Source of the DNA: Sporopachydermia quercuum
Taxonomy: Eukaryota > Ascomycota > Sporopachydermiomycetes > Sporopachydermiales > Sporopachydermiaceae
Assembly: GCA_001599295.1 (NCBI GenBank)
Contig: BCGN01000002.1
Coordinates: 1,426,001 to 1,490,000, forward strand
Reading direction: 5' to 3'
DNA: 64,000 nucleotides
Shown here: piece by piece, positions 1 through 64,000 of the stretch
How positions within the stretch are numbered: position 1 is the first letter of the stretch
How the letters are laid out: the number at the start of each line of letters is the position of its first letter
Made by a program: the position numbers and the translations under genes
The notes under the pieces: generated by a model
The model's input: the letters and a program-made list of their open reading frames with translations, nothing else
What the model was told of the DNA's origin: nothing
Databases searched by the model: none

Positions 1-1175
1 GGATGGGATAAGAGTTCTCTTTTAACGAATAGCTGATTGATTGATTTATTGGTTACTGTAATGATATGATAATAATAGTAATAATGAAAATATATTATAA
101 AAGAGTAGGAAGTAGACTGAGTAGTTAATTGGGTTGACTGAAGAGTACTTCAGTCATCAGAAAAGAATTGGAAATGATGATCAAACTTCGTGGTTCTATT
201 TGGTTCGTTTGATCGTTTGATAGCCTCCAGGACAAGGAGAGATATGTGGTGATTGATGCTTGCCGATCAATTGGATATTATGAAATAATGAATGCGGCTT
301 TTTCGGATATAACATTTAGAGTACGAATCCATGTTGATTATATTTGAGCTGTTACTATTAATGAAATAATTGACACATAGCAATTCTCTACTTGACTGGA
401 ATCGTTTCTAACAAACTGGCCATTAGTAGATAGCGCAAGTCGAATCCTCCTCTACTAAGGCAAGAGTGGTAAGAGTGGTTTTATTGCATGTCATAACTAT
501 CTAGTTCCTTGTTCGCCATGGCTAACTTCCTGCATTGAACAAACTATTTTGCGTCAAACTCCATTACAGACTCTTATTTATAATCATATCAAATAAATCT
601 TCCTCTCGGTTTGTATTATTCCTTTCAGCACACGNAGAACACGAAGACTCTTTTTTTTCCGTAGCTTACACTTCACCTTGACATACGTAGACATACATAC
701 ACTTCTAGCCCTTTTGATCTTACNGAGGAACTGTTGTATTATTTTACTCTTACACTTCTTGCTTATCTCCCAAGTTATAAAATACTATAATGCTATTTGG
801 TTGGCAGCTGTTTTGTATGCTATATAATTGAATGTCCGGCGCACCGCAAAAATTACAAATCCAGGTTTTATTGAACCTTTGACAATAGCTTACTATTTTA
901 TAAAAGTGAAAGGAGGGCCAGGCTTCCAATAGCAATACAAGCGGAATACTATTCAAGCTGATAGAACCAACGAAATATACACAGTTAAAGATACAGCGAA
1001 ATCGAGCATTTCTTTCCTTAGTTTTCTTATTTCTAATTGACCTGATTGGCAACTTATCTCTTCTCTCTGTATTAAATTGGAAACGATCCAGGGGCATCAA
1101 CCTTCAGTCAAATATTTAACAATAACAGAATAACTTTGATTAATTCTTTCTCCTAATATTTTCAGATCTTCATCC
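1..1175. other. Intergenic, left edge
   Basis: No convincing gene. AT-rich DNA. A minus-strand open frame at 750-1100 (about 115 codons from an ATG at 1097) lacks recognisable motifs and lies head-to-head against the next gene, so I treat it as chance. The last few hundred bases must hold the promoter of the gene starting at 1176. Confidence 0.6.
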
Positions 1176-3530
1176 ATGTTTAAAGGTTCAGTCACCAAGA
1201 ACCTGAATCTGAACCTGATTTCCCCTATTAAATTCATCACTAGACATGCATCAACAGCTGTTCAAATCCACCCAGAGATCTCTCAAGCTGTTGCGGAGGA
1301 TAAACCAGTAGTAGCTCTGGAATCTACTATTATTACCCACGGTCTCCCTTTCCCTGAAAACTATGAGTTGGCAGTTTCTGTTGCAGACGTAATTCGCTCT
1401 CAAGGTGCAATTCCTTGTACTACTTCGTTTATCAACGGCGTACCGAAAGTAGGTCTTGATCAGAACGATCTACTCCTACTGACTGATAGAACCAGCAAGA
1501 ACTTTACACCGCCTTTGAAAGTATCAAGAAGAGACATTCCATATGTGATGAGTAGAAAGATAAACGGTGGAACAACCATAGCAGCTACAATGATTCTTGC
1601 CCATGAGGCTGGAATCAAAGTATTTGCTACTGGTGGTTTGGGAGGTGTCCATCGCGGAGCAGAAGTTTCTATGGATATTAGTGCAGATTTAGAAGAACTA
1701 GCTAAAACGCCAGTCGCTGTAGTATGTGCAGGTCCCAAAAGCGTTCTCGACATTGAGAAGACTATGGAATATTTAGAAACCAAAGGTGTTTATGTAGGGA
1801 CTATGGGTCCTGATGGAACAAATATTCCTGGGTTTTATTGTCGAGATTCCGGCGTGGCTTCACCTTTTAACTTTTCTTCATATAAGGATGCTGCTGAAGT
1901 TATTCATAATATAGACTTGATGAATCTGAAAACTGGATCATTATTTTGCGTCCCTCCGCCTCCTGATGTTGCCTTGAAATCAGATATGATTACTACTATT
2001 ATTAACCAAGCAAATATTGATGCTGAACAACTTGGTATCAAAGGCAAAGACTTGACACCTTTTCTACTAAATCAAATCTATAAATACACCCATGGAAAAA
2101 GTTCTAAATGCAATGTTGAATTTGTGAAAAATAATGCTAAGGTTGCATCAAAAATAAGCATTTCTCTCAGTCAATTGAGAGAACAAAAGGGACTTAAAAG
2201 GTCTATAACAATGATCGTGCCATCAAATGATACACAACTTAGGGATAAAAATATAGAAGAATGTCAGAGAAGTATAAATAGCACTATAAATTTTAGTGCC
2301 AAAGAGTCAGCGACTAGCAGTATTGATCCAATCAAAAATGACGAGATAAAGGTAAATACACACCCAGCGGTGGATGATCAATGCGACTCATTAGTTATTG
2401 GTTCCATTGCTGTGGATATTAATGGGTTAGCATCTTCTAAACTAATAGACAAATCCTCAAACCCTGGGATGATCACGGAAACTGTTGGGGGAGTNGGATA
2501 TAACATTGCTATAGCGGCTAAATTAGATGGATTGAATCCTCGCTTGGTTTCAACAATAGGCAATGATATATCAGGTCAATTGATACTCGACGAATTGAAA
2601 ATGGATGGTTTAGACTCTTCTGGTGTTCTGATTAGCTCTGGGGATAGGACTTCTAGATATATGGCTGTGCACGACAAGACAGGTAATTTGGTTACAGCTA
2701 TTGCTGATATGGCATCAATTGAAAATCTTAACGTGGAACATATAAACCGAGAGATTCTTAGAGCCAAACCAAAATGGATCTCTTTTGATGGTAATCTATC
2801 CACAAAGACAATGAACAATCTTATATCAATAGCAGGTTCTGAAGAGATACCGTTGTTTTATGAACCAACCTCAGATGCTAAAGCACCAAGAATAGCAGAC
2901 ACTGATTTAAGCGTATTTCCGAATAATCAAATTGCTATTGCCAGCCCGAGTATATCGGAACTGGAAGCAATGTTCTTTTCGTTCAAACGACAAGAGAAAT
3001 TTGATAATGATAACTGGTTTTCTGTAATTGATATTTTACAATTAGATAGTACTTTCAGAAACGAGATTACCCTCGTGGCTAGAAAGGTACCTCAATTGCA
3101 ACATATAGTTGACAAAGGAGTAGTTCAACAGGCATGTCAACTACTACCCTATATCCCAAATCTTATAATAAAAGACGGAGCTAATGGTTTGATTACCTTA
3201 CAAATAATGATTGATACTGATCATGTGGCAGTCACTTGCAAAGAAGTAAGTTCTGAAGTGCCCACAGTGATTTGTAAAGGAGTAACTCTTGAAAATGGTA
3301 CTAAAATTGGAGTGTTGTTCCAACACTTTCCTACAACACCTTTAGATAAAATAGTCAACGTAAATGGCGCAGGTGACACATTAGCAGGTGTTTTATTGAG
3401 TGAATGTATTTCTAATCCTCAATGGTTGGATAATGCAGGAAAAGTTAAGAAGAAAGTTATTGATAAAGCACAAACAGCAGCAGCTTTGGCCCTTTCGACG
3501 TTTGGATCGGCAAAGAAACATCATTTTTAG
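1176..3530 (+). CDS. Bifunctional pseudouridine-5'-phosphate glycosidase / PfkB-family kinase
   Basis: Single-exon 784-aa protein joining two enzymes of pseudouridine breakdown. Residues about 35-330 are the PsuG (indigoidine synthase A) glycosidase, with the family segment ALESTIITHGLP near the start. It splits pseudouridine 5'-phosphate into uracil and ribose 5-phosphate. Residues about 405-780 are a PfkB/ribokinase-type kinase with the C-terminal signature NGAGDTLAGV (catalytic Asp), expected to phosphorylate pseudouridine. This glycosidase-kinase order is known from fungal fusions. The N-terminus (MFKGSVTKNLNLNL then FITRHAST) is basic, hydroxylated and free of acidic residues, which suggests a mitochondrial presequence; that is inference. 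One N (about 2495) falls at the third position of a valine codon. The family assignment is secure; the kinase substrate is inferred from the fusion. Confidence 0.9.
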   Translation: MFKGSVTKNLNLNLISPIKFITRHASTAVQIHPEISQAVAEDKPVVALESTIITHGLPFPENYELAVSVADVIRSQGAIPCTTSFINGVPKVGLDQNDLLLLTDRTSKNFTPPLKVSRRDIPYVMSRKINGGTTIAATMILAHEAGIKVFATGGLGGVHRGAEVSMDISADLEELAKTPVAVVCAGPKSVLDIEKTMEYLETKGVYVGTMGPDGTNIPGFYCRDSGVASPFNFSSYKDAAEVIHNIDLMNLKTGSLFCVPPPPDVALKSDMITTIINQANIDAEQLGIKGKDLTPFLLNQIYKYTHGKSSKCNVEFVKNNAKVASKISISLSQLREQKGLKRSITMIVPSNDTQLRDKNIEECQRSINSTINFSAKESATSSIDPIKNDEIKVNTHPAVDDQCDSLVIGSIAVDINGLASSKLIDKSSNPGMITETVGGXGYNIAIAAKLDGLNPRLVSTIGNDISGQLILDELKMDGLDSSGVLISSGDRTSRYMAVHDKTGNLVTAIADMASIENLNVEHINREILRAKPKWISFDGNLSTKTMNNLISIAGSEEIPLFYEPTSDAKAPRIADTDLSVFPNNQIAIASPSISELEAMFFSFKRQEKFDNDNWFSVIDILQLDSTFRNEITLVARKVPQLQHIVDKGVVQQACQLLPYIPNLIIKDGANGLITLQIMIDTDHVAVTCKEVSSEVPTVICKGVTLENGTKIGVLFQHFPTTPLDKIVNVNGAGDTLAGVLLSECISNPQWLDNAGKVKKKVIDKAQTAAALALSTFGSAKKHHF

Positions 3531-3868
3531 TCATTNGCTTATTCAAGCAGACAAGGCAACACATCAAGAATAAAGAGGTTTATATTACAACAAAACAAAG
3601 GTATACAAAATTTTGATTGTTAAATAGCTTAAACAATTTCAGCTTAATGCTCAGTGCGACTGTTACACATACGCTAACATTCAGATATTCGATTGAACTA
3701 GTAATTAACAACAAAAATAAGGCATATAGACAAGATATAGACAAGAATGTCATCAAATTATTTAGAATGTCTCTCAAACTCCATCCACTAACCATTGACT
3801 GGTTGACTATTATAGAGATATTCACATAATTTGACAAGTTGTGAAGTAAACAAGTATTGCAATACCGC
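3531..3868. other. Convergent intergenic
   Basis: Short spacer between the 3' ends of two converging genes. Short ORFs on both strands overlap each other and have no recognisable features. Confidence 0.5.
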
Positions 3869-4930
3869 TTAAACTTCCAGAGAAGAATCTTCAGCTATCT
3901 TTACTAATCCTTCAATAGCATTTGCTCTTCCGTCAGCAGAACTGGGATTGGGACCAGCTAGATAGTTCAAATAAATAATCTTCACAACCGTTGGATTTTT
4001 AATTGTTCCATTATATTGAGCTACTGAATTTTCTTCATACTTGGAATTATGGAAAAGGAAATCAATGCATCCGCCCTCACTTTCTGATTTTCTCTCAACC
4101 AACAATACTTTATGTTTTTCAAAACTTCCCCTTAATTCAAAAGCATCTTTCAACTCTTGTAAGCCATCTCTGAAATCAGGTTCTGTTGCATGTTCAGCAG
4201 TTAAAGGATTATTAAGAACTGAGTTGAAGAATCCATTTCTCAAGTGACCGAAATCAGTGTTTCTGGTAGGAACAATTCGCAACGTAAATCTAACGCCAGC
4301 ATCAATCAAGTTCGAGATGATTATTTGAGACTTGATATTATCTTTCAAAGCAGCGCGTAAAGCTTCAGAATGGGATTTGTATCTATCTAAATCCAAAAAG
4401 TTGGCAATAAAATTTGAGTCATGCAATACTTTATGTGCTTTCTTTCTGTCGTCTTTAGCAATATAAATTCCTAATCCATAAACCTTGATTCTAAAAAGTG
4501 ATACACTTCTTATACCAGTTGCTATTAATGTGAAATCCGTACCAAGAGTCTCTGATTGCGGTAAATCGACTGGAAAAGGAGGAAGATCTTTATGGACAAT
4601 CGTAACTTCTCCTTCTGGTGGATTTTCTTTCTTCTTACTCTTAGCGGGAGCATCATTGGCTACATTGCCATTACTGTTGCTATTGTTGATGGCATAGAAC
4701 ACAGCTCCCCCAGCAATCAATCCACCATAAATAGTCGCTCTTTGCGCCCATGGGTTGAAACCAGCATTAGAGGCAAGTTTGGGAGATGTGGAATAGAACT
4801 TTGCTTTGCTTGTAAGATTATGAGAAAAAATTGATCTATTTTTGAATCCTTTTCCAGCGAATCTGCTAGTATTTACACTTTCCTTGTAAGCTTTTGACAA
4901 AGCTTTAATAGTCCTCCTACTGGTACTCAT
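3869..4930 (-). CDS. Mitochondrial chalcone-isomerase-fold protein (AIM18/AIM46 family)
   Basis: A 353-aa protein. The first ~60 residues are rich in Arg, Ser and Lys with no acidic patch (MSTSRRTIKALSKAYKESV...), a likely mitochondrial presequence. A short hydrophobic segment follows (about residues 67-82, IYGGLIAGGAVFYAI), probably an inner-membrane anchor. From about residue 110 to the end it matches the chalcone isomerase-like domain of yeast Aim18/Aim46: the ATGIRSVSLFRIKVYGLGIY core, the RFTLRIVPTRNTDFGHLRNGF stretch and a conserved C-terminal half. In yeast these proteins have the fold without a known flavonoid substrate, so no reaction is claimed. Which of the two yeast paralogues it matches cannot be decided by eye. 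It is slightly longer than the yeast proteins (310-321 aa), mostly in the linker. No intron is needed. Confidence 0.85.
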   Translation of the reverse strand: MSTSRRTIKALSKAYKESVNTSRFAGKGFKNRSIFSHNLTSKAKFYSTSPKLASNAGFNPWAQRATIYGGLIAGGAVFYAINNSNSNGNVANDAPAKSKKKENPPEGEVTIVHKDLPPFPVDLPQSETLGTDFTLIATGIRSVSLFRIKVYGLGIYIAKDDRKKAHKVLHDSNFIANFLDLDRYKSHSEALRAALKDNIKSQIIISNLIDAGVRFTLRIVPTRNTDFGHLRNGFFNSVLNNPLTAEHATEPDFRDGLQELKDAFELRGSFEKHKVLLVERKSESEGGCIDFLFHNSKYEENSVAQYNGTIKNPTVVKIIYLNYLAGPNPSSADGRANAIEGLVKIAEDSSLEV

Positions 4931-6249
4931 CCTTTTGTTATTGTACTTTTTTTCTGACCAATCTTTATTTTACTTATCGATAAAGTATCAGACTATCTGA
5001 TAGTAATATCCCAGTATCAAAACTCTCAAAATATTAGTTACTGCAATCTAGCAAACGTGTAGTTTGATGGAATGGAAAAATGGAAAATAATTGATAGACT
5101 GATGTTGGTTCTTCCTTCCTTTCTTTTTAGAAAATCTGTCTGGTAATTTCTGTTCATTTGAAAAGCTTCTTAGTATGTGGAACGTGATGATGTTCACATG
5201 GAGTCTCCTCTCATGAGAAAAAGAGCCATAAAGAATGGGGAAATAAGACAGATGGATGAGATGTGATCTACTTGTTTGGAGAGAATTCAACACTGATTCT
5301 GCTGATTAAATTTGAAATATCTTGATCAAGTCAGTTGCAACGATTGTGATTCTTTTCTCTGGGCAAATAGAGTAGAAGAAGTGTGAGTTCATTGATCAAA
5401 GTTAGAGATGGACTCATACGCTAGTGCGAATTTGTAAGCTTACGAGAAGACAGTAAACTAAGCATAATGAGACTGTATAGTTGATTCGCTATTCAGCTGT
5501 GAAAATCACAACTGACTCGACTTTCCTCTTCCTTTTTATCACAACAACAGCAATCTGTTTTATAAAGCCTCAGAATTGAAGAAACGCATCTACAGATGAA
5601 CAAACCGTTCATTCCTCATATCTTGCTATGCACAATATCTAGACATTGCGTCTCATCTCCTTCGTACATTTTCAGCCACACGAAGTAAAGAAGCCTCTTC
5701 TGTCCAATATCAGCTATTAATTNTTATTAGCAAATACTACCCAATTACCAAAGAGAGATTTCATATTACACGAATATAAGCCACTCTTAAAATTACCCCA
5801 TTTTGAAGAAGGAAATAGAGGAAGCAGGTAATGAGGTTGAAAAAGGAAAAAGGATGAATGAAGTACGGGAGAAGAGAGTGATTTTCAACCTAGAAGCTAT
5901 TTCATGGGTATAAAAAAAGAGCCCTTAAATGATAGTGGATACTCCGGACCACTATATTGTAATTATAAAGATGATAATAGTATAAAATCAGTATACCATA
6001 TCAATTGGTGATTCAACGTAATACAGCTTATTCAGCAATCTATCGGGCCATATGGAATCAGCAACAAACGAGTCTCCGCAAATAACGTTACTTTTTTCCA
6101 AACATTCATTTCCTGTTTTCCATCTCCTCATTTAAGAATATTACTTGCATTATTATCAAGTATTGAACCATAATCAACCCATCGGAGTGAACATTTCAAT
6201 ATCCACTAAGGTCATACCCAAATCTAGTAACTGAGGGATGGTGGCTTGT

Positions 6250-6255
6250 CACGTG
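6250..6255. promoter_or_regulatory. Cbf1-type E-box upstream of MET5
   Basis: The palindrome CACGTG, in the context TCACGTGC, lies 423 bp before the MET5 ATG. In budding yeasts Cbf1 binds this core at sulfur genes and helps recruit Met4/Met28. The gene downstream is sulfite reductase and a Met31/Met32-type element lies 160 bp closer, so a regulatory role is likely. It is inferred from motif and context only. Confidence 0.6.
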
Positions 6256-6413
6256 CTATTATGTCAGCTCCCAGTTAGGCGTGGCTNCCTACTCAACTAT
6301 AACTTTATACAGCAGTTTTATGGGTAAAAATTCCTATTATAGTATTATAAGGCGCCACATAAGTTCCTGTTTCAAAACAGGTTGAGGCTTAGGCGAGAAA
6401 ACCTTTTTCTCAA

Positions 6414-6422
6414 AAACTGTGG
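6414..6422 (+). promoter_or_regulatory. Met31/Met32-type element in the MET5 promoter
   Basis: The sequence AAACTGTGG, followed by C, is an exact match to the sulfur-regulon element bound by the zinc-finger factors Met31/Met32 in Saccharomyces. It lies 256 bp upstream of the MET5 start, with a CACGTG box further upstream. The pair is the known arrangement for Met4-dependent induction under sulfur limitation. Confidence 0.65.
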
Positions 6423-6677
6423 CAGTTCCCAGACTGATGAAATTTTATGAAAAAATGTATACTATGAGAAGAGAAGAAAAAATCTTGCTCTCAGAAAGTT
6501 ATTATCCACTAGAAGAATTAGAGGAAGTAGTAAAACAGTAGATAATTCTCAACTGTTAATAGCATTATTCTTATTTCAATTGTAGAATAAGCATTGAATC
6601 GTTGGTTATTTAGCTGTTGTTTGAAGCCTTAGTGCCTTAGTTGTTTGTGATTATCAATATACGATACTCATTTTATC

Positions 6678-9600
6678 ATGGCACCAGCTAAGACTGTTTT
6701 GAAAACACAAGCTGAGGCAGTTGCTTCTGTTGTAGAAGCAGTTAACACCAAACTTTTTTTAATTCAACCAGCTAAATCTGTTTCCACCACATTATCAAGC
6801 GTTCTTGCTAGAGACGGTGTTCAATACACTACTTTGACTGAGAACACTGACCCATTCTCTACAATCTCTTCCAGCATTAGTCGCTCGCCAAAAGAGATCA
6901 CTACTATCACCACATCTTCAGAAACATTGCTAAAGGCTATTCCTCATCTTTCCGAAATTGCAAGCTCATCAACTGTTATCCATGTTGAGCTCACCGCTTA
7001 TAAATCAGGTTTTGCTGATTACTCTTATATCTCTTCCTTGAGAAATCTTGGATTTGTATTTTTACAATCATTTGACGTCGCTGATGCCCAGAATGTTGCT
7101 TTATCTTCATATGCTATTTCCAAGAGCCTTAGAATACCAGTTGTTCATTTCTTTTATCCAAAACTNGATTTAGAAGTATTTGGTCCTCTCCCATCATCAG
7201 CCGTTTCTACTTTCTTATCTGGTTACTCAAATGATGAAGAAACTGAAGAAGAGGGAAAGAGCAAAACTAAAGTTAGTGAGATCCAGGGGGCTATCACTGA
7301 AGTTTTCAAGAATTTGCGGTCTTTGACCGGTGTTTNTTATACACCATTTGAATATTTTGGCCCCAGAAATGCCACTGAAGTCATCTTAGTCTTTGGTTCA
7401 GTTGTAGAAGAATTAAAGGCTGCTATTAAGAAAACCTCAGAATCCAGGGTTGGAATTGTCTCTATCAGAGTCTACAGACCTTTTTTTGTTGCAGAATTTG
7501 CGTCTGCTTTACCAAAATCTGTGAAATCACTAGCTGTATTAGAACAAGTTCGAACCCAAACAACAAGCTGGTCACCTTTGATTCTAGACTTGTTTGCTGA
7601 TTTCTCAAGCTTGAAAACCAGTTTACCTGAACTATCTCAAGTGGTTTCATTCCAAGCTGGTATTGTGAACTACGAGAACGTTTCCAATGCTGTTAAGACT
7701 ATATTGGCTAACTTGAGATCAGTATCACCTATTCAAAATGTTTATATTGGCGCTAAGCCTGCATCTCGAGATCTCTCCAGAGATGTTCTAGAAGCTATTG
7801 AAAGTGCTAAGAAACACGAAGAGGCTTATATAAAGATCTTGAAACAGGTCTGGGGAGACAAATTAAATATCATCAACGGTTTAAATGATAAGAAAGTTGG
7901 TATTGATGCTTCACCAGAATTCAGTTTCGGTAAGTTCCTAGCCAGAGAAGACGAAAGAGTTAAGCTTATCAAGAGTGCTGTTGGAGCTCTAGCTAGAAAT
8001 GACTTCCAATCTACTGATAAGGGAACTTTGCATGATTTACTTTCGGCTTGGGTTGTAGCTGCAAGAGANCAAAAGGAAGATAAGAATTTAGATGTTAATA
8101 AATTGACTGAATTACTTGAAAATGATGGCTCTGCCAGTGCTAAAGAAATACTTCAATACAAGGAACACTTACCATTCACATCATCTTGGATAATTGGTTC
8201 TGATGCTTGGGCCTATGATTTAGGTAACTCAGGTATTCACCATGTGATTTCTTCCGGTAAAAACGTCAATATGTTGATTGTTGACTCTGATCCATATACG
8301 GAAAAGAGTGTTGAACCTGGCCAACCTAGAAAGAAGGATATTGGTTTATATGCTATGAATTTTGGTGGTGTTTATGTTGCTTCTGTAGCTGTCTACTCTT
8401 CTTACACTCAAGTTCTCCATGCTCTTCTTGAAGCTGAAGCTTTCAATGGTCCTTCCGTTGTTTTAGCTTACTTACCTTATAAATCTGAAAATGACGACGC
8501 TATCACCATATTGCAAGAGACCAAAAAGGCCATCAGCACTGGTTATTGGCCTTTATATAGATGGAATCCCTCTCGTGAATTGAAGGATGAAGAGGCTTTC
8601 CAATTAGATTCTGCTGTTATTAAAAGAGATTTACAAAGCTTTTTGGACAGAGAAAACAAATTAACATTGTTATCAAAGCGTGACCCTGTTTTAAATCGAA
8701 CTTTGAACTCATCATACGGTACTGATGTTAGAGAACAACAAAAGAGAAGCGCCAAAGAGTCCTACCTTCAGTTACTTGATGGTCTTTCCGGTGCTCCTAT
8801 CACCATTCTTTTTGCCTCTGACGGTGGTAACGCTGAAAACGTAGCCAAGAGATTAGGTAGAAGAGCCAAGAGCAGAGGATTGAAACCTCTTGTTATGGCT
8901 ATGGACGACTACCCATTTGAAGATTTATCTAATGAAGAAAACATCATCCTGATAACATCTACTTCTGGTCAAGGTGAATTCCCTCAAAATGGTAAAAACT
9001 TCTGGGAAGCTCTCAAGGGATCCACTGATACTGATTTAGCGTCAGTCAAGTATTCCGTCTTTGGTTTAGGTGACAGTCATTACTGGCCAAGAAAACAAGA
9101 CAAAATTTACTACAACAAACCAAGTAAAGATTTAGATGCCAAGTTTGAACTATTCGGTGGTTCCAGACTAGCACCTTTAGGTTTGGGTGATGATCAAGAC
9201 GCTGACGGATGGTCAACTGGATATGATGCTTGGGAACCAATCATCTGGGAATCCCTTGATGTTTCTGGTGTTGGAAATGCTGATGAACCTCCACCAGTGA
9301 CCAATGAAGATATCAAAATTGCTTCCAACTTCTTGAAGGGAACTATCGTTGAAGGTCTTAAAGATGACTCCACTGGTGCCATTTCTGCCGCTGACCAACA
9401 ATTGACTAAGTTCCACGGTATCTATCTTCAAGATGACAGAGATATTCGTGATGAAAGAAAAGCCAATGGTCTTGAACCAGCATACGCATTCATGGTTCGT
9501 GTTCGTCTCCCTGGTTCAGTCTCTACTCCTGCTCAGTGGTTAAAGATTGATGAATTAGCTGATTCTAGAGGCAATGGTACCTTCAAATTGACCACTAGAG

Positions 9601-11060
9601 GTACCTATCAACTTCACGGTGTTGTGAAACATGATTTGAAACCTGCTATTAGAGGTATGAACATGGCTTTGATGGATACATTAGCTGCATGTGGTGATGT
9701 CAACAGAAATGTCATGTGTTCTGCTTTACCTCAAAACCAAAAAGTTCATACCCAAGTAGTTAGAGCCGCTGATGAAATCAGTGAATATTTATTACCATCT
9801 ACTTTGGCTTACCATGAAATCTGGTTAGAAGGTAAGGATCCTTCTGATGGTGATGTTGATGCTGAAGCCATTTTCAATAATAGAAAGGGAGGTCCAAGAA
9901 AAACTCTAGTCGCTGGTCAATCTCTTGTTGACCAAGAGCCTCTTTATGGGCCTACCTATCTACCAAGAAAATTCAAGGTCACAATCTGTGTTCCTCCCTA
10001 TAACGACACTGATGTTTATGCCCATGATGTTGGTTTGATTGCTATTGTTGATGATGACAGTAATCTGCTAGGCTTCAATGTTCTAGCTGGTGGTGGTATG
10101 GGTACTACTCATAACAACAAGAAGACCTATCCTAGAACTGGTAGTATGATGGGTTTCGTTCCAACTGAATTAACTAGATTTGCATGTGAAAACATCATGA
10201 AGGTCCAAAGAGATTTTGGCGATCGTAAGAACAGAAAACATGCTAGACTCAAGTACACTATTGACGATATGGGGGTTGATGAATTCAGAGCTAAGGTTGA
10301 GGAATACTGGGGTAAGAAGTTTGAAGAACCTAGACCATTTGAATTGAAATCAAATGTTGATCACTTTGGTTGGATTACCGACGAAGACGGACATCATCAT
10401 TTCACGTGTTTCATTGAAAACGGTAGAGTTGAAGATACCCCTGAATTACCTCATAGAACTGGTCTTAGAAAGATTGCCGAAGTATTGGATGGTGAATTCC
10501 GTCTTACTGGTAATCAGCACGTTATCATTAGTAAAGTTAAGGATGAACAACTACCGCTCATCAAAAGTTTATTGAAAGAATATAAACTGGATAACACTGA
10601 TTTCTCTGGGCTAAGATTGTCATCTGCTGCATGTGTTGCATTCCCCACTTGTGGTTTGGCAATGGCTGAATCTGAAAGATACTTACCTGTTTTAATCAGT
10701 AAACTTGAAGCTGCATTGGAAGAATATGGATTAAGACATGATAGTGTTGTCATGAGAATGACTGGTTGTCCAAATGGTTGTGCTAGACCTTGGTTAGCAG
10801 AAGTTGCTTGTGTTGGTAAGGCTTACGGTGCTTATAATTTGATGTTGGGTGGTGGTTATCATGGTCAAAGACTCAATAAGTTATACAGATCCTCTATTAA
10901 TGAAGAACAAATTTTAGCTATATTGAAACCTTTATTCAAGAGATGGGCCCTTGAAAGAAACGATGGCGAACATTTTGGTGATTTCTTGATCAGAGTTGGT
11001 GTTATTAAGCCAACTTTGGAAGGNAAATATTTCCATGATGATGTTGAAGAAGAAGAGTAA
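6678..11060 (+). CDS. MET5: Sulfite reductase beta subunit
   Basis: Single-exon 1460-aa hemoprotein subunit (yeast Met5/Ecm17 is about 1442 aa) that reduces sulfite to sulfide with electrons from the Met10 flavoprotein in sulfate assimilation. In order it has an N-terminal pyruvate-ferredoxin-oxidoreductase-like region (to about 700) and a flavodoxin-like domain (about 715-870, ITILFASDGGNAENVA and TSTSGQGEFP). It then has the duplicated sulfite-reductase ferredoxin-like/siroheme modules (from about 910). The four ligands of the 4Fe-4S cluster and siroheme are visible as C-x5-C at Cys1319/Cys1325 (CVAFPTC) and C-x3-C at Cys1364/Cys1368 (CPNGC). Four N bases fall in the CDS, three at third positions. 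An acidic tail (DDVEEEE) ends the protein. The promoter carries sulfur-regulon motifs. Confidence 0.97.
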   Translation: MAPAKTVLKTQAEAVASVVEAVNTKLFLIQPAKSVSTTLSSVLARDGVQYTTLTENTDPFSTISSSISRSPKEITTITTSSETLLKAIPHLSEIASSSTVIHVELTAYKSGFADYSYISSLRNLGFVFLQSFDVADAQNVALSSYAISKSLRIPVVHFFYPKXDLEVFGPLPSSAVSTFLSGYSNDEETEEEGKSKTKVSEIQGAITEVFKNLRSLTGVXYTPFEYFGPRNATEVILVFGSVVEELKAAIKKTSESRVGIVSIRVYRPFFVAEFASALPKSVKSLAVLEQVRTQTTSWSPLILDLFADFSSLKTSLPELSQVVSFQAGIVNYENVSNAVKTILANLRSVSPIQNVYIGAKPASRDLSRDVLEAIESAKKHEEAYIKILKQVWGDKLNIINGLNDKKVGIDASPEFSFGKFLAREDERVKLIKSAVGALARNDFQSTDKGTLHDLLSAWVVAARXQKEDKNLDVNKLTELLENDGSASAKEILQYKEHLPFTSSWIIGSDAWAYDLGNSGIHHVISSGKNVNMLIVDSDPYTEKSVEPGQPRKKDIGLYAMNFGGVYVASVAVYSSYTQVLHALLEAEAFNGPSVVLAYLPYKSENDDAITILQETKKAISTGYWPLYRWNPSRELKDEEAFQLDSAVIKRDLQSFLDRENKLTLLSKRDPVLNRTLNSSYGTDVREQQKRSAKESYLQLLDGLSGAPITILFASDGGNAENVAKRLGRRAKSRGLKPLVMAMDDYPFEDLSNEENIILITSTSGQGEFPQNGKNFWEALKGSTDTDLASVKYSVFGLGDSHYWPRKQDKIYYNKPSKDLDAKFELFGGSRLAPLGLGDDQDADGWSTGYDAWEPIIWESLDVSGVGNADEPPPVTNEDIKIASNFLKGTIVEGLKDDSTGAISAADQQLTKFHGIYLQDDRDIRDERKANGLEPAYAFMVRVRLPGSVSTPAQWLKIDELADSRGNGTFKLTTRGTYQLHGVVKHDLKPAIRGMNMALMDTLAACGDVNRNVMCSALPQNQKVHTQVVRAADEISEYLLPSTLAYHEIWLEGKDPSDGDVDAEAIFNNRKGGPRKTLVAGQSLVDQEPLYGPTYLPRKFKVTICVPPYNDTDVYAHDVGLIAIVDDDSNLLGFNVLAGGGMGTTHNNKKTYPRTGSMMGFVPTELTRFACENIMKVQRDFGDRKNRKHARLKYTIDDMGVDEFRAKVEEYWGKKFEEPRPFELKSNVDHFGWITDEDGHHHFTCFIENGRVEDTPELPHRTGLRKIAEVLDGEFRLTGNQHVIISKVKDEQLPLIKSLLKEYKLDNTDFSGLRLSSAACVAFPTCGLAMAESERYLPVLISKLEAALEEYGLRHDSVVMRMTGCPNGCARPWLAEVACVGKAYGAYNLMLGGGYHGQRLNKLYRSSINEEQILAILKPLFKRWALERNDGEHFGDFLIRVGVIKPTLEXKYFHDDVEEEE

Positions 11061-11281
11061 TTATTATGGTCAAGGAATTAAAGAAGAGAGAAACGGAAGA
11101 GAAATATCTGAGAAAGATTGAGTATAATAATATATGGGAGTTTGTCATTTAATAGTACATGAACTTTTTTTGTTTAATATATATAGTAAGAAAATTCATT
11201 GATTGTTTATAATTTATATGTTTTTAATGGAGATTCGTGTGATTGTTAATTTATTTCCTTTCTTCCCTCAAGCCGTTAATA

Positions 11282-11876
11282 TCATTTTTTCCTACTGGCA
11301 GTTTTCATTGATCTTGATGGACTATTATTTCTACTCGGTGTCGCTGTTGTATTCCCTACAATTCTTTTCTTTGCAGGTGAAGCTGAGACTGCCTTTCTTG
11401 TCTCTGATTCTGTTGTCGTGGTGATTCTCAAAGGTGGCTATCTAATGGTTAGTACCAGGTTCACCAGTATAAGTGCATTAATACTGTTATGCAAAGCTGT
11501 TTCCATAGCTGCCTATTCATACATAATTAATACTTACTCGAATTGGGGAGCAGATTCTGCTACCTGGTGGGATTCTTGTAGGTGATTTTTCTCCAGTTAG
11601 CTGATTAGCATATTTGATTGTTCGTACAGTTAATATTCTATCGTCTTCATTGATCAAAACATTTTCTAGATCTTTCATCTTCACATTAAGTAGTCCCTTG
11701 GGTATTCTATTCTTTCTTGCTTTCAACTTCTTCACCAACATCTCAGTCATCAACTTTGATTCTTTTGTCAAACAGGTTATCCTTGTGTCCACCTCATTTT
11801 TAAACTGTCTTAACGCTTGCTCTTTGAACGAATCCTTATGTAGCTGTAAGCTCTTGGAAGTATGTTGGACTTCCAT
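11282..11876 (-). CDS. NBL1: Borealin-like chromosomal passenger subunit, two exons
   Basis: Exon 1 is 11876-11538; intron 11538-side donor GTAAGT, 100 bp (11438-11537), branch TACTAAC at 11454-11448; exon 2 is 11437-11282. The spliced product is 164 aa. Residues about 18-66 match the borealin N-terminal helix pair that binds Bir1/survivin and Sli15/INCENP: a helical run (FKNEVDTRI, then KESKLMTEMLVKKLKAR), the hallmark KNRIPKGL and then VKMKDLE. Borealin/Nbl1 proteins share this NRIP-x-x-L signature. The second exon adds a basic Ser/Thr/Pro-rich tail (SPAKKRIVGN, TPSRNNSPSRS), consistent with an Aurora-B/Cdk target. I chose the second AG after the branch point (ATTAGATAG); using the first AG gives a shorter out-of-frame tail. 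Saccharomyces Nbl1 is only 73 aa, so this version is closer to longer borealins. The start is the first ATG in frame. Confidence 0.7.
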
Positions 11877-12846
11877 TGTATGAATGACTATCAATGGATG
11901 GTGTTGAGTAGGTAGTATGGTCGAGATCAAGGCATACAATATATACTAATCACTCACAATTGTATAGATCATAATAGAATTTTGGAAGCTTTATGGCTAT
12001 AAAATTCAATTAAAGTCAACCTATCCTTTCTCTCTAACGAACAATAACGTTGTTTCTTGATCATCATTTTCTCCTTTGATTGTCATGTCATGTCATTTGC
12101 GCTTAGTTGTTTTCATATTTCCTGAATGAGACGTGTGGGATGAGATGTGATGTAGTTTGAACATGTGAAAATGAATGTATGGGTTATTGGACTTTCCTGA
12201 AATGAGATGCGAAGTCAAAGAAGATAAGAGTAAGGGTAAGAGTCACTAGGCCAGTCGACGGAAGGTGAAAATGCATGGTTGAGATGCCGCATTCCTGGTT
12301 GAATCTATTGAGTACTTATACAAGCAATTTACCAAAAGTTTTACTCTGATTCTTTTCTTCTTAATCGAAAGTATTTTAGTTGAATTATTGTAAAACCTGA
12401 GTTGTAACACTAAGCAACCTTTGCGTGCTGTTCATCTATTCATTATTGATTACACTATCAACAAGCGTAAGTGTCTGTTAACAGGGTAATTTGGACTAAT
12501 GAAGAGGACTGAAAAGTGAAGGTATGGTACTGTATGCTGATGCGCCACTACAAGAGACAGTTATCAATGAGTACCATTTACTAGCAATTGTTAGCCCGGA
12601 AGAACAACAAAGAAAAACAATCAGCCGGAGANTTGTTGCAGTTGATTGTCAAAGTATCAAGAAGTCACATTAGTGGAGACATAGGCAGGTTGGATAGGTT
12701 TATATCGCAATTGATAACTGGTTTATTTCATACCCAGGAGTAAGATCAACATTACAGTATTGAACATACTATATGATTTATATGAATTAGATATATTTAC
12801 TATATTGAAGTTATTCAAGAAAATCGAATATTAGTGATTTATCAAG
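11877..12846. other. Divergent intergenic NBL1-RPN10
   Basis: About 970 bp with no ORF of note. It should hold both promoters. I searched for a proteasome control element (GGTGGCAAA or its complement) before RPN10 and did not find one. A CATGTGAAAA motif at 12162 resembles a phospholipid-gene element but sits at no phospholipid gene. Confidence 0.5.
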
Positions 12847-13913
12847 ATGGTTTTGGAAGCTACTATGATTGTGTATGTGAATAATTAAGGAGGGGTTAGC
12901 ATGATTGAGATGGCCAGTATAGATTGATGGACATGCTGGTAAATAGTGAAATACTGGCATCAACTGGGTTTTGAGGTGACTCATGAGTATTCTTATTTAC
13001 TAACTAACATGAAATAATAGACTTGACAACTCAGAGTACATGAGAAATGGGGACTATTTAAATACGCGGTATGAAGCACAATTAGATGCGGTAGAAGTTA
13101 TATTCAATGCAAAGACTCTATCAAATCCAGAGAATACTGTTGGTGTTATGTCAATGGCAGGTGCTGGACCACAGGTGTTATCAACACTCACTTCTGACCA
13201 TGGAAGAATTTTAAGTGGTTTACACGAAACATCAATTGAAGGTAAAATTCATTTAACTACTGGTATTCAAGTTGCTGGGGTATGTTTTGTTTGCTATTTT
13301 ATGAACATTGATGGGAGATGAATTCCTTGATAAAGGAGTAGTTATCTTATAATTGGACGTCTGGATTACTAACGCAGCTGTTTCTCATTAGTTGGCATTA
13401 AAACATAGACAGAATAAGGTGCAGAACCAGAGAATAATTGTATTTGTAGGAAGTCCAATTGAAGAGAATGATAAGGACTTAGANAGATTAGCTAAAAAGA
13501 TGAAGAAGAACAATGTGGCGATTGATTTTATTAGTTTTGGAGAAGTTGAAGAAAACGCCGACAAGTTATCAAAATTCATAAACGTTGTTAATAGTAGAGA
13601 TAATAGTCATCTAGTGACAGTACCAGTTGGTCCTCAGCTGTTATATGAAGCTGTGAGTCAATCACCAATTATTAGAGAAGAAGGTGCTGAAGGTATGAGT
13701 GGAATGGGTGGCGAAGGAGATTTATTCGAATTTGGTGCTGATCCTAATTTAGATCCCGAACTTGCACTTGCTTTAAGATTATCATTAGAAGAAGAGAAGG
13801 CAAGACAAGCAAAACTGAACGAACAGCAAAAAGGCGAAAATTTAGAGAAAATTGATGAGGAAGGAACATCTGGTGATAAGATTGAAGACTCAAAGCCAAG
13901 TGAGGAGAAATAA
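12847..13913 (+). CDS. RPN10: 26S proteasome regulatory subunit Rpn10, three exons
   Basis: Exons 12847-12872, 13021-13279 and 13392-13913. Introns are 148 bp (donor GTATGT at 12873, branch TACTAAC 12998-13004) and 112 bp (donor GTATGT at 13280, branch TACTAAC 13367-13373). The spliced protein is 268 aa, the same length as yeast Rpn10. It begins [20 protein letters not shown], the N-terminus of the Rpn10 VWA domain, which docks on the 19S particle (residues 1 to about 190). A ubiquitin-interacting motif follows ([15 protein letters not shown], about residues 220-235), then an acidic/Lys tail. It is a ubiquitin receptor of the proteasome. Exon 1 carries only nine codons, so an ORF-only annotation would miss the true start. 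A CTG codon at 13638-13640 sits at the conserved leucine of the PQLLYE segment. Confidence 0.95.
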
Positions 13914-14284
13914 ACTTGTTACTGATATCAAATAATGCTTTTTCTTCCTTTGCACACAGCCTGCATGATTAATAAGATATTCATTTCAAATACTCTGATA
14001 ACTCTGATTGGAAATTAGGTGCTGGTAGTCCTGAGTAATAATCACATCCTAGTGAATTTCGTTTCTACGTCGCAAATCAGATGTATAAGAACCATTGGAA
14101 TTTATGTAAATCTAAAGCTTCCAGTTTTAAATATCAACTGATATTTTTAAGGCTCATCCTATCGTCATTTACTGTTTAATCATTCAATCATCATCAATAT
14201 CATACATCTCAATCCTTCCATTTTTATTCAAGTATCCGTAATAGAATCTTTTATGTCGTACCCAATCATTAATTCACTGTTTTG
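13914..14284. other. Convergent intergenic RPN10-INO4
   Basis: About 370 bp between the 3' ends of RPN10 and INO4. AT-rich, with no gene or clear structured element. Confidence 0.5.
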
Positions 14285-14996
14285 TCATATATTAGGGTTG
14301 TTGCTTTGCTTTGAATCATTACTTGATGAGTTTTGATTAGTTTCTTCTTCAACTTCAATCATGGGAACTACAAGCCCCGGTGGAACATCGATCCCATGGT
14401 CTTCCAGTGTTTTTACAATTGTTGAATTCTCATTCACAAGGTCGTTCAAATAACTTATTGCTGTTCACATTAGTTAGTATTTAGCTTCGTCCACCGGGGA
14501 ATTATATCTATCTGGAACTTTCACTAAAAAAAAATTCTGCAACATTATGCAAAGCGATAGATTTTCATCACCACATTTCCCTATAGCATCAGCCGAGCTG
14601 AAGATACTTACTCTTTCTTAAGACTGCAATCTCGCTTCTTCCTTCTTTCTCAGTCAATTTTGGAACAACATTCACTATTCTTTGAAATGCTTCTCTTATT
14701 GCTTGCCGTCTTTTCTGTTCTGACGCTATGTGATTTGCCTATGAATAAGCTCATCGTTAATACGGCATTCACTACTTTCATCAAAAAAAAAAAAAAAAAA
14801 AAAAAAATTCAACAACCTTCCGTAGTGAAACATAACAAGTAATACTCACTTTTTTCTCTTCCTCTGTTAGAAGATCAGTATTCGAATTTCTATTATTGGT
14901 TTTTTCCTTCCTTTTTGAAAGTTCTTCTTCGTTATTACTTTTATTCTCCATCTTCGGAGAGGTCCCATTCATATCTGCCTCATGTCCTTCGGTCAT
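14285..14996 (-). CDS. INO4: bHLH transcription factor Ino4, three exons
   Basis: Exons 14996-14850, 14738-14612 and 14460-14285. Intron 1 is 111 bp (donor GTGAGT, branch TATTAAC) and intron 2 is 151 bp (donor GTAAGT, branch TACTAAC at 14479-14473). All phases agree and give 149 aa; yeast Ino4 is 151 aa. Exon 1 is a charged N-terminus. Exon 2 starts within the bHLH: basic region and helix 1 NHIASEQKRRQAIREAFQRI, loop VPKLTEKEGR, helix 2 start SEIAVLRK. Exon 3 completes helix 2 with TISYLNDLVNEN and adds an acidic tail. In yeasts Ino4 pairs with Ino2 to activate phospholipid-synthesis genes, and in Candida the pair has been linked to ribosomal-protein genes. INO2 is not in this window. The E at position 6 of SEQKRRQ is the E-box-reading glutamate of the basic region. 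The assignment to Ino4 rather than another small bHLH rests on length and sequence resemblance. Confidence 0.85.
14783..14807. repeat. Mononucleotide run (A)25 / (T)25 in INO4 intron 1
   Basis: An uninterrupted run of 25 A on the plus strand, which is a T tract in the INO4 transcript between donor and branch point. Length is probably variable between alleles and error-prone in sequencing. Confidence 0.9.
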
Positions 14997-15699
14997 TCAT
15001 AAACTGACAATGCCTTACTTGCTTATAAATATCACTATCCTATATTTTTGGTCTTACTTTGTATGAACATTAATTACATTTCATTCCCATTCTGTGTTCT
15101 ACTCATCTCATAAAGTAAGCTGCTCAAAATTCCTGATTCGATCAATTCTTCTCACAACCAACCCCGTAAATTTAGTACATGAATGTTCTCAAGAATTGTT
15201 GAAATAGTTGCGCCTGTTCAATTGATGGGAAATAAGAGAAATAAAATGCACTGCTGCTAGCTAAGTTTGCTTATGCTTTGTCATATGAAAGTTGGGATTC
15301 TTAGACCGTACATTTTTAGTGTGATTAAAGAAGGGTCTGTTTAGAATGAAGTAATAGAAAACACCCTTAAAATATGCATGATATATGCAAAGAATATGCA
15401 ATGTTTGCAAACGTAAGATTCAGGTTATTAATTTTCTTCGAAATGCATATTATTGCAGGAGTGTACACAACTTTAGTAAATCAATCAGTACATGGTTATC
15501 ATGATACTTGAACAGAGAGATAGTAGCTTCAATTCACTAAAATCAGCGAAATTTACACACTACAGCTAATTACAATAATATACAATGCAAGAAATAATAT
15601 TTTACAGAAATGTCTTAATTATGTATATTATAGACAAATATTTGATGCAATAAAGATGATAATTCGGTGATTTAGTCAGATGATTAACGTATCAACGCA
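14997..15699. other. Intergenic INO4-MOT1
   Basis: About 700 bp between the INO4 start (left) and the MOT1 stop (right), both on the minus strand, so it holds the INO4 promoter and the MOT1 3' end. There is a cluster of ATGCA/TGCAAA-like words at 15370-15410. I see no gene. Confidence 0.5.
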
Positions 15700-18600
15700 T
15701 TAACGTAAAGATTGAATGAAATTATCAAGATTATACTCATCGGTATACTGAGATTCGTCCCATAGATCATTTAATTCACCCATTGCACTGGCAGCTTTAC
15801 CACCTAGGGCCTTAGCAACAGAGTCACTAGCATCATCTTCATCCTTATTATTTGACTCATTATCTAACTCAGCAACTTGCTCATTTGCTTCTGATGAGAC
15901 ATTAAACAAATCTAACAGCTGATCAGTATCCATAGAAGCCAATCCAGCATTCTGTTGATTCACAATAGTAGAAGCAATATTGATCTTGAACTTTTGAAGG
16001 CCCATGATTTTTTCCTCTAACGTACCCTTTGTAATCAATCTATAAACATTCACCACTTTCTTTTGACCAATACGATGTGCTCTATCCATGGCTTGTAGAT
16101 CATTCATTGGATTCCAATCATGTTCTACAAATATAACTGTATCCGCGCCAGTAAGATTCAAGCCTAATCCACCGACTTTAGTTGTTAACAATAACACATC
16201 AATAGAAGGATCAGAGTTGAAATTAGTAACAATTCCTTGTCTATCACGTGGATCGGTGCTACCATCTAATCTCATGTAAGTGACAGAAGGCATTAGCTTC
16301 TTGAATAAGTCATTCTCAATCATATCGAGCATATCCTTCAATTGACAAAAAATTAATGCTCTGTGTTGACTTATAACTTCGTTTGAATTAATGATTTGAT
16401 TATCGCTTTCCTTACTTTCAGTGGTACCAATACCACATTCAAGTAGTAAGGTTCTCAATGCCTGAAGCTTGGGTGCATGACGTACATCTCGTAACTCTTG
16501 TTTAGAGCTTTTCATATAGTCCATAATCTCTTCATAGCGAGGATGCTTTGGTGTCACAACTAATGCCGGATGGTTGCACAGTTTCCTCATATATTGTAGA
16601 GCTTGGAATACATGTTGTTTACCTTCTTTTTTGCCTTCTATCAGTTCGTTCTCAACAGCCCCTTTCTGCTTCTGGGCGAAATCAGAGTAAAGTTTTTTCT
16701 GAAGATCACTGAGCTCGCAATAATAATCTTGTATAATCTTTGGCGGTAAATCGGACAACACATCTTCCTTTAGTCTTCTCAGCATGAAAGGTAAAACTTG
16801 TTTATGTAAAGCTTCTAAAGCAAGTGCACCAGCTTCTTGTTCCTTTGATGAAGTTTTAGAATTACGACTAGCAGCAATTGGTTTAGCAAACTTCTCTTGA
16901 AACAAGCTCTCACTTCCTAAAAATCCTGGCATTAGGAAATCAAACAGGGACCAAAGCTCGACAACATTATTTTGAATTGGTGTACCAGTAAGAATTAGTC
17001 GATGTTCAGCTGATATTCTTTTAACTGATTTTGTTAGTTTAGATGAAGCGTTCTTGATAATGTGACCCTCATCAAGAACACAGTAATTATAATCTTGTGC
17101 AGATATTATTTCAACATCATTCCGTGAAATATCATAGGATGTAACAACGATATCATAGTCATTGAAAGTGCCTCTTAATGCTGAACGGGCACTAGGATTA
17201 CCAACATAAGCCAATACTTTTAAGAATGGGGCATAATTATGTAATTCTTGTTCCCAATGCCCTGTTAAAGTGGAAGGACATATCACCAGTGATGGTAATC
17301 TTCTTGTTTCCAGTGATTTAGTTTCTTTGTGCTCTTTAGCCCTCAGATAATGATCACTTGATATTATACATATAGTTTGTAGAGTTTTACCCAATCCCAT
17401 ATCATCACATAAAATGCCGTGTAGATGATACTTATTAAGAAAAGCTAACCAGTTTACACCTTCTTGTTGATACTTTCTTAAATCTGCTTTGATAGCAACC
17501 GGTAAAGTAAAAGGTTTGACTTTCGACACGTCCATCATTTGAGAGATGAATTCTCGCTCTCTGTCTCTTCCCTCCAGTAAATTAGGTGGCATATCTTCAG
17601 GGTCAGGAATACCTGATTCAAGAGGTACCAGTTTGATCAAAGATGCAAAAGTTGTTGTAGCTAGTATTCTCACGTCATTATCAGAATCACTCATTCTACC
17701 TAATACTGGTACAATTAAAAACACCACATAAGGTAAGATATCTGAGCCCATTGTCGATGCCAAATGATAAACACATTCAATTGCACCCTGTCTGTGGGTA
17801 AGTGAAGAAGGATTGGATATGGAAGGTAGCACGTTTTCAACAACTAGAGCAATAGCTGGTGATCTAAGTACACTACACATAGTAGCAATACATTTAGCTG
17901 CTGAATATCGAAATACCGAATATTGAGAAAACAACGCCGATAGAATGGATGGGAATTGATCAGTCACATATTTATGTAAATTTGAATTCCAACGGGGTAA
18001 CAATGCTCTTATTATTCCCATAGCATCAATAATCTCTTGACCTTTCTTGACATTACTAGCCAGTTCCTTAGATAATTCCGGTGTAAGATCTTTCAACTGT
18101 TTCAGAGGTTCCATCACATGATCTCTGAATTTAGGCAGCTTATCAAATAGGTAATCACCAAATTCATCGGAAATCTTTTCTAGTGCAAGTTTCGAACCTC
18201 TGCGTTTGATCCTAGCAGCTGCCACTTGTTTTTCATGTTGAATGATATCCAATGGATCAGTTTTAGCCTCNTCTTTTCTCAAGGAAAGAATAATATTAGT
18301 ATACTCTTTATTTGGCTCAAACTCTGGGACTTCAGAAGTATCCACGCATACAAATGCTGCTAGATTCTTAACCATTTTTTCAGCGGCTCCTTGTTTGCCC
18401 ATTTCAACAAAGGTTTTAACCATGTAAGATACAGTAACAACCGATCGTTTCTGAAGAATCTCATACTCTTCCAATTTTATACTTTCCATCAAGCTTCTTA
18501 TAACGGGATTCAACTTAGCTGGTATACCGCTAACCATAACATAAGCACTTGCAGTGGCAGATAATATACCAATATTTCTAGCATTCTGAGAATCTTGGGC

Positions 18601-21600
18601 ATCTTCGATAGCTGTCAAAACTCTGTTTCTACTTTCTTCGAAGGCTTGGGCTCCCGACATACGATATATAGTAGGTATAGAGTTTTTCAGCTTTTCGAAC
18701 GTTTCATTGGCAACTCTTATCCCTTGATCGATAGAGAAGGCTCCAGGACCTGCTTCGACTTCTCCTTGAACCACGATTGCTAGTTGGGGCAATTTGTATT
18801 GAGAGATCTTGCCAACTTCAACAAAAGTGTTGAACAATGATTGGCATTGAGTTCGTAATGCACGTAAGAAGGGAACCAGCTCCTTATAGGGAGGAAGGTT
18901 CTTTTCGGGATTTGCTAGTAAATCAGCCATCTTTGGAAGAAATTTATCGACAACAGCTCTATTCGCAGGTTTATTGATTTGCTTCAGATTCTTTCCATAT
19001 TCCTCAATAATTATAGCCGCAACTAGCTTTCCAGTAGCAAATTGTCCACTATATTGCTTATACAGACGGTCAACCACTTGATTGAAAATAGGATCTGGTG
19101 AAACATTGCCGGAACCATCTACAGATTGGTCACGCCAAAGAGCCAGGATTTTCCCAATAACTTCACAAGCAGCCACTTTAGTTCTCAAGAATACTTCAAT
19201 GCCAACTAATGTTAAATCACCCATTATCATTGGGCCATCAATATTAACCCGTTCTTCTGGTACATGAATATCGGAGGTTTCTTTGGCTGATAAGCTCTTC
19301 TTTCGTTTCTTTCCTGTTTCACTATTACCATTGAAAACACCATTATCATTGAATTTATCACTATACAAATTACCAGAAGGACGTAATAACAAGCTTGGTT
19401 TCATACGGTAACAATGTCTTGCAACACCGATTGGTGTTAGAACAAGAGTCAGCACTGATATCAAATGTGAGGAGAATAGATCGTTTAGGTTCCATTTTTC
19501 AGGGTTTGATTCAATAGCTTTCACCATTTTGATTATCAACTCTTTTGACATATCAAGTACTTGTTCATTCTGCTCAACAAGCAAGTTTTGAAATACAAGC
19601 CTCATACTTTTCCCATCGATCCAGTCCTTAATTCCACTGGCTCTAGAGGCTGAATCATCAGCATCAAGGAATCCAATTAAAGCTCTCAAAACAGCTTTAC
19701 GAACATTTAGGATAGAATGGCGAAGGAAGGGATAAAGTTTGGGTACCAAATTAGCAAAACTATTTTCTGGATTTTCTATAGCATCAAGTTCCATTTGATG
19801 TAAGACCTGAGGATGGGCACATAATTTGGCCAGTAGATCCATGATATTCCCAATGCTAGCACTTAAATCATCACGTAAATCGGATAAACAAGCCCATAGA
19901 GTATTAACAATACGAGGAACTGTATGTGGTCTTAATTCAACTATCTCATTAGCAATAGGAATTAAAGTGGCTGCACCCATTGCTTGAACATCATCGTCAG
20001 CTTCTTGCAGCCCGTGTAAAACCATGGAAATAGTACCATCCAATATATCTGTGTTGGAAAATAAAACATCATTTCTCACACTAACTAAGTATCTGAGCCC
20101 TAGCATACCACCGTGACAAGCTTCCCAAACAGGGAAAGGTAGGTCTAGATTGTCTTGAACAACCAATTGCTGTAATACATGAAAGATTTTCACAATTGTA
20201 TCCTTTTCTAAGTGAATCAGTAAAGCACCTAGTGTTTGACCTGATGATTCACGTACAGGTGCAACCACTTGATCTGATACATAATCACCAAATCTATCTA
20301 ATGCAAATAAGGAGCAAATTCTGCATGCTAAATCTTCTAGTTGTAATTTATTTGCTTGATTATTCTCTTCTCTTNATTTACCTTTGATTCTACTTGCTCC
20401 AGCTCCTTGATATCGTATAATCTCTCTTAAACCAATAGCAGCACCATGTCTTACTTCCCATGCATTGTCGAATAAATCAACCAGTAGCAATTCATAGATA
20501 CCTTGGTAAGGCCAAATTACACCCATAATTTTATTGTTTAAAGAGATTAATTGGGAGATCTCTGACACTTTATGCTCCACCACTATTTTATTGGAGTCTG
20601 CTTGCTCAGTGACAGTCATTTCTGAATGGCTTCCACTGGAAGATGACGAAACATCTTTACCGCTAAGCTGACCTTGTTCTTCTAACCTCACAGAAACCGA
20701 AGATTGCGAAATGTCTACAGCTTTCAATTTGTGAGGTTGACTTTTTAAACCAGCTTTAGCTCTTCTTCTTGCCATTGCCCTTAATCTGGCACTCGACGCA
20801 GTAGATTTTTCTGAGGATGCTGACTTATCATTTCCTTCGAGTTTTTGATATTCTTCCTTTGAAATAGTTTGGTTGAAAGATGATGTACTAGGAACAGGGC
20901 TGTTGTGAGATGTGTTGTTACCGCTGTTACTGTTCGACACGTCGCCTTCATTAATTAGTTCATCACCAACAGGTAAAAACTCACTTGCTAATCCTAGCCG
21001 AGCATTCAGAGAATTTCTTTGTCTTTTTAATCGCTCTCTAGGATCAAGTGAATTCAAATCCAAGTCATACTCAGATCCTCCACTGGAAACTAGCTTTTTA
21101 CCATTCTTCATGATTTCTGCTATATCAAATGATTTGAATGCTAAAAGTATGTCTTCCTCCGGCTCTAACATAGCTAGCATACTTTTCCTATCAGCTTCTT
21201 CTTCTTTCACAAAGAACTGGTTAGGTTTTTCCTCATCTTTCATGGTACTGTTCAACCCATTATATGTTGGTTCTACTTTAACTAATTCTCCATTATTACC
21301 TTTACTTGGATACTCTTCTTCAATTTTCGGTTTGACATCGCCGTGATTGGCNTCCTCATCCTCCTCAGCATTGGGATCCCATTTCCTACCATGAGACACT
21401 ATCCCACCAACAGCACGAGCAGCTGCAATACGAGTTTCCCATTTCTTTGATCTCAGAAATGGATATATTCTACTTAATAAATTCAGATTCTCTTCCGGAT
21501 GAGCTTTTGCTAAATCTGCAAGTTGATCTGCTGCTGTGAAACGAATGAACTGAGTTGATCCTGTTTCCAGGAGAATCACCAACCGGTCCAACCGTGACAT
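15700..21600 (-). CDS. MOT1: TBP-displacing Snf2-family ATPase Mot1
   Basis: Single-exon 1966-aa protein (yeast Mot1 is 1867 aa). It removes TATA-binding protein from DNA using ATP, repressing TATA promoters and freeing TBP for others. The N-terminal ~1300 residues are HEAT-repeat rich and begin with the typical start (MSRLDRLVILLETGST). The TBP-binding and latch regions lie there. The Swi2/Snf2 motor starts near residue 1360: Walker A DDMGLGKTLQT about 1400, motif II DEGH about 1509, LTGTPIQNN just after, and the C-lobe motifs TTKVGGLGLNLTGA and DRAHRIGQ near 1780-1820. DEGH instead of DEAH is usual for Mot1. A Ser/Asn-rich acidic linker occupies about residues 90-330. Three ambiguous codons are present, two at third positions. 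A CACGTG box lies about 350 bp upstream (21952). Confidence 0.97.
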   Translation of the reverse strand: MSRLDRLVILLETGSTQFIRFTAADQLADLAKAHPEENLNLLSRIYPFLRSKKWETRIAAARAVGGIVSHGRKWDPNAEEDEXANHGDVKPKIEEEYPSKGNNGELVKVEPTYNGLNSTMKDEEKPNQFFVKEEEADRKSMLAMLEPEEDILLAFKSFDIAEIMKNGKKLVSSGGSEYDLDLNSLDPRERLKRQRNSLNARLGLASEFLPVGDELINEGDVSNSNSGNNTSHNSPVPSTSSFNQTISKEEYQKLEGNDKSASSEKSTASSARLRAMARRRAKAGLKSQPHKLKAVDISQSSVSVRLEEQGQLSGKDVSSSSSGSHSEMTVTEQADSNKIVVEHKVSEISQLISLNNKIMGVIWPYQGIYELLLVDLFDNAWEVRHGAAIGLREIIRYQGAGASRIKGKXREENNQANKLQLEDLACRICSLFALDRFGDYVSDQVVAPVRESSGQTLGALLIHLEKDTIVKIFHVLQQLVVQDNLDLPFPVWEACHGGMLGLRYLVSVRNDVLFSNTDILDGTISMVLHGLQEADDDVQAMGAATLIPIANEIVELRPHTVPRIVNTLWACLSDLRDDLSASIGNIMDLLAKLCAHPQVLHQMELDAIENPENSFANLVPKLYPFLRHSILNVRKAVLRALIGFLDADDSASRASGIKDWIDGKSMRLVFQNLLVEQNEQVLDMSKELIIKMVKAIESNPEKWNLNDLFSSHLISVLTLVLTPIGVARHCYRMKPSLLLRPSGNLYSDKFNDNGVFNGNSETGKKRKKSLSAKETSDIHVPEERVNIDGPMIMGDLTLVGIEVFLRTKVAACEVIGKILALWRDQSVDGSGNVSPDPIFNQVVDRLYKQYSGQFATGKLVAAIIIEEYGKNLKQINKPANRAVVDKFLPKMADLLANPEKNLPPYKELVPFLRALRTQCQSLFNTFVEVGKISQYKLPQLAIVVQGEVEAGPGAFSIDQGIRVANETFEKLKNSIPTIYRMSGAQAFEESRNRVLTAIEDAQDSQNARNIGILSATASAYVMVSGIPAKLNPVIRSLMESIKLEEYEILQKRSVVTVSYMVKTFVEMGKQGAAEKMVKNLAAFVCVDTSEVPEFEPNKEYTNIILSLRKXEAKTDPLDIIQHEKQVAAARIKRRGSKLALEKISDEFGDYLFDKLPKFRDHVMEPLKQLKDLTPELSKELASNVKKGQEIIDAMGIIRALLPRWNSNLHKYVTDQFPSILSALFSQYSVFRYSAAKCIATMCSVLRSPAIALVVENVLPSISNPSSLTHRQGAIECVYHLASTMGSDILPYVVFLIVPVLGRMSDSDNDVRILATTTFASLIKLVPLESGIPDPEDMPPNLLEGRDREREFISQMMDVSKVKPFTLPVAIKADLRKYQQEGVNWLAFLNKYHLHGILCDDMGLGKTLQTICIISSDHYLRAKEHKETKSLETRRLPSLVICPSTLTGHWEQELHNYAPFLKVLAYVGNPSARSALRGTFNDYDIVVTSYDISRNDVEIISAQDYNYCVLDEGHIIKNASSKLTKSVKRISAEHRLILTGTPIQNNVVELWSLFDFLMPGFLGSESLFQEKFAKPIAASRNSKTSSKEQEAGALALEALHKQVLPFMLRRLKEDVLSDLPPKIIQDYYCELSDLQKKLYSDFAQKQKGAVENELIEGKKEGKQHVFQALQYMRKLCNHPALVVTPKHPRYEEIMDYMKSSKQELRDVRHAPKLQALRTLLLECGIGTTESKESDNQIINSNEVISQHRALIFCQLKDMLDMIENDLFKKLMPSVTYMRLDGSTDPRDRQGIVTNFNSDPSIDVLLLTTKVGGLGLNLTGADTVIFVEHDWNPMNDLQAMDRAHRIGQKKVVNVYRLITKGTLEEKIMGLQKFKINIASTIVNQQNAGLASMDTDQLLDLFNVSSEANEQVAELDNESNNKDEDDASDSVAKALGGKAASAMGELNDLWDESQYTDEYNLDNFIQSLR

Positions 21601-23837
21601 TCTCTATTGAAAGACCTTATGTAGCTTCAGGCTTAGTTTGAATTTTNTCATTTGCTGGTAAACCGTTCATATCAAGTCAAGCACGCAAAATTCACAGAAC
21701 TCTCAATCAACAAACAAATTGATAAGCAATCAACTCATTTAACACAGATTTCTGTCGAGACTCAATTGCAACTTGATGAAAATCGATAATCACAACAGGC
21801 GGAACTAAGGCAGGAGTCTACCTGTTCTTCCCGATATCTGTTGATAATCAGAAGTCTAGTCTTGGGAGAGGTGCCTGCTTCTTTGATTCACTATCAGCAA
21901 AAAGTTACAATAGCTTTTTAGTATCCGATTGCACGCGTTTGATTATTTGTTCACGTGATACGTTAAACCTTGAAACTATTTGTAAGACCCTTTTTGCCTA
22001 CACTNTGGATCTCTTTCTTATTAACAGAAATATGTGATGAGAGTTCAACTATCAACCAACAGTTCAAAGATTAATNGAGTGCTACCTGAGGTATTGAATG
22101 AAAAGAGGATTAGAAATTAGAATATTGTACAGTTTTTCAAGTGAGAATAATCGTTTTGATTTTCTCTTAAAGAAAAGTAGTTTTATTGATACAAATTAAC
22201 TACCAATAACTGCTAATCGATTACCAATATCTTTATCAAGTGAACTCCAGATCTCACTCCAGTTATTACAAATTCGATTGTTCTTGTTCTTCCACTAAAA
22301 AATGTGACTTAAAATTGAATTTTAGAAGAAATTCCCAGGACTTTTATATCTTTTGGTTATTCGTATTGATTAACCATAGTTAAAAACCTTGTTTCTCATC
22401 TTGTCAATGAGGATCAAAGTATTTAAGGAATAAAGTTCCCATTTTATTGTCAAGTGGAAAAAAATGTTGCGTACGGAGTTTGAAGGGTCTGTAAATGAGA
22501 ATCAGATGGTATGCTGACGTGCTCATGTAGTGAAGTGTATAGGACGTAGCTCTGAAACAGAAATGTTCAGGGAGTTAACTTGATTCTACATAAGAGAATT
22601 AGCTGTAAATCAAGATTTGAAATGTGTTGTTTTCGAAAGAAAGGATATGTAGATAAAGAATGTGATTGCGCAGCATTATGAGCAGCGAAAGTGCGGATAG
22701 TCAGAGAANCCAGTAAGGGTCTTAGGCAACCAAAGCGACCCTGGATAAGAAGTACTGAAATAGGTTGAGACGTAACATTCTTAAGGATTTGTTGACGACT
22801 AGAGGTGAGAGCAAGCTAGCAAAAAGAATAAAATGTGAATGAGATAATAAAAATGGAATTTTATCTATGGCAAGTTTTTATAGCAGAAATAGATACAAAA
22901 CATGGAGAACAAACAGTCCCATCTAGATGGATTGATCCTCCGAAGGAGGAATCTTTTATAGTTCCGTTCAGTTCAGACCTTTGGGATAGAACCGGAGAGT
23001 CGGAAAAATCAGATGAGATGATTTGACAGTCCGTTGTAGTTCGAATGTGTTAAGAACTATCAAAATACAAGAGAATGATGCTTCATTTCGAATTTACGTT
23101 TTGCGGCGAGCATTCCAATGACTTTTTTTTTGTGAGAATTTNTAGAAATTTTATTCTTTTCTTTCTCTTTTTTCTCTGCAGTATTGGCGTTTTAACGTCT
23201 CTTTTTATTGTCATTGTCGATAATTGAGACATCACAAAAGTTTGAAATGAAGTGTGTAAGTATAAAGCTGTTACTCCGTTACCTATAGACTTTGTAGAGT
23301 GCAAAGTTCATCGTAAATATAATAGAATTGCCTTTGCTATAATATATCGAGTTTCATATTCCTTGCTCCCGCAATGAATGATAGCCAGAATTAATAATGA
23401 AGAATATTAAGATTGCAATCAATATGAACCACATTAAAGCCAAGAACAAAGAGTGTCCCAATACCGGTTAAACATCATTAAACGTATAATGTGTGATATT
23501 CACGTGCCTCTTAAAGGGTCAAAAATATATTGTATTGTATATTTTTCAGGTAAATACTGCGTATTTATGAGCATACATTTATCATGATTGTTCAAGAAAT
23601 TTTTTGGTAGGTCAAAAAGCTTCGCTCAATCCGTACGACGCAAGAATGAGCTGGAACAGGACTCACACAAACTCTAGCCTGGTTCTCGGTAACACATAGA
23701 AATAATATCTCAACTGACCTTCTTAGAACCTTTCACTGTTACATCACGAATCATCCGTCTTATTGTTACAATTCTTGTTATTCTTGAATATTTGTTATCA
23801 CCAGTGACGGAAATCAACAGCAGAACATATATCCAAG
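21601..23837. other. Long divergent intergenic MOT1-RPS9
   Basis: The longest gene-free stretch, about 2.2 kb. The left side holds the MOT1 promoter, with TCACGTGA at 21951-21958. The right side holds the RPS9 promoter. A 63-codon plus-strand frame at 22835-23026 has no recognisable features. A possible C/D-box RNA at about 22030-22095 is discussed in the findings. Confidence 0.5.
23501..23518 (+). promoter_or_regulatory. CACGTG-N8-AGGG module of the RPS9 promoter
   Basis: CACGTG at 23501-23506 followed by AGGG at 23515-23518 (in TTAAAGGGTC), 337 bp before the ATG. RPL21 has the same two words in the same order and almost the same spacing. In Candida-type yeasts Cbf1 (CACGTG) and Tbf1 (AGGGT core) occupy ribosomal-protein promoters. 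Assigning these factors here is inference. Confidence 0.5.
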
Positions 23838-24782
23838 ATGCCAAGTAAGTAGATTAAATGAAAAGACGACACTTAACCATACTTCAGCACTTTTCAACAC
23901 TATTGCAGACGTACCAACAGATAAAAAGATGAAACATCAATCAGACTATTAAACACTTTATTAGATCTATATTAGAAAATGAATTAAAAGGGAGCAACTG
24001 ATTATATATTTTGATATGTTTGTGAGTTTCAACAAGGAATTCAATTCTTAATTACCAGCGATTTATAGCCAAAACTTTACAGTATTAATGATCGATAACT
24101 AGCCAAACTTCAATGATGTATAGACAACAATGCGGGACAACAGAGTGCTTTATGATATTGTCGAATTCAGATAAAATACAGTAGAAGACATTACTTACTA
24201 ACAAATATTTTAGGAGCTCCTAGAAACTATTCCAAGACCTACGCCGTCCCCAAGCGTCCTTACGAGACTTCTCGTTTGAACGCCGAATTAAAGCTTGCCG
24301 GTGAATATGGTTTGAAGAACAAGAAGGAAATTTACAGAATTGGTCTTCAATTATCTAAGATCCGTGGTGCAGCTCGTGATTTGTTGACCCGTGATGAAAA
24401 GGATCCTAAGAGACTTTTTGAAGGTAATGCCTTGATCAGAAGATTAGTAAGAGTCGGTGTCTTGAGTGAAGACAAAATGAAGCTCGATTACGTCCTTGCT
24501 TTACGTATCGAAGATTTCTTGGAAAGAAGACTTCAAACTCAGGTTTTCAAATTGGGATTGGCCAGATCTATTCACCATGCCCGTGTTTTGATCAGACAAA
24601 GACATATCCGTGTTGGAAAGCAAGTCGTTGACATTCCTTCATTCATGGTTCGTCTTGATACTCAAAAGCACATTGACTTAGCTCTCAACTCTCCTTATGG
24701 TGGTGGCAGACCCGGTCGTGTTAAGAGAAGAAACGCCGGTAAGGGTTCCGAAGAAGGAGAAGCTGAAGAAGAAGAAGAGTAA
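23838..24782 (+). CDS. RPS9: 40S ribosomal protein uS4 (Rps9), two exons
   Basis: Exon 1 is just 7 nt (23838-23844, ATG CCA A) and exon 2 is 24214-24782. The 369-bp intron has donor GTAAGT, branch TACTAAC 24196-24202 and acceptor TTTTAG. The junction makes an arginine codon, so the protein starts [12 protein letters not shown], as in other fungal Rps9, and is 191 aa. It contains the S4 RNA-binding domain (about residues 105-165, [18 protein letters not shown]) and the conserved [17 protein letters not shown] segment. It ends in an acidic Glu run. uS4 is a primary 18S rRNA binder in 40S assembly and sits at the mRNA entry channel. The intron directly after the start codon region is typical of yeast ribosomal protein genes. 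Codon use is strongly biased, as expected for high expression. Confidence 0.97.
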
Positions 24783-25191
24783 ATTATTTAGCATTGGAAC
24801 ACGATACATCGTTTTAATGATAATTGACACTGCAGATTTACACTGTAAATGTAGTTTAATTTCTTAATGTTGAATAGTTTATTTCATTTCAACTTGGTAT
24901 GAGTTGTGATGATTGAAAAATAATACAATCATATTTACATTATTAGTGATTGCGTTCATGTAGTTCTGATTACTGTATAGTATAATTAGTTTCCAGCTAT
25001 ATAAATGAATTTGAAATATTCAGTAGTGTTTGCTTATCACACTAGTATGAAGCCGCGATCAAACTTTCTGTTAATGTCAATGTTTCCATTCGCTACATAG
25101 ATTCTAATTGTTCCTGTCTTCATATTGAATGATCGGCACAGCTCACATGAAACTTTTCATTAGCTCTCTCTAAGTTTCCAAGTAGTATCAC

Positions 25192-25230
25192 ATTAGAGGT
25201 TAATATTAGAGGTTAATATTAGAGGTTAAT
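25192..25230. repeat. Three perfect 13-bp tandem repeats upstream of RPL21
   Basis: ATTAGAGGTTAAT repeated three times without a mismatch (25192-25204, 25205-25217, 25218-25230). The array ends 7 bp before the CACGTG box of the RPL21 promoter. The unit could be a binding site or a neutral minisatellite; the sequence does not decide. Confidence 0.9.
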
Positions 25231-25237
25231 ATTATAT

Positions 25238-25256
25238 CACGTGTTTACTATGAGGG
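25238..25256 (+). promoter_or_regulatory. CACGTG-N9-AGGG module of the RPL21 promoter
   Basis: CACGTG at 25238-25243 and AGGGTTA starting at 25253, 338 bp before the RPL21 ATG. AGGGTTA is close to the Tbf1/telomere-repeat core. The same pair lies at almost the same distance from the RPS9 ATG (337 bp). Confidence 0.55.
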
Positions 25257-25580
25257 TTATTATTCTATTTAAAAACAAATGTCCCATTAAGGAAATACTA
25301 GATTGGTTAATGATTTCCAATAATAAAGTGAAAGAGTTTTTCAACTCCAAATTGTTAGCCACAGAGAGAGGGACGCAGAGTTCACACCAAGCGAGTACTG
25401 CAGCTCACTCAGTCAATGTGTCTGTCAGTTGTTACCTTGAATCTACAACATCTTTATCTTCAAACAATAGTACGACTTCAATATATTGGCATCACTTGAA
25501 TCTTNATAACTACAGCCGATTAGAACAACTACTAAACTAGTGTCTATCAACAGTTAAGTGGATAATAAGAACTAATCAAA

Positions 25581-26372
25581 ATGGGTAAAAGGTAATTATT
25601 GATTGTAGTTTCGGGGTGAGATATGATTTATGATGGTGGATTGATTTCAATGATATATCAATAGAGTAAAACGTCAATTGTAGTATGAGTTCGGGGAAAT
25701 TGTTTCAGTCAACAGTGTTCAATAGTGTGAGGCAATCATCTACAACAAAGAACAGTTGAGTTCGTGAACTGATCCAAGAACAGAAGGTTTTTCAGGAGAA
25801 GTTTGTTCAATATAATAGTCACATCCACATCATATTTTATGAAACTAAACAGGGTACACCTTCAGTTCATCTTTTATTGAATATATGCTAACAAATTTCA
25901 TAGTCGTGGTTATAGATCTGGTACTCGTTACGCCTTCGCTCGTGACTTCAAGAAGCACGGAATTGTTCCTCTTTCCACCTACTTGAAGGTCTACAAGGTT
26001 GGTGACATTGTTGACATCAAGGCTAATGGTTCCATTCAAAAGGGTATGCCCCATAAGTACTACCACGGTAAGACTGGTATTGTTTACAACGTTACCAAGA
26101 GCTCCGTTGGTGTCATTGTCTATAAGATTGTTGGAAACAGATACCTCGAAAAGAGAGTGAACTTGAAGATTGAACACGTTAAGCACTCCAAGTGCCGACA
26201 AGAATTCTTGGACAGAGTTAAGGAAAACGCCCAAAAGAAAGCTGAAGCCAAGGCTAACGGTCAATCTGTCTCCCTAAAGAGACAACCTGCTAAGCCTAGA
26301 GAAGCACATGTTCTTGTTTCTTCTTTCGCTCCTGAAACCGTTGCTCCTATTCCTTACGAAACCTACATTTAA
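25581..26372 (+). CDS. RPL21: 60S ribosomal protein eL21 (Rpl21), two exons
   Basis: Exon 1 is 25581-25591 (ATGGGTAAAAG) and exon 2 is 25904-26372. The intron is 312 bp with an unusual donor GTAATT and branch TGCTAAC (25886-25892). The junction makes a serine codon, so the protein starts [15 protein letters not shown], like other Rpl21, and is 159 aa (yeast 160). The conserved core [31 protein letters not shown] and the C-terminal PYETYI are present. eL21 is a 60S subunit protein near the 5S rRNA/central protuberance. Codon use is highly biased. It lies 0.8 kb downstream of RPS9 on the same strand with the same promoter module. Confidence 0.96.
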
Positions 26373-27486
26373 GCTATTTATATTCATTCTAGCTTATAAT
26401 GCAAATATAATATTCATCTAAGATAAAATACTTCTATGTAGACATGGTTCTCGTAAATGAATTGTAAATTCCTGGTCCGACATGCGATTTTTACTAAAAT
26501 CCTGTGTCACAACTTATTCCTCTCATTTGCTGTTCCCTCCCCCTCAGTAGTTCAACGAATCATTTTATTTCTNAACATCTTACAGTTTTTCGTTTGACAT
26601 TTTACTTCATCCTAATCGTCAGCGTAAACATTTTATTTCCTCCATACTTTCACTTACAAGTTTTACAGATTCGTGACATCAGCTATATCATCAAAATCAT
26701 CTTCGTCATCTTTAGCTACTAACCACCTCTACTCAACCAATATTATTTACTGTACAATCAAAGAACTACAACATATCCTTCAATTAATATATTGTAATCT
26801 AATAATTTCATAAAACATCATCATATCAGATTATCAATTTATATCTGTAATAGTCAATCTCACGATTTTATCATTCAATGATTGTCGGATAGAAACTCCG
26901 ATTTTCTATCCATGTACATGTAAACTCCGAAATTTTTCACCTGCAATACTTTTTATTTTTCTTTATAATAGCCATCATAATTTACCTGGTTTGAAATAGG
27001 TGATAATGGAAGACGTACTTAGATTTATCATACAAAACATCTTTTGAGTATAAATAATATACAGGACCTAAACCAGATGTATGGATAATAATGAAGAAGT
27101 AGNTGTACTGGAGGGTTAAAAGATTTGTTGATTTTATTTGGCAACAGGTATTCAAGATTATTAGCAAACATTGTTGGTGACGGTTGTTATACTATAGAAA
27201 TATATGATATCTATCAAGGTGATATCTATTAGGGTGATTGATATTTATCCGAGTTATTCCTAGATGTTGTAGAAATCATAGACATATTTAATGAAAGAAA
27301 AAAAGAGAGCACACCAATCAGATCTAAGCAAATAATTTTTTATTGAAGTGAGAGCATAGCATAACATACCATAATTGAGACTTTTGGTATGGAATATTGT
27401 TGAGAGTAACCAAGATTTTAAATTGCGTATTATACCATAAGAGATACAACTATCCTCAAGTTCAAACTGTTCACATATACTTCAAG
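26373..27486. other. Intergenic RPL21-RIM2
   Basis: About 1.1 kb, very AT-rich, with no gene seen. The open frame that runs into RIM2 from 27397 begins with TTG, and I take it as 5' leader. Confidence 0.5.
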
Positions 27487-28611
27487 ATGACTCAAGGTAC
27501 CGTCAACAAAGAAGGGTTCAAAAATAGAATGGAATTTCCTATTCCACCAGCAGCAGAAACATTAACTAGTGATGAATCAGCTTCTACTTTATCGGTAGTC
27601 CCAATGGTAGAAGCCGATGTTAAACCTAAGAGAATGCAGAAAACTATTGATGCTAAAGTCAACCCGTGGGTTCATTTCGTTGCAGGAGGAGTTGGTGGAA
27701 TGGCCGGTGCCTTATTCACNTGTCCTCTAGATGTTGTTAAAACTAGATTGCAAAGTGATTTTTATGTCTCAAAATTTAAAACCACTGCTCATTCTTCAGA
27801 TAATGTTATCAAAACAGCACTCAGACACTTCAAAGAAACCGGATTCATCCTGAAGGATGTTTATAAGCTTGAAGGACCAAAAGCTTTGTTCAAAGGATTA
27901 GGACCAAATCTTGTTGGGGTTATTCCAGCAAGATCGATTAATTTCTTCTCTTATGGACTAGGAAAAGAATTCTTAAGTAGTAGATTTTTCGAGGGAGAGG
28001 AGAATTCGGTTGTTCATTTATTGGCTGCTCTAAATGCGGGCTTCTGGACATCAACGGCGACAAATCCTATTTGGTTAGTTAAAACAAGACTACAGTTAGA
28101 TAAAGCTGGAGCAAGAAAATACAAGAGTTCTTGGGACTGTACAAAGAGTGTGGTAAAGAATGAAGGAATAAGAGGTCTATATAAAGGTTTGACTGCTTCG
28201 TATTTAGGTGCAGCTGAGAGTACTATTCAATGGGTACTTTATGAGCAAATGAAAACTGCTTTGAGAAAGAAAGAACTATCGAGAAAAGAGTTAGGTATTC
28301 CAGCGTCGAAATTAGATGCTTTCCTTGACTGGGGAGCAAGATCTGGAGCTGCTGGATTTGCAAAACTATTGGCTTCTTTGATAACTTATCCTCATGAAGT
28401 TGTTCGAACACGGCTGAGACAAGCTCCAATGGAGAATGGTAANCCAAAATATACAGGTTTACTTCAAACTTTCAAGTTGATCATTAAAGAAGAAGGATTG
28501 GCCTCGATGTATGGTGGCTTAACTCCTCATTTATTAAGAACTGTTCCTAATAGTATCATTATGTTTGGAACCTGGGAATTATTAGTGAAATTATATGCCG
28601 CATACGCATAG
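27487..28611 (+). CDS. RIM2: Mitochondrial pyrimidine nucleotide carrier Rim2
   Basis: A 374-aa mitochondrial carrier (yeast Rim2 is 377 aa). I start at the ATG at 27487; the upstream in-frame extension has no ATG. The three repeats of the SLC25 family are visible, with signature motifs PLDVVKTRLQ (about residue 80), PIWLVKTRLQ (about 196) and PHEVVRTRLRQ (about 301). The matrix-gate segment PNLVGVIPARSINFF and the closing PHLLRTVPNSIIMFGTWE match Rim2 specifically. The protein exchanges pyrimidine nucleoside triphosphates across the inner membrane and is needed for mitochondrial DNA. The CTG codon at 28414-28416 encodes the invariant leucine of RTRLRQ, evidence that CTG is Leu here. Two N bases are both at third positions. 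Confidence 0.95.
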   Translation: MTQGTVNKEGFKNRMEFPIPPAAETLTSDESASTLSVVPMVEADVKPKRMQKTIDAKVNPWVHFVAGGVGGMAGALFXCPLDVVKTRLQSDFYVSKFKTTAHSSDNVIKTALRHFKETGFILKDVYKLEGPKALFKGLGPNLVGVIPARSINFFSYGLGKEFLSSRFFEGEENSVVHLLAALNAGFWTSTATNPIWLVKTRLQLDKAGARKYKSSWDCTKSVVKNEGIRGLYKGLTASYLGAAESTIQWVLYEQMKTALRKKELSRKELGIPASKLDAFLDWGARSGAAGFAKLLASLITYPHEVVRTRLRQAPMENGXPKYTGLLQTFKLIIKEEGLASMYGGLTPHLLRTVPNSIIMFGTWELLVKLYAAYA

Positions 28612-29852
28612 AAGTCACTGATATTTATTCTTAAGGTGTTTTGAACAACGAAAGAGCGTTACAGCGTTACAGCAAGCTTTGTAATTGAAAGCATGTTTCA
28701 AATTGTTTATCTGTTTGATCATTTATTTTGTTTATCTGATGAGAATGAAGTTTTTATCATTGTAATGCTTTCCCTCTTCCTTATGAATACCTTACCTACT
28801 CATTTCTCATTTACCTCACTTATTTAATATTTTGGTCTTTCTTCTGACTCCTTCTTGTACATACTAAATAGACACTATATGACAAATGCCTTCATTTATC
28901 TGCTTGGGAAGTAAACTTTTTTTCTTTCATTATGATCTGGCTTATTAAAGAGGTTTGGGATACTACGTACGTTTAATCATTGCATTTAATGAATTTTATC
29001 TTGTAATTTGTGTAGAGTTATTGATTTAGTACAACAGTCTGTCGTTTGAAATTGAATAACTGTAATGAATCCACGGATCAACCTCTAATTCTCATACTAA
29101 TCACATCACATTCAACATATGTTTTTGCAGAGCCCATACCAACTGCTACCCATTAACTAAACTTAGAAGATAATAAATGGCTAGCCAACTGTTAAGATAC
29201 TCATTTATCCATTCAATTCTATTGCCAATATATCAATGTAACAGCAAATTGAACCCTTTGGACAACACCTCAAATATGCAATCGCCTTCCCCTTTCCCAA
29301 CACTTTTCTCTCTTCCCCATTATATTGAAGATTTGCTTTCCAATTCTATTTCCGTTTCCATTTGCATATGAAAATGAAATTTGTATTAGTCAACAAAAAT
29401 CCTTTCACTTTCACTCTAATGGTCACACATATATTTCAGCCCCCATTATGGGACAAAAATATCATTAGCTTCATGTCATACAAAGAAAAAATATTTATCA
29501 TGGAGAACATATTCTAAAGAAGTATCAATGAAGGAAAGAGAATAGCCTACAAATTTGGTGGAACGTGGAAATCAGAATAAACAAGTATATGAAGCTATTG
29601 CCACGGTTGTTTTGAAGGAGCAACGAAGAGAAATTTGAAAGAATTAGGTATTCATAGTACTGTTGTTGACAGAAGGAAGGAGGGTAGTTAGCTATTTTCA
29701 GGTCAATTCAGTTCAGCTCAGTTTAGACCAAGTTTCAACTATCAACCTTTATTTCAGCTTAATAGAATTGGCGAAGTTAGTTGACGGAGATTTAGTTTTT
29801 TCTACATCAACGAAAAGAGTTGATCCATTTCGTTCGTGAGCATTTATACAAA
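28612..29852. other. Intergenic RIM2-FCF2
   Basis: About 1.2 kb with no supported gene. A 64-codon frame from an ATG at 29177 has no homology that I recognise and is probably chance. The frame leading into FCF2 from 29820 lacks an ATG until 29853. Confidence 0.5.
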
Positions 29853-30515
29853 ATGGCGCCAGCACTTGTGCGAAGTCCAGATCTAGACGACACTGACTTG
29901 GAGAAGCTGTTACAGCAAGCAAAGAAGAATCTACAATACGAGGAAGATGTGAAATCAAAGAAAACTGGTGAAAATAACGACGAAATTTCAAAAATAAAAA
30001 CCCAAGTGAAACATATACCAAAACTAAATGTTCCAGAATTATCAGAGAATAAACAGAAAACCAGGAGCAATAAGAAGAAGAGCGATAGCAGTCTACCTGA
30101 ACCAGCCAAAGTCGTGAACGAGAGTGCTGAGAGGAGGAAACGAAGAGAGGATGCGAAGTTAACAGCTGGTAAAGCATGGTTTGATATTCCTAAAGCTGAA
30201 ATGACTGACAGTTTAAAGAGAGATATTAAGCTCATAAAGATGAGAAATACTCTTGATCCTAAACATCATTATAAGAAAGCCGATGTATTAAATAGTGAAT
30301 ATTTACAAGTAGGAACTGTAATGGAAGGTAATACAGAATTTTTCTCAGCCAGGTTGACAAAGAAAGAAAGAAAGAAGACAATTGCTGATGAGATTTTGGA
30401 TGACATGAATTCGCAGAAATTTTTCAAAAGGAAGTATAAAGAGATTCAGGAGAAGAACGTCAGTGGGAGGAAAGCATTTTACAAGAAACTACAGGAACAA
30501 AGAAAGAAGTTTTGA
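29853..30515 (+). CDS. FCF2: Pre-rRNA processing factor Fcf2
   Basis: A 220-aa nucleolar protein (yeast Fcf2 is 217 aa) starting MAPALVRSPDLDD. The C-terminal half is the Fcf2/TdIF2-type domain: GKAWFDIPKAEMTDSLKRDI, then IKMRNTLDPKHHYKK, YLQVGTVMEG and FFSARLTKKERKKTIADEI, ending in KKLQEQRKKF. The N-terminal half is charged and probably disordered. Fcf2 acts in the SSU processome at the early cleavages A0-A2 that release 18S rRNA. The upstream TTG-started extension is rejected because the ATG at 29853 gives a family-like length. No intron is needed. Confidence 0.93.
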   Translation: MAPALVRSPDLDDTDLEKLLQQAKKNLQYEEDVKSKKTGENNDEISKIKTQVKHIPKLNVPELSENKQKTRSNKKKSDSSLPEPAKVVNESAERRKRREDAKLTAGKAWFDIPKAEMTDSLKRDIKLIKMRNTLDPKHHYKKADVLNSEYLQVGTVMEGNTEFFSARLTKKERKKTIADEILDDMNSQKFFKRKYKEIQEKNVSGRKAFYKKLQEQRKKF

Positions 30516-30948
30516 TAGAATTAATAATGGTTATGTAGCATATAAATCGACTCATTTTATTACTATTATGATGAAGTAAATATACCTTCAGTACTAGGAA
30601 TCTACCAGAACATTTGCTCGATGATTGACATTTGAATCTGACTTTCTTGTCATTGTCATAAGTGAATCTTAGTAGAAGACGTCGATCCAATTTCCAAAAG
30701 AGCTCACAATGTGGAAATTTAGACTATTACTAGATTCTGTCGATGAGACGTGAAACAACCAACAGAAATTGACATAATATCAATAACTGTAAACTTCATT
30801 TTGACGGCATGTTCATTGTTGATATACAATACTTTTATATTTCTTTCGAATTGATATCTTCAAGGAAGGAAAGACATTCTCATGGCTTAGCTTCCTAGCT
30901 CTTCTTTGGTAACTACTGCATAACCAATTTTTCGTTTCGTTCAATACC
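30516..30948. other. Convergent intergenic FCF2-MED8
   Basis: About 430 bp between two 3' ends. I see nothing beyond AT-rich sequence suited to polyadenylation. Confidence 0.5.
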
Positions 30949-31940
30949 CTAATTGACAGCCCCTGGCTTCTTGTTTTGGTAAATGAACTGATTAATCTCA
31001 TCAATTGACATCAAATTCCCATCAGCTGAATGTGCTCCACCAATGTTTTCCATCCAATCAGCAGGAAACCAATCAAGCTTCAAATCAGAACCATCGACAC
31101 ATTTCCCTTCATCAAGTTCACTTCTTGTATAAAATCCAAGAAAGTTCCTTTTCCTGATCTCTTCGTCTATAATGTCATTTGCTTTTTTGTTCAGCTCTTC
31201 ATCAGATCTTAAAGTGATTCCTTTTGACATTTCCAAAGCCTGATCTATCCACTCTTCTATCTCCGGTAGATATTTCTTTCTCAATAGCGTAGACAGTAGT
31301 GTTTCTTCAGCTGATGTTGGGAAAGTTGGCATTGGAAACACAACAGATGAGGCAAATGTTTCTGAATGTTGAGATAAGGCTGTTGATAAAGATATTAATT
31401 GTGTACTTATGATGTTAAATTGTGATTGAATAGAGCTCCTGTTTTCATCGATTGTTAGTAAATAAATCAACGGGTAGCAAGCGAACCTGTAGAAACATAT
31501 CAGGAAAGTATGAATACTTGATTGGCAATATCATTTNGGATAATAGCAATAGACCTACTGTGAAGTATTCCCTTCAAACACCGCCTAGCAACATTTCTTT
31601 TTGTGCATCGTTCTCAGGGAATAATTACGACTACTCCAGAACGATCCGAGTCACAACTTACCAGGGAGGAAGCAATGGATATGAAATTGTATCTCTTAAT
31701 TTGTTCAATGAATTTGTCAACTGAAGTTCAATTGTTAGTCATATAGCTTAAAAGTTTTCATGATAGCTAGTTCCGTACTATGAGATACACTTGCCGCGTA
31801 TTACTTACTTGTCTTAACCGAGTTCTAATAACCTCCAGTGATTCTATAGGAACTTGTGAATACTGTGAAGGATCAATTGGTGTAGTAGTATTTTCATTTT
31901 TCATTGGCTGCTGGCCTATTGGTGTACTATTCTTACTCAT
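30949..31940 (-). CDS. MED8: Mediator subunit Med8, three exons
   Basis: Exons 31940-31809, 31720-31662 and 31438-30949. Introns are 88 bp (donor GTAAGT, branch GACTAAC) and 223 bp (donor GTAAGT, branch TACTAAC about 13-20 nt before the acceptor). The spliced protein is 226 aa (yeast Med8 is 223 aa). Joining exons restores the Med8 N-terminal helix: PIESLEVIRTRLRQ / LTNSLNKLRDTISYPLLPP / W-SSIQSQFNIISTQL. The later segments SSVVFPMPTFPTSAEETLLSTLLRKK and EIEEWI are strong family matches. Med8 is a Mediator head subunit that contacts Med18/Med20 and TBP. A single-frame reading would start at residue 59 or so and lose the head-anchoring helix. The N at about 31537 is in intron 2. Confidence 0.93.
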
Positions 31941-32105
31941 TTTGATGATGTAGGCTTAGGTATATTCTTTCTAAAAGTTTCAATCGTTAATTCTTAGTTG
32001 ATTGCCAATTCACTTCTTCTCCAAATAGTTCTGTCAGTTCTTCTCTTCTTTTTTAATTTTTATTTTTATTTTGTTTTTATCCTCAAGTTCTATCTCAACC
32101 GTCAG

Positions 32106-32137
<32 letters not shown>

Positions 32138-32846
32138 CTCTTATTCTATTATTGTAGTTGATCAATCTAATGTCTCCCTGATACTGATACGATGTAATTT
32201 ATTCAATTCTATGAGATGATAAGATACGCTATTCTATTCTGTCTGACGTTTCGGCCATCAGCTTGTTTCTTTTTACAATCAAAAAATACAACGAATCAGA
32301 GTTCCTCGTTCTATATCTATTCTCATCACTTTTCTCATTATCAATAGNAATTCCTTCTTACAATTGTATCATAAAATCTACAAATAATAATTAATGATAT
32401 GAAAAGAGAAATTCAATATGTTCACATGGGACATTGGATCACCACATTGTTTCTCATCTCGTTGTATCTGTCTCGTTTCTGCAGAATAGAGGACAAGCAA
32501 TGAGGAAAAGCTATAAGGAATGAGGAGTGTTTCTCCTTTCATTATCAATAGTCTTATAATATAATAAAATTTATTTTCTTGTATTTTCTTGTATTATTGT
32601 ATCTTATAATGATAATTTGGTATTGCCATTTGACTATATTGTGAACTGTGAGTTATAACGTATCATTGATATCTTTTGTGAAATAGAAACTGCAAATGAT
32701 TACAATTGATAAGCTCTGTAGCAGAGACCACTGAGGGAAAGACCTATTGAGAATTATTTCAAATAACACTCAGATTAAAGGAGACCAAAGGGGCTCAGAA
32801 AGGTTGTAAATATCTACCATCATTATAACTACTTAAATCAACAACA
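31941..32846. other. Divergent intergenic MED8 - WBP11-like gene
   Basis: About 900 bp with both promoters, a (TA)14 run and otherwise featureless AT-rich DNA. No gene seen. Confidence 0.5.
32106..32134. repeat. (TA)14 microsatellite
   Basis: Perfect TA dinucleotide run of 14 units in the divergent promoter region. Likely length-polymorphic. Confidence 0.9.
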
Positions 32847-34359
32847 ATGGCAAAATTCAATGACCGGAATCCCGTAGAGGCAGAAAGTATGTATCGTTGT
32901 CATTTGAGCTTTCCATCGAATGTGCATACTAAATGAAAACCAACTATTTAAATAATCAACCCACTAACTGAATAATTATCAGGAAGAAAGAAGAAACAGC
33001 AGGAAATTAGGAAAATCAAAGAAGAGAAAATCCAGAAAAGAAATGAAAGATTAAAGTCCTTAGATCCTAGTCGTCTACTGAGACGAATAACGGGGCTACA
33101 ACAGTTGAAAGCAAGTAGGAAAGGTAAATTACCGATAAGCGAGGAGAACCAATTGAGCCGTTTACTGAAAGATTATGAGTCAATTACTAAAAAAGACAAG
33201 ACAAACGGTGATGAGGAAGGTAGTATTGCTGGACATACCAGTACTATTAGTAAAACGAGGAAGAATTCATTTGCTGGAGATCTGAATCAAGAGCTGACTG
33301 AATTCAGAAAAAAAATCAGCCGAAAGTCAACTGAGGAGATCAACAAGGGAAAGAAAGGATATTTCAGGGAGAGTTGCTTCTGGGATCCAGTATGGAAGTA
33401 AGTATAATGAAGATCATTTGATAAGAGCAAAGAGCAAAAAGCTTTGAGCTTAGGGCATTGATTCTAAGAGCTTTCAATACACTTAATACGATTCACAGGA
33501 AGTATACTAACAAATATTCAACAATAGTCCAAAAGGTATAACCCCTGATAAATATCAACATATCCCGTTTCCTTTCAAACCATCTAATAAGCAAATCAAA
33601 TCAAAACATTATGCGGCATCAAAAATTCACTTACCTCTTAATGATAAAACCATCGATATCAATATGATTCCAATACCGAGTGGAAAACCAACATTCCTTC
33701 TTGATTTATTACCTGAAAATATGAAATCAGCCGTAAAAAAGAAAGAAGAAGTGAAAGTTACTTATGAAGCCGCTCCTGTTGTTAATGATTTATATAAAGA
33801 TACAGTCACTAGTGGATTTATTCCTATGGCAGTTAGAAAGAAATTAGGAGATAACGATAGTAAGCCTAACAAGCACAATGGAAACAATAGTAATATTGAT
33901 AACGACGATAATGGTAATAATATTAGAAATAGAGGCAAGGATCAGCAGCATACAGATAATATAGCAAATAAACACTTAGCGCCAGAAAACGAACAAGAAG
34001 GGTCACCATTGAAGAGAGAAGTGTCTACTGAAGGAAATAAGAAAGCAGTGATGGAAGAAGTTTCTGACAGTGATATCGAAGCTGATTTGATTGACATAGT
34101 AAACAGTCCAGATAAATCATCAGATATAGAGGAAGAAAACTCATTCTCTAAAGAAACCAAAGAAACAAACTATATCAACATAGAGAGACCAATAGAGATG
34201 CCCATTAGTGAAGATAATACTGAAGATGTGAATGAAGAACCTAACTTGAAAAGAAGAAAGACTGATTCAACACAGAAGGAAATTAGAACAGTTAAAGCAT
34301 CGTCAGGTTTGCTTACTGGTTATGATTCAGGTTCAGACTCAGATTCCGACGGAGATTAG
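32847..34359 (+). CDS. WBP11/Saf1-like splicing factor, three exons
   Basis: Exons 32847-32886, 32983-33397 and 33528-34359; 428 aa. Introns are 96 bp (donor GTATGT, branch CACTAAC 32962-32968) and 130 bp (donor GTAAGT, branch TACTAAC 33505-33511). The N-terminus after splicing (FNDRNPVEAERRKKKQQEIRK) matches the WBP11 N-terminal domain. The second junction restores FWDPVWNPKGITP, like the DP-x-x-NP segment of the family. A short proline-type motif IPIPSGKPTF and the C-terminal FIPMAVRKK (WBP11 proteins have F-V-P-x-A-V/L-R) support the call. WBP11 is a spliceosome-associated nuclear protein that binds PQBP1/WW proteins in animals. The rest is Asn/Asp/Glu-rich and disordered. Prolines are fewer than in animal WBP11. 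No clear Saccharomyces counterpart comes to mind, so no yeast symbol is given. Confidence 0.7.
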
Positions 34360-35034
34360 TTGTATAGAAAGAAAAGAGAGTTTCCCTTGAGATGCCTAAT
34401 GTATATAATAGATAAATTGATATTGGAAGCTCCTGAGAACTGGCTTTTAAGCAGTTCTGATCGTTGTTAAACCGATATTCTAGTTGGTGATAATAGATAT
34501 ATATTCTATCTAGACAGATTATGATCTGTCCTTATCTTGAGCAGATGCTTGAAGGTATATACAATTGCTGGTTTATTATGTTTGTTCGGTTGTTATTGCA
34601 GCACATATTATGTAAACAGATCACTGCGAACATATTCCTCCACTGGAAAAATATTAAACTCTCCTTCTCTCTCTATTACAAACGCTAACAACCAGCAAAC
34701 AATAATAGAAATACTACAATTAGTTATCGATATTTGATTTGAATGCTTATATCATTTCTATAGATAATTGCTATTTTCTTTCTTCTCATTATATCATTAA
34801 CCATGATCGAACCACTACAATTGAACAAGCATTCCAATTAGTCACAGGTCCACAATGAAACAATACAGAACTACGTTGAATATGCAACTATAATAAGTTT
34901 AACAATCCTTATACCTTTTCATTAAATAAACTAAAGTAGAAGACTGTTTACATAAATAATGAACAAAAACACATGATGAAATAGGAAATAAACCAATTTC
35001 ATTTCATTATTTCCTAATGCAAAGTGTCAAAGAC
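34360..35034. other. Convergent intergenic
   Basis: About 675 bp between the 3' ends of the WBP11-like gene and ATP4. A 66-codon frame at 34537-34737 starts with TTG and shows one hydrophobic stretch; not supported as a gene. Confidence 0.5.
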
Positions 35035-37078
35035 TTATTTGGCAAAGATCTTCTCAACATCAGCAATAGCTTGAGCCAAAACTTGTTGTTGGAATTTAGG
35101 GTTGGTGATTTCCTTTTGGACATTAGCAATAACAGTTTCTGCTAATTGCTTTTGTTCTCTTTGACGAACAGATGCTTCATATCTAACCCATGAGTCCAAA
35201 ACAGACTTAGCTTCAGTAGCCAACTCAACCTTTTGCTTTAATTCGAAAACTTCAGCTTCAGTCTTAACAGTTTCCTTGGAAACTTCAAATAAGATCTTGG
35301 TAGTGTCAACGACATCCTTTAATTGGGAAACAGAGTCAATTCTTTCTTGAACGGCTTCAACGTGCTTAGTTCTAGAGCTGTTCAAGATATCGCTGATGTT
35401 CTTAACAGCAGAGTCAGCGTAGTCCTTATATAAAGGAGCAACACCCTTAGAAACACCATAAGTGAAAGCTAAGAAACAAGCAAGTAAGATAGATTCTTCA
35501 TTGACAACGTACAATTGGTTGGAAATAACATAAATCAAACCAGCAGTTGAGGTAGCCAAAATACCAGTCTTAGACAAAGGACTGTTACCAGGAAGAGCAT
35601 CAATGATAGAAGCAGCCTTGGTTTTAGGATCTTCAGGGGCAGAAGAGTAGGATCTCATAGATAATGCACTAAATCAAATTCACCATCAATTGATTGGAAA
35701 ATTCATTAGACTACAATATAAGAATACTCATTTGTTGACCTTTTCCTTTGATAATATAAAGCCATATAATCATAAAATCAAACAGTCGATATCCATATAT
35801 TGTTATCATAATGATTCCATAATTGATGAAGAATGGTTAGTAATCGTTCTGAACAAAATATGTATAGATTTGAAGAAAAAAAATCCTGAATAGAGGTCTT
35901 GACGGTATGGAGATGATGAGACGTTGCTAAACCATTGATGACTATTGCTGATCGAATAGACGCGTAAGACATCAGAAATCAACTGTGCAATCATGTGGAA
36001 TAAATATCAAGAAAACACGCAGACTTTTGCATAGATATCGACATTTGGGAATGACTAACTCCAGGACAAATAACTCTAAAAAATCCAATATTTCTCTCTC
36101 GGTTGAAAGTAGTTGAATGTGGAGCAAACTTGTCGGTAATAGTTATTGAACCCTTTCCTTTCGTTATATAAGAACAATAATATGTGGTATGCTTTCATTT
36201 CACCAACCAGCAATCGAACCGAACTGCCTCAATTCTGTTTTTATTGATTTCTGTGTAATAGAGAACTGGTCATTTCCTCTCTAACTTCCTAACACGAAAT
36301 CTTACCCATCCCTATAATCAATGAACTAACAAATAAATCAATCACTTCATCAATCTCTAAAACAAGTTCAATATCCAATTCAATCACTTTTTCATTCAGA
36401 TGATCGTTTCCTCAATTAATTCTATCTTTATACTAATAATTCACATACGGAGCAACTCTGAGTCCACCCAAAGAAGGTCTAAGAGCTATAAACAATTTGT
36501 TAGAAACAAGCAATAATTATGAGTCTACACACCGTTTAGCTCAAACAATATTTATGATGAAAGATGATTTTTCAGATCGTCATTACTGTTGAACAGTTTG
36601 GATACTTCTTAATGTGACTTGTCAATGACCTTCTTCAGATCATCGATTATCTCTCCCTCATACCACTGATTCGACAATAGCTGCAACAACCGAATTNCAG
36701 TCAATTCTGAGATCAAAGCACTAGTTGATCCTCTTATGCACTGAAAGATTTCTCTTGCAATACATTTTCCATACATTTAACAATCTATCAAATTAACACC
36801 ATAAATTGTAATTGAACAACCATCCCCAAACCTCAAATCACCATACATCAACTCCCTGTACATATCACACTCATCAACATGAACCATGGACCTCATTTCC
36901 CCATCCAATACCAACCAAAATTTACATCAATTCAATCATATCCAAATCCAACATTCAGTAATATCGTCAAATCTTACAATTCATCCAAAATATCATAGAT
37001 ACCCGGCAACTAATCCAACTCCATTCCATTCATGCCCTTACCTCTCAAAGAGCTTGAAGCAGCTAATCTAAGACTCAT
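35035..37078 (-). CDS. ATP4: ATP synthase subunit 4 (b), three exons
   Basis: Exon 1 37078-37042, exon 2 36485-36449, exon 3 35668-35035; 235 aa (yeast Atp4 is 244 aa). Intron 1 is 556 bp (donor GTAAGG, branch TTCTAAC near the acceptor). Intron 2 is 780 bp (donor GTATGT; the only TACTAAC lies about 170 nt before the acceptor). Phases fit at both junctions. Exons 1 and 2 supply an Arg/Ser/Leu presequence (MSLRLAASSSLR-ALRPSLGGLRVAP) that runs into ALSMRSYSSAPED at the start of exon 3, where cleavage is expected. The mature part has two membrane segments (about residues 60-100) and a long stator helix (KHVEAVQERIDSVSQLKD, then EAKSVLDSWVRYE). Subunit b is the peripheral stalk of F1Fo-ATP synthase. 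The exon 3 ORF alone would lack the import signal. Confidence 0.88.
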
Positions 37079-37173
37079 CTTGCTTAAGCTATTAAATACA
37101 ATTCAATTAATTTATATGTATATATTAATTGATCCTCAGTACTAAACAACTGGTGTTTTGACTGCTCATAAGT

Positions 37174-37356
37174 CTATCCAAGACGTTCTTTCTCTTCCTT
37201 ATTCAATTGTAATTTGTATAGTAATGTATACAATTCTAAAGGATTCACCATTCCTACTCGACGACGTTTGCCAATTCTGAGGGAGTTTTCACATTGGCCG
37301 AGAATGGAATATACGGAGAGGATAATAATTGTACGTAGTTCATCTGATAGATGCAT
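37174..37356 (-). CDS. Small MZT1/MOZART1-like protein (candidate)
   Basis: A 60-aa protein from an ATG at 37356, ending 95 bp before the ATP4 start on the same strand. It reads as two to three helices: ELRTIIILSVYSILGQ, a basic link GKRRRVGM, then VNPLELYTLLYKLQ. The pattern 'helix, short link, G-x-V-NP-x-x-L-x-x-L-x-x-KL' resembles the Mozart1 family (animal version ...G-I-NP-E-AL...). These proteins bind the N-terminus of gamma-tubulin complex proteins and help recruit gamma-TuC to spindle poles. Mzt1 is known from Schizosaccharomyces and Candida but lacking in Saccharomyces. Similarity is short and judged by eye, so this remains a candidate. An out-of-frame ATG 10 nt upstream overlaps the start, and an upstream coding exon cannot be ruled out. 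Confidence 0.42.
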   Translation of the reverse strand: MHLSDELRTIIILSVYSILGQCENSLRIGKRRRVGMVNPLELYTLLYKLQLNKEEKERLG

Positions 37357-38053
37357 TGTGTGGCATCTATAGGAAATGTATGGGATGGGAATGAGATGTG
37401 TACGGTAGGAGAATAGGGGCTACACCCAAACATCGCAGATTGAACATTGAGATGATAAAGAAAAAAGTTACCCGGAGTAGAATGAAGAGAGGGGTTTACG
37501 AGATATCTATATGAAAATTAGAAGGGAGTAAATGATGGATTGATAAGTGGAGATAGATAAGATGAGTATCCTAGATTCAATTGCGGTATCTATATTCATC
37601 ATTAATGAAAGAGCAGTTGAATAAAAGATCTTCTATTGATTTGGATAACATAACATGATTCTATTATTATATGTGATTTTAGTTCTTCTTATATGTAGTT
37701 TGATCAGTTTCTCTATGGCGAGCTGTGCTGAAAGCTCCCTCCTTATGTTCCATATTAAAACTTATCATGTATAGCACATTTGTTGTCTGGTATCTTCTTA
37801 CTCATGACTTCTCCGCGAGAAGATTGGATTATTCCTTCAGAAAATTGAAGAAATATCAATTCTATAAAATAATACAAGTTTAGGTTCTAACCTATGAAAT
37901 ATTCAGTATCAACCATTACGGTTGTGAATGTGTATGAAATGCCATATTATTCAGATCATTATCATGATCAGAGAATTACGTGAAGATTCTCACCTAAAGC
38001 AACTTCTTAAAGCCTATAACACATGCCAAAGGTGTTGCTGAGCATGGGGTATC
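37357..38053. other. Intergenic MSI1 - MZT1-like gene
   Basis: About 700 bp between two minus-strand genes. No further exon or ORF that I can support. Confidence 0.5.
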
Positions 38054-39640
38054 TTATCCTCTTAATCGAGTTCTTTCCTCTAACGATGCATCACCAGACT
38101 GCCCAACAATCGAGTCAGCGGGCCTCCAGATTTGAACTTCATTATCAGCACCCACACTACACATAGTCCATGGTTCTCTAGGATTCCAGTCAATATCCAT
38201 AACACCTTGACTATGACCACCATGAATAAACAATAATTCAGGAGGACCTTCTGATAAAGCTGATTCATCTGATACAGGATCATTAATTCTTGAAACATCC
38301 CATAACATAACTCTTCTATCAGATATAGAAGCACTTGCGAGTATACAAGAATTATGAGGACTCCACTCTAATGATGAAACAGAATCCTGATGTCCAACCA
38401 TTGAATGAATCTTCTGATCGAATCTTCGCAAATCCCATAGAGTAATTGATTTATCTTCTGAACCCGTAGCAAACAAATACTCGTTGAATGGATTAAAGGA
38501 AACTGCATTAATGGGCTTTTTATGACCATCAAGATTGATCTGCGTGCTATCTGCTTGCAGACGAATATCATGAGACCTAATTGAACAGTCGTCTGCGACG
38601 CTAACAAACAAAGAATCATGACTTCGAAACCATTGAATATCGTTGACCTGTGCATTGTGTCCTTTAAACACTCTTGATGGGCCAATTATAGATGTGTTTT
38701 CTCTCCACTGTTTGATGTTCCATAAAGCAATTGTAGTATCTTCAGATCCCGTCAAAAGACTTCCTTCTTGCTGTAAATTCCACGAAATACCAAAGGTATC
38801 ACCGTGATGATGTTTCAATGTTAATTCTGGTTTCCCTTTAGGATTAGGAATACTAGGGTGTTTCGTTCTATCATATATATATGTCACACCATTGAGACCG
38901 CATGTTCCTATAATATCAGGCTTTTGGGGCATATACCTTGCTCTATTAACTTCTCCTTTATCATGTATAATCCTTTGAATGATTCTCAAATTACTTTTCT
39001 GTGTTGGATTTATACCAAACTCATTCTTATCATTATCAAATGATTTCAAATCTGGCATCTGAGACCCCAATTGTGGGAGATCTATATCACCAATCTGTAA
39101 GTACTCAGATGCTGCACCGGATGTATATGAACCTAATAACAATCTATATTTTGCATAATTGGTTGATGGATCCCTGTATTTATCATTCATACCGTTAGTC
39201 GGACATTAAGAAATGTAGATAACTTATCGATTCAGCATCCAGAAAAACACTTACACTTCGACATCTGGAAACCATTGGACTGTTAAAGAAGGCCATAGTA
39301 ATGTAGATACTATACACATATCATAAAGATATGNGGCATTTTTTTTCCAGATTCTATGCTCTATTAGGCCGTTTTAATATGTTAGTATTTAATCAATAAA
39401 TTCTGATAATAGAACTATAATCCATATCACTAATGTACAGATTCTGATAACTTCTTTAATGCTTACCTTTGCTAATCTCAGCTATATCAACTCGAAGGAC
39501 AGTTGTGTTAGTTTCAATTACCCATTTTGATATATAGTATTTTGAAATATAGTCCAGTTGCTATCAACCTTCAACTTCAGCCTATTCTCAACTACCTTAT
39601 GTCACCAAATTCACATACCATCATCAAAGTCGTCCCCCAT
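38054..39640 (-). CDS. MSI1: CAF-1 subunit Msi1 (RBBP4/7-like WD40), four exons with a microexon
   Basis: Exons 39640-39619, 39481-39467 (15 nt), 39360-39255 and 39173-38054; 420 aa (yeast Msi1 is 422). Introns are 137 bp (donor GTATGT, branch AACTAAC), 106 bp (donor GTAAGC, branch TACTAAC 39387-39381) and 81 bp (donor GTAAGT, branch GACTAAC). The junctions give MGDDFDD-AEISK-EHRIWKKNAPYLYD..., the H4-binding N-terminal helix of RBBP4/7 proteins, then LLWPSLTVQWFPDVE-VDPSTNYAKYRLLLG. Seven WD repeats follow, with VNRARYMPQKPDIIGT and ELLFIHGGH as in Msi1. The protein is the histone chaperone subunit p48 of chromatin assembly factor 1. Msi1 is preferred to its paralogue Hat2 because the propeller (RIIQRIIHDKGEVNRARYMP, INAVSFNPFNEYLFATGSED) reads closer to Msi1. 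The apparent ATG at 39190 lies inside intron 3. An N at 39334 is in exon 3. Confidence 0.88.
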
Positions 39641-40661
39641 GGTGAATTACGATGTAACCTTTGATATGTTCAAACCTTAGAAGCAGCTGATTCATTCAAC
39701 TATCTGCAAGTCAATAAAACCAAAAAAAAAACACCTTCAATGGCTTTGATGTGATGAACTATTCATAATCTATAAAGTTTGTCCATTGTTATTGTCTATA
39801 TGTAAACGTTCAAGCTACAAGAGTGAAAGATGTTCTCCCGTAGAAAGGCAATACGCGTGCATTATCTTTTTTTTTCGTGATTTGTGATTGAGTTACTTAC
39901 AGAGGAGAGATGATTTGTTGTTTACGTGATCAATGATTGGGTGACTATTCTATAGAGTTGACTATATGCATAAAGATACAGGAAAGTGCATGATATGGAA
40001 GAATAATGTGGGTCGTTGAATGGTTTCATTCGCGAGCTACGTATTGATACTAGTCTGATTTATAGGTTATTTCACGATTGAAACATTACCTGAGAGTAGG
40101 GATAGTTTGCATTTTGAATATGTTAGAGTATAATAGGAAATGATGCGCACTNTATATGNAGGTGATATGAAGGTTCGAAAACATGTATGAAGGATATAGG
40201 TTTGTAAGCCAAAAGTATGCATAAGAAGGATAGTTGTACCAGATGGTACNATTATAAAGATAGGATGNCATTATTAACCAAATTCTTATAAATTTTAACA
40301 CTACAAGGCCGCTTATGTATGTTTAGGAATTTCAGAGAAACCATTACGACTTTGAATGAGAAGAACCCTCGAAGAGTGCGAATTGGGGGAGTATCTTCAG
40401 TTGATTGTTGGCTAGATCTTAGAGATCATTGTAGGAATAGAGAAGACTATCCAACCAGCTATTTCCCTGTTGAAAGCAGAACTTGTTGTGGAAGCATTCT
40501 ATCTCTGCCCAAGTAAATGCATTTGGCGCATATGCATATTGAGGCTAATACTAACAATTGGAAGCAAATNAGAGGAACCATCTTTAATTGAAAAGTGTCC
40601 ATTATGCTAGCCTGATACCATATTCTGACTTTTCATATGATGGAGTATGTTTCAGTACAAT
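39641..40661. other. Intergenic, variable
   Basis: About 1.0 kb with a cluster of N bases (40152-40267, four in ~120 bp), suggesting high allelic divergence. A 65-codon plus-strand frame at 40319-40516 (MFRNFRETITTLNEKN...) has ordinary composition but no recognisable family; I do not call it. Confidence 0.45.
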
Positions 40662-41852
40662 CTAACTGGCAGAGGCATCATCAAGCGCGGCATCAATCAA
40701 ACTGTCATCAGCGTCAAGTGTTGAAAGTTCTTTTGTTAGCTCGCTTACTTTCCGTAAACTTTCTTTTATTTGATCCAATCGTTCTTTTGCAAGCCTTACC
40801 CCATTGTCAATATTCTCAATATATTCCCTATTAAATAAATGCTTTTGCACGACATCCATATCAGTACTTTCCCATAGTTCTCTATATTCCGATTCATCAT
40901 TACCTTCCAAAGCTCTATTGTCACTTAGCTCGATAACTCTGGCCAAATCTATTTGAGATTTTCTAAACTCTTCCATTGCTTCTGCATGATGCTTTCCAAA
41001 CAAACTCCCTGCACTTCTAGCATCCTTTGCAACTTTTCTCACATCATCAAGCATGTCAATCTCTGACCATAGTTTATCTTGATTATCCACTAATGGCTTA
41101 TAACTTGGAATCTGATCTGNCGGCACTTTTGTTCTGGGAGCAGCACTTTCGATTGATTTTGATTTACCAAAATCTTTTTTGAAAAACGATCCGCCATAAT
41201 CTTCCGTCGTTCCTGTACTTTGCGTTGTTAATTCACGTCGGTTGTTTAATGATCGAGTAGTACTAAGGCCACTAGCTCCGCTTTTTAACTTTTTCAAATC
41301 GTCCAGCTCNTTGAGCCTACTAGCAACAGAATTGTCGGTCAAGACGTGTGTCAACTTATTAGAATCCAGCAAACTGCTGTTCCCTGAATTATTAGCTATA
41401 ACCCCGATTGTACCAGAATGAGTTCTTGTGATCCCATTGCTTCTTCGATTGAACAACAATGGTGATCCNAGGCCGCTAGAACTTTTGTTGATATTACTAG
41501 CAGCAGAAGGCTGAATATTTGATATCGTCCTAGTAGCATATAACGGGTTTATATTATCTCCTGTTTTCATTGAAGTTCTTGATTGGATTCTAGCTGGTCG
41601 ATTATATAGAGACCAGCTTGTGTCATCATCACCAGTACCAAGTTGGTTCTTCCCTCTAGCTTTATTAGAACCTGATATCTCAGCATGTTCTTTCATTATA
41701 CTGTTATTATCATTGCGGGAATACACTTGAACACTTTCTTCATCAGTGTTAATGTCACTTTCATATTCATCTCCTTCTGATATTATTGATCCCTTTCTAT
41801 CAGACCTTGGGAACAAGCCATGCTTGGTATGAACTGTGTCTTGAATCTCCAT
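40662..41852 (-). CDS. Unrecognised acidic coiled-coil protein
   Basis: A 396-aa protein of unknown family. Residues 1 to about 240 are Ser/Asn/Arg-rich, charged and probably disordered, with many short Ser/Thr runs. From about residue 255 the sequence becomes helical and amphipathic: IDMLDDVRKVAKDARSAG, HHAEAMEEFRKSQIDLARVI, and near the end NGVRLAKERLDQIKESLRKVSELTKELS. This reads as one or two coiled coils. It ends in a short acidic tail (LDADDSLIDAALDDASAS). No membrane segment, signal peptide or catalytic motif is visible. The layout suits an adaptor or small-complex subunit in trafficking or the cytoskeleton, but that is a guess. The long uninterrupted frame and three N bases (one at a third position for certain) agree with a real gene. 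No intron signal is needed. Confidence 0.75.
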   Translation of the reverse strand: MEIQDTVHTKHGLFPRSDRKGSIISEGDEYESDINTDEESVQVYSRNDNNSIMKEHAEISGSNKARGKNQLGTGDDDTSWSLYNRPARIQSRTSMKTGDNINPLYATRTISNIQPSAASNINKSSSGXGSPLLFNRRSNGITRTHSGTIGVIANNSGNSSLLDSNKLTHVLTDNSVASRLXELDDLKKLKSGASGLSTTRSLNNRRELTTQSTGTTEDYGGSFFKKDFGKSKSIESAAPRTKVPXDQIPSYKPLVDNQDKLWSEIDMLDDVRKVAKDARSAGSLFGKHHAEAMEEFRKSQIDLARVIELSDNRALEGNDESEYRELWESTDMDVVQKHLFNREYIENIDNGVRLAKERLDQIKESLRKVSELTKELSTLDADDSLIDAALDDASAS

Positions 41853-42954
41853 ATCTTCTGGGTTGAGTTAGCAACTCTAACTGCTGTATCAAATATTTTT
41901 ATCAATCAACTACTTAGAACCTCCCAGTACATGTTCCCTAATGGTGATTAATCGTATAAAACAGGAATAGGCTATTTACAATAAGAGCAAGCTGATAGCA
42001 GGCTGTTGTTCATGGTAAATGNAACTCAGATTAGGTTTGAAACGCCTGCAATAGAATGCAATGAACAAACACTAATGTGAACTTTATCTGAGTATGAAAG
42101 TTGAGCAAATGTGAGAAGATATACAGCGTTTTGACGACAAATGAAAATCATTTTAACACATTAGAATAGTCCCGATAAAGCTTTTGAGGATACTATAAAG
42201 CTAACAAAATCTCTTCAAACTAATAATTTGCAAGAAATGCATCAAGTAGTAGGATACGTATTATACCAGGAAAGTGTGTGTAGTTATGAAAGTATGCTGT
42301 ACGATATATGTTTAACCCCAAATATGCATTTCAAATGCCATTTATTTCACGGATAAAAGTTCTACTATCTCTGATATATCTACTTATTATCTTCGCTAAT
42401 CTCTGACGCAACAAAACTAATTTAAAACTTGCTCAAGAAACAGAGATCTTGCCTCAATTCTTCCCCTCCACATTTTAAATAAAGTTCCTCTATGCATTGA
42501 ACATGCATTACTTCAAACGGGAAATGAGAAAAAAGTTCCCCTCCTAATAATTGATGACATAATACAAAAAGAGCCATACCATCCAGCACAAAAGCCACAC
42601 GTCTTAAAGGACTTGAACAATTGTCAGATGAACACAAATAATGATCGGATCAATAGCTATTCAGATTTCATAGTATATAACTAATATCACTAGTAGCTGG
42701 TGACAATTAATTGCATGGTATTGGNTCTCAACAAAAGGTTTGCATTATACTCAATTTTTATTTGAAATCTGACCGAAATTCGGCACCTATATCCTCTGTA
42801 ATCATTGGGTAAATACCAAATAAGAAGATCAATATTACTTCCTCAACAGAATTCTCACCGTTCTCATCGTCATATTTTATGATTCTGCGTTTCCATACTT
42901 GAGTCCGTTGCTCTACCAATTACTCATCACAACTTGTAACAAGCATGCATTCCA
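41853..42954. other. Divergent intergenic upstream of GPI2
   Basis: About 1.1 kb. Minus-strand open frames at 42422-42637 (52 codons from its first ATG) and at about 42785-42920 (no ATG) have protein-like composition, but I cannot join them into a gene or name a family. The shared region must hold promoters for both flanking genes. Confidence 0.4.
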
Positions 42955-44020
42955 ATGGACACCCTACAAATAGAAAATCTACATTTCCACCATAGATCTC
43001 CATCACCTATACCAATATATGCTGGAAGTATCTCGTCAAAGCAATCTGATCAGGTAAAGCCGTGGAGGAAACTATTATGGCTACAGCAACCCTACCCCGA
43101 TAATTACGTTGATTCCTCATTTTTGTCGCAATTGAAAAGAAACTCAACTGTTCAAAGGTACTCATATTGGTCTCTTGTGGCTGATTTCTCATTGGTGGTA
43201 GTTCATTTATGCACCGTTATAATATTCATTACTGTATTTGTTGGATTATTCTCTCAAGGATGGAATCCTCTCGGCTTAACATTGAGTTGCTTTATATCAA
43301 CGCTTCTTGGCTATATTGTATGGGAAAAGCTTGATAACTCCGAAAGAGATATCACCAATAGCTTTGTTAATTTGAAATCAGCTACATTGATTGTATTTAT
43401 AATTCTAGCATTATCTCCAGTATTGAAATCTCTCACATTATCAACATCTTCAGATTCTATTTGGGCATTGACAGTCTGGCTTCTGATTTTCAATGTTCTA
43501 TTTCATGATTATTCTCTACAGGATTCTCATCAGTTCAAGCCGATATTAGCCACCAACCTAGCATTTGCTTCTGCCATAGTATTAGCATCAAGATTAGCCA
43601 CTACAATATCTGTTTTCAGTTTCATTCTTTTCTCAATTGAGCTTTTTGGTTTAGTTCCATTTTTCTCGAAATGGCTAAGAAGCTACTCATTTAGGGCTCA
43701 TGCTGTTGCAATGATCCTTTTGAGTATCATTGTTGATATAATTGTATTTATAATGACTGGTCCTTGGGTTCTTATAATATGGTTCTGTCTACAGATATTT
43801 GCAGTAGTAGTAGCACCATTATGGTTGATAAGATTGCAACAGTATAAGAAGTATGTTTATATGCTATATGATGTTGATTATAAGGAAAAGAAAAGTTTAT
43901 TATTTAGAGATTTGGCATCAATTACTAACCATTTTTCTTTTTNTTTCTAGTGAGATTCAAGGTCCATGGGATCCTGCAAAACCTGTTATATCATCAGCAC
44001 ACGATTCCGGACCTGGCTAG
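42955..44020 (+). CDS. GPI2: GPI-GlcNAc transferase subunit Gpi2 (PIG-C), two exons
   Basis: Exons 42955-43850 and 43951-44020; a 100-bp intron (donor GTATGT at 43851, branch TACTAAC 43923-43929, acceptor TTTCTAG). The protein is 321 aa. After a short N-terminal extension comes PWRKLLWLQQPYPDNYVD, the PIG-C start. About six to eight membrane segments follow, with the conserved LSPVLKSLTLSTSSDSIWAL and the SRLATTISVF stretch. The second exon supplies the end (YKN-EIQGPWDPAKP), matching the family's C-terminal GPWD motif. Without splicing the frame reads through intron sequence to a false end. Gpi2 is part of the ER complex that makes GlcNAc-PI, the first step of GPI-anchor synthesis. The 3' position of this intron is unusual for yeast. 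Confidence 0.92.
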
Positions 44021-44231
44021 TTGTAGAATATACGAAACAACAGAATAACATAACACACTACCATTACTTTCAGCAGGAACAGATTTCAACTGCAAATAAT
44101 ATTTAAAACACATGCATGGGTTTATATCTTTATATAAGCACACACAACATAATACACATGACAAAGAATCAGCCAATTGATCACCTCTTCCTTGAAAATC
44201 AAAGCCAAACCTATTTCACGTCCCTTCTCAT

Positions 44232-46700
44232 CTATCCCATAAATGCACCTGCTGCTAAACATAAGTTTTTCTTAGTGAAGCTTACTNTATACACTGGAGT
44301 CTTCTTCGTGAAATAAGCTACCATATGATCAGGTGTAGCTACAACTTCTCTTTTCTTTTTACCATCATCAATTAATGATTTCACACTACCAGAACCTGAT
44401 CCACCGACAGAATCTGACTCTTTACCTGCTGATTCTTTCTCGTCACCCATTGAAAATGGCTCAGGNTCAGAATATACGTCTGTAGTACCTTTTTTAACAT
44501 CCCAAACTCTTACTGAGTTATCAGAACCAGAAGAAACCAATGTAGAGCCCTCACGAGAAAATGCTAATGAATAAATTGAACAATTGCCGTGTCCTCTCAT
44601 TGTCTTCAGTCTACGACCTGTACCTATGTCCCAAACGTTTATAACATGATCTTCACCACCTGTTGCCAACCATCGGCCATCAGGAGATACGGCCATAGTA
44701 TTTATAGGTCCAGTATGACCAATGAATATTCTAACTGATTTCCCATTAGTGATATCCCACATACGACAAGTTTTATCACTTGAACCTGTGAAAACATAGG
44801 TAGAATTAGGATGGAATGTAACACAGTCAACATCACTTAAATGTCCAGCGAAAATCCTTAAAGGATATATATGGTCACATGACCAAAGACGAGCAGTTTG
44901 ATCATGTGAAGCAGTAGCAAAATAATGGCCGAACGGTGCAAATGAAACATCCCATATAGGGTGATTATGTCCTTTATATGATACTAGAGATGTATAAGTA
45001 TCTGTCGACCATAGTCTAACAGTTTTATCTTCTGAACAACTAAGCAGATACCTGCTATCAGGACTGAAAGATGTACCATATACTGCACCAGCATGACCAA
45101 CCAATCTTCTGCTTGCCATAACATTATTTGAATCATCATCAACGTGAAATAATCCTTTTTTCCCGTTTTTGTTCTCTTTCAAAACACTTTTTAAAGGGCT
45201 ACCATCTAGACTCCATAGTCTTACAAACGAATCAGAAAAACCACCAGCAACTAAAGTAGAATCCTCAGAGAATTCTAAACAGTTTAGATCATTGTGCGTA
45301 TTATGAAATGTATACATACAAACAGTTGGTAGAATAGACTGTACAGGGTCTAATTTGTACTGAGTTCTAGCATCAGTTACAGCTTGAATTTCACGTTCAA
45401 CATCAACGATAGTTGGCATTGGTAATGGTAGAGTATCACGCGATGGTGAGTCATGGTCTTCTTTCTTGATTCTTTTGAAAGTTTCTTCAAAGGTTTCTTG
45501 CTTCTCTTCTTCATTCTCATCATCAGTAGTCTTCTTTGCTTCTTTCCTATCATCGCTTGTTGTTTCAGAGTCTATATCCATTTTATGAGCTGCTTCTTGT
45601 TGTTGTAACAATTTCTCTTGTTGTAGTTTCTCTCTCTTGATTACTTCATCTTTATTTCTTAACTCAGCTTCAACTTCCCTCTCTAACTCAGGTTCTAAAG
45701 GCATTTTCCCTAATTTTACAGGCTGAGAATTAAATTTACCAATCTCAATATTCTCAGAATAACCAGGAATACCTTCATCTGCTGATAATTGAAACATATC
45801 ATCATCTTTAACAGGTGTAGTAGAAACTTTTAATTCAATGTACTGATTGATCAATCTAATGATCGTAGAACCACCGATTGCTTCATTTTCATGTAGAAAA
45901 TAGAATAATAGCTGTGTTGGTGTACTGCTTAGACGCACTTTATACTTATTCTTTCGATACCTTTTCGCTATTTCATTATCCTTTATATGATCCTTCAAAT
46001 AAACACCACTCAGAGAGTTAACCTCTGAAGCATGTAATAACATATGATCCTGTGAAAAGTCGTCAAAAAAATCCTTTGCTTCCTGCGGATGATTATAAGT
46101 TACTAGATCTAAGATAGAGTGAACAAAAATAGGGTAAAGGATTCTTTCTAGTTCAGGTCGATATAAATCAAGAGATGATTCAATCCAGTTCTTGAACAGA
46201 AGATAAGCTCGTTCATAAACAGTTGTATCATCTTTTATGGCAGCAGCAGCAGAAATGAACTTTTGATGTTGAGCTGGTGCTTGTGCTTGCTGTGAAGCTT
46301 GAGATGCCGCTGCACCTTTCTTACCTTTGACGACAGGTTCTACATAAGCAATAGTTGGAGCCACAGGAGTCAACGGAGTAGTGGAAGGATTCGCAACTGG
46401 AGTTTGAGGCGTTGATCCAGAGTTGATGGATTCCATTCTTAACATAGATTCTGTTTTATGATAACCCTTTTTCGCCAAATATTCCAATACAATTTTATTC
46501 AAGTCTGCTTGAGAGAAACCTGATTTACCAGTGGATTTACCACTTGCTGGTTTTCCCGACGAACCTGAGCCTGGTGTTGAAGAGCTTCCATTTGAACTGC
46601 CACTTGGTAGCTTTTGGCTTCCACTGCCAGCATTATTACTTGTTTCTGTCTTGACCTTGACATCAGGCCTACCAGGAGTGGAGTTTGGAGTTCCTGACAT
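44232..46700 (-). CDS. TAF5: TFIID/SAGA subunit Taf5
   Basis: Single-exon 822-aa protein (yeast Taf5 is 798 aa). The N-terminus is Ser/Gly/Pro-rich. A LisH motif follows at about residues 64-92 (LNKIVLEYLAKKGYHKTESML). The TAF5 NTD2 helical domain lies at about 155-290 (LFKNWIESSLDLYRPEL, HPQEAKDFFDDF). A charged Glu/Lys linker precedes a seven-bladed WD40 propeller at about 460-760 (typical blades SCSEDKTVRLWSTD, TASHDQTARLWS, TGSSDKTCRMWD, TGGEDHVINVWD). Taf5 is a scaffold of both TFIID and SAGA, joining the histone-fold TAFs through its propeller. Two N bases fall in the CDS, one at a third position. No intron is needed. Confidence 0.96.
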   Translation of the reverse strand: MSGTPNSTPGRPDVKVKTETSNNAGSGSQKLPSGSSNGSSSTPGSGSSGKPASGKSTGKSGFSQADLNKIVLEYLAKKGYHKTESMLRMESINSGSTPQTPVANPSTTPLTPVAPTIAYVEPVVKGKKGAAASQASQQAQAPAQHQKFISAAAAIKDDTTVYERAYLLFKNWIESSLDLYRPELERILYPIFVHSILDLVTYNHPQEAKDFFDDFSQDHMLLHASEVNSLSGVYLKDHIKDNEIAKRYRKNKYKVRLSSTPTQLLFYFLHENEAIGGSTIIRLINQYIELKVSTTPVKDDDMFQLSADEGIPGYSENIEIGKFNSQPVKLGKMPLEPELEREVEAELRNKDEVIKREKLQQEKLLQQQEAAHKMDIDSETTSDDRKEAKKTTDDENEEEKQETFEETFKRIKKEDHDSPSRDTLPLPMPTIVDVEREIQAVTDARTQYKLDPVQSILPTVCMYTFHNTHNDLNCLEFSEDSTLVAGGFSDSFVRLWSLDGSPLKSVLKENKNGKKGLFHVDDDSNNVMASRRLVGHAGAVYGTSFSPDSRYLLSCSEDKTVRLWSTDTYTSLVSYKGHNHPIWDVSFAPFGHYFATASHDQTARLWSCDHIYPLRIFAGHLSDVDCVTFHPNSTYVFTGSSDKTCRMWDITNGKSVRIFIGHTGPINTMAVSPDGRWLATGGEDHVINVWDIGTGRRLKTMRGHGNCSIYSLAFSREGSTLVSSGSDNSVRVWDVKKGTTDVYSXPEPFSMGDEKESAGKESDSVGGSGSGSVKSLIDDGKKKREVVATPDHMVAYFTKKTPVYXVSFTKKNLCLAAGAFMG

Positions 46701-47529
46701 TGTGCCGTCAATTTCTCAGCTTTATCTCAAACAGCGGTTAGGGTAAATCAGTTGAATTGCGTGAATTTTCTTCTCTTTGATGTAATTAAGAACAACCAGT
46801 TGATAGCAAATTCCGCAACTAATATAATACATATATCTGTGTTGTTCGCTATATTACCGCTGTCATTTAGTGCAAATTCGACAGATAGACTNGATTCAGT
46901 ATGAGATGGTTATAATACAGAAGAGTTTCACGCGTTCAATCAAACGCCTCAGACTCTAGAATTCTAATATATCAAATTATCAAAATAGGTTAATGTGATT
47001 CGATGGCCTGTAAAGGTTAATAGCTAATTTGGAGGATTTAACTTATTAATTGTATTGACATGAGTAAGTAAATAAGAAGAAGAAATGGAATGTCAAAAAA
47101 GTAGGTGAAGAATTGAGACAGGACAGCCGGATATGGGACAAGAACATGATACGGAACGTATATCTGATATTGGACAAATTTCCTGGGTGCCTAAAACTAT
47201 ATGATTATGTAATCATATAAAGCAGAATATACGAGAAACTGGCGAAATCATGTTCATGAATTTATATGATATAATATTATTTGAATTGAAGAAAAGTATA
47301 ATACTTCAGCATAAGCTTGGGATGGAAATGTACCATTCAACAATGGGCATCAGAGTAGCAAATTAAACATAGTATATGACAGAACATCTGGACATGCGTA
47401 CATGGAATAGATAGTTATTGTAGATATATGATTATATAGCCACAGCTGAAAATGAAACAAATCTGATATTCTTAACATTCAATAGAATTATCTGATATCA
47501 CTACAATTCAGTAGAAACACCTGGTAAAC
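46701..47529. other. Intergenic TAF5-MAM3
   Basis: About 830 bp holding the TAF5 promoter and MAM3 3' end. No gene seen. Confidence 0.5.
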
Positions 47530-49776
47530 CTAAGAATGCTTAGACCTCTTCTTCTTCTTCTTCTTTTTACTCTTCTTACTCACATTAGTATGTGAGTTAT
47601 TATTATTAGCTTGACCATTAGAAGGAGTTGCTTGAATTGTATCCTCATCGCTGACATCGTCATCATTAATTAACAACTTCCCCGTGGGTTCATCATCAAT
47701 TAATTCTCGATTCTTTGAAAGATAAGATACTAGCTCGTCATCACTCTTATCATGGTGTTCAGCATCATTATCACTTGGTGCATCTTCAATAATAGTCTTG
47801 GCTACACCATCAACAGTAACAACACTTTCGAAAAACCCACCAGGAACTGCTTTATAGCTATGCAATCTTGATGAATTTTGAGGCGACATTGCGGGGAATC
47901 TTATTGGTGATGCTCCTGATGATAGGTCNCGGCGGATAGTATTTCCATTACTCTGAAGTGGATGTAAACCAGCATTTCGCAACCGATTGTTATCAATACC
48001 TAAATTAACAGCAGAAGATTCCGTGCCGTGAACTTCAACTTCCATTGATCCATAATCTGTAGGAGGTGTAACATCCAACATTGGACTGTCAGCTCTAATA
48101 GCAGGAATATTGTCATGCTTCAAATCAACAACTCCGTTATGCAAATCGTTCGATTTATTATCATCAATCAGGTCGTGCGATTCAGTATCATCTACATGAG
48201 ATATCTCTGATGTGTTCCTGGCTGAGCCGATGCTATCAGGCTGTTTGATAGTAACAAATTTCTTAGTAGTCATGATTGGATTAGCAGCAGGATTAGATGG
48301 CATCACAATCTTTCCACTCGGCTGATGATGTTCATAATCAGCACCAATTGTACAATGCCCTTTACTTGTTCCTTGTGAAGCAGTGGTTGACTTCTCTTCA
48401 CCTGGTGAAGTAATGATTGATAGCAAGTTATTTGATGGACTTTGAGCACGCGGATGGTGGGTATCAAAATCTGACGATACTTTTGGTGAAGCATTCAAAC
48501 TATGCAGATAAGAACTTATATGTTTAGAAAACGATGAATTTGGTGCTCTTCTGATTTTATTATGAACATCCACATATACATCAGATTCATCAACAATTTC
48601 TTCCCCTATAAGTTCTTCAATAACATCTTCTAATGTTAGAACACCTAATGCTCCAGTTGGTGCACCAGGAGTTTTGGAAACAACAACCATATGAGCCTTA
48701 CCTTCTTGAAAATAATTTAAAATCTTCAAACAGGAAGTATCAGGACCAGTTTCTGGTAAAGTTGCTAAAGGAAATGACGATACAGATAAGCTATCTTCAG
48801 GATCATAAGAAATTAGCACCCTCACTAGAAGCATACCAATAAAATTATATGGCTCATTTGGAACGTGAATAGGGATTCTAGAGTAGCCGGATTTGAAGAT
48901 CTCATCGACTGTTTCTTCATTGAGAATACTATCGGCAGACATGGTATAAGTATCTTCAATTGGAGTCATGATATCTTGCACGTCTTTCTGTTTAAGATCC
49001 AAAACACTAGAAATAATAGTAACTTCGTCTTCATTCAAACGTTCTACACCCATAGTTCTATGAAGGGTAACCAATGTTTTCAAACCTGCTCTTTTATACA
49101 TAGTTCCATGGTCCTCTCCAAGGATATTATCCAATAGTATAGCAATAGGATAAGCAATAGGATACATCAAATACATGAGGGATAAGACAAAAGGCGAGAA
49201 AAAAGCCCCAACCTTCAAACCATATCTGACAGAAACAGACTGAGGAATGACTTCACCAAAAATAACAATTAAAACTGTAGATGATACAACTGCATACCAT
49301 CCACCACCTAAACAACGATCCAATACAATAGGCAGTGTCTCATTAGTTATCACGTTACCTAACAGCAAAGTAACCAGAACCCAATGTTTGCCTTTATTCA
49401 ATAATCTTAAAACACTATCAGCTGCTTTACGTTCAGAAGCATTATCACTTGATCTTTTAACAACTTGAAGATATACTTCATCTTGACCCATGAGACCCAA
49501 TGTCAATCCAGCAAACACACCACCTAACAATACAAGGATAACCGAAACACCTAAATTTATCAAAAAATCACCACCAACAGCATGTTGGCCTGGAGTTGGT
49601 TCNACTGGAGATTCACNCTTAGGTTCCAATAAAATAGTCCTAATAGGATAAGCTAATGTTTGATGAACAAACAAAGGCATAAGAGTGATCCACCAGCGCG
49701 TTGCGCTGGAGCCAACTTTAACCCCAGCACCGCTGATTTTTATATTGTTGTCGCTTCCACCATTTTTGATTGCCAT
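47530..49776 (-). CDS. MAM3: CNNM-family membrane protein Mam3
   Basis: A 748-aa protein (yeast Mam3 is 706 aa). It has a probable signal/anchor near residues 25-45. The DUF21/CNNM transmembrane domain is at about 70-250, with the family segment [20 protein letters not shown] and the helix [18 protein letters not shown] pair of CBS domains at about 265-410 follows ([42 protein letters not shown]). The C-terminal ~330 residues are Ser/Asn/Asp-rich and disordered, ending in a run of lysines ([15 protein letters not shown]). Mam3 is a vacuolar membrane protein linked to mitochondrial morphology and metal/Mg homeostasis; animal CNNMs handle Mg2+. Three N bases are in the CDS, two at third positions. 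No intron is needed. Confidence 0.94.
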
Positions 49777-50771
49777 GTCTATTTGTTTTATTCTTTGCCT
49801 ATTAGCAATGGAAACGAAACCTTCAGTTGGTAATTGAACTTATCAACCAACTGCTTTCAAAAAGTTAGACTGAGTCTCCGTAATCTACTAGCTAGTTTGT
49901 TCCAACTAGCACTTCCTCCACACTTAATACGCGCGAGAATGATGAGTTATCTGGCGAAGAGCTCAAAAAGCTAGGTAACTATACAACAGAATTGAATATT
50001 CACTTCAATACTGCCCAAAAAACAATTCTTAATAAGTATTACTTTAGTATCATCAAAGCTACATTGGAAACCAATGTCCAATAGATTTTATTTTGATTTT
50101 ATTTGGTATACAAGAAAAACAGTTCTGGTTGCTTAAGTGAACAGTAATTGCACTTTTGAGTTTGGAGTTGGTTAAGGGTTATGACGGAGTTTACAATGCA
50201 CTCATCTGCAAGGAAATGTATGTTAGAGGTACTTGGGGAAAACCAGTGCTGTGAGTGAGTGATAAGTAGCAAGATAAATCTTTGAAGAGAAATTGCTTGA
50301 GTTGAAGGTTTGACGCTATGTTCTCCCTTTAGCAAGTAGAAATATCAGAAATTCAAATGAACATTCAATTGAATTGTTATATTATTGTACAACTCTTACA
50401 AATCCTTCCTCAGGCCTATGACGAAGATTAAGCACTCTAAGTCATTTGACTCCAAATTGGGTAGCTTCCAAGGCGAACTCTGCATAGAACTCCAACTTTA
50501 AATTCTCTTTAGAACAAATTTGTTCCACTTTGAACTACGGAGGCAATAGAATATTATTATTTCCGAAATTTATGTTTATGTCTGAACCATCAAAATCCAA
50601 TCAAATATTCCTTTTCCCTTTGAAATTCTTTCAACACCCACTATCATTATCATGTATTCCTATCATGAAGAGCTCAATTTCTATCTTAGTTTTCCCTACT
50701 TTTCAACCTTTGATAGCACTATTCCTGTAACTTATACCCTGTGGCAAGCTCCATCGCTTTTTTCGTAAATA
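49777..50771. other. Divergent intergenic MAM3-APE2
   Basis: About 1.0 kb with both promoters. Short frames at 50099-50335 (-) and 50530-50730 (+) show no features. Confidence 0.5.
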
Positions 50772-53700
50772 ATGGCTTGCCTCAAAGCAACTTCCTCTGT
50801 AAAATTTGGCAGATTTGTCGTTGGAAGATTAAACCCAGCCAAATGTGTCCAGAATCACCCCCGGGAGACCATTAGAGGGATTGTGTCGCAGGGGCGTTTC
50901 TTCTCCATGATAAGAATTGGCGGTTCATCAACAGACTTAAGGACGGTGATGAAAAGTAGTAGGAATGGAGAAAAACTAGGAATTAGAGGAAATCGTGTAG
51001 GAATACTATCGCAATTGAATCATTTAAAAGCTATTAGAATGTGCTCATCTTGCTCTGGATTGGGAGTTACAAAGTAAGTGCTATAAAGGACTAATTTGAT
51101 GCGTACATGGTAAGAGGTAGATTACTTACAATAGGTAATAAATGAATGAATGTCTAAATGAATGGAATTGCTCATTTGTTTCAACTTTAGTTCTGATGCA
51201 GTGATATAAATAGACTGCTTGAATAGATTGCTAGAATTGATAGAATAGCCTGAGCGTTATACTAAGTGGTTATTGCATTTTGATACAATGCTTGCAAGTC
51301 CAAAGCTCTTTTTTGGCGCTTTGGCCATTGCGATCACATCATTGGCAACATTCCCAATACAAAATATGTTGTATCCTTATAAAATACATAACAGCTTAAT
51401 AAGCGCAGGAAATGCTGCTTATTCATATCGAATCTCCTATGGAGCGTTTGATTACAACTCATTGTTTGTTATACCAACAGTAACTGAACCTATACTTACC
51501 TCAATCAAATTATGGATTCTTTGGTCGATTATACTTTTCTTCCTACATTATAAGGACCAGTTACTAACGTTCTTTGTTTAGCGTCCCTCAAAGGGAGATT
51601 TTACCTACCCATGTCAAACCAATTGACTATGATTTAACATTAGAACCAAACTTCAGTGATTTCACCTTCAAAGGTGACTTGACAATTGATTTAGAAGTAA
51701 AGGAATCTAAGGAAACCATCACTTTAAACTCTTTAGAAATTGATGTTCATACTGCTTCAGTTGTCAGTGACAGTGTCGAACAAAAGGCCACTGATATTTC
51801 ATACGATGAAGAACTACAAACTGTCACTTTCAAGTTTGATAAGCCATTGACAGTTGGGGCCAAGACCGCTTTATCTTTAACTTTCACTGGTCAATTAAAC
51901 GATAAAATGNCAGGTTTCTACAGAAGTACTTACACTGACGCCAATGGCGAAACTAAGTATTTGGCTACCACTCAAATGGAACCAACTGATTGTAGAAGAG
52001 CTTTCCCATCTTTTGATGAACCAGCAGTGAAAGCTCATTTCTCTATTACTCTTATCGCTGATAAGAATTTGACCTGCTTATCCAATATGGATGTTAAAGA
52101 GACCAAGGAGTTAGATAATGACAGAAAAGCTGTTGTATTTAATCAAACACCTTTGATGTCTACTTATTTGGTTGCTTTCATTATTGGTGATTTGAAATAT
52201 GTTGAAACAAATGAATTCCGAATCCCTATCAGAGTTTACGCTACTCCTGGTCTTGAAAAACAAGGTAAATTTTCTGTTGAATTGGCAGCTAAGACTCTAG
52301 ATTTCTTTGAAAAGACTTTTGATATTCCATTTCCTTTACCAAAGATGGATATGGTGGCCATTCATGACTTTTCGGCCGGCGCCATGGANAACTGGGGTTT
52401 GATTACTTACAGAGTTGTTGATTTACTTTTTGATGAAGAACATGCTTCTCTATCTACTAAGCAAAGAGTTGCTGAAGTTGTTCAACACGAATTAGCTCAT
52501 CAATGGTTNGGTAATTTGGTTACAATGGACTGGTGGGAAGGTCTTTGGCTCAATGAAGGTTTTGCTACTTGGATGTCGTGGTTCTCTTGTAACGAATTCT
52601 ATCCTGACTGGAAAGTTTGGGAACAATATGTTACTGATAATTTACAATCAGCATTGTCACTCGATGGTTTGAGATCTTCTCATCCTATTGAAGTTCCTGT
52701 TAAAAAAGCCGATGAAATCAATCAAATCTTCGATGCTATTTCATATTCCAAGGGTTCTGCTGTGTTAAAGATGATCTCTGAATATTTAGGTGAAGAAGTG
52801 TTTATTAAAGGTGTTTCCAACTACTTGAAGAAACATTCTTATGGAAATACTCAAACTGGCGATCTTTGGGCTGCTTTAGCTGAAGCCTCTGGTAAAGATA
52901 TTGTTAAAGTTATGGACATTTGGACCAAAAAGGTTGGCTATCCAGTTGTAAGTGTTACTGAAAATCCTGACTCCAATGAAATTGTTGTTAAGCAAAACAG
53001 ATATCTTACTACTGGTGATGTTAAGCCGGAAGAAGATGAAACCATCTATCCTGTTTTCCTAGGATTGAAAACAGCTGATGGTGTCGATGAATCTGTTGTT
53101 TTAGATAAGAGAGAATCCACATACAAACTGAAGGATTTAGATTTTTACAAGATCAATTCTGATCATGCTGGTATCTATCGTACTTCATACCCCAAAGAAA
53201 GATGGGAAAGATTATCTGAAGCTGGTGTTAAGGGCTTATTATCTGTTGAAGACAGAGCTGGTCTTGTTGCTGATATTGGTGCCCTTTCTGTTTCTGGATA
53301 TCAACCCACAGTCAATTTACTATCCCTTGTCTCTCAATGGAAGTCAGAATCACAATTTGTTGTTTGGGACGAAATCACCTCCAGAATTGGTGCTATTAAG
53401 ACTGCTTGGTTATTTGAAGAAGAATCGGTTAAAACTGGGTTAAAGAAGTTCACCCGCGATCTTGTCATCGATAAGGCGAAATCGGTTGGCTGGGATTTCA
53501 AACCAGATGATTCTTTCTTAGATCAACAGTTAAAATCTCTGTTATTTGGCGCTACCGTGGGCTCAGAAGATGAGGAGTTCGTTAAGATTGCTATTGACCA
53601 GTTTAATAAGTACATCGCTGGTGATAAGAAGGCTATTCATCCTAATGTAAGAGGAACTGTTTTTGCTACTGCTATTAAGTATGGAGGAGTCAAAGAATGG

Positions 53701-54183
53701 GATGCATTGTATGAGATTTATAAGAATCCTGTTTCTGTTGATGAAAAGAACACTGCCCTGAGAACTTTAGGTAGATCAAATAAACCTGAATTGATTGAAA
53801 AAACGTTGGGATTATTATTGGATGGCTCTGTTAGACCTCAAGATATTTACCTCCCAATGGTTGGATTACGCGCTCATAAAGAAGGTGTTGTTGCCTTATG
53901 GAAATGGCTCACTGAAAATTGGGATGCTATCTATAAATTATTACCGCCTGGTTTGTCTATGCTTTCTTCTGTTGTTTCAGTATGTACATCTAGTTATACT
54001 ACTAGAGAAGGTGTTGCTGCAATTAATGCTTTCTTCAAAGATAAAAACACCAAAGGTTTTGATCAAGGTCTCGCTCAAAGTCTAGATAGCATCCGCAGTA
54101 AGATTTCATGGGTTGAAAGAGATCGTGATGAGTTGAAATCATGGTTAGCAGATAAGGGATTTCTCAACACCGAGAAGATCTAA
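50772..54183 (+). CDS. APE2: M1 zinc aminopeptidase (Ape2-type), two exons
   Basis: Exons 50772-51073 and 51582-54183; a 508-bp intron (donor GTAAGT at 51074, branch TACTAAC 51562-51568, acceptor TTTAG). The protein is 967 aa (yeast Ape2 is 952). Exon 1 is a basic, Ser/Arg-rich leader of ~100 residues like the N-terminal extension of Ape2, including a CSSC pair (yeast has C-x-x-C here). Exon 2 starts [23 protein letters not shown]. The substrate-anchoring GAMENWG motif and the zinc site HELAHQW (His403, Glu404, His407) with the downstream NEGFATW glutamate are present, then the ERAP1-like C-terminal domain. It removes N-terminal residues from peptides. Close paralogues (Aap1) lack the leader, and no second paralogue is visible here. 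The CTG codon at 53758-53760 encodes the conserved Leu of ALRTLGR. Confidence 0.94.
51202..51581 (+). other. ORF with upstream TATA-like box inside the APE2 intron
   Basis: Within the APE2 intron lies an open frame from the ATG at 51288 (an in-frame earlier start lies at 51273) to a TAG at 51579-51581 that is also the splice acceptor. It would give about 97 residues with two hydrophobic segments ([17 protein letters not shown] and [14 protein letters not shown]). TATAAATA lies at about 51206-51213, 75-80 bp before the ATG. It could be an independent small membrane protein, an alternative first exon, or chance. No family is recognised. Confidence 0.25.
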
Positions 54184-54372
54184 TTAGTTGAATATATCGC
54201 ACATACGTAGAGAAGCTGTATAAAACGAAGCGCATGCAAATGCAAATGCAAATATGATGCTAAATGCAAAATATATCATTAGTATTCTTAGTATATTCTC
54301 AGCAAGTGTAACTTAAACAACGAATGACTGTCAAGTATGATATAAATAATAAATCCCCATTAGCAAATGAAA

Positions 54373-56244
54373 CTATTTCATAAAATAGTTACGTAAAACA
54401 ATTGCTTTTGAATATATGTCAGCAACAACCGCATCATTGATCATATCAGTATTCACACCAAATGCTGAAATTAAGTATCCACCACAGATTTTATCAACAT
54501 TGACGACATCGGTATTACTATCATTATCATTATAATTAACATTCTCAATGGTATTCTCAACAGATTTATCACTGTTACCACTGTTATCACTGTTATCATT
54601 CCTATCATTGTCATTATCAATATTGTTATTATCATCTTTCTTAGAGCTATTAGAACTCTTCTTTATAGCAAGTTCAATACGATCTCTATGAAAAGGCATA
54701 CAAGTTCCGGAGCGGAATTTGTTAGTCTTACTAGAATCATTGTATGTAATTCCCAAAGGAGAATTGAACGATTTATAATGAATTTTTGGTTCAAATTTCA
54801 AGCCATCAAGGGGAAATCCAGATGAACCTAATAATCTTGTTTTAATACTATCATCACATCTCTTCGTGAGCTCATTTTTGTATTCGAAGCTATCATAATC
54901 AATCTTACTCTGACCTGTGGAATTAGTTAAGTATTTATATGGTATAGAATACTTCTCAGTTACTCTGATTTCCATAATGTAAACAAAATCCAGCTCAAGA
55001 TTGGTAGCAACATAATCACATAAAGCATTAGCAGCATATCTTATATCATGTTTCTCCAGTAAGATGTGTTCTAATGCTGTAGCCCTGGAATAAAATGCTT
55101 CCGATTCTTCTTTGCCAAACACAAGGGTATCATTTTGGGTATATGAACTTCCTGGTCTGGTATTACCAAATGCAGGTACCTTCTTACCTGGTCTAACGCT
55201 GGTAGCTCTNCCGATAGTTTTGATAAGAGGAGTATTACCTTCATGTTTGGATGTAGCGGAGCCTATTCTATCGATGTTTGTTTCTTCTACAATATCCATA
55301 ATTTCTTGGGCATATTGCTGCATATCTTTAATCATCTCNTCACAATTCTTATTTCTCTCGTGCCTGTCAAAAAGAGCCAATACTCCAATACAACTTGAGC
55401 TCTAATTATGATAATTATGATAAGGAGAAATCGTTAGTTGATTAGGTTTAGATTATAAGATACTCTTTCAGATCTCAAACAATGCTGTGGATGATAAACA
55501 ACCATTTCAATCAAACATACCTTTGTTATCAAAGGAACCCCACAGTAAAAAGTAACAAACAATGAACCTGTAACCAATGGGTTCTTTTTGAATCTCCAGT
55601 CCTTTGCTGTATTTTTTATAAGCATGTAATCTTTTGATAGTATACAGTGAGCATCTAATGAAGCCATTCTAGTACATTTCGTAAAAACGGTTGTTGGTAA
55701 GACTTTGATATTCAATTGTTGAGTTTGAGTGATCAAAGAAATGTTTGCTCCAGCCACGCCATACTTCAAAATCAACTTTCTAACGATACTTGCAAAATGA
55801 TTATCATGATACCTCCATACTTCTTCTGTGAGATAATGTTGAACGTTCTANTAACAATAAGTTAATGACAAAGAGATCCTTGAAGGGAAGAAAAAAAGCG
55901 AAAAATAGCGAAGCTTCACATAAATTATACGCATCAACACTCTCATGTTATAACATCACATACCTTCAAACGAATATATTCATCACAGCTTGATGGTGCC
56001 ATCATCAATCCCTCACAATCACAATTCTTTGGCATAGGAACCTCTGACAAGTTTTTCTTTCTCTGTAAACATGAATTGTTAGAGTACATATATATTAGTG
56101 GGCCTATGCGCAAATGGTGCAACACTATACCGAAGAATACCCATCAGTAAAATGAGCCCAGTTAGGTTCAATATTCTTGAGCAATACTGAGGGATCATGT
56201 TTTCTAATCTTTAAGTCATTAGAACTATCCTTTGATCTGCTCAT
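54373..56244 (-). CDS. GAF-domain protein, four exons, uncharacterised
   Basis: Exons 56244-56131, 56062-55964, 55847-55521 and 55401-54373, joined in phase 0; 522 aa. Introns are 68 bp (donor GTATAG, branch CTCTAAC), 116 bp (donor GTATGT) and 119 bp (donor GTATGT, branch AACTAAC). Residues about 70-205 form a GAF-like fold: DEYIRLK-NVQHYLTEEVWRY, then GVAGANISLITQTQQLNIKV, LDAHCILSKDYMLIKNTAKDWRFKKNPLV, FYCGVPLIT and SSSCIGVLALFDR. The C-terminal part repeats some of this style (ALCDYVATNLELDFVYIMEIRV ... CGGYLISAFGVN), with an Asn/Asp/Ser tract of ~50 residues inserted, so a second degenerate GAF is possible. GAF domains bind small ligands or mediate dimers. Partner and ligand are unknown. 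The fold call is by eye; the exon joins are well supported by phase. Confidence 0.75.
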
Positions 56245-57373
56245 ATGTAAGGAAAACAGTAATTCACCTTTGTCAGTAACTAATTATTATTGGAATGAGA
56301 TTTATCATTCCCAGCATAAAAGATTGAAGGTCATTCCACTACTTTACAGTGATTTCCAAATTACTTCTATCTCTCAAAGTTATCGCCTGATTCCTGGTGT
56401 CTTTAAGCTCATCATTTTTATTCTGGTGAGCAGAGAATATCTTTATTTGTCGTTTGAATGATTCCAGAAGCATTTTGTCAATAAATGGTCAATTAATCCT
56501 TTGCAGTTGAGTTCTATATTTAAAACTAATAATCTCGATCTCGATCTCAATGATCTATTCACAATACTAGTTTCCTTCTTGCTTTTCAACAAGTCGTTCT
56601 CTAGTGATGAGCAATAGCAATTGTTGTCTGCAGCTAGCCCAGCAAATTACAGCCGAGTTCTACTATGCTTCTATAGATTGCTTAACGTATGCCATGTTGC
56701 CAGAATTTCATCAACCACTTATATTCCCAATAAGAGAAACAGGCAGCACACCAAAAGGAACCTCATTAATAAACTGGACAGGTTAATGGAACAAAAGCAC
56801 ATGAGTTAACAGTTACAAAGATCACAAAACAAATTAAGGTTGACGGATCAAAATCCAAGCCACATCTGGTACTTAGCCACAAAATATATATCCTATTTAG
56901 GCACTATCGGAAAAGATAAAAAGCAATCANTATGTTCTCCGTTTTCTTCTTGGTTTATAATTTCCGATATTGCTTATGCTAACGATAACTCAGCATGCCT
57001 GTGTATCTATCTATCTATCAACAGAGAAGTAGTTGATTAACTAACTGTGTATATAGATGATACAGGAGAAAAATACAATTTGCCCTGTTGTTTATATTAT
57101 GATGTTAATAGGTTACACTCACCAAGAGATTACTGTATTTTTAAGAGTATTAATTGTTTATGAGTTGCTTTGTTGAAAACAACTGTTCAAAACGTTTGTA
57201 TGAACTCGGTAGCTTACCTGATTCATATCGTAGGGTATATCCTATCTATGTAATATATCTACAGATTTATCTATGAAAGTCCACTGTTCAATGATTCAAT
57301 TGAGAACTATTTGACGTATATTGGAGCTATCNAGCATTTAACGATCTGTTGCCTCAATTGCTTCAAAACTACA
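56245..57373. other. Divergent intergenic upstream of IML1
   Basis: About 1.1 kb; several short overlapping frames without features. Holds the promoters of the GAF gene (left) and IML1 (right). Confidence 0.5.
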
Positions 57374-60300
57374 ATGGTCTTCGTCATCAATAGTAACAGT
57401 GAACAAGCATTGACAGAAATCGCTGTGAGTAAAACAGCAACAATCAAAGAACCAACTCAATTGCTAGTTTCTTTCCATGAAAATCGAATATGCAACAGTG
57501 ATGTACTTGTTTGTCCTAACGTGCTGCCAGAAGCAAAAGATGGTGATCTGGCAGAGTTGCAACCTTTAGAAGGCACTGGGAGAAAACTGCTGTTTATTGT
57601 TAAAACAGCCGAAGGAGATTTACTGAAAAAGCTCCCAAATTTCCAAGTAAGTATCCAGTAATGACATGGCATTTTACTTCTTCTTCTCTGATTTTCGCAC
57701 TGACTAACAAATCCCCTGTCTAGATATCTCTACTTGCTGGAAGTTTGCAGGCATTACTTGATCTGACACCTAGAAGCCCTGTTCTGGTGAGACTGAAATC
57801 TCGTGATCAAGAAGAAGCAGATCTAGTAGAAATATACATCCGTGATCTGTATTTAACAAGATACGACCAATGGAGATTGGCACAGCAACTAATAGGCAAT
57901 TGTGTCTACAGAACTCAGAAGATTGTTTTTATGGAATCTATCAGATGTTCTGTTAACGGTGTATTCCGCCGAGGTAAAAAGGTATTCTCTGCTTATATTG
58001 GGAATAAGACAAAAGTCGTTTTCCGCTCAGAATCTGCAAAACTGGTGTTCTTAGTTCAAATGTCTAAAGAAATGTGGGATTTTGAAGAGTCTGGTGATAT
58101 TATCTTTCAGAAGGTCGTCAACTCAATATTTCCTGAAATATTCAAACGCTGGAATGATATTGGTGCTCATCATGTAATCACGATTGTTCTCTTCACTACT
58201 GTTGATATATCTTCCAGCAAGAAGATTGCTGAACTGGGGAGAAGACCTGATCATACAAAGGAATATTTTCGAGTGGTAGTTGACCAGATCCATGTAAATA
58301 GTTGGAGCGATATTATGATATCATTACGGCGAGAGTTTGCTAGATTTGAACGCGATGTTAGAATCCAGAAATCTGGCGATATTTCTGCCATCGAAGGATC
58401 AATCGTTTCTGCTATTAAAGGAAACTTATTAGAAGCAATTAATCTAGCCACCTCATTAGTTGTTGATCATTTCAAGGATCCTGATTTGAGATTGACTAAC
58501 CATCATTTTGTCATCATAACACCAGGGACTGGTATTTTTGACGTTGACTATGATCTTCTTTACCTGACCAGTAAAAAAATGCTGGAGATAGAAGTCGGTG
58601 TTGATATCATTTGTTTAAGCAGACCCCCTTTGCATGTTATACCTTTATTCAGATATCGTGATAAAGATAACAGCTTATGCCATTGTATTCCCAATTGGAT
58701 TGACATATCATACTGGAATGCTGTAGAGAAATTCAGCAGCCAATGGATTCCNCGATGTAAAATATACGAATTGCAAATGATGGGTGTTATGGAAAATGAA
58801 ATGAGTGCTATATCTATAGATAATCTGGCTTTAAGTGACAAAGCACGTACATTGACTGCTGCAATGAATAGTTATGACGAGGATGTGTTTGGAATAGTGA
58901 AGAAGAAAGTGAAAAATGATGCAAGTGAGAAACTATATGAGAAATCTGCTCCAAGCACTGCATCTACAACATCTATTTTGAACTTCACCAATTCAACTGC
59001 TAGTCAAAAACAAAGCAATACCTCTGAAGTCGATTTGACTGATTATAAAGGCTTAAAGCCCACAAGACCTCAAAGCTTGTTAAGCATGGGATTATCTAGA
59101 ATTCCATCAGCTGCTTCAGTGTCAACTACAACCTCAAAGGCATCTTCTACTTTCAGTTCCAATGGCCCTGTTATACATAACAAAGGTATAATGCCAAGTG
59201 TGGTTTCTACCAATCTAGGCTCTCCTGCTTTAGCTGCTACATCAGACGTATTTGGCACTGCTTTTAAAGCCAAGTCCGAGTTATCAGCTAGATCCTTTTT
59301 GCTTCAGTTGCGGGAGAACAAGCATCAGTCTTCANGTTCATCAGAAGATGCTGATGTTCAGGAAGAAGGATTTTCAATCATCAGCTCAAGAACGAGATCG
59401 CCTATGATTTTAAGGAAATCAAGACCTCCCAGTAGAGCAAAAAGTAAACCAGACAGGAAGAGAGTGACAAGCTTTGGTCCTAGGAAACCCTTATCGATGA
59501 ATCACCTGACATCGACAAACACCATGACAATATCTACAGGTGCTGATATGAATATTGAAACGTCTATCAAAGACTCAGAGTATAGAGAACGTGATTCTAA
59601 TAGAAATAGTAAGGCAAACATTTCAGCAAATGGTAAGACCGGGAAGGACACTTATAACTTTGAAACCATGTGGACTATGATAGAAAACCCATCAAGAACT
59701 ATAGATGAACAATTGGTAAGCGTTTTCACCTATGGGAGATGGCAACATACGTTTCCTGATCACGTTAAACGAAGAATAGTCAAATGGAGATCGTTATCAT
59801 CGCCAGCAACCATTCCTATCACTACATCAATATTTCCTATGCCTGACGATTTCCAATTTAACTATACCTTTCAAATCTATGATGTGACTCTGAATCCTGA
59901 TTATATGGATAGAATGACAACCAGAGAGCTTATGCAAGAAATGATAGGCCTGAGACTTATTATGGGGTTCCAAATATGTGTTGGATCATTAGTAAAGAAA
60001 GTAGAAAGCAAGAGAAAACCAGGGGGAAATCCACAAGCCATCTTTACTACTATTCCAAAGGATTACTTTGGATCAAGAATCTATATGGCGCTTGACGATC
60101 AAATCCATAGAATATCTTGCGATTATTATGGCAATATCAATGTTCAGCTATATAAAAGAACTAACGGAACACCTACTAATAAAGTAGATTCGTATCATCC
60201 GTTAATTCGTACAAGGTATAATGAGAATTTCTGGAGAGCTAAGACAGATACTTTCAATAACTTGCCACCGTTAATCAATTGGAACCAGTTTGATCAAATA

Positions 60301-62457
60301 ATGGCTGGCTATCGAGAAGCAATGTCTTTTGGTGATCAAATATTTAGGATGAAAGTTGTTTTGCTTCCAGCAGATATAAATAAGAATTCTATGTTTGGAG
60401 GAGGAGTCAGTAATAGCGATATAGAACAAGAGAAACTAACAGTTGAAGAGTTACGTATTGAAGGACTAAAAAAATTGATATCGTTGATTTATAAAGGAAG
60501 ATACCTAACGAAGGAAGAAGCCAATCGGATGAGCGATAAGAAAGATTCGATACCAGTGATTAACTACTATACAGGTGATTTATTCCGGTATTTGAGACAA
60601 CAGGTTGAAATCAATAATACATCGATAGGACAAGGAGTCCCCAGGAAGAAAGACTCAATATTTATTAACAACCAAGAGCGGTTCAATATATCAATAAAAT
60701 TGAACCAATTAGCAGCAGAGATGCAAAATACTAAAGGTATAACCTTTGTCGATCGTCGATGGCACTGGAAACTGCATAAGAACTGTTTTCTAGGCCAGGA
60801 ATTTGTAACTTGGATANTAGAAAACTTTTCCGACGTTGAAACAAGAGATGAAGCTGTGAACTTTGGTAACAATTTAATGAATGAAGGCCTTTTCCATCAT
60901 GTTGAGAATCGCCATGGGTTTTTAGACGGTCATTATTTCTATCAATTGAATCCTGAGTATGATGTAAGTGATAGTAATAATAATATCAACAGCACCAATA
61001 ACAATAGAAACACTTCGTGGTTCTCTAAACCTAGCCAATTGAGAAACAACAGTGACGCCAGGTCTATGCTATCAAATGAAAGGTCGAGATCAAATTCTGT
61101 TGCTACTCAAGGATCTAAGCTGAGAGGCAATAAAATACAATCTCCTGATAGTTTAGAACCAGCTAATAGTAATGATTTCATGCTACGACGTGTACTTTCT
61201 TCTGAAGCCAAAGAAGTAGACAAGGGGCAGGAACGAGACCGGGAAAGGGACAAGGACAAGGAAAAGGAAAAGGAGAAGGAGAAGGAGAAGGAGAAGGAGA
61301 AGGATAAATCCAGAGACACTGACAGAGAGTTTGAAACGAATAAGCAAAACTACGTTTTGAAACAAACAGATAAAGATATAGATAAGGATTCTTTCACCGA
61401 TAAACTAATCAATAATCAAACGCCAGATTCAGTACCAGCATCAACTCGTGTAGCTAGTAATGATTCATCAGATCAGCAAACAGCAGACAATGCTAGTTCC
61501 AATCCTAATTCTAATCCTAGTTCATCTTCGACTGCCAATCAACCTAATAAAACAAATACAATACATAGAAATCCATCCAAAACTGAATCATCACCACAGC
61601 TTGAAAGCTTGCCAAAGAAAAGAAAAGAAAAAATCCAAGTAATGCTAAGCAGGACTATTGATTACGATATGGACACTTCAAGGAAATCCAATAGGCCAGA
61701 AATCGTTCAAGTTCACTATGATTCTGTTCATAATCCTGAACATTCTTTCAGATTGAGACTTGAGTGGTTAAACGTTACTCCTAAGCTGATTGATGAAACC
61801 ATTGGAATTTGGGGAAGAACCTGTGAAAGATATGGACTAAAACTAATTCAAGTACCCTGGAGAGAAATCGCATCTATTCCAAGTTCTAATCCTTTTCATA
61901 GTATGATATATATAGAGCTTGCTTTGAATCCATGGACAGATGAAGAGTTCAATAAGGTCTATAGTACCTCGAATAAGAATGACTCATCACCAGCGTCATT
62001 ATCAACATTGGGAACAACGTCAATTGAACCGTTGAACACCAATAAGAAATTTTATCATATTCAATTACTGGATTACTGTGGATTTATCCTTGATGGAGCG
62101 TCTCATAAGGATTATGAATCAGAAGAGTTTGACATAACATACTCTTGGGGAAAACCATCATTCAAATACTCACAGTTTATTCATAAAAGTGGAGGATACA
62201 TTGCTCAGATCCGTGATGATGGTAAGTTTGTTTTGGCACCTAATAATACCTATTTGACACGAGTGAATGTTCCAACAGAGATAACGCACTTACAGCAATC
62301 TCAGATCAATGCTGAAATGATTATCCGACAGTTTAAAGAAATATGCAGTGAAAAAGAAAAGCTGAGAACGATTTTCCGCAGTGCTAGAAATGCATGGATA
62401 AAAGTTCATGGATACGAAGAGGATGCCGGGTTTGACAGTTTAGATATTTCTGTATGA
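57374..62457 (+). CDS. IML1: SEACIT/GATOR1 subunit Iml1 (DEPDC5), two exons
   Basis: Exons 57374-57646 and 57724-62457; a 77-bp intron (donor GTAAGT at 57647, branch GACTAAC 57702-57708). The protein is 1668 aa (yeast Iml1 is 1584). I start at the ATG at 57374 (MVFVINSNSEQ); the upstream frame has no ATG. The N-terminal ~350 residues are the Iml1-specific domain (LYLTRYDQWRLAQQLIGNCVY, AIEGSIVSAIKGNLLEAINLA). A Ser/Thr-rich linker and the conserved middle region follow (TFQIYDVTLNPDYMDRMTT). A DEP domain is at about residues 1090-1170 (RRWHWKLHKNCFLGQEFVTW, FHHVENRHGFLDGHYFYQL). A long charged insert with a Lys-Glu run is next, then the C-terminal domain (FILDGASHKDYES). Iml1 is the Gtr1/RagA-directed GAP in the Iml1-Npr2-Npr3 complex that turns TORC1 off when amino acids are low. 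Confidence 0.94.
61255..61305 (+). repeat. AAGGAG-type tandem repeat in IML1 (Lys-Glu run)
   Basis: An imperfect hexamer array (AAGGAA/AAGGAG) inside the IML1 coding sequence gives eight or more Lys-Glu dipeptides in a region already rich in Arg, Asp and Glu. It lies in the disordered insert between the DEP domain and the C-terminal domain. Being a multiple of 6 bp it can change length without shifting the frame. Confidence 0.85.
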
Positions 62458-62769
62458 TATAAGGAAACCGAGAGTGAGAACAGAAGCNGATACTGGGGAA
62501 TGTATATAAATAGAGAAGAGTCTGTATAGCTAGATACATAACTGTGTTGATGTATGTGTCAAAAATCGTATGATTGATAGATATCTCATGAGTATCGTAT
62601 GAATGTTAGATAGCCTATGAATTAGCATTATCGTAATGCTCTGTTGAATCCAACATAAAAAGAGATAGACATTTCAGACACTTCAGCACTTAGTACATAA
62701 ACTGCATTGTATTGTTTATCTTCTATTCAACAATCCAAAGATTACTGTTGAAATAACATAATTACCTAT
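62458..62769. other. Convergent intergenic IML1-HOM6
   Basis: About 310 bp between two 3' ends. No gene seen. Confidence 0.5.
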
Positions 62770-63821
62770 TTAAACTAATCTTTGGGCAGCCTTAATAGTA
62801 TCAGCCAAAACACCAGCAGCAGTAACTTCAGCACCAGCTCCTGCACCTTGAACAATCAAAGGATTAGTGTAACGCTTAGTCTTGATAGAAATAACATTAT
62901 CAGAACCTTTTAATGAAGCAAAAGGATGAGATAAGTCATACTTGTTGATACTAACACTTAGCTTGTTGTTCACTAAATCAACGACACCTACAAGTCTCAG
63001 AACCTTCTTTTCAGCAAGTGCTTCTTCCTTCAAATTATCAATTTCACCATCGTACTCAGGAAGCTTTTGCAAGAACTCTTCAGCAGAAACAATTGATTCT
63101 AAAGGCTTTGGAATCAAAGAGTGAACAGGGAAAGATGTTGGTGATTCAACTTCCTTTCCTGCTAATCTAGCAAGAATAGTAACTTTTCTAGCGAAATCCA
63201 AACCGTTCAAATCTTCTCTGGGATCAGGTTCAGTATAACCGGCTTGTTTGGCTTCAGTAACAATATCAGAGAACTTCACACTAGTCTTTTCGGCAGTTGA
63301 GAAAGTATTGAAGATGAATGAAAGAGAACCAGAAAGAATACCCTCAATTTCAGTGATTTCGTCACCAGTTGCAACCAAATCATTGATAGTTCCAATAATA
63401 GGTAAACCAGCTCCAACAGTAGCTTCATGGTAAACTAATCCACCGTTGACAGAAGCTGAAGCATCAAAGATCTTCTTCCATAGGGAAATATCAGATGAGA
63501 ACCCTTTCTTGTTAGGAGTCGCAATTGAAATCCCGTTTTCTAAAAACTGAGGGTAACTTGAGGCTAAATCTCCATCAGAAGTGTTATCAACTAAAATAGC
63601 AGGAAATGGTGATTTAGAGAGGAACGAAACTATCTCAGAAACACTCAATGATGGCTCCTTGTCCTTTTCTTCTTCAGGAGACCAAGTGTTAAGATCCAAA
63701 GGAGTATAATTTCTAGAGATCCAGACGTTCTTTGACTTAGCAATGAGGACAACATGGTAAGCAATGTTTGATTTGATGGCTTTCAATTGGTTTAAATAGG
63801 CAGAGCCAACAAGTCCAGTAC
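62770..63821 (-). CDS. HOM6: Homoserine dehydrogenase, last exon (5' end outside window)
   Basis: The exon from an acceptor at 63821 (branch TATTAAC, then AACAG) to the stop at 62770 encodes about 350 residues of Hom6 (yeast 359 aa). It opens within the nucleotide-binding loop, G-TGLVGSAYLNQLKA. It continues with the family segments FLENGISIATPNKKGFSSD (shown in part), VYHEATVGAGLPI and YTEPDPREDLNGLDFARK, whose Glu and Asp/Lys residues form the active site. It ends GAGAGAEVTAAGVLADTIKAAQRL. The missing first exon should encode only the ~12 residues MSTKVVNVAVIG-like start. I searched to position 64000 and found no such exon, so the intron is longer than 179 bp and crosses the right edge. The enzyme reduces aspartate semialdehyde to homoserine for threonine and methionine. 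Confidence 0.93.
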
Positions 63822-64000
63822 CTGTTACATGTATTATGTTAATAACTGTTCTCTAACTCAATGGTCGGCACCAAGTACAGCACATATTTGCTTACTTCTA
63901 AAGGTAAAACAACAAGATNAGTTCCTCAGCCTCAATTTATACCTTTGAAACAATACCAAATCCAATATTTTCAGGCATCGTTTCCATTTATAAGACAATC

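What the first reader, a model, noticed from the sequence alone, without database searches (positions are those of the whole stretch)
39467..39481. A 15-nt microexon in MSI1
The histone-binding N-terminal helix of Msi1 can only be rebuilt by including a 15-nt exon (five codons' worth, phases 1 and 1) flanked by ATAG and GTAAGC, between introns of 137 and 106 bp. With it the protein reads FDD-AEISK-EHRIWKKN, like RBBP4 (FDDA...EEYKIWKKN). Exon length is a multiple of three, so skipping would keep the frame and remove five residues of the H4-contacting helix: a possible natural switch.
Basis: partly seen in the sequence, partly recalled or inferred. Interest (0 to 1): 0.75.

Follow-up and report, generated by a model that had tools for sequence, protein, structure and literature searches.

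The report
Likely microexon in yeast histone-chaperone gene
A yeast gene for a histone-binding protein probably contains a tiny 15-base exon near its start; leaving it out would still give an in-frame protein, so it looks like an unusual but not unprecedented gene structure rather than a demonstrated switch.

Summary
The sequence is as described: minus strand 39481-39467 (15 nt) lies between intron-like stretches of 137 and 106 bp in an RBBP4/Mis16/Hat2-family gene. I judge a real microexon more likely than a decoy (0.75). A comparable in-frame cassette arises in 0.16-0.29% of shuffles of the 258-bp interval. Its peptide fits RBBP4/Mis16 better than 98-99% of random in-frame inserts. The helix does not need the 15 nt: one 258-bp intron is also in frame and scores nearly the same. 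The five residues lie upstream of the H4-contact residues reported for RbAp46 helix 1 (Trp23, Phe29, Leu30). The microexon's branch point and donor are weak compared with 15 other introns, so skipping is plausible. A 24-nt version from a GAG acceptor is also in frame. No transcript or related genome could be examined. Precedents exist: a 4-nt exon and a mostly skipped in-frame 39-nt exon in Yarrowia lipolytica. It is a new member of a known kind, of modest interest.

The parts
39619..39640 (-). exon 1 (22 nt), ATGGGGGACGACTTTGATGATG, MGDDFDD + 1 nt
   Evidence: within 700 nt of exon 2 the only other phase-1, stop-free ATG-to-donor exons found were from 40271 and 40184, both with a GTGCGC donor
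39482..39618 (-). intron 1 (137 bp): GTATGT ... AAACTAAC (branch A about 39508) ... ATAG
   Evidence: branch score 7.8 is below all 15 control introns, branch-to-acceptor distance 26 is longer than in 14 of 15
39467..39481 (-). proposed 15-nt microexon, phases 1 and 1, contributes AEISK
39482..39490 (-). optional 9-nt extension of exon 2 if the upstream GAG acceptor is used (24-nt exon, adds VDI); in frame
   Evidence: disfavoured because 15 of 15 control introns end in YAG
39361..39466 (-). intron 2 (106 bp): GTAAGC ... ATACTAAC (branch A about 39382) ... ATAG
   Evidence: donor score 6.6, lower than 14 of 15 controls
39255..39360 (-). exon 3 (106 nt), EHRIWKKNAXYLYD...DVEV, carries the start of the CAF1C_H4-bd domain; one N at 39334
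39174..39254 (-). intron 3 (81 bp): GTAAGT ... CGACTAAC ... ACAG
38054..39173 (-). exon 4 with the WD40 beta-propeller, stop at 38054-38056

Best explanation
The gene is an RBBP4/Mis16/Hat2-family histone chaperone gene of a fungus, probably an ascomycete yeast. Its exon 2 is a 15-nt microexon recognised by ordinary intron definition: two short introns, each with its own donor, CTAAC branch point and TAG acceptor. Inclusion adds AEISK and gives the N-terminal helix roughly the length seen in RbAp46. Because both junctions are phase 1, splicing exon 1 directly to exon 3 also gives an in-frame protein whose helix is about one and a half turns shorter at its N-terminal end. Shown: sequence, frame, splice signals, family. 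Inferred: that the 15 nt are spliced in, that inclusion is the main form with some skipping because the microexon's own signals are weak, and that both forms still bind H4.
For: A complete inner acceptor and donor in frame, expected in 0.16% (at most 15 nt) to 0.29% (at most 60 nt) of shuffles. No such cassette, in any frame, in 15 control introns, though only six of these are 130 bp or longer, so most have little room for one. Ten of the 15 control junctions lie inside a Pfam match of the spliced protein. Introns of 137, 106 and 81 bp fall among the control lengths (77-508, median 116), whereas 258 would be third longest of 16. Random in-frame 15-mers reach the observed summed alignment score to RBBP4 and two Mis16 in 40 of 5000 (intergenic pool) and 79 of 5000 (random bases). 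Ile10, supplied by the microexon, is invariant with RBBP4 and Mis16 in a three-row alignment. RbAp46 helix 1 starts at Asp9, which corresponds to D3 of the inclusion form.
Against: The microexon's own signals are weak: the intron 1 branch is below all 15 controls, its distance to the acceptor (26) is longer than in 14 of 15, and the GTAAGC donor is below 14 of 15; no control has C at +6. Protein support is modest: the skip form scores slightly better in Pfam and against Hat2, and 22 of 120 orderings of the same five residues score as high. The donor set was relaxed to include GTAAGC; under the strict set no cassette is found. No relative was found in viral contigs or genome contigs, so conservation is untested.
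Confidence: 0.75

Rival explanations
1. There is one 258-bp intron. Exon 1 joins exon 3 directly (MGDDFDDEHRIWKKN) and the inner AG/GT pair is a decoy.
For: In frame without stops. Outer donor 8.6 and outer branch 10.8 score higher than the inner donor 6.6 and inner branch 7.8. CAF1C_H4-bd 87.3 vs 86.2 bits and Hat2 56.1 vs 54.9 favour it slightly. Introns of 223, 369 and 508 bp exist in the window.
Against: A cassette this complete is expected in only 0.16-0.29% of shuffles, and its peptide fits the family better than 98-99% of random inserts.
Confidence: 0.17
2. Exon 2 is 24 nt (39490-39467), spliced at the upstream GAG; the protein reads FDDVDIAEISKEHRIWKKN.
For: In frame, same branch point at a more typical distance of 17 nt. 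phmmer is 0.7-1.7 bits above the 15-nt form for single RBBP4, p55 and Mis16 chains and level for 9koh and RBBP7 (vs 18).
Against: All 15 control introns end in TAG or CAG; GAG acceptors are generally poor (general knowledge). It scores 0.3 and 0.5 bits lower for Hat2 and Prw1 (vs 18).
Confidence: 0.06
3. The microexon is a regulated switch that tunes histone H4 binding. This could hold together with the best explanation.
For: 3n length, phase 1/1, weak inner sites; a mostly skipped in-frame exon 2 is known in Y. lipolytica.
Against: The affected residues are upstream of the reported helix-1 contacts with H4 and of Mis16 L32/W33. Nothing here shows regulation, and exon skipping was found in only four genes of Y. 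lipolytica.
Confidence: 0.06

Closest known systems
Yarrowia lipolytica YALI0B15598g exon 2 (39 nt) and YALI0E34170g (4-nt exon), PMC2911113
   Same: Yeast gene with a short internal exon; in YALI0B15598g exon 2 is 3n long, near the N terminus, skippable in frame (502 vs 489 aa) and flanked by a suboptimal intron-1 branch point and intron-2 donor (passages seen)
   Different: Other genes; cDNA evidence exists there and none here; the branch point and donor here keep CTAAC and GTAAG, unlike those quoted (TGCTCAC, GTCAGC)
Trichoderma virens Xlr2 20-nt microexon, PMC11121469
   Same: Very short fungal exon in the N-terminal coding part, missed by the annotated gene model (passages seen)
   Different: 20 nt is not a multiple of 3; glucose-dependent inclusion was measured there; it encodes part of a DNA-binding domain
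RbAp46/RBBP7, RBBP4, Mis16, Hat2
   Same: Same protein family: CAF1C_H4-bd domain and WD40 propeller; 43-45% identity to the RBBP4 and Mis16 (4xyh) stretches aligned
   Different: Six residues fewer than RbAp46 before the shared Trp in the inclusion form, eleven fewer in the skip form (Trp17 or Trp12 vs Trp23). Intron structure of the relatives was not examined

Membership tests
RBBP4/Mis16/Hat2 histone chaperones | CAF1C_H4-bd domain (PF12265) at the N terminus | tested here: met
   86.2 bits, cutoff 22.7
RBBP4/Mis16/Hat2 histone chaperones | WD40 propeller closest to RBBP4/Mis16 | tested here: met
   phmmer 314-320 bits to RBBP4 and Mis16 chains, 198 to Hat2 (4psw); PDB sequences only
RBBP4/Mis16/Hat2 histone chaperones | GPPEL segment that ends the PP loop | tested here: met
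   EGPPELLFIHGGH aligned with RBBP4 DGPPELLFIHGGH
RBBP4/Mis16/Hat2 histone chaperones | binds histone H4 helix 1 | not testable with these tools
   needs a binding assay
microexon (internal exon of about 30 nt or less) | length and splice signals on both sides | tested here: met
   15 nt; own branch, TAG acceptor and GTAAGC donor; donor outside the strict GTRWGT set
microexon (internal exon of about 30 nt or less) | present in spliced mRNA | not testable with these tools
   no transcript data; no genome of the organism is held
microexon (internal exon of about 30 nt or less) | conserved in relatives | tested here: inconclusive
   no related locus in viral contigs or genome contigs; these are not eukaryote collections
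alternative (switch) microexon | skipping keeps the frame | tested here: met
alternative (switch) microexon | inclusion varies with condition | not testable with these tools
   needs RNA-seq

The most novel reading that the evidence does not exclude
One primary transcript of a yeast RBBP4-type gene gives up to three in-frame isoforms differing by 0, 5 or 8 residues at the N-terminal end of helix 1, and condition-dependent choice among them shifts which complexes (CAF-1, Hat1, deacetylase or centromere loading) the chaperone joins, rather than its H4 contact.
Probability: 0.07. Interest if true: 0.6.

Novelty: new member of a known kind. Interest (0 to 1): 0.27.

Why it matters
If spliced as proposed, it adds a very short exon to those described in yeasts, in a highly conserved chromatin gene where automatic annotation could easily miss it. 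It also shows that a family profile cannot settle such cases, because the exon lies just outside the Pfam domain and both splice forms score alike. A functional switch would matter more, but the residues concerned are upstream of the reported helix-1 contacts with H4.

Tried and rejected
A longer exon 2 from other acceptors: of nine AG positions that could start an exon 2 ending at 39467, only 39490 (GAG, 24 nt) and 39481 (15 nt) are in frame and open. An unspliced N terminus was rejected: reading from exon 1, or through either inner intron next to exon 2, meets in-frame stops, and the open stretch just before exon 2 has no ATG in frame. Another first exon: within 700 nt of exon 2 and for the donor pattern used, besides 39640 only two ATGs (40271, 40184) sharing a GTGCGC donor fit phase 1. 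Homologous loci: none found in viral contigs or genome contigs. tRNA and Rfam scans of the window gave nothing. NCBIfam gave nothing for the N-terminal piece. One minimum-energy fold of the interval was made, without control, and no argument was drawn from it. Paper searches for microexons or short exons in yeast, fungi and RBBP4 showed no title or abstract start describing this exon; three listings were capped (25 of 51, 8 of 28, 15 of 1,734), and only the passages cited were read. No structure prediction was made, because a spliced protein is not letter-for-letter window DNA.

Full report
What is there. The minus strand from 39640 to 38054 encodes an RBBP4/Mis16/Hat2-family protein. Exon 4 matches PDB chains of RBBP4 and Mis16 with 314-320 bits and Hat2 (4psw) with 198. 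Rebuilt with four exons of 22, 15, 106 and 1120 nt the protein has 420 residues; without the 15-nt exon it has 415, still in frame. No genome of the organism is held to look for a second paralogue. That this is an ascomycete yeast is an inference from gene content, base composition and splice signals. Species labels of PDB chains are recalled.

Does the protein need the microexon? No. The Pfam domain CAF1C_H4-bd begins at or just beside exon 3 and scores 86.2 bits with the exon, 87.3 without and 85.9 from EHRI onward. In N-terminal phmmer searches of the PDB, inclusion raises the score by 3.4 bits for RBBP4 (2xu7), about 3 for RBBP7, 4.8 for p55 (2xyi), 0.8 and 1.7 for the two Mis16 and 0.7 for Prw1, and lowers it by 1.2 for Hat2. 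The reason is visible in the sequence: FDDEHRIW (skip) and ISKEHRIW (include) both put a hydrophobic residue seven places before the Trp.

Does the DNA support it? I compiled 15 control introns of the window outside this gene: RPN10 x2, RPS9, MED8 x2, WBP11-like x2, APE2-like, GPI2, IML1, an unassigned gene x2, an INO4-type HLH gene x2 and an NBL1-like gene. After splicing, Pfam matches cover ten of the 15 junctions (RPN10 two, MED8 two, WBP11-like two, INO4-type two, IML1, GPI2). RPS9, NBL1-like, the unassigned gene (no Pfam match) and APE2-like (not submitted) rest on frame and reading alone. Gene names that Pfam does not give are recalled. The 15 donors are GTAAGT (8), GTATGT (6) and GTGAGT (1). 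All have a CTAAC (13) or TTAAC (2) branch 11-32 nt before the acceptor, and all end in TAG (11) or CAG (4). Most of these introns were found through scans that asked for such motifs, so their uniformity is partly selection.

With the relaxed donor set the 258-bp interval contains one in-frame inner cassette, the 15-nt exon, plus a 5-nt out-of-frame variant. None of the 15 control introns, nor intron 3 of the gene, contains a cassette in any frame, but only six controls are 130 bp or longer. In 20,000 dinucleotide shuffles of the interval (first 6 and last 30 bases kept), 31 held an in-frame, stop-free cassette of at most 15 nt, 42 of at most 30 nt and 57 of at most 60 nt. In 11,736 overlapping 258-nt stretches that I had marked as non-coding (approximate mask), 0 held one of at most 15 nt and about 0.37% one of at most 30 nt. 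The caveat is that the donor set had to include GTAAGC, which no control intron uses; with the strict set the observed cassette drops out.

Does the peptide fit? Inserting random in-frame, stop-free 15-mers between exons 1 and 3 reached the observed summed BLOSUM62 score to RBBP4 and two Mis16 in 40 of 5000 (intergenic pool) and 79 of 5000 (random bases); 10-13% improve on the skip form at all. Only three homologues were used and two are close, so this is moderate evidence. Among all 120 orders of the same five residues, 22 score as high. Inclusion brings in Ile10, invariant in the three-row alignment. It also gives the helix about the length of RbAp46 helix 1, which starts at Asp9, the place of D3 here when counted from the shared Trp.

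My estimate. Taking a prior of about one in a hundred introns for hiding a very short exon (a guess), the splice-signal and peptide evidence together make the microexon likely, and I put it at about 0.75. This is a judgement, not a computed posterior.

Skipping. On matrices built from the 15 controls, the two signals that define the microexon are weak: the intron 1 branch (AAACTAAC, 7.8) is below all 15 controls and the intron 2 donor (AAG|GTAAGC, 6.6) below 14 of 15. The outer donor (8.6) and the intron 3 donor (9.2) are also below 14 of 15, so all three donors of this gene score low; the outer branch (10.8) is ordinary. The outer pair still beats the inner pair by 2.0 and 3.0 units. In Yarrowia lipolytica an in-frame 39-nt exon 2 is skipped in 46 cDNAs and included in 2, which the authors connect with a suboptimal intron 1 branch and intron 2 donor (PMC2911113, passages read). 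The same paper reports a four-nucleotide exon supported by two cDNAs and mostly short internal exons in multi-intronic genes. Partial skipping here is thus plausible, but nothing shows that it is regulated.

Would skipping change H4 binding? In RbAp46, helix 1 runs from Asp9 to Pro28. H4 packs against Phe29, Leu30, Phe367, Ile368 and Ile407, Trp23 lies in the pocket, and PP-loop and C-terminal residues make the polar contacts (PMC2572730, 12 passages read, supplementary figures not seen). The microexon residues A8-K12 fall at RbAp46 14-18; Trp17, Tyr23 and Leu24, at the places of Trp23, Phe29 and Leu30, are in exon 3. In Mis16, a truncation that removes L32 leaves substantial residual Mis19 binding, and one that removes L32 and W33 reduces it considerably (PMC6677171, passages read, which cites An et al. 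2018). Both places are encoded by exon 3 here. Skipping should shorten the far end of the helix and leave the reported contacts intact; this is inference.

Rivals. A single 258-bp intron remains possible (0.17), as does a 24-nt exon from the GAG at 39490 (0.06). The latter scores 0.7-1.7 bits above the 15-nt form for single RBBP4, p55 and Mis16 chains, is level for 9koh and RBBP7 and is 0.3-0.5 lower for Hat2 and Prw1, but it would be the only non-YAG acceptor among the introns examined. In its favour, its branch distance (17) is nearer the control median (16) than the 26 of the 15-nt form.

Novelty. Short yeast exons and skippable in-frame exons are known, as is a switch-like 20-nt microexon in Trichoderma (PMC11121469, passages read). 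None of the titles and abstract starts listed by my searches (some capped) described one in an RBBP4-family gene of a yeast; that is a statement about those listings only.

Noticed in passing
51288-51581 (+): Inside the 508-bp APE2-like intron lies a 97-codon ATG-started ORF with many hydrophobic residues whose stop codon TAG is the intron's acceptor; it could be an alternative first exon or chance.
   Followed up: no
whole window, e.g. 39334, 40152, 40159: 59 single N positions scattered through 64 kb, which may be masked ambiguity codes of a heterozygous diploid; one falls in MSI1 exon 3.
   Followed up: no
31720-31662 (-): MED8 has a 59-nt internal exon between two introns, another short internal exon in the window.
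   Followed up: partly
13280-13391 (+): RPN10 intron 2 passes over a CAG close behind its branch point and uses the TAG 19 nt from the branch A; the NBL1-like intron (11537-11438) passes over a close TAG in the same way.
   Followed up: partly
14807-14783 (-): First intron of the INO4-type HLH gene contains a run of 25 T.
   Followed up: no
1176-3530 (+): Single ORF fusing an indigoidine synthase A-like domain and a PfkB kinase domain, as in bifunctional pseudouridine-metabolising proteins (recalled).
   Followed up: no
54373-56040 (-): Intron-containing gene without a Pfam match for the 178-aa piece tested.
   Followed up: partly
29749-30515: Three overlapping ORFs of 142, 142 and 231 codons on both strands; which, if any, is coding was not examined.
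   Followed up: no
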